Below are positions 1 through 10,923 of a stretch of DNA of 10,923 nucleotides, in pieces. This DNA comes from Clostridia bacterium (lineage in GTDB: Bacteria; Bacillota_E; SLMV01; PUMD01), in the NCBI GenBank assembly GCA_007128555.1, contig SKXF01000216.1, positions 1 through 10,923 of the forward strand, in the 5' to 3' direction. Under the pieces are notes generated by a model. The model saw only the letters and a program-made list of their open reading frames with translations, did no database searches and was not told where the DNA came from. The number at the start of each line of letters is the position of its first letter. The first letter of the stretch is position 1. A program made the translations under genes and the position numbers.

Positions 1-51
1 GACATTCAGGTCGCTGCGCGGTCGAATCTCACTCGCATGGTCTCGATTACC

Positions 52-256
52 TCAGCCATGCTCTAGAACCACTTTACCCAGGGCACCAGGCTCCTCGGCC
101 AGCGTTTCCGCCACCGTGGCATCAAGGGCGCCTTCCTCCAGCAAGGCTTCAATGCTCTGGGGATAGTATAAAGGGGTTGGCCTCGTACTCAGCCTGTCCA
201 ACGTATCGCATCGCCAAGTCTACCATCTGTCGGTCAAACACTCGAAGCGCCTCCAT
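52..256 (-). pseudogene. Small gene downstream of the permeases, disrupted by a frameshift
   Basis: A GGAAGGAG ribosome binding site (267-274) sits 10 nt before an ATG at 256. The frame starts MEALRVFDRQMVDLAMRY and stops at 149 after 35 residues. Moving to the +1 frame around 160-180 gives a continuation, SIEALLEEGALDATVAETLA then EEPGALGKVVLEHG, ending at 52. The joined product would be about 65 aa, soluble and acidic in its second half. It lies 105 bp behind the DppC-type permease in the same direction, so it was probably the next gene of the transporter operon. An ATG at 59 overlaps its stop region and opens a 17-codon frame (MAEVIETM...) that ends at 6, perhaps the remains of a following gene. 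I do not recognise the family. The shift could be a real mutation or a sequencing/assembly error. Confidence 0.45.
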
Positions 257-330
257 GTCATGACGGCTCCTTCCGGTGAGTATCCGTCTGACCTATTGCG
301 AAAGATACCCCTTCATTGCAGGCGCGAATC

Positions 331-354
331 GGGGAGACCCTCACAGGCCTCCCC
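331..354 (-). other. Stem-loop after the DppC-type permease
   Basis: Six-bp GC-rich inverted repeat GGGGAG (331-336) / CTCCCC (349-354) with a 12-nt loop, starting just after the stop codon of the permease at 362. No T-run follows on the minus strand, so it is not a standard Rho-independent terminator. It may protect the 3' end of the permease message or reduce read-through into the small frameshifted gene. Confidence 0.3.
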
Positions 355-361
355 CGCTATC

Positions 362-1213
362 TCATGAGTTGAGTGTCTTGGGATCAAGGATATCACGCAG
401 AGCATCACCAACGATGTTGAACGCGAGTACGGTGAGGAAAATCACCAACCCAGGGAACATGACCACGTGCGGCGAGTGACGCATGTGCGAACGGCCGGTA
501 TTGATCATCGAGCCCCATTCTGCTGTTGGTGGCGGTACGCCAACTCCAAGGAAGCTGAGCGCGGCCGCAGTGAGAATAGCGCTGCCCAGGAGCAACGTGG
601 CATACACTAGGATGGGACCAAAGCTATTGAGGAGCACGTGTCTGATGATGATGCGCTGCTGGCTGGCGCCGGCAGCACGAGCCGCCTCCACGAACTCTCT
701 CTCCTTAGTTGAAATAGCTGCACTGCGAGCCAACCGTGCAAAGGTAGGCACACTGTACACTGCAACTGCCACCACCACCGCAAGCACACCAGCACCCAGG
801 GCCACGGCAATCAACATTGCGATCAGGATACCGGGAAAAGACAGCATAACGTCGACAATACCGCCCACTACGGCATCGAATACACCACCATAATAGCCAC
901 CCAGCAATCCCATAGTGATGCCAACTAAGCCACCCAATCCCACGGCCAGCACGCTCATGACCAATGACAGTCGAGCACCGTAGACCACGCGGCTGAAGAT
1001 ATCGCGGCCCAGCTCGTCCGTGCCAAACCAGTGATCGGAGGTCGGCGACTCGAGCACGCGGGCATAGTCCTGGCGATTCGGCTCGTACGTTGCGATATGG
1101 GGAGCAAAAACCCCCACCACGAAAAGCAGTACAAGCATCAACGCTGCAGCAGCGCTGAGTTTATTTCTCCGGAAGCGTCTCAGTAATAGTGTCTTAAATG
1201 AACGATCAGCCAC
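362..1213 (-). CDS. Oligopeptide/dipeptide-type ABC transporter permease, DppC/OppC family
   Basis: Inner-membrane permease subunit of a binding-protein-dependent importer; it would form the translocation pore with the DppB-type partner encoded upstream. The 283-aa product has the family's usual length. A basic N-terminus precedes TM1 (about residues 20-40). The periplasmic stretch HWFGTDELGRDIFSRVVYGAR (59-81) is a hallmark of DppC/OppC proteins (HPLGTDxxGRDxxSR). Further membrane segments follow, and the cytoplasmic EAA loop that contacts the ATPase is at about 173-200 (EFVEAARAAGAS...). The start is GTG at 1213, because an in-frame stop lies two codons upstream; a GGAGG lies about 12 nt before it. 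The gap to the upstream permease gene is 23 bp, so the two are co-transcribed. Substrate class (peptide, nickel or sugar oligomer) cannot be read from the permease. No ATPase gene is visible in the window. Confidence 0.95.
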   Translation of the reverse strand: MADRSFKTLLLRRFRRNKLSAAAALMLVLLFVVGVFAPHIATYEPNRQDYARVLESPTSDHWFGTDELGRDIFSRVVYGARLSLVMSVLAVGLGGLVGITMGLLGGYYGGVFDAVVGGIVDVMLSFPGILIAMLIAVALGAGVLAVVVAVAVYSVPTFARLARSAAISTKEREFVEAARAAGASQQRIIIRHVLLNSFGPILVYATLLLGSAILTAAALSFLGVGVPPPTAEWGSMINTGRSHMRHSPHVVMFPGLVIFLTVLAFNIVGDALRDILDPKTLNS

Positions 1214-1236
1214 ACATCATCACTTCCTCCCGCGGC

Positions 1237-2190
1237 TCAATTGTAAGAGATGCGTGGATCCAGGAAGCCATATACCAGATCCACCATCAAGTTCACCAAG
1301 ACGAATGTCACGGCCACTAAGATCACGCCGCCCTGTACCACCGGGAAATCGTTGCCGGTGATACCCATCCACATGTAACGACCAACACCGGGCCAGGCGA
1401 AAATCATCTCAGCAATCACTGCACCGGCCAGCAATCCACCGAACTGCAGTCCGAGAACGGTGATGACCGGTATCATGGCATTCTTCAGGGCGTGTCGATA
1501 GATCACGGTGCGTTCCTTGAGACCCTTTGCGCGTGCCGTGCGGATGTAATCCTCGCGGAGCACATCGAGCATCGCCGACCGCGTCAGGCGGGCCAGGATC
1601 CCCATGGCCGCCACGCCTATGGTCAGAGCGGGCATGATGAGGTGCTTGATCGCCTCCACGCTCCAGAAGCCGCCCACGCGACCCGATGCGGGCAACCACC
1701 CCAGTCGTAGAGCAAACAGGAGCATAAGTAGCAAACCCAGCCAGAAGTTGGGGAGGGATACTCCGGCCAGGGATATTGTCATACTGATGTTGTCCGTAAT
1801 GGAGTTCTGTTTTATTGCCGCTGCGACACCGGCAGGAATACCCACCAGCATCGCCAGAGCCATGGCAAAGACGGCCAGCTCAATGGTGGCCGGATACCGT
1901 TCTAGCAGGCTGGGTGCCACCGCGCTGCGGGTCCTAATGGATTCACCGAAATCTAAGGTTACCGCTCGCCTCATGTACATGACAAACTGCGTATGCAGCG
2001 GCTGATCAAGTCCATAGCGAGCACGAAGCTGGGCGGCCAATTCTTCACCTGCATCTGACGGAACATCAGCCGGGATGAGTAGATCGATTGGATCACCCGG
2101 GGTCATGTGAAGCGACAAGAAGACGATGGTTAACACTCCAAGTATCACGGGTATACCAGTGAGCACTCTTCGGATCACGTATGTGTACAT
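1237..2190 (-). CDS. Oligopeptide/dipeptide-type ABC transporter permease, DppB/OppB family
   Basis: Membrane permease subunit pairing with the DppC-type protein encoded 23 bp downstream. The 317-aa product starts with the typical MYTYVIRRVLTGIPVILGV TM1 and has the family signature FLSLHMTPGDP (about 24-34). It then has RYGLDQPLHTQFVMYM (58-73) and DFGESIRTR (80-88), both characteristic of DppB/OppB. Five further membrane segments follow. The EAA loop is at about 215-240 (YIRTARAKGLKERTVIYRHAL), and the C-terminus DPRISYN matches the family ending DPRIRY. The ATG start at 2190 is preceded by an AGAGGG-like site. It lies 88 bp downstream of the substrate-binding lipoprotein gene, separated by a strong stem-loop. 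This spacing suggests one operon in which the permeases are made in smaller amounts than the binding protein. Confidence 0.96.
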   Translation of the reverse strand: MYTYVIRRVLTGIPVILGVLTIVFLSLHMTPGDPIDLLIPADVPSDAGEELAAQLRARYGLDQPLHTQFVMYMRRAVTLDFGESIRTRSAVAPSLLERYPATIELAVFAMALAMLVGIPAGVAAAIKQNSITDNISMTISLAGVSLPNFWLGLLLMLLFALRLGWLPASGRVGGFWSVEAIKHLIMPALTIGVAAMGILARLTRSAMLDVLREDYIRTARAKGLKERTVIYRHALKNAMIPVITVLGLQFGGLLAGAVIAEMIFAWPGVGRYMWMGITGNDFPVVQGGVILVAVTFVLVNLMVDLVYGFLDPRISYN

Positions 2191-2230
2191 CCAGTCTACC
2201 CTCTTCCCTTGTGGTCCTCGGCCATATCAG

Positions 2231-2255
2231 AGGCGGGGCATATAATGCCCCGCCT
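2231..2255 (-). other. Intercistronic stem-loop between binding protein and permeases
   Basis: A perfect 11-bp inverted repeat, AGGCGGGGCAT (2231-2241) and ATGCCCCGCCT (2245-2255), closes a 3-nt loop. It starts 23 bp after the stop codon of the lipoprotein gene. No T-run follows on the minus strand, so a complete terminator is unlikely. Such hairpins after the binding-protein gene of ABC importers (the malE-malF case is the classic one) block 3' exonuclease decay or cause partial termination, giving excess binding protein over permease. The structure is seen directly; the role is inferred. Confidence 0.65.
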
Positions 2256-2278
2256 TATCTCGATCTCTATGCTCAAGA

Positions 2279-3901
2279 TCAGTCGAGATACCAGAGGTGA
2301 GTCTGGTAGAAGATGCCCGAGGGAGCCAGGAATACGTCGTTGATCTCCGATCTGGCAGCGTAGATCTGGAACATCCACCAACCAAAGGCCTCGATCGCCT
2401 CATCATAGACCAACTGGTTGATTTCACTGTAGTGTTGCTTACGCTCATCAAAGTCCAGAGTGCTGCGCCCAGCGACAATGAGCTCGTTTATATTGACCTG
2501 GACTGGATGATCCTTGGGATATTGAGACACATTCCAGTAGCTGGCGCCATCAAGGTTGCCAATGGCCACCGGGGGCTCAGCTGCAGCATTGGAAAGCCAG
2601 AGCGTGATGTCGAAGCCGCCGGTGCGAACTGCATCGTAGTAGGGCAAGCGAGCTGCAGTGGTGATCTGGGTACTAATGCCAACGTCGAACAACATCTGCT
2701 GGATCATCTGCGTAGCGCGGAGCCACGCCTCATCGTCACCGCGTACGGGCAAATGCAGAACGATAGGCTCTCCATTGATCTCGCGAATGCCGTCTCCACT
2801 TGCGTCAACATAACCAGCCTCATCAAGGACGGCTGTGGCCCGGGCCGGGTCGTAGGTATAACTTGGAGCATTTTCATCATAGGCCCAGGAGCCTGGAACA
2901 GCCAGCTGGTCCATGGGCACGCCGTATCCAGCATAGGCCACATCGATCAGGGCCTGGCGGTCGATGGCGTAGGCGATCGCCCTACGAAGGTCCAGGTCCG
3001 TAACCGTGCTCATGTTGAAGACCAGGCGGGCCCAGTTCACACGGCCGAACTCCATAACGTTGAAGCCGAGATCCTCAAGGCGCTGTCCCTCCTTGGGGGA
3101 CGCGAAGAGTGCCATGTCGATACCCCCGGTCTCGAGTTCGAGGACCTGTGTCCCTGCATCGGGAATGCCGCGGAAGGTGATACTCTCCAGGTTAGGCATG
3201 CCACCCCAGTAATCTTCGAAGCGGTTCAAAACCAGGCGCTCGTCCTCAGCATATTCACCGATCATGAAGGGTCCGGTACCGGCATAGTCACCTGTCTCCC
3301 AGGAGCCGGGCTCGAGGATCCATACAGTGAGTATCTTGGCGAGAAAGTCCGGATCCATGCCGCCTAACTCCAAGGTGAAGGTCATGTCACCGGTCGCTTC
3401 GTAATTGACGACGTTGGCAAAGCTCCCCGCAGCATAGCGCGGATCCTCAGGATTGGTAATGCGATCAAAGTTGGCGATGATGTCGTGGGCATCAAGCGTC
3501 TCGCCGTTGTGGAACTTCACACCCGTGCGAACGTTGAAGGTGTAAGTCAGTCCGTCTTCAGAGACATCCCAGCTGTCGGCCAGGGAGCCATGATAGTCCT
3601 CGTCCCTCCAGAAGATGAGGGGTTCACCAATCATGGAAGCACCACAGAGGTCACCGATATTACTGGCGTTATGAATGTCTGGTGGCGGAACATTGGGAGC
3701 CGGTTGAGCAATGACAATGGAACCGCCCTCCTGGGGTCCGGCAGGCTCCTCTTCGTCTTCCTCTTCCTCGTCTTCTTCAGGCTCATCGGGCTCGGTGGGC
3801 TCACTAGGCTCGTCGGCCTGCTCACCACATCCGGCCACCACCACCAGCGCAAAGATCAACGCCAGGGCGAGGAAAATCCACAGGTATTTCTTCCGTCTCA
3901 T
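2279..3901 (-). CDS. ABC transporter substrate-binding lipoprotein, family 5 (peptide/nickel type)
   Basis: Extracytoplasmic receptor that delivers substrate to the two permeases encoded downstream. The 540-aa product begins MRRKKYLWIFLALALIF, a signal peptide with basic n-region and hydrophobic core. It ends in the lipobox VAGC with the lipidated Cys at residue 25. A low-complexity Glu/Asp/Pro linker (about 28-55, with runs of E and D) tethers the folded domain. The family-5 domain follows, with GLTYTFNVRTGVKFHNGE as its recognisable core (near 125-145) and RRAIAYAIDRQALI further on. I place the start at ATG 3901 because a GGAGGGA site lies 9 nt upstream and the signal peptide begins there; a longer in-frame reading from 3967 adds 22 non-signal residues. 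Related proteins bind oligopeptides, dipeptides, nickel chelates or oligosaccharides, so the ligand is unknown. Confidence 0.95.
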   Translation of the reverse strand: MRRKKYLWIFLALALIFALVVVAGCGEQADEPSEPTEPDEPEEDEEEEDEEEPAGPQEGGSIVIAQPAPNVPPPDIHNASNIGDLCGASMIGEPLIFWRDEDYHGSLADSWDVSEDGLTYTFNVRTGVKFHNGETLDAHDIIANFDRITNPEDPRYAAGSFANVVNYEATGDMTFTLELGGMDPDFLAKILTVWILEPGSWETGDYAGTGPFMIGEYAEDERLVLNRFEDYWGGMPNLESITFRGIPDAGTQVLELETGGIDMALFASPKEGQRLEDLGFNVMEFGRVNWARLVFNMSTVTDLDLRRAIAYAIDRQALIDVAYAGYGVPMDQLAVPGSWAYDENAPSYTYDPARATAVLDEAGYVDASGDGIREINGEPIVLHLPVRGDDEAWLRATQMIQQMLFDVGISTQITTAARLPYYDAVRTGGFDITLWLSNAAAEPPVAIGNLDGASYWNVSQYPKDHPVQVNINELIVAGRSTLDFDERKQHYSEINQLVYDEAIEAFGWWMFQIYAARSEINDVFLAPSGIFYQTHLWYLD

Positions 3902-4118
3902 GTCTTGCACTCCCTCCAAGATGTCTTCACTGTCTTCTGCCCACGTGACCAGAGCCAAGCCGCACATCCAGTCACCAGCCTACACTATCCCCCTCTTCGG
4001 TCCTGCGGTCCGGGTAAAATCTCGTCCTCCAACGGAGAGCTGATATGCTCTATGATCGCCATTGCAACTCTCCACGAACAAGACCACCAAGTCCTCCTCT
4101 GACCCGCAAGACCCGACA

Positions 4119-4147
4119 GGTGGTTATCACCACCGTGGCGAAGTATA
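4119..4147 (-). promoter_or_regulatory. Possible -10 box with adjoining palindrome upstream of the transporter operon
   Basis: On the minus strand TATACT (4147-4142) matches the -10 consensus at five of six positions. Immediately downstream, where transcription would start, is an inverted repeat GGTGGT/ACCACC with a 4-nt centre (4119-4134). That arrangement fits a promoter with a repressor operator at +1. The -35 region (GGTGAG near 4165-4170) is poor, and the untranslated leader to the lipoprotein start at 3901 would be about 230 nt, so the call is weak. Confidence 0.25.
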
Positions 4148-4353
4148 TCGCAAATCCTGCAAACCTCACCAGTGGCTTGTATCCTCTATCTCTTACCTTC
4201 TGGGATTCCGCTGCTCAGTCATAAGGGTTCGTTGTCCGACGTCATAATTCCTGCATAGTCGCGCTTTGTCACGCCTATGGAAATCAGCACCAGGGGGCCC
4301 AGGCTGGTGGATGGGTCGACATACTCTATGATGCTGGGTCGGTCACTGATAGC

Positions 4354-4378
4354 CGATCCCGCCTACTCAGCGGGATCG
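4354..4378. repeat. Inverted repeat in the intergenic region
   Basis: A perfect 9-bp inverted repeat, CGATCCCGC (4354-4362) and GCGGGATCG (4370-4378), around a 7-nt loop. There is no T-run on either side, which argues against a Rho-independent terminator. It could be part of a structured leader RNA or a protein-binding site; function unknown. Confidence 0.45.
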
Positions 4379-4578
4379 CTGGGAGCGAGGATAGGGGGAG
4401 TAGTGCGGTTTCACGTATTATGGCGTGTCATTACGACTCAGGAGGACTCTCTCGTCTGAGAAGAGCAGGCGCTCTGTTCAGACTGCAAACGCCCACCCCT
4501 CTGCCTGTAGACTGCAGGCTGCAGGTGAGCGCTTTTCTGTCCACCATCTCATCACTCACGGTGCTTGATCGCCTGGGT

Positions 4579-4602
4579 TCTGACCGAACATGCTGGTCAG
4601 AA
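4579..4602. repeat. Inverted repeat downstream of the MoaD-like gene
   Basis: An 8-bp perfect inverted repeat, TTCTGACC (4579-4586) and GGTCAGAA (4595-4602), with a 9-nt loop, lies 40 bp past the stop codon of the MoaD-like gene. Without a following T-run on the minus strand it is at best an atypical terminator or a transcript-end stabiliser for the AOR operon. Confidence 0.35.
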
Positions 4603-4641
4603 TCCAGACGACAGCACAATCGCTCGCGTCTATGTCGATAT

Positions 4642-4845
4642 CTAGCCCCCTGCGACCATAGGGAGAATTCGGATCTGGTCATGTGGCCTGACTTCGACAT
4701 CTAGATCTGTCGTTGAGAGCAGCTCTCCGTTCCTCTGGACAACAACCTGAAGCACCTCATAGCCTTCCTCCGCGATCAGATCTCCAATGGTAGTACCTTC
4801 AGCAACATACTGGCTCTTCCGGTTAAGGAGGATTCGTACGGTCAT
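4642..4845 (-). CDS. MoaD/ThiS-like ubiquitin-fold sulfur carrier protein
   Basis: A 67-aa protein that starts MTVRILLNRKSQYVAEGTTI and ends RPHDQIRILPMVAGG. The beta-grasp pattern is clear: a short N-terminal strand, G-T-T-I-x-D-L-I before the helix, VVVQRNGELL, then the D-x-I-x-I-L-P strand and a C-terminal Gly-Gly. In MoaD and ThiS the terminal Gly is adenylated by a MoeB/ThiF enzyme and carries sulfur as a thiocarboxylate. The ATG at 4845 has an AGGAGG site (4856-4861) 10 nt upstream. The gene follows the AOR gene by 52 bp in the same direction. MoaD-like genes are often found with tungsten AOR genes, so a role in making the dithiolene of the tungstopterin cofactor is the likely one. A ThiS role in thiamine synthesis is less likely here, as no thi gene is nearby. 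No activating enzyme is in the window. Confidence 0.85.
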   Translation of the reverse strand: MTVRILLNRKSQYVAEGTTIGDLIAEEGYEVLQVVVQRNGELLSTTDLDVEVRPHDQIRILPMVAGG

Positions 4846-4897
4846 ATCGGCGGAACCTCCTCGATGATGTCGTGAACACATCTCCATAAGCCCTCCT

Positions 4898-6748
4898 CTA
4901 CTGGCACAGGCCCGACAGATCAAGGCGCTCCAGCGTTTCCTGTAGAGGTAAGCCCTCTTCACTCCAGCCGCGGTGTTCGTAATAGTCGGCCAACATGCGG
5001 TCGAAGGGTGGGAGGTAGTCAGCAGCTCCACCCGACTTCCTCCGCAGGCGGAGGATTCTGTCGGGCACCACGTCATCTTTGCGACTGAAGCCTCTTCTGA
5101 CGTTGATCATGCGCTTGAGATTGAAAAGGCGCTCTCCAATCTGCAGAAGGCCCTGAGCATCCACCTCATTGCCCGTGACCCAGGAATACCAGTCAGCAAG
5201 TACGGTCAGCGTCACGCCTCCGAATAACGCGAACTTGCAGACTTTAAGTGAGTCCATACAGGCCATCATGTCCTGTGCCAGCGCAGTCATCTTACCCTTT
5301 CCCTCAGCCTGAAAACGTTCAAGGGGCTCTTCCACACCTATTTCGGGCATGGCCACATTTCGTTCGAAGACGTGAGTGAAACCCTGAAGATGACAGGCCC
5401 CACGATTGGAGGTTGCATAGGCGATGCCGAGACTGGCATACGCACGTGGATCATGCATCGGCACTTCGAGCCCTTTGACATGCATCGAGTACTCAAGAGC
5501 CAGGCCTCCGAGCTGTTCGGCTGCATGCCTGACGCCGCGGCTCAACAGCTCCCCAAACCCCTTCCCCTCAGCAATATCCTGCAACATCTGCAGCAGACCC
5601 GATGCGCTGCCCCACGGAAGTGCATAGCCAATGTCTTCCTCTGTAACGAGCCCTTTAGCGAATGCCTCCATTGCAAACGAGACAGCAGAGCCCGCCGAGA
5701 TCGTGTCCATGCCATAGCGGTTGCAAAGCTCATTGGCCTTGCACACAGCCTCCAGATCATCTACCAGGCACATGGCCCCCAGGCTCGCTCCACTCTCATA
5801 TTCAGGGCCTGCAGACTCATCGCCGGCATAAGGCCCATTTTCCACATGGACCACCCGGCCACATCCTATGGGACAGGCCCCACAAGCAGCCCTACCAGTG
5901 AGATGAGTATCTGCAAGACGTTGACCTGATATAGCCTCAGCGCCATCCACCCACGAACCCTGACTCCAGTTCTTGATCGGCAGATCCCCCACAGCTTCGA
6001 TGGCCTCCATGCCTCCGATCGTGCCGAAGTCGCGCAATGCACTTGTCTTGGAGACAATGTCCCTGGTGATCTTCCGTAAGTGCCTGGTTAGCGCCTGGGG
6101 ATCGCTGGCAACAGGCCCTGGCCCGGTTCCCAGCGCTACCAGCCCCTTTACTCGCTTCGCGCCCATCACTGTCCCGACGCCGCATCGTCCCGCAGCCCTA
6201 GCATCCTTGCCGTCGGTCATGATCGAAGCGTACATAACACCCTGCTCACCTGCAGGTCCGATTACAGCAGTAATCGCTTGCTCGTCGGTCTCTGATCGCA
6301 GAGCCTCGTCCGTCGAAAAGGTATCCTCACCCCAAAGGTGTGAAGCATCTCTGATCTCGCAGCCATCATTGTTGATCCATATATAGACAGGAGCATCAGC
6401 AGCGCCCTTCAAGATCACCCCGTCGAAACCGGCTCGCCTCAACTGTGTTCCCCATCCTCCGCCTACATCCGACTCGGCCCAACAGTTGGTAAGGGGAGAT
6501 ATGGTGCAGATCGCAGTGCGGCCCGAAGTTGGTACAGCACTGCCAGTAAATGGCCCGTTGAATATGACCAGGGGACTTTGGGGACTGAGCGGGTCAGTAC
6601 TTGCGTCTGTGTGGCGCCAGATGTATGCAGCTGCGAGACCACTGCCGCCGATGAACTGCCGCACCTCGTCTGGGTCAAGAGGTGTTGTTACGACGGTTCG
6701 GTGCGTCAGATCGATCTCCAGGATTTTTCCCACGAAGCCATTACTCAA
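4898..6748 (-). CDS. Aldehyde:ferredoxin oxidoreductase (AOR) family tungstoenzyme
   Basis: The family oxidises aldehydes to carboxylates with ferredoxin as acceptor, using a tungsten bis-pterin and one [4Fe-4S] cluster in the cytoplasm. The 616-aa length is usual. The N-terminal pterin domain (about 1-210) opens GFVGKILEIDLTHRTVV and contains FIGGSGLAA (32-40) and ESDVGGGWG (92-100). The C-terminal domain holds the cluster ligands Cys289, Cys292, Cys296 (CxxCxxxC) and Cys504 (DSLKVCKF). It also has GPEYES with Glu316/Glu318, NELCNRYGMDT (339-349) and HDPRAY (432-437), all family hallmarks. The start is TTG at 6748: AAGGAGGG (6757-6764) lies 8 nt upstream, and no in-frame ATG fits. A MoaD-like gene follows by 52 bp. 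The subfamily and true substrate cannot be told; many relatives are uncharacterised or act on other substrates. Confidence 0.95.
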   Translation of the reverse strand: MSNGFVGKILEIDLTHRTVVTTPLDPDEVRQFIGGSGLAAAYIWRHTDASTDPLSPQSPLVIFNGPFTGSAVPTSGRTAICTISPLTNCWAESDVGGGWGTQLRRAGFDGVILKGAADAPVYIWINNDGCEIRDASHLWGEDTFSTDEALRSETDEQAITAVIGPAGEQGVMYASIMTDGKDARAAGRCGVGTVMGAKRVKGLVALGTGPGPVASDPQALTRHLRKITRDIVSKTSALRDFGTIGGMEAIEAVGDLPIKNWSQGSWVDGAEAISGQRLADTHLTGRAACGACPIGCGRVVHVENGPYAGDESAGPEYESGASLGAMCLVDDLEAVCKANELCNRYGMDTISAGSAVSFAMEAFAKGLVTEEDIGYALPWGSASGLLQMLQDIAEGKGFGELLSRGVRHAAEQLGGLALEYSMHVKGLEVPMHDPRAYASLGIAYATSNRGACHLQGFTHVFERNVAMPEIGVEEPLERFQAEGKGKMTALAQDMMACMDSLKVCKFALFGGVTLTVLADWYSWVTGNEVDAQGLLQIGERLFNLKRMINVRRGFSRKDDVVPDRILRLRRKSGGAADYLPPFDRMLADYYEHRGWSEEGLPLQETLERLDLSGLCQ

Positions 6749-6876
6749 TGTAGCATCCCTCCTTCATGATATTGCCTGGTCTCAGGCCTACGTGTTCCAG
6801 CACTAATACCCGGCACGCGAGCCTGGACCAACGCCATCTGTTACAGTAGATCTTCAGCCTGTATGATTGACTGAAT

Positions 6877-6905
6877 ATGATGACGCCCAACACCAGGAGC
6901 GTCAA
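6877..6905 (-). promoter_or_regulatory. Weak promoter candidate for the AOR operon
   Basis: On the minus strand TTGACG (6905-6900, five of six to the -35 consensus) is followed after exactly 17 nt by CATCAT (6882-6877, four of six to the -10 consensus). It would start transcription about 120 bp before the TTG start of the AOR gene. The -10 box is poor, so this is only the best candidate seen in the leader region. Confidence 0.25.
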
Positions 6906-6974
6906 CTCTTCAAAATCTTCCCTCAATGCCACGAGAGCTTTGAGAATCTGTCTACATAATAGCGAGGAGCCCTC

Positions 6975-7160
6975 GTGAAGCTCAAGTATGAAACTTCGAT
7001 CGGTTTTATGCAACGCATCGCGAAATCCAGTTTCATTGAGGATCACGGGGTGGTTCAGACCTCGCGATTGCGTTGCGTCGAGATCCTTCATGAAGGCATC
7101 GAGGCGGAGCTTTCGTTCAGCCGGGCCGCTGATCCCAATAGTATAGGGACTCCATTATGA
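6975..7160 (+). CDS. Possible 61-aa hypothetical protein
   Basis: A GTG start at 6975 has GAGGAG 5 nt upstream, a good ribosome binding site. The 61-aa product begins MKLKYETSIGFMQRIAKSSF and ends RAADPNSIGTPL. It is mixed charged and hydrophobic, without membrane segments or a recognised motif. Its TGA stop overlaps an ATG (ATGA, 7158-7161) that opens only 21 codons (MTTWLGDASRL...), as if a coupled second gene had decayed. It is divergent from the AOR gene. A minus-strand frame over the same bases (7091 down to 6741) is longer but has no better start signal, so either or neither may be real. The 200 bp from 7161 to 7369 hold nothing else I can support. Confidence 0.35.
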   Translation: MKLKYETSIGFMQRIAKSSFIEDHGVVQTSRLRCVEILHEGIEAELSFSRAADPNSIGTPL

Positions 7161-7369
7161 CAACGTGGTTAGGCGACGCTTCACGCCTCCACTGCAATAC
7201 TGTTACCGCTCACTTTATCTGAGTCCAAGTTTCTCTGATTATTTTAACCCTGAGGTATAGAGAAACCCGGGGTAGATCCCCGTGTAGGTGGCAAGATGGG
7301 AGTACAGACGGTGGCGAACTCACTTATCACCCGTTCAATGCTTGCTCTTCGACGACGGTCCTGTCTCGC

Positions 7370-7798
7370 ATGTCGGTGTCCAAAAGAGCGGCCCTGCATC
7401 GATTGTTGATGCGTCGCGCCTTCCTGTGTGCGACGGACGATGTTGACTACAGTATTGCCTTTCAGCGCAAGCTCGGCGCCGGCTTCTTTGGTAGCGAGGG
7501 ATTCATCATGAAGAGACTATCCGGACCAGGCATGGCTTTCATTGAGATCGATGGCGAATGCATAACCCGGGAACTGGCCTCAGGAGAAACGATTCGTGTA
7601 GAAGCCGGATCGGTTGGAGCGTACGAAGAAACCGTCTCGATGGATATTCAGATGGTCAAGGGGATCGTCAACATGTTCGCAGGCGGTGAGGGACTCTACC
7701 TGACGACCCTCACGGGTCCCGGAAAAGTCTGGCTTCAGACGATGCCGATCCAAAGCATGAGCGGTGAGCTGTCGAACTACCTGGGAGGCAAAAAGTAG
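7370..7798 (+). CDS. AIM24-family protein, apparently lacking its N-terminal half
   Basis: From about residue 17 the product aligns by eye with the C-terminal part of the AIM24/TIGR00266 family. It has AFLCATDDVDYSIAFQRKLG, then GAGFFGSEGFIMKRLSGPGMAF, FIEIDGE, and the closing GGEGLYLTTLTGPGKVWLQTMP. These beta-rich proteins are widespread; their bacterial role is unknown (the yeast homologue is a mitochondrial inner-membrane protein). Family members are about 220-260 aa, while this frame gives at most 142 aa. The first 15 or so residues (SVSKRAALHRLLM) do not look like the family. No ribosome binding site precedes the ATG at 7370 or the in-frame ATG at 7409, and the missing half is not found in any frame upstream. 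It is probably a 5'-truncated remnant, though a short active form cannot be excluded. Confidence 0.7.
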   Translation: MSVSKRAALHRLLMRRAFLCATDDVDYSIAFQRKLGAGFFGSEGFIMKRLSGPGMAFIEIDGECITRELASGETIRVEAGSVGAYEETVSMDIQMVKGIVNMFAGGEGLYLTTLTGPGKVWLQTMPIQSMSGELSNYLGGKK

Positions 7799-7964
7799 AA
7801 CCTTAGGCCATCATGGCTTCATACTGAGAGATGAGACTTAATAACATGCCAGAAGAGCCCTGGATGTTCGTAGCAGGTGACGATGGAGGCACAACCCTTG
7901 AAAGCAGACGGATCTAGCCCTGCAGGGAACACCCGGTACTGGTGATTCCCGCGGGGCCTCTGGT

Positions 7965-8442
7965 TCATCGATCACCTCGGATACATGTCAGGCCGAAACC
8001 TTGGTGGTACATGATCAGCGCAGATGGCCGTTGACGCATAGCCATTGTTATGCCCGAACCTACCAGGATCATGCTTAGGGCGAAGAAAAGCTGTACCGCC
8101 CGTGACTAATGAGACTGAGCAAGTATACTAGAGCAAAGCTCAAAGCATACCATAGAACCGATGATCTGAAGAAGACTGAGAACAAGCGTCGATGGAAGGA
8201 TCACCCTTCGATGATACGTACTCGTGGTGCTTCCACACAAGGGGATGGTGCCGTTCACTGTAATCTCCGGTCCCCGTTTCGAGAAATATCGGGGCGTTGC
8301 GTTCCTGGATCCGTTTTCTGGAGGTCGGAGAACACTGCATTCAAAGCAGCGACTTGCTCCACCGTATTTCCGGCCAATGTGGGCCACCAGCACCGCCAGG
8401 AGAACGGGAACCCCATAGTAGCCTGGCTCGAGCCATAGTCCC
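7965..8442 (-). pseudogene. Possible decayed membrane-protein gene, downstream part
   Basis: Hydrophobic stretches on the minus strand suggest remains of a membrane protein. Just below the 43-aa ORF, the +1 frame reads EGLWLEPGYYGVPVLLAVLV then AHIGRKYGG, with no stop before 8106. The same frame runs through VILPSTLVLSLLQIIGSMVC to a TAG at 8106. Past that stop it continues AVQLFFALSMILVGSGITMA to a TGA at 7965. The middle part does not look like protein, so further shifts are likely. The whole may be one gene together with the 43-aa frame. The 7799-7964 stretch shows nothing recognisable. Confidence 0.25.
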
Positions 8443-8574
8443 TCAAAATCCCATCTCCTGAAAATGATCGAATATCAGCCAATGGATGCCAGTCACTGCT
8501 CGAACCAGAAAGCATGTTACCAATACCAGAACGGACCCCAAGAGCAACAATTCAAATAGCATGTGCTGCTTCAC
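8443..8574 (-). CDS. 43-aa single-span membrane peptide, or start of a frameshifted gene
   Basis: A GTG at 8574 is preceded by GAGGAGG (8581-8587) at 6 nt, one of the best ribosome binding sites in the window. The frame reads MKQHMLFELLLLGSVLVLVT, then CFLVRAVTGIHWLIFDHFQE and MGF before TGA. Residues 6-26 form a membrane span, followed by an amphipathic segment rich in aromatic residues. Reading on in the +1 frame near the stop gives a second hydrophobic span (GYYGVPVLLAVLVAHI), so the ORF may be the intact 5' end of a two-span or larger membrane protein broken by a shift. It could also be a genuine small membrane protein. No family recognised. Confidence 0.4.
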   Translation of the reverse strand: MKQHMLFELLLLGSVLVLVTCFLVRAVTGIHWLIFDHFQEMGF

Positions 8575-9318
8575 TATGCGCCTCCTCTGCGGTCACGATT
8601 GCGGTTTCTACCAATGAGTACGGAGCCTGGGAATGAACCTATTGAAAGTTTCTGGCATTGATCCCATCTGGACCGATTGGTCTGTACTACGTGGCTAATC
8701 AGCCTGCCTATGTTTCCCTTCCTCTCGCCGCTCTGGCTACTGCTCCCGCTCGTGGTTCCCATTGTCAACAACTGCGTGCTAGAGGCACATGTCAGTCGGA
8801 TAGGCCAGATGCTGACTGGAGCCCTGCTCTATATTCCATGGTGAACCCAGACCGTCCGAGAGGAAGACACCCTTCAGAGCCATGGCAAGGAACAATGCGG
8901 CCGTGACGCATCGGACGGGGCCACTGGTTTGACGGTCAAGAGAAGGGCAGATCGAGGCAGCGTTCCTGCCGTGCGAACTGCTGATCGCTCCGCATAGTAG
9001 ACAAAGCACACCTATCATATCATGGCTCGACTGGCATCGATGGTGGGCGAACCGGTCACCGACAGATAAGCGTGGGCAACCTCTGTGTCTCAACAAGAAC
9101 GTGTTACGGACAAAACGGATCGACAGTACCTGCGCATCCTCCTGCCCCTGTTGCAGGGGTTTTCATCCCCGAGACCGCAATATACCAATACTAGCAGGAC
9201 ACAGCAGGTTCAGTCTGGAACTTGTAACCGGGTTTCTAAGGATAAAGTGTTACCATCCCCAGGCAACAAGTGGAAGGTGTTGTATTGGTCAATTGGAAAG
9301 GCAGGTGTACTGCTCTTC
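8575..9318. other. 744-bp stretch without a supported gene
   Basis: Long frames on both strands here lack ribosome binding sites and look non-coding. One plus-strand frame of 44 codons (8710-8844, MFPFLSPLWLLLPLVVPIV...) is strongly hydrophobic at its start, somewhat like the N-terminus of BatA-type proteins, but has no ribosome binding site. It is more likely a fragment than a gene. On the minus strand a hydrophobic stretch VTAALFLAMALKGVFLSDGL (around 8915-8855) is similar in being isolated. The region may hold other gene remains. Confidence 0.4.
9145..9163 (+). terminator. Possible short Rho-independent terminator
   Basis: CCCCTG (9145-9150) pairs with CAGGGG (9154-9159) over a 3-nt loop and is followed directly by TTTT (9160-9163). 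The stem is short but GC-rich. No clear gene ends just upstream, so it may belong to a decayed gene. It lies inside the 5' extension of the long frame that reaches the 308-aa membrane protein, supporting a start downstream of it. Confidence 0.35.
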
Positions 9319-10245
9319 ATGGATATAGTGAAAACAGCAACACTGGTTCTAATCTGCGGCTTAGCTGTAGTTGCAGGGTGGGCATTTATAGTGAGCGAGC
9401 AGATTGAGAGGTCCATTCTTGATGCCGGGTTCTACGCGGACCTCATGGAGGAGGCTGACATCCCCGTCATTCTTCACGCCCAGATACTGGACAGCCTGCG
9501 GGAGGAAATGCTCGAGGGGGCACCCCCAGACGCTGCAGATGCGTTTGTGAGTTCGCTGGGCACGGCTCTTGAGCCACGATGGATTGGCGAACAGATGAAC
9601 GTGGTTATCAGAGACATGGTAGCCTTCATCAGTGGTGAACAGGAATCACTGACTGCGGTGATTGATCTTCATGAAGTTAAGGAAAGATTCCGGCACGAGT
9701 TAAACACGGCCATTGCCGAACTCCCCGACGAATACCGCGACGACCTGGATTTCCTCGATGATCCCGACGCAGAGCCGGGTGATCTGCTGGACGCAATAGA
9801 TATGCCCGACCACCTTATACTGGAGGAGTTTTGGCAGAATGGAGATGGCGCACTTGGCGAGGTGGCCTCCCGAATTCAGCGCTACCGCAGATATCTCCGT
9901 TGGTTCTCACTGACTGTTCTGATAATACTGATCGTTTTGACTTGCCTATTAGTAGGACCAGGACACGGCCTCCAGTGGTTCGGCGGCGCAACAATACTAT
10001 CGGGCTTGCTGTTTGCCCTGGCGCTTTGGTTAACGGGCTTCGTGCTTTCGCCCCGATTTGCAGAGTTTGATTTTGTTACCGCCGCAGATTTCGCTGATAT
10101 CCCATGGCTTATGACAGCAGTCGAGTTCACCGTGAACCGCCTGTACGCAGCCCCAATCATGTACTCGGGTATCGGGCTCATAGTCCTTGTCGCCGGTCTT
10201 GTTGTGACAAGGATTCGCCCACGGACATCCAACCGAACTGGGTGA
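9319..10245 (+). CDS. Membrane protein of unknown family, four predicted spans with a large acidic loop
   Basis: The 308-aa product has one N-terminal span (about 5-25, TATLVLICGLAVVAGWAF). A long acidic domain follows (about 26-190), probably outside the membrane, with the Asp/Glu-rich stretch DEYRDDLDFLDDPDAEPGD at 137-155. Three C-terminal spans (about 195-213, 221-243, 279-297) precede a basic tail (TRIRPRTSNR). I place the start at ATG 9319, just before the first span. The frame is open upstream to 9085, but those 78 codons cross a terminator-like hairpin and look non-coding. The ribosome binding site is weak (AGGTG 12 nt upstream), so an upstream GTG or CTG start remains possible. The layout resembles loosely defined families whose N-terminal TM is followed by an ExxFYxxxLxxxD-type segment (here DAGFYADLMEEADI), but I cannot name one. 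It stands alone on its strand. Confidence 0.8.
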   Translation: MDIVKTATLVLICGLAVVAGWAFIVSEQIERSILDAGFYADLMEEADIPVILHAQILDSLREEMLEGAPPDAADAFVSSLGTALEPRWIGEQMNVVIRDMVAFISGEQESLTAVIDLHEVKERFRHELNTAIAELPDEYRDDLDFLDDPDAEPGDLLDAIDMPDHLILEEFWQNGDGALGEVASRIQRYRRYLRWFSLTVLIILIVLTCLLVGPGHGLQWFGGATILSGLLFALALWLTGFVLSPRFAEFDFVTAADFADIPWLMTAVEFTVNRLYAAPIMYSGIGLIVLVAGLVVTRIRPRTSNRTG

Positions 10246-10337
10246 ATATCTTCTACTCGCTCGATGGGCAACCCATCTGACCTCATCTCGGAACGCCAAG
10301 GTTAACACTCTATGACTTCTGCCGAAGATCTACACGC

Positions 10338-10370
10338 AAAGAAACCCCGGAATTGCCTGACATTCCGGGG
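10338..10370 (-). terminator. Rho-independent terminator of the tRNA cluster
   Basis: On the minus strand a perfect 9-bp stem, CCCCGGAAT and ATTCCGGGG (10370-10362 and 10353-10345), closes an 8-nt loop and is followed by TTTCTTT (10344-10338). It begins 8 bp after the 3' end of tRNA-Arg, so it ends the tRNA transcript. On the plus strand no T-run follows, so it is a poor terminator for the 308-aa protein gene. Confidence 0.85.
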
Positions 10371-10378
10371 CTTGATGC

Positions 10379-10455
10379 TGGTACGCCCTGGAGGATTTGA
10401 ACCCCCGACCTACTGATCCGTAGTCAGTCGCTCTAATCCACTGAGCTAAGGGCGC
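10379..10455 (-). tRNA. tRNA-Arg(ACG)
   Basis: The minus strand folds as a full cloverleaf of 77 nt. The acceptor GCGCCCT pairs with AGGGCGT (one G-T pair). The D-arm contains TAGCTCAGTGG. The anticodon stem ACTGA/TCAGT holds the loop CTACGGA with anticodon ACG. The T-arm is GGGGGTTCAAATCCTCC, and CCA is encoded. ACG (read as ICG after deamination) decodes CGU, CGC and CGA arginine codons. It lies 8 bp after tRNA-Ser(GCT), so both come from one transcript. Confidence 0.96.
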
Positions 10456-10463
10456 ACGCTATG

Positions 10464-10556
10464 CGGAGGAGGAGGGATTCGAACCCTCGCTAGGGCTTGT
10501 CACCCTACTACAGGTTTAGCAAACCCGCCCCTTCAGCCTGACTTGGGTACTCCTCC
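10464..10556 (-). tRNA. tRNA-Ser(GCT)
   Basis: A 93-nt class II tRNA on the minus strand. The acceptor GGAGGAG pairs with CTCCTCC with G as discriminator base. The anticodon stem CGGGT/ACCTG holds the loop TTGCTAA with anticodon GCT, decoding AGC and AGU. The long variable arm TAGGG...CCCTA is typical of serine tRNAs, and the T-arm is GAGGGTTCGAATCCCTC. The bases after the discriminator are CAT, so the CCA end is not encoded and must be added by the nucleotidyltransferase, unlike in the two neighbouring tRNAs. Confidence 0.96.
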
Positions 10557-10650
10557 ACGTCAATTCTGAGTGCCACCACAATCCGTGGCAGGTATTAATG
10601 CTAGCATATTTCCCGGGTCGATGCAAGGAGCACTGGGGCAACTTCAGCCC

Positions 10651-10799
10651 TGTGTATAACATGTGGAGACTATTCTCGGGCCAAATACTTATCAACATGC
10701 ATTGGCCCTTATCCACACATAAACCCCGAGTTATCAACACTCTGACGGCACCAAACAGCCCTGAAGCCTTATTCCTTCTTGCATCTCAACTGTGGATAA
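10651..10799. promoter_or_regulatory. Cluster of five DnaA-box-like sites
   Basis: Five 9-mers of the DnaA-box type lie within 149 bp between the two serine tRNA genes. TTATACACA is at 10651-10659 (minus). TTATCAACA is at 10689-10697 (plus), TTATCCACA at 10709-10717 (plus) and TTATCAACA at 10731-10739 (plus). TTATCCACA is at 10791-10799 (minus). The first, third and fifth match TTATNCACA perfectly; the other two differ at one base. The spacing of the plus-strand sites is about 20-22 bp, two helical turns. No markedly AT-rich unwinding element is evident in the window. Possible roles are a part of oriC, a DnaA-titrating or regulatory cluster near the origin, or DnaA control of the tRNAs. Confidence 0.65.
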
Positions 10800-10804
10800 C
10801 TATT

Positions 10805-10896
10805 TGGCGGAGGGGGTGGGATTCGAACCCACGGAGGGCCTAAACCCTCGGCGGTTTTCAAGACCGCTCCGATCAACCGGACTCCGGCACCCCTCC
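10805..10896 (-). tRNA. tRNA-Ser(TGA)
   Basis: A 92-nt class II tRNA on the minus strand. The acceptor GGAGGGG pairs with CCCCTCC, with discriminator G and an encoded CCA. The anticodon stem GCGGT/ACCGC holds the loop CTTGAAA with anticodon TGA, decoding UCA and related serine codons. The variable arm GAGGG...CCCTC is long, and the T-arm is GTGGGTTCGAATCCCAC. It is 248 bp upstream of tRNA-Ser(GCT), with the DnaA-box cluster in between; whether it shares that transcript is unclear. The pair of serine tRNAs resembles the serS neighbourhood near the replication origin of many Firmicutes. Confidence 0.96.
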
Positions 10897-10910
10897 GCTC
10901 GTCAACTTCT

Positions 10911-10916
10911 ATTGTA
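10911..10916 (-). promoter_or_regulatory. -10 box of the tRNA-Ser(TGA) promoter
   Basis: TACAAT on the minus strand (10916-10911) matches the -10 consensus at five of six positions and lies 14 nt before the mature 5' end of tRNA-Ser(TGA), a normal distance for a tRNA promoter. The -35 element would lie past the right edge of the window. Confidence 0.5.
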
Positions 10917-10923
10917 ACGTACA

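Follow-up and report, generated by a model that had tools for sequence, protein, structure and literature searches.

A conserved, lineage-specific array of candidate DnaA boxes between two tRNA-Ser genes near the predicted replication origin of a group of Clostridia

DnaA-box-like sites between two serine tRNA genes

The stretch of DNA analysed here (the window; 10,923 nt, contig SKXF01000216.1 of the Clostridia bacterium assembly GCA_007128555.1) carries three tRNA genes near its end, and the interval between the two tRNA-Ser genes contains a group of DnaA-box-like sites. Five such sites had been pointed out in an earlier note made from the sequence, and all five were found exactly where it had placed them, within 149 bp, three as perfect TTATNCACA matches and two with one mismatch. 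Their location between two tRNA-Ser genes was likewise borne out, with tRNA-Ser(GCT) on one side and tRNA-Ser(TGA) on the other, as was the closeness of the last site to the tRNA-Ser(TGA) 3′ end, from which five bases separate box A. The features of the locus are as follows (G numbers denote genomes of relatives; counts of complete arrays include the window):

10379..10455, minus strand: tRNA-Arg(ACG)
10463..10556, minus strand: tRNA-Ser(GCT)
10598..10603, minus strand: -10-like TAGCAT with TGC before it (TGCTANCAT in 8/8 arrays)
10621..10626, minus strand: -35-like TTGCAT of a putative tRNA-Ser(GCT) promoter (TTGC and a 17-bp spacer in 8/8 arrays)
10651..10659, minus strand: candidate DnaA box E2, TTATACACA; the same in G003, with no perfect box here in the other five complete arrays
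10662..10670, minus strand: site E1, degenerate in the window (2 mismatches); aligns with a perfect TTATNCACA of G002, G005 and G083
10689..10697, plus strand: candidate DnaA box D, TTATCAACA, 1 mismatch, 20 bp from C; TTATCMACA in 7/7 complete arrays
10709..10717, plus strand: candidate DnaA box C, TTATCCACA, 22 bp from B
10731..10739, plus strand: candidate DnaA box B, TTATCAACA, 1 mismatch, 60 bp from A; TTATCMACA in 7/7 complete arrays
10791..10799, minus strand: candidate DnaA box A, TTATCCACA; identical in 7/7 complete arrays
10805..10896, minus strand: tRNA-Ser(TGA)

The number of sites with at most one mismatch in the whole window is ordinary (6, against a shuffle mean of 5.94). What had been called far above chance, and proved to be so, is their clustering and the share of perfect matches, as five of these six sites, three of them perfect, lie inside the 149 bp. 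Among 2000 simulated windows (first-order Markov, same composition as the window), none had a 149-bp stretch with at least three TTATNCACA or TTATCAACA sites, and four had one with two.

A second conserved block, a promoter-like TTGC-17-TANCAT with TGC before it, precedes tRNA-Ser(GCT) in all eight arrays. The consensus promoter scan of the window listed no promoter, this site falling below the threshold. Between the two tRNA-Ser genes, the scan listed no terminator-like site in the window or in three relatives (L033, L031 and L035); in these relatives a terminator-like site follows tRNA-Arg and a promoter-like site precedes tRNA-Ser(TGA), at counts near shuffle level. The window scan listed neither a terminator after tRNA-Arg nor a promoter-like site before tRNA-Ser(TGA), and an inverted repeat at 10345-10370, after the window tRNA-Arg, was seen by eye. 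Judged by these signals, the array probably sits in a tRNA read-through zone.

If the interval is transcribed by read-through, the conserved sites might act as RNA, with box A pairing with box C. The two boxes are indeed inverted repeats and were paired by RNAalifold; the stem is without covariation, however, because its eight predicted pairs never vary, and the sole variable position of box C (in G004, G006 and G083) changed without a change in A and was left unpaired. The RNAalifold consensus energy was -4.2 kcal/mol with a covariation term of 0.04, folding of the window strand was no better than that of shuffled sequences (z 0.13), and only the three tRNAs reach the Rfam gathering score in the window. 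We therefore rejected the array as an RNA element, a reading that we consider highly improbable.

Elsewhere in the window, the AIM24-family gene at 7370-7798 seems to be without its first part, with a Pfam match that starts at profile position 95 of 205 (the copy in L004 has 231 aa), and no ORF was judged a gene between ~7800 and 9080. The membrane-type protein adjoining the tRNAs (9319-10242) had itself as its sole match (3 contigs; best 7998 candidates scored) and was thus of no use as a marker. At 4642-6748 an aldehyde ferredoxin oxidoreductase gene, which adjoins a family-5 peptide-type ABC transporter, is followed on the same strand by a ThiS/MoaD-like protein.

Distribution and rigid geometry of the array

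Arrays were found at the same place as in the window in seven relatives, six of them complete and one reduced (G082), all genomes being fragmented MAGs. The tRNA-Arg(ACG)/tRNA-Ser(GCT) junction was found at eight loci of the species-genome collection, five of which carry DnaA boxes at the same place (L002, L004, L005, L006 and L007, all from 'Clostridia bacterium' MAGs; the array of L006 is cut by the locus end), and three of which (L001, L003 and L008) have none at the array position. The isolate names of these MAGs presumably denote soda-lake sediments. The nearest relative, L004 (genome G003), shares 94% identity with the window over 10368-10923, as well as the AIM24 gene nearby. At the level of the class, the triple-box pattern had one match each in 6 of 154 genomes and none with the reversed control. 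Reading 40 further class tRNA-Ser(TGA) loci yielded one more carrier, G082, whose reduced array holds three perfect boxes; the 38 other readable loci contain no TTATNCACA or TTATCAACA downstream, in at most 700 bp of sequence each. Among the 39 loci counted as box-free, L071 is without downstream sequence and L045, L047 and L060 have only 164-299 bp. This class survey has a defined reach, the tRNA-Ser(TGA) pattern being unmatched in 83 of the 154 genomes and 25 of the 71 matching ones being left out. A box beside a tRNA was rejected as a phylum-wide feature, since a T-arm followed by TTATNCACA occurred in just 3 of 398 sampled genomes, namely G003 and two others in which it lies beside tRNA-Glu and tRNA-Ala. 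On this sequence evidence, the cluster is a real, lineage-specific array of candidate DnaA sites. A search of open-licence papers found no description of this tRNA-Ser array, and the main text of PMC4447404, on in vitro DnaA binding in B. subtilis, contains neither the word 'tRNA' nor 'serS'.

When the seven complete arrays were aligned, 33 of the 36 columns of boxes A-D were invariant versus 8 of 142 spacer columns (those outside the boxes, the E region and the promoter), and mean pairwise identity was 0.955 in the boxes versus 0.401 in the spacers; the alignment is anchored on the boxes, so that box identity is partly favoured, and the spacings are independent of this anchoring. The window and G003, two of the seven sequences, are 88% identical, and the counts are unchanged without the window. 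Box C reads TTATCCACA in four of the complete arrays and TTATCCCCA in three. The E region consists of two sites 11-12 bp apart, one of which matches TTATNCACA perfectly in the window, G003, G002, G005 and G083; the better site of G004 and G006 has one mismatch. Position 5 of the perfect E-region boxes is A (window and G003), T, G or C, and this is the free position of TTATNCACA. Such conservation is old, because the serS proteins of carriers are just 66-70% identical among the five relatives compared (77% for G004/G006), a comparison that leaves out G002 and G005, which were missed by the motif, and includes G082 as a partial sequence.

The distances between the boxes are almost fixed in all seven complete arrays (A-B 59-60, B-C 21-22, C-D 20 and D-E1 27-29 bp), unlike the start of box A, which drifts between 5 and 25 nt past the tRNA end. 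This difference bears on a proposal of the earlier note, a DnaA-responsive switch for the tRNAs. In such a switch, DnaA on the array would repress, activate or roadblock tRNA-Ser(GCT)-tRNA-Arg(ACG), or attenuate read-through from tRNA-Ser(TGA), and would thereby tie tRNA supply to the DnaA level. The array does lie upstream of the conserved promoter-like block and right after tRNA-Ser(TGA), with no terminator listed between, and in E. coli, according to PMC10950094, DnaA box 2 of datA lowers read-through. The distance from box D to the -35-like site nevertheless ranges over 70-83 bp in the seven complete arrays (89 bp in reduced G082), including values (71 and 77) that differ by about half a helical turn, and the start of box A varies relative to the tRNA, while the box-to-box distances are fixed. 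Moreover, the tRNA pair needs no boxes, since 21 of the 39 box-free class loci carry a co-oriented tRNA-Ser(GCT) downstream, in 15 of them starting 56-226 bp away. The switch therefore stands as a possibility, but as the main role of the array we regard it as unlikely, the promoter distance drifting where the box spacing is fixed.

Position relative to dnaA and the origin

An origin-proximal position, which the earlier note had suggested, is supported through the synteny of relatives, the window itself ending before serS. The gene order is serS, tRNA-Ser(TGA), array, tRNA-Ser(GCT) and tRNA-Arg(ACG), and the G002 contig extends it to gyrB-gyrA-(AIR synthase-like)-(aldolase-like)-mtnA-serS-tRNA-Ser(TGA)-array-tRNA-Ser(GCT)-tRNA-Arg(ACG); the G003 contig reads dnaA-dnaN-recF-...-gyrB-gyrA-AIR synthase-like (gene names were read from translations, except for dnaA, identified by PF00308, and the tRNAs). 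Overlaying these two contigs, as no single contig spans the distance, puts ~15.8 kb between box A and the dnaA start, and ~14 kb between box A and the dnaA-dnaN gap. The array is thus not directly upstream of dnaA, where oriC1 would lie.

The signs of an origin are found at dnaA-dnaN. In all seven relatives, the dnaA-dnaN gap contains DnaA-box-like sites and, beyond them, CTACTACTA trios with an AT-rich stretch, the trio resembling that reported for C. difficile oriC2 in PMC7561715. The lowest 50-bp GC content is 0.22-0.30 in this gap (oriC2) versus 0.30-0.42 in the arrays, and a trio-like run occurs in none of the eight arrays. GC skew, taken in the dnaA direction, becomes positive near dnaA-dnaN, after negative or near-zero values, in all six of the dnaA contigs profiled (those of the array carriers G002-G006 and of the array-free G001; G082 and G083 were left out), and no turn to positive was found at the array. 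In the G002 contig, read from dnaA towards serS, 31 of 33 1-kb bins are positive; the array is followed by one bin of -0.04 and then by positive bins, and in G005 by two negative bins (-0.09 and -0.02) before the skew becomes positive again. The G003 skew stays positive between serS and a point ~3 kb beyond the array, after which it becomes negative and genes switch strand; this turn is no sign of an origin, because its direction is opposite to that of an origin. Since the trios, the AT-rich stretch and the skew turn all lie at dnaA-dnaN, we ruled out the array as the replication origin, and the same evidence disfavours the earlier idea that it forms part of a split oriC.

Counts of TTATNCACA in G004, G006, G003, G002, G005, G082 and G083 were 5, 13, 31, 26, 34, 52 and 24 (185 in total), and those of the reversed control 10, 14, 39, 28, 23, 26 and 17, so that a genome-wide excess is absent in four of the seven relatives. 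By strict count of perfect sites, the arrays hold 2-4 TTATNCACA per genome. At least two TTATNCACA within 200 bp were found at the array (7/7), upstream of dnaA (G003, G005 and G082) and at one further place in G005; the array is the only such place in all seven relatives, and the only place outside it with three within 200 bp is upstream of dnaA in G005. A similar density elsewhere, which the earlier note had named as a check on its reading, is accordingly rare in these seven fragmented MAGs.

The spacing of the array partly recurs near dnaA. A triple spaced by 20 and 22 bp lies upstream of dnaA in G005 and G002, with the first box inverted (in G002, two of the three boxes are mismatched), and G003 and G082 have a related box set there. 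Within 700 bp upstream of dnaA, G004 (L025) and G083 (L081) have no box with at most one mismatch and G006 (L026) has one; these three genomes keep a complete tRNA-Ser array, and upstream-of-dnaA boxes are present in G002, G003, G005 and G082. In the phylum sample the triple pattern matched 3 of 398 genomes (G003, G309 and, with 20/24 spacing, G469). In the distant G309, a 20/22 triple with its boxes in a single orientation, like that of the array, immediately precedes a gene read as dnaA. The reversed control gave two matches in one genome, G305, which means that chance may produce such triples in some genomes. On these few cases, the 20/22 spacing looks like a DnaA assembly geometry. In G469 (L086, 1480-1553), four DnaA-box-like sites follow one another at distances of 21, 20 and 24 bp, and no dnaA was recognised next to them; this group is perhaps the origin of a mobile element.

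These observations also bear on what binds the sites. Binding by DnaA is predicted from the motif, and in two of the five boxes a C is replaced by A, which would suit another protein sharing the DnaA-box motif, or sites that arose by chance. Against another protein, the free position of the DnaA box is variable among the sites, and the same spacing recurs upstream of dnaA in relatives and in G309; chance is made unlikely by the simulation and the conservation. We give either explanation very little credence.

A remote part of a split origin is a further reading, according to which the array replaces the oriC1 boxes in some members and, looping over ~14 kb, assists the opening of oriC2. It would fit G004, G083 and G006, whose arrays are intact and whose upstream dnaA regions hold no or one box, and bipartite origins are described as looping the dnaA gene out in PMC7561715. 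However, G002, G003, G005 and G082 possess both the upstream boxes and the array, the array shows neither a skew turn to positive nor a trio, and the known bipartite origins treated in that text span only dnaA. We hold this reading to be quite improbable. Also very improbable is that in the G004/G006/G083 lineage oriC1 was lost and the array took over its role, with its DnaA complex looping to the unwinding site and read-through from tRNA-Ser(TGA) timing the assembly; if true, the origin of this lineage would be split across the genes from dnaA to serS.

A candidate DnaA sink behind a tRNA gene

On sequence grounds, the array can be assigned to a known class, DnaA-box clusters outside oriC, as its sites cluster above background and the origin lies elsewhere; judging from the comparisons made here, what would be unusual is its tRNA-embedded, rigidly spaced form. 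In E. coli, datA is situated behind the glyVXY tRNA operon, read-through from which reaches datA and lowers IHF binding there (PMC10950094). Like datA, the array consists of DnaA-box-like sites outside oriC, directly downstream of a tRNA, and it may also be reached by read-through. Unlike datA (at 94.7 min, with oriC at 84.6 min, as given in the same text), it lies ~14 kb from oriC and belongs to an unrelated lineage. An HU/IHF-family protein was found in six of the seven genomes, and the IHF consensus TAANNNNTTGATW had no full match in the eight arrays (best 1-3 mismatches); for lack of a full consensus in the arrays, the array would be a datA work-alike at most, not a datA. Functionally, datA is marked by the stimulation of DnaA-ATP hydrolysis, and DARS1/DARS2 by the reactivation of ADP-DnaA. 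The B. subtilis clusters (Okumura et al. 2012, as described in PMC5295017, PMC11019786 and PMC13220808) are likewise DnaA boxes outside oriC, but there are six of them, whereas here one recurrent cluster with rigid geometry lies in a tRNA-Ser region. With the bipartite oriC of Bacillota (oriC1 upstream and oriC2 downstream of dnaA), the array shares the 20/22-bp triples seen in G002, G005 and G309; it differs in having neither trio nor skew turn and in lying ~14 kb away.

We favour replication control over promoter control because the internal spacing of the array is kept and its distance to transcription signals is not. Of the three options in the earlier note, a DnaA reservoir appears best supported, and our preferred reading, to which we assign a probability of roughly 0.6, is that the array is an early-replicated DnaA sink of the datA or DnaA-box-cluster type, which restrains re-initiation by taking up or inactivating DnaA. 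DnaA would assemble on boxes A-D, set 60-22-20 bp apart, as well as on E. By its position in the synteny of relatives, the array would be copied very soon after initiation, so that its copy number doubles at once, and the doubled array would withdraw free DnaA, or DnaA-ATP, from oriC; a locus this near oriC is suited to a sink for this very reason. At high tRNA output, read-through from tRNA-Ser(TGA) may, by analogy with datA, strip DnaA off the array and so couple initiation to growth.

The DnaA C-termini of all seven relatives contain GGRDHSTVIH, which we take to be the DnaA DNA-binding signature. YabA was detected in none of the seven (controls were positive in 2 of 14, B. subtilis and L. 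lactis); because the genomes are fragmented MAGs, the absence of YabA, or of other clusters, may reflect missing sequence. Against a sink, a set of five or six boxes may not suffice to titrate DnaA. For the B. subtilis clusters, one review assigns no significant role in initiation (PMC5295017); two other papers describe them as inhibitory, or report early initiation upon their joint removal (PMC11019786, PMC13220808).

If the array is indeed a DnaA sink, two distant lineages, E. coli with datA and the present clade, would each have placed one directly behind a tRNA gene. This would support the proposal in PMC10950094 that transcription-coupled initiator control is a general concept, and such control would operate here in genomes where YabA was not detected. 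The fixed 60-22-20 geometry, which partly recurs upstream of dnaA, may moreover offer a template for the number of DnaA molecules per complex and their phasing.
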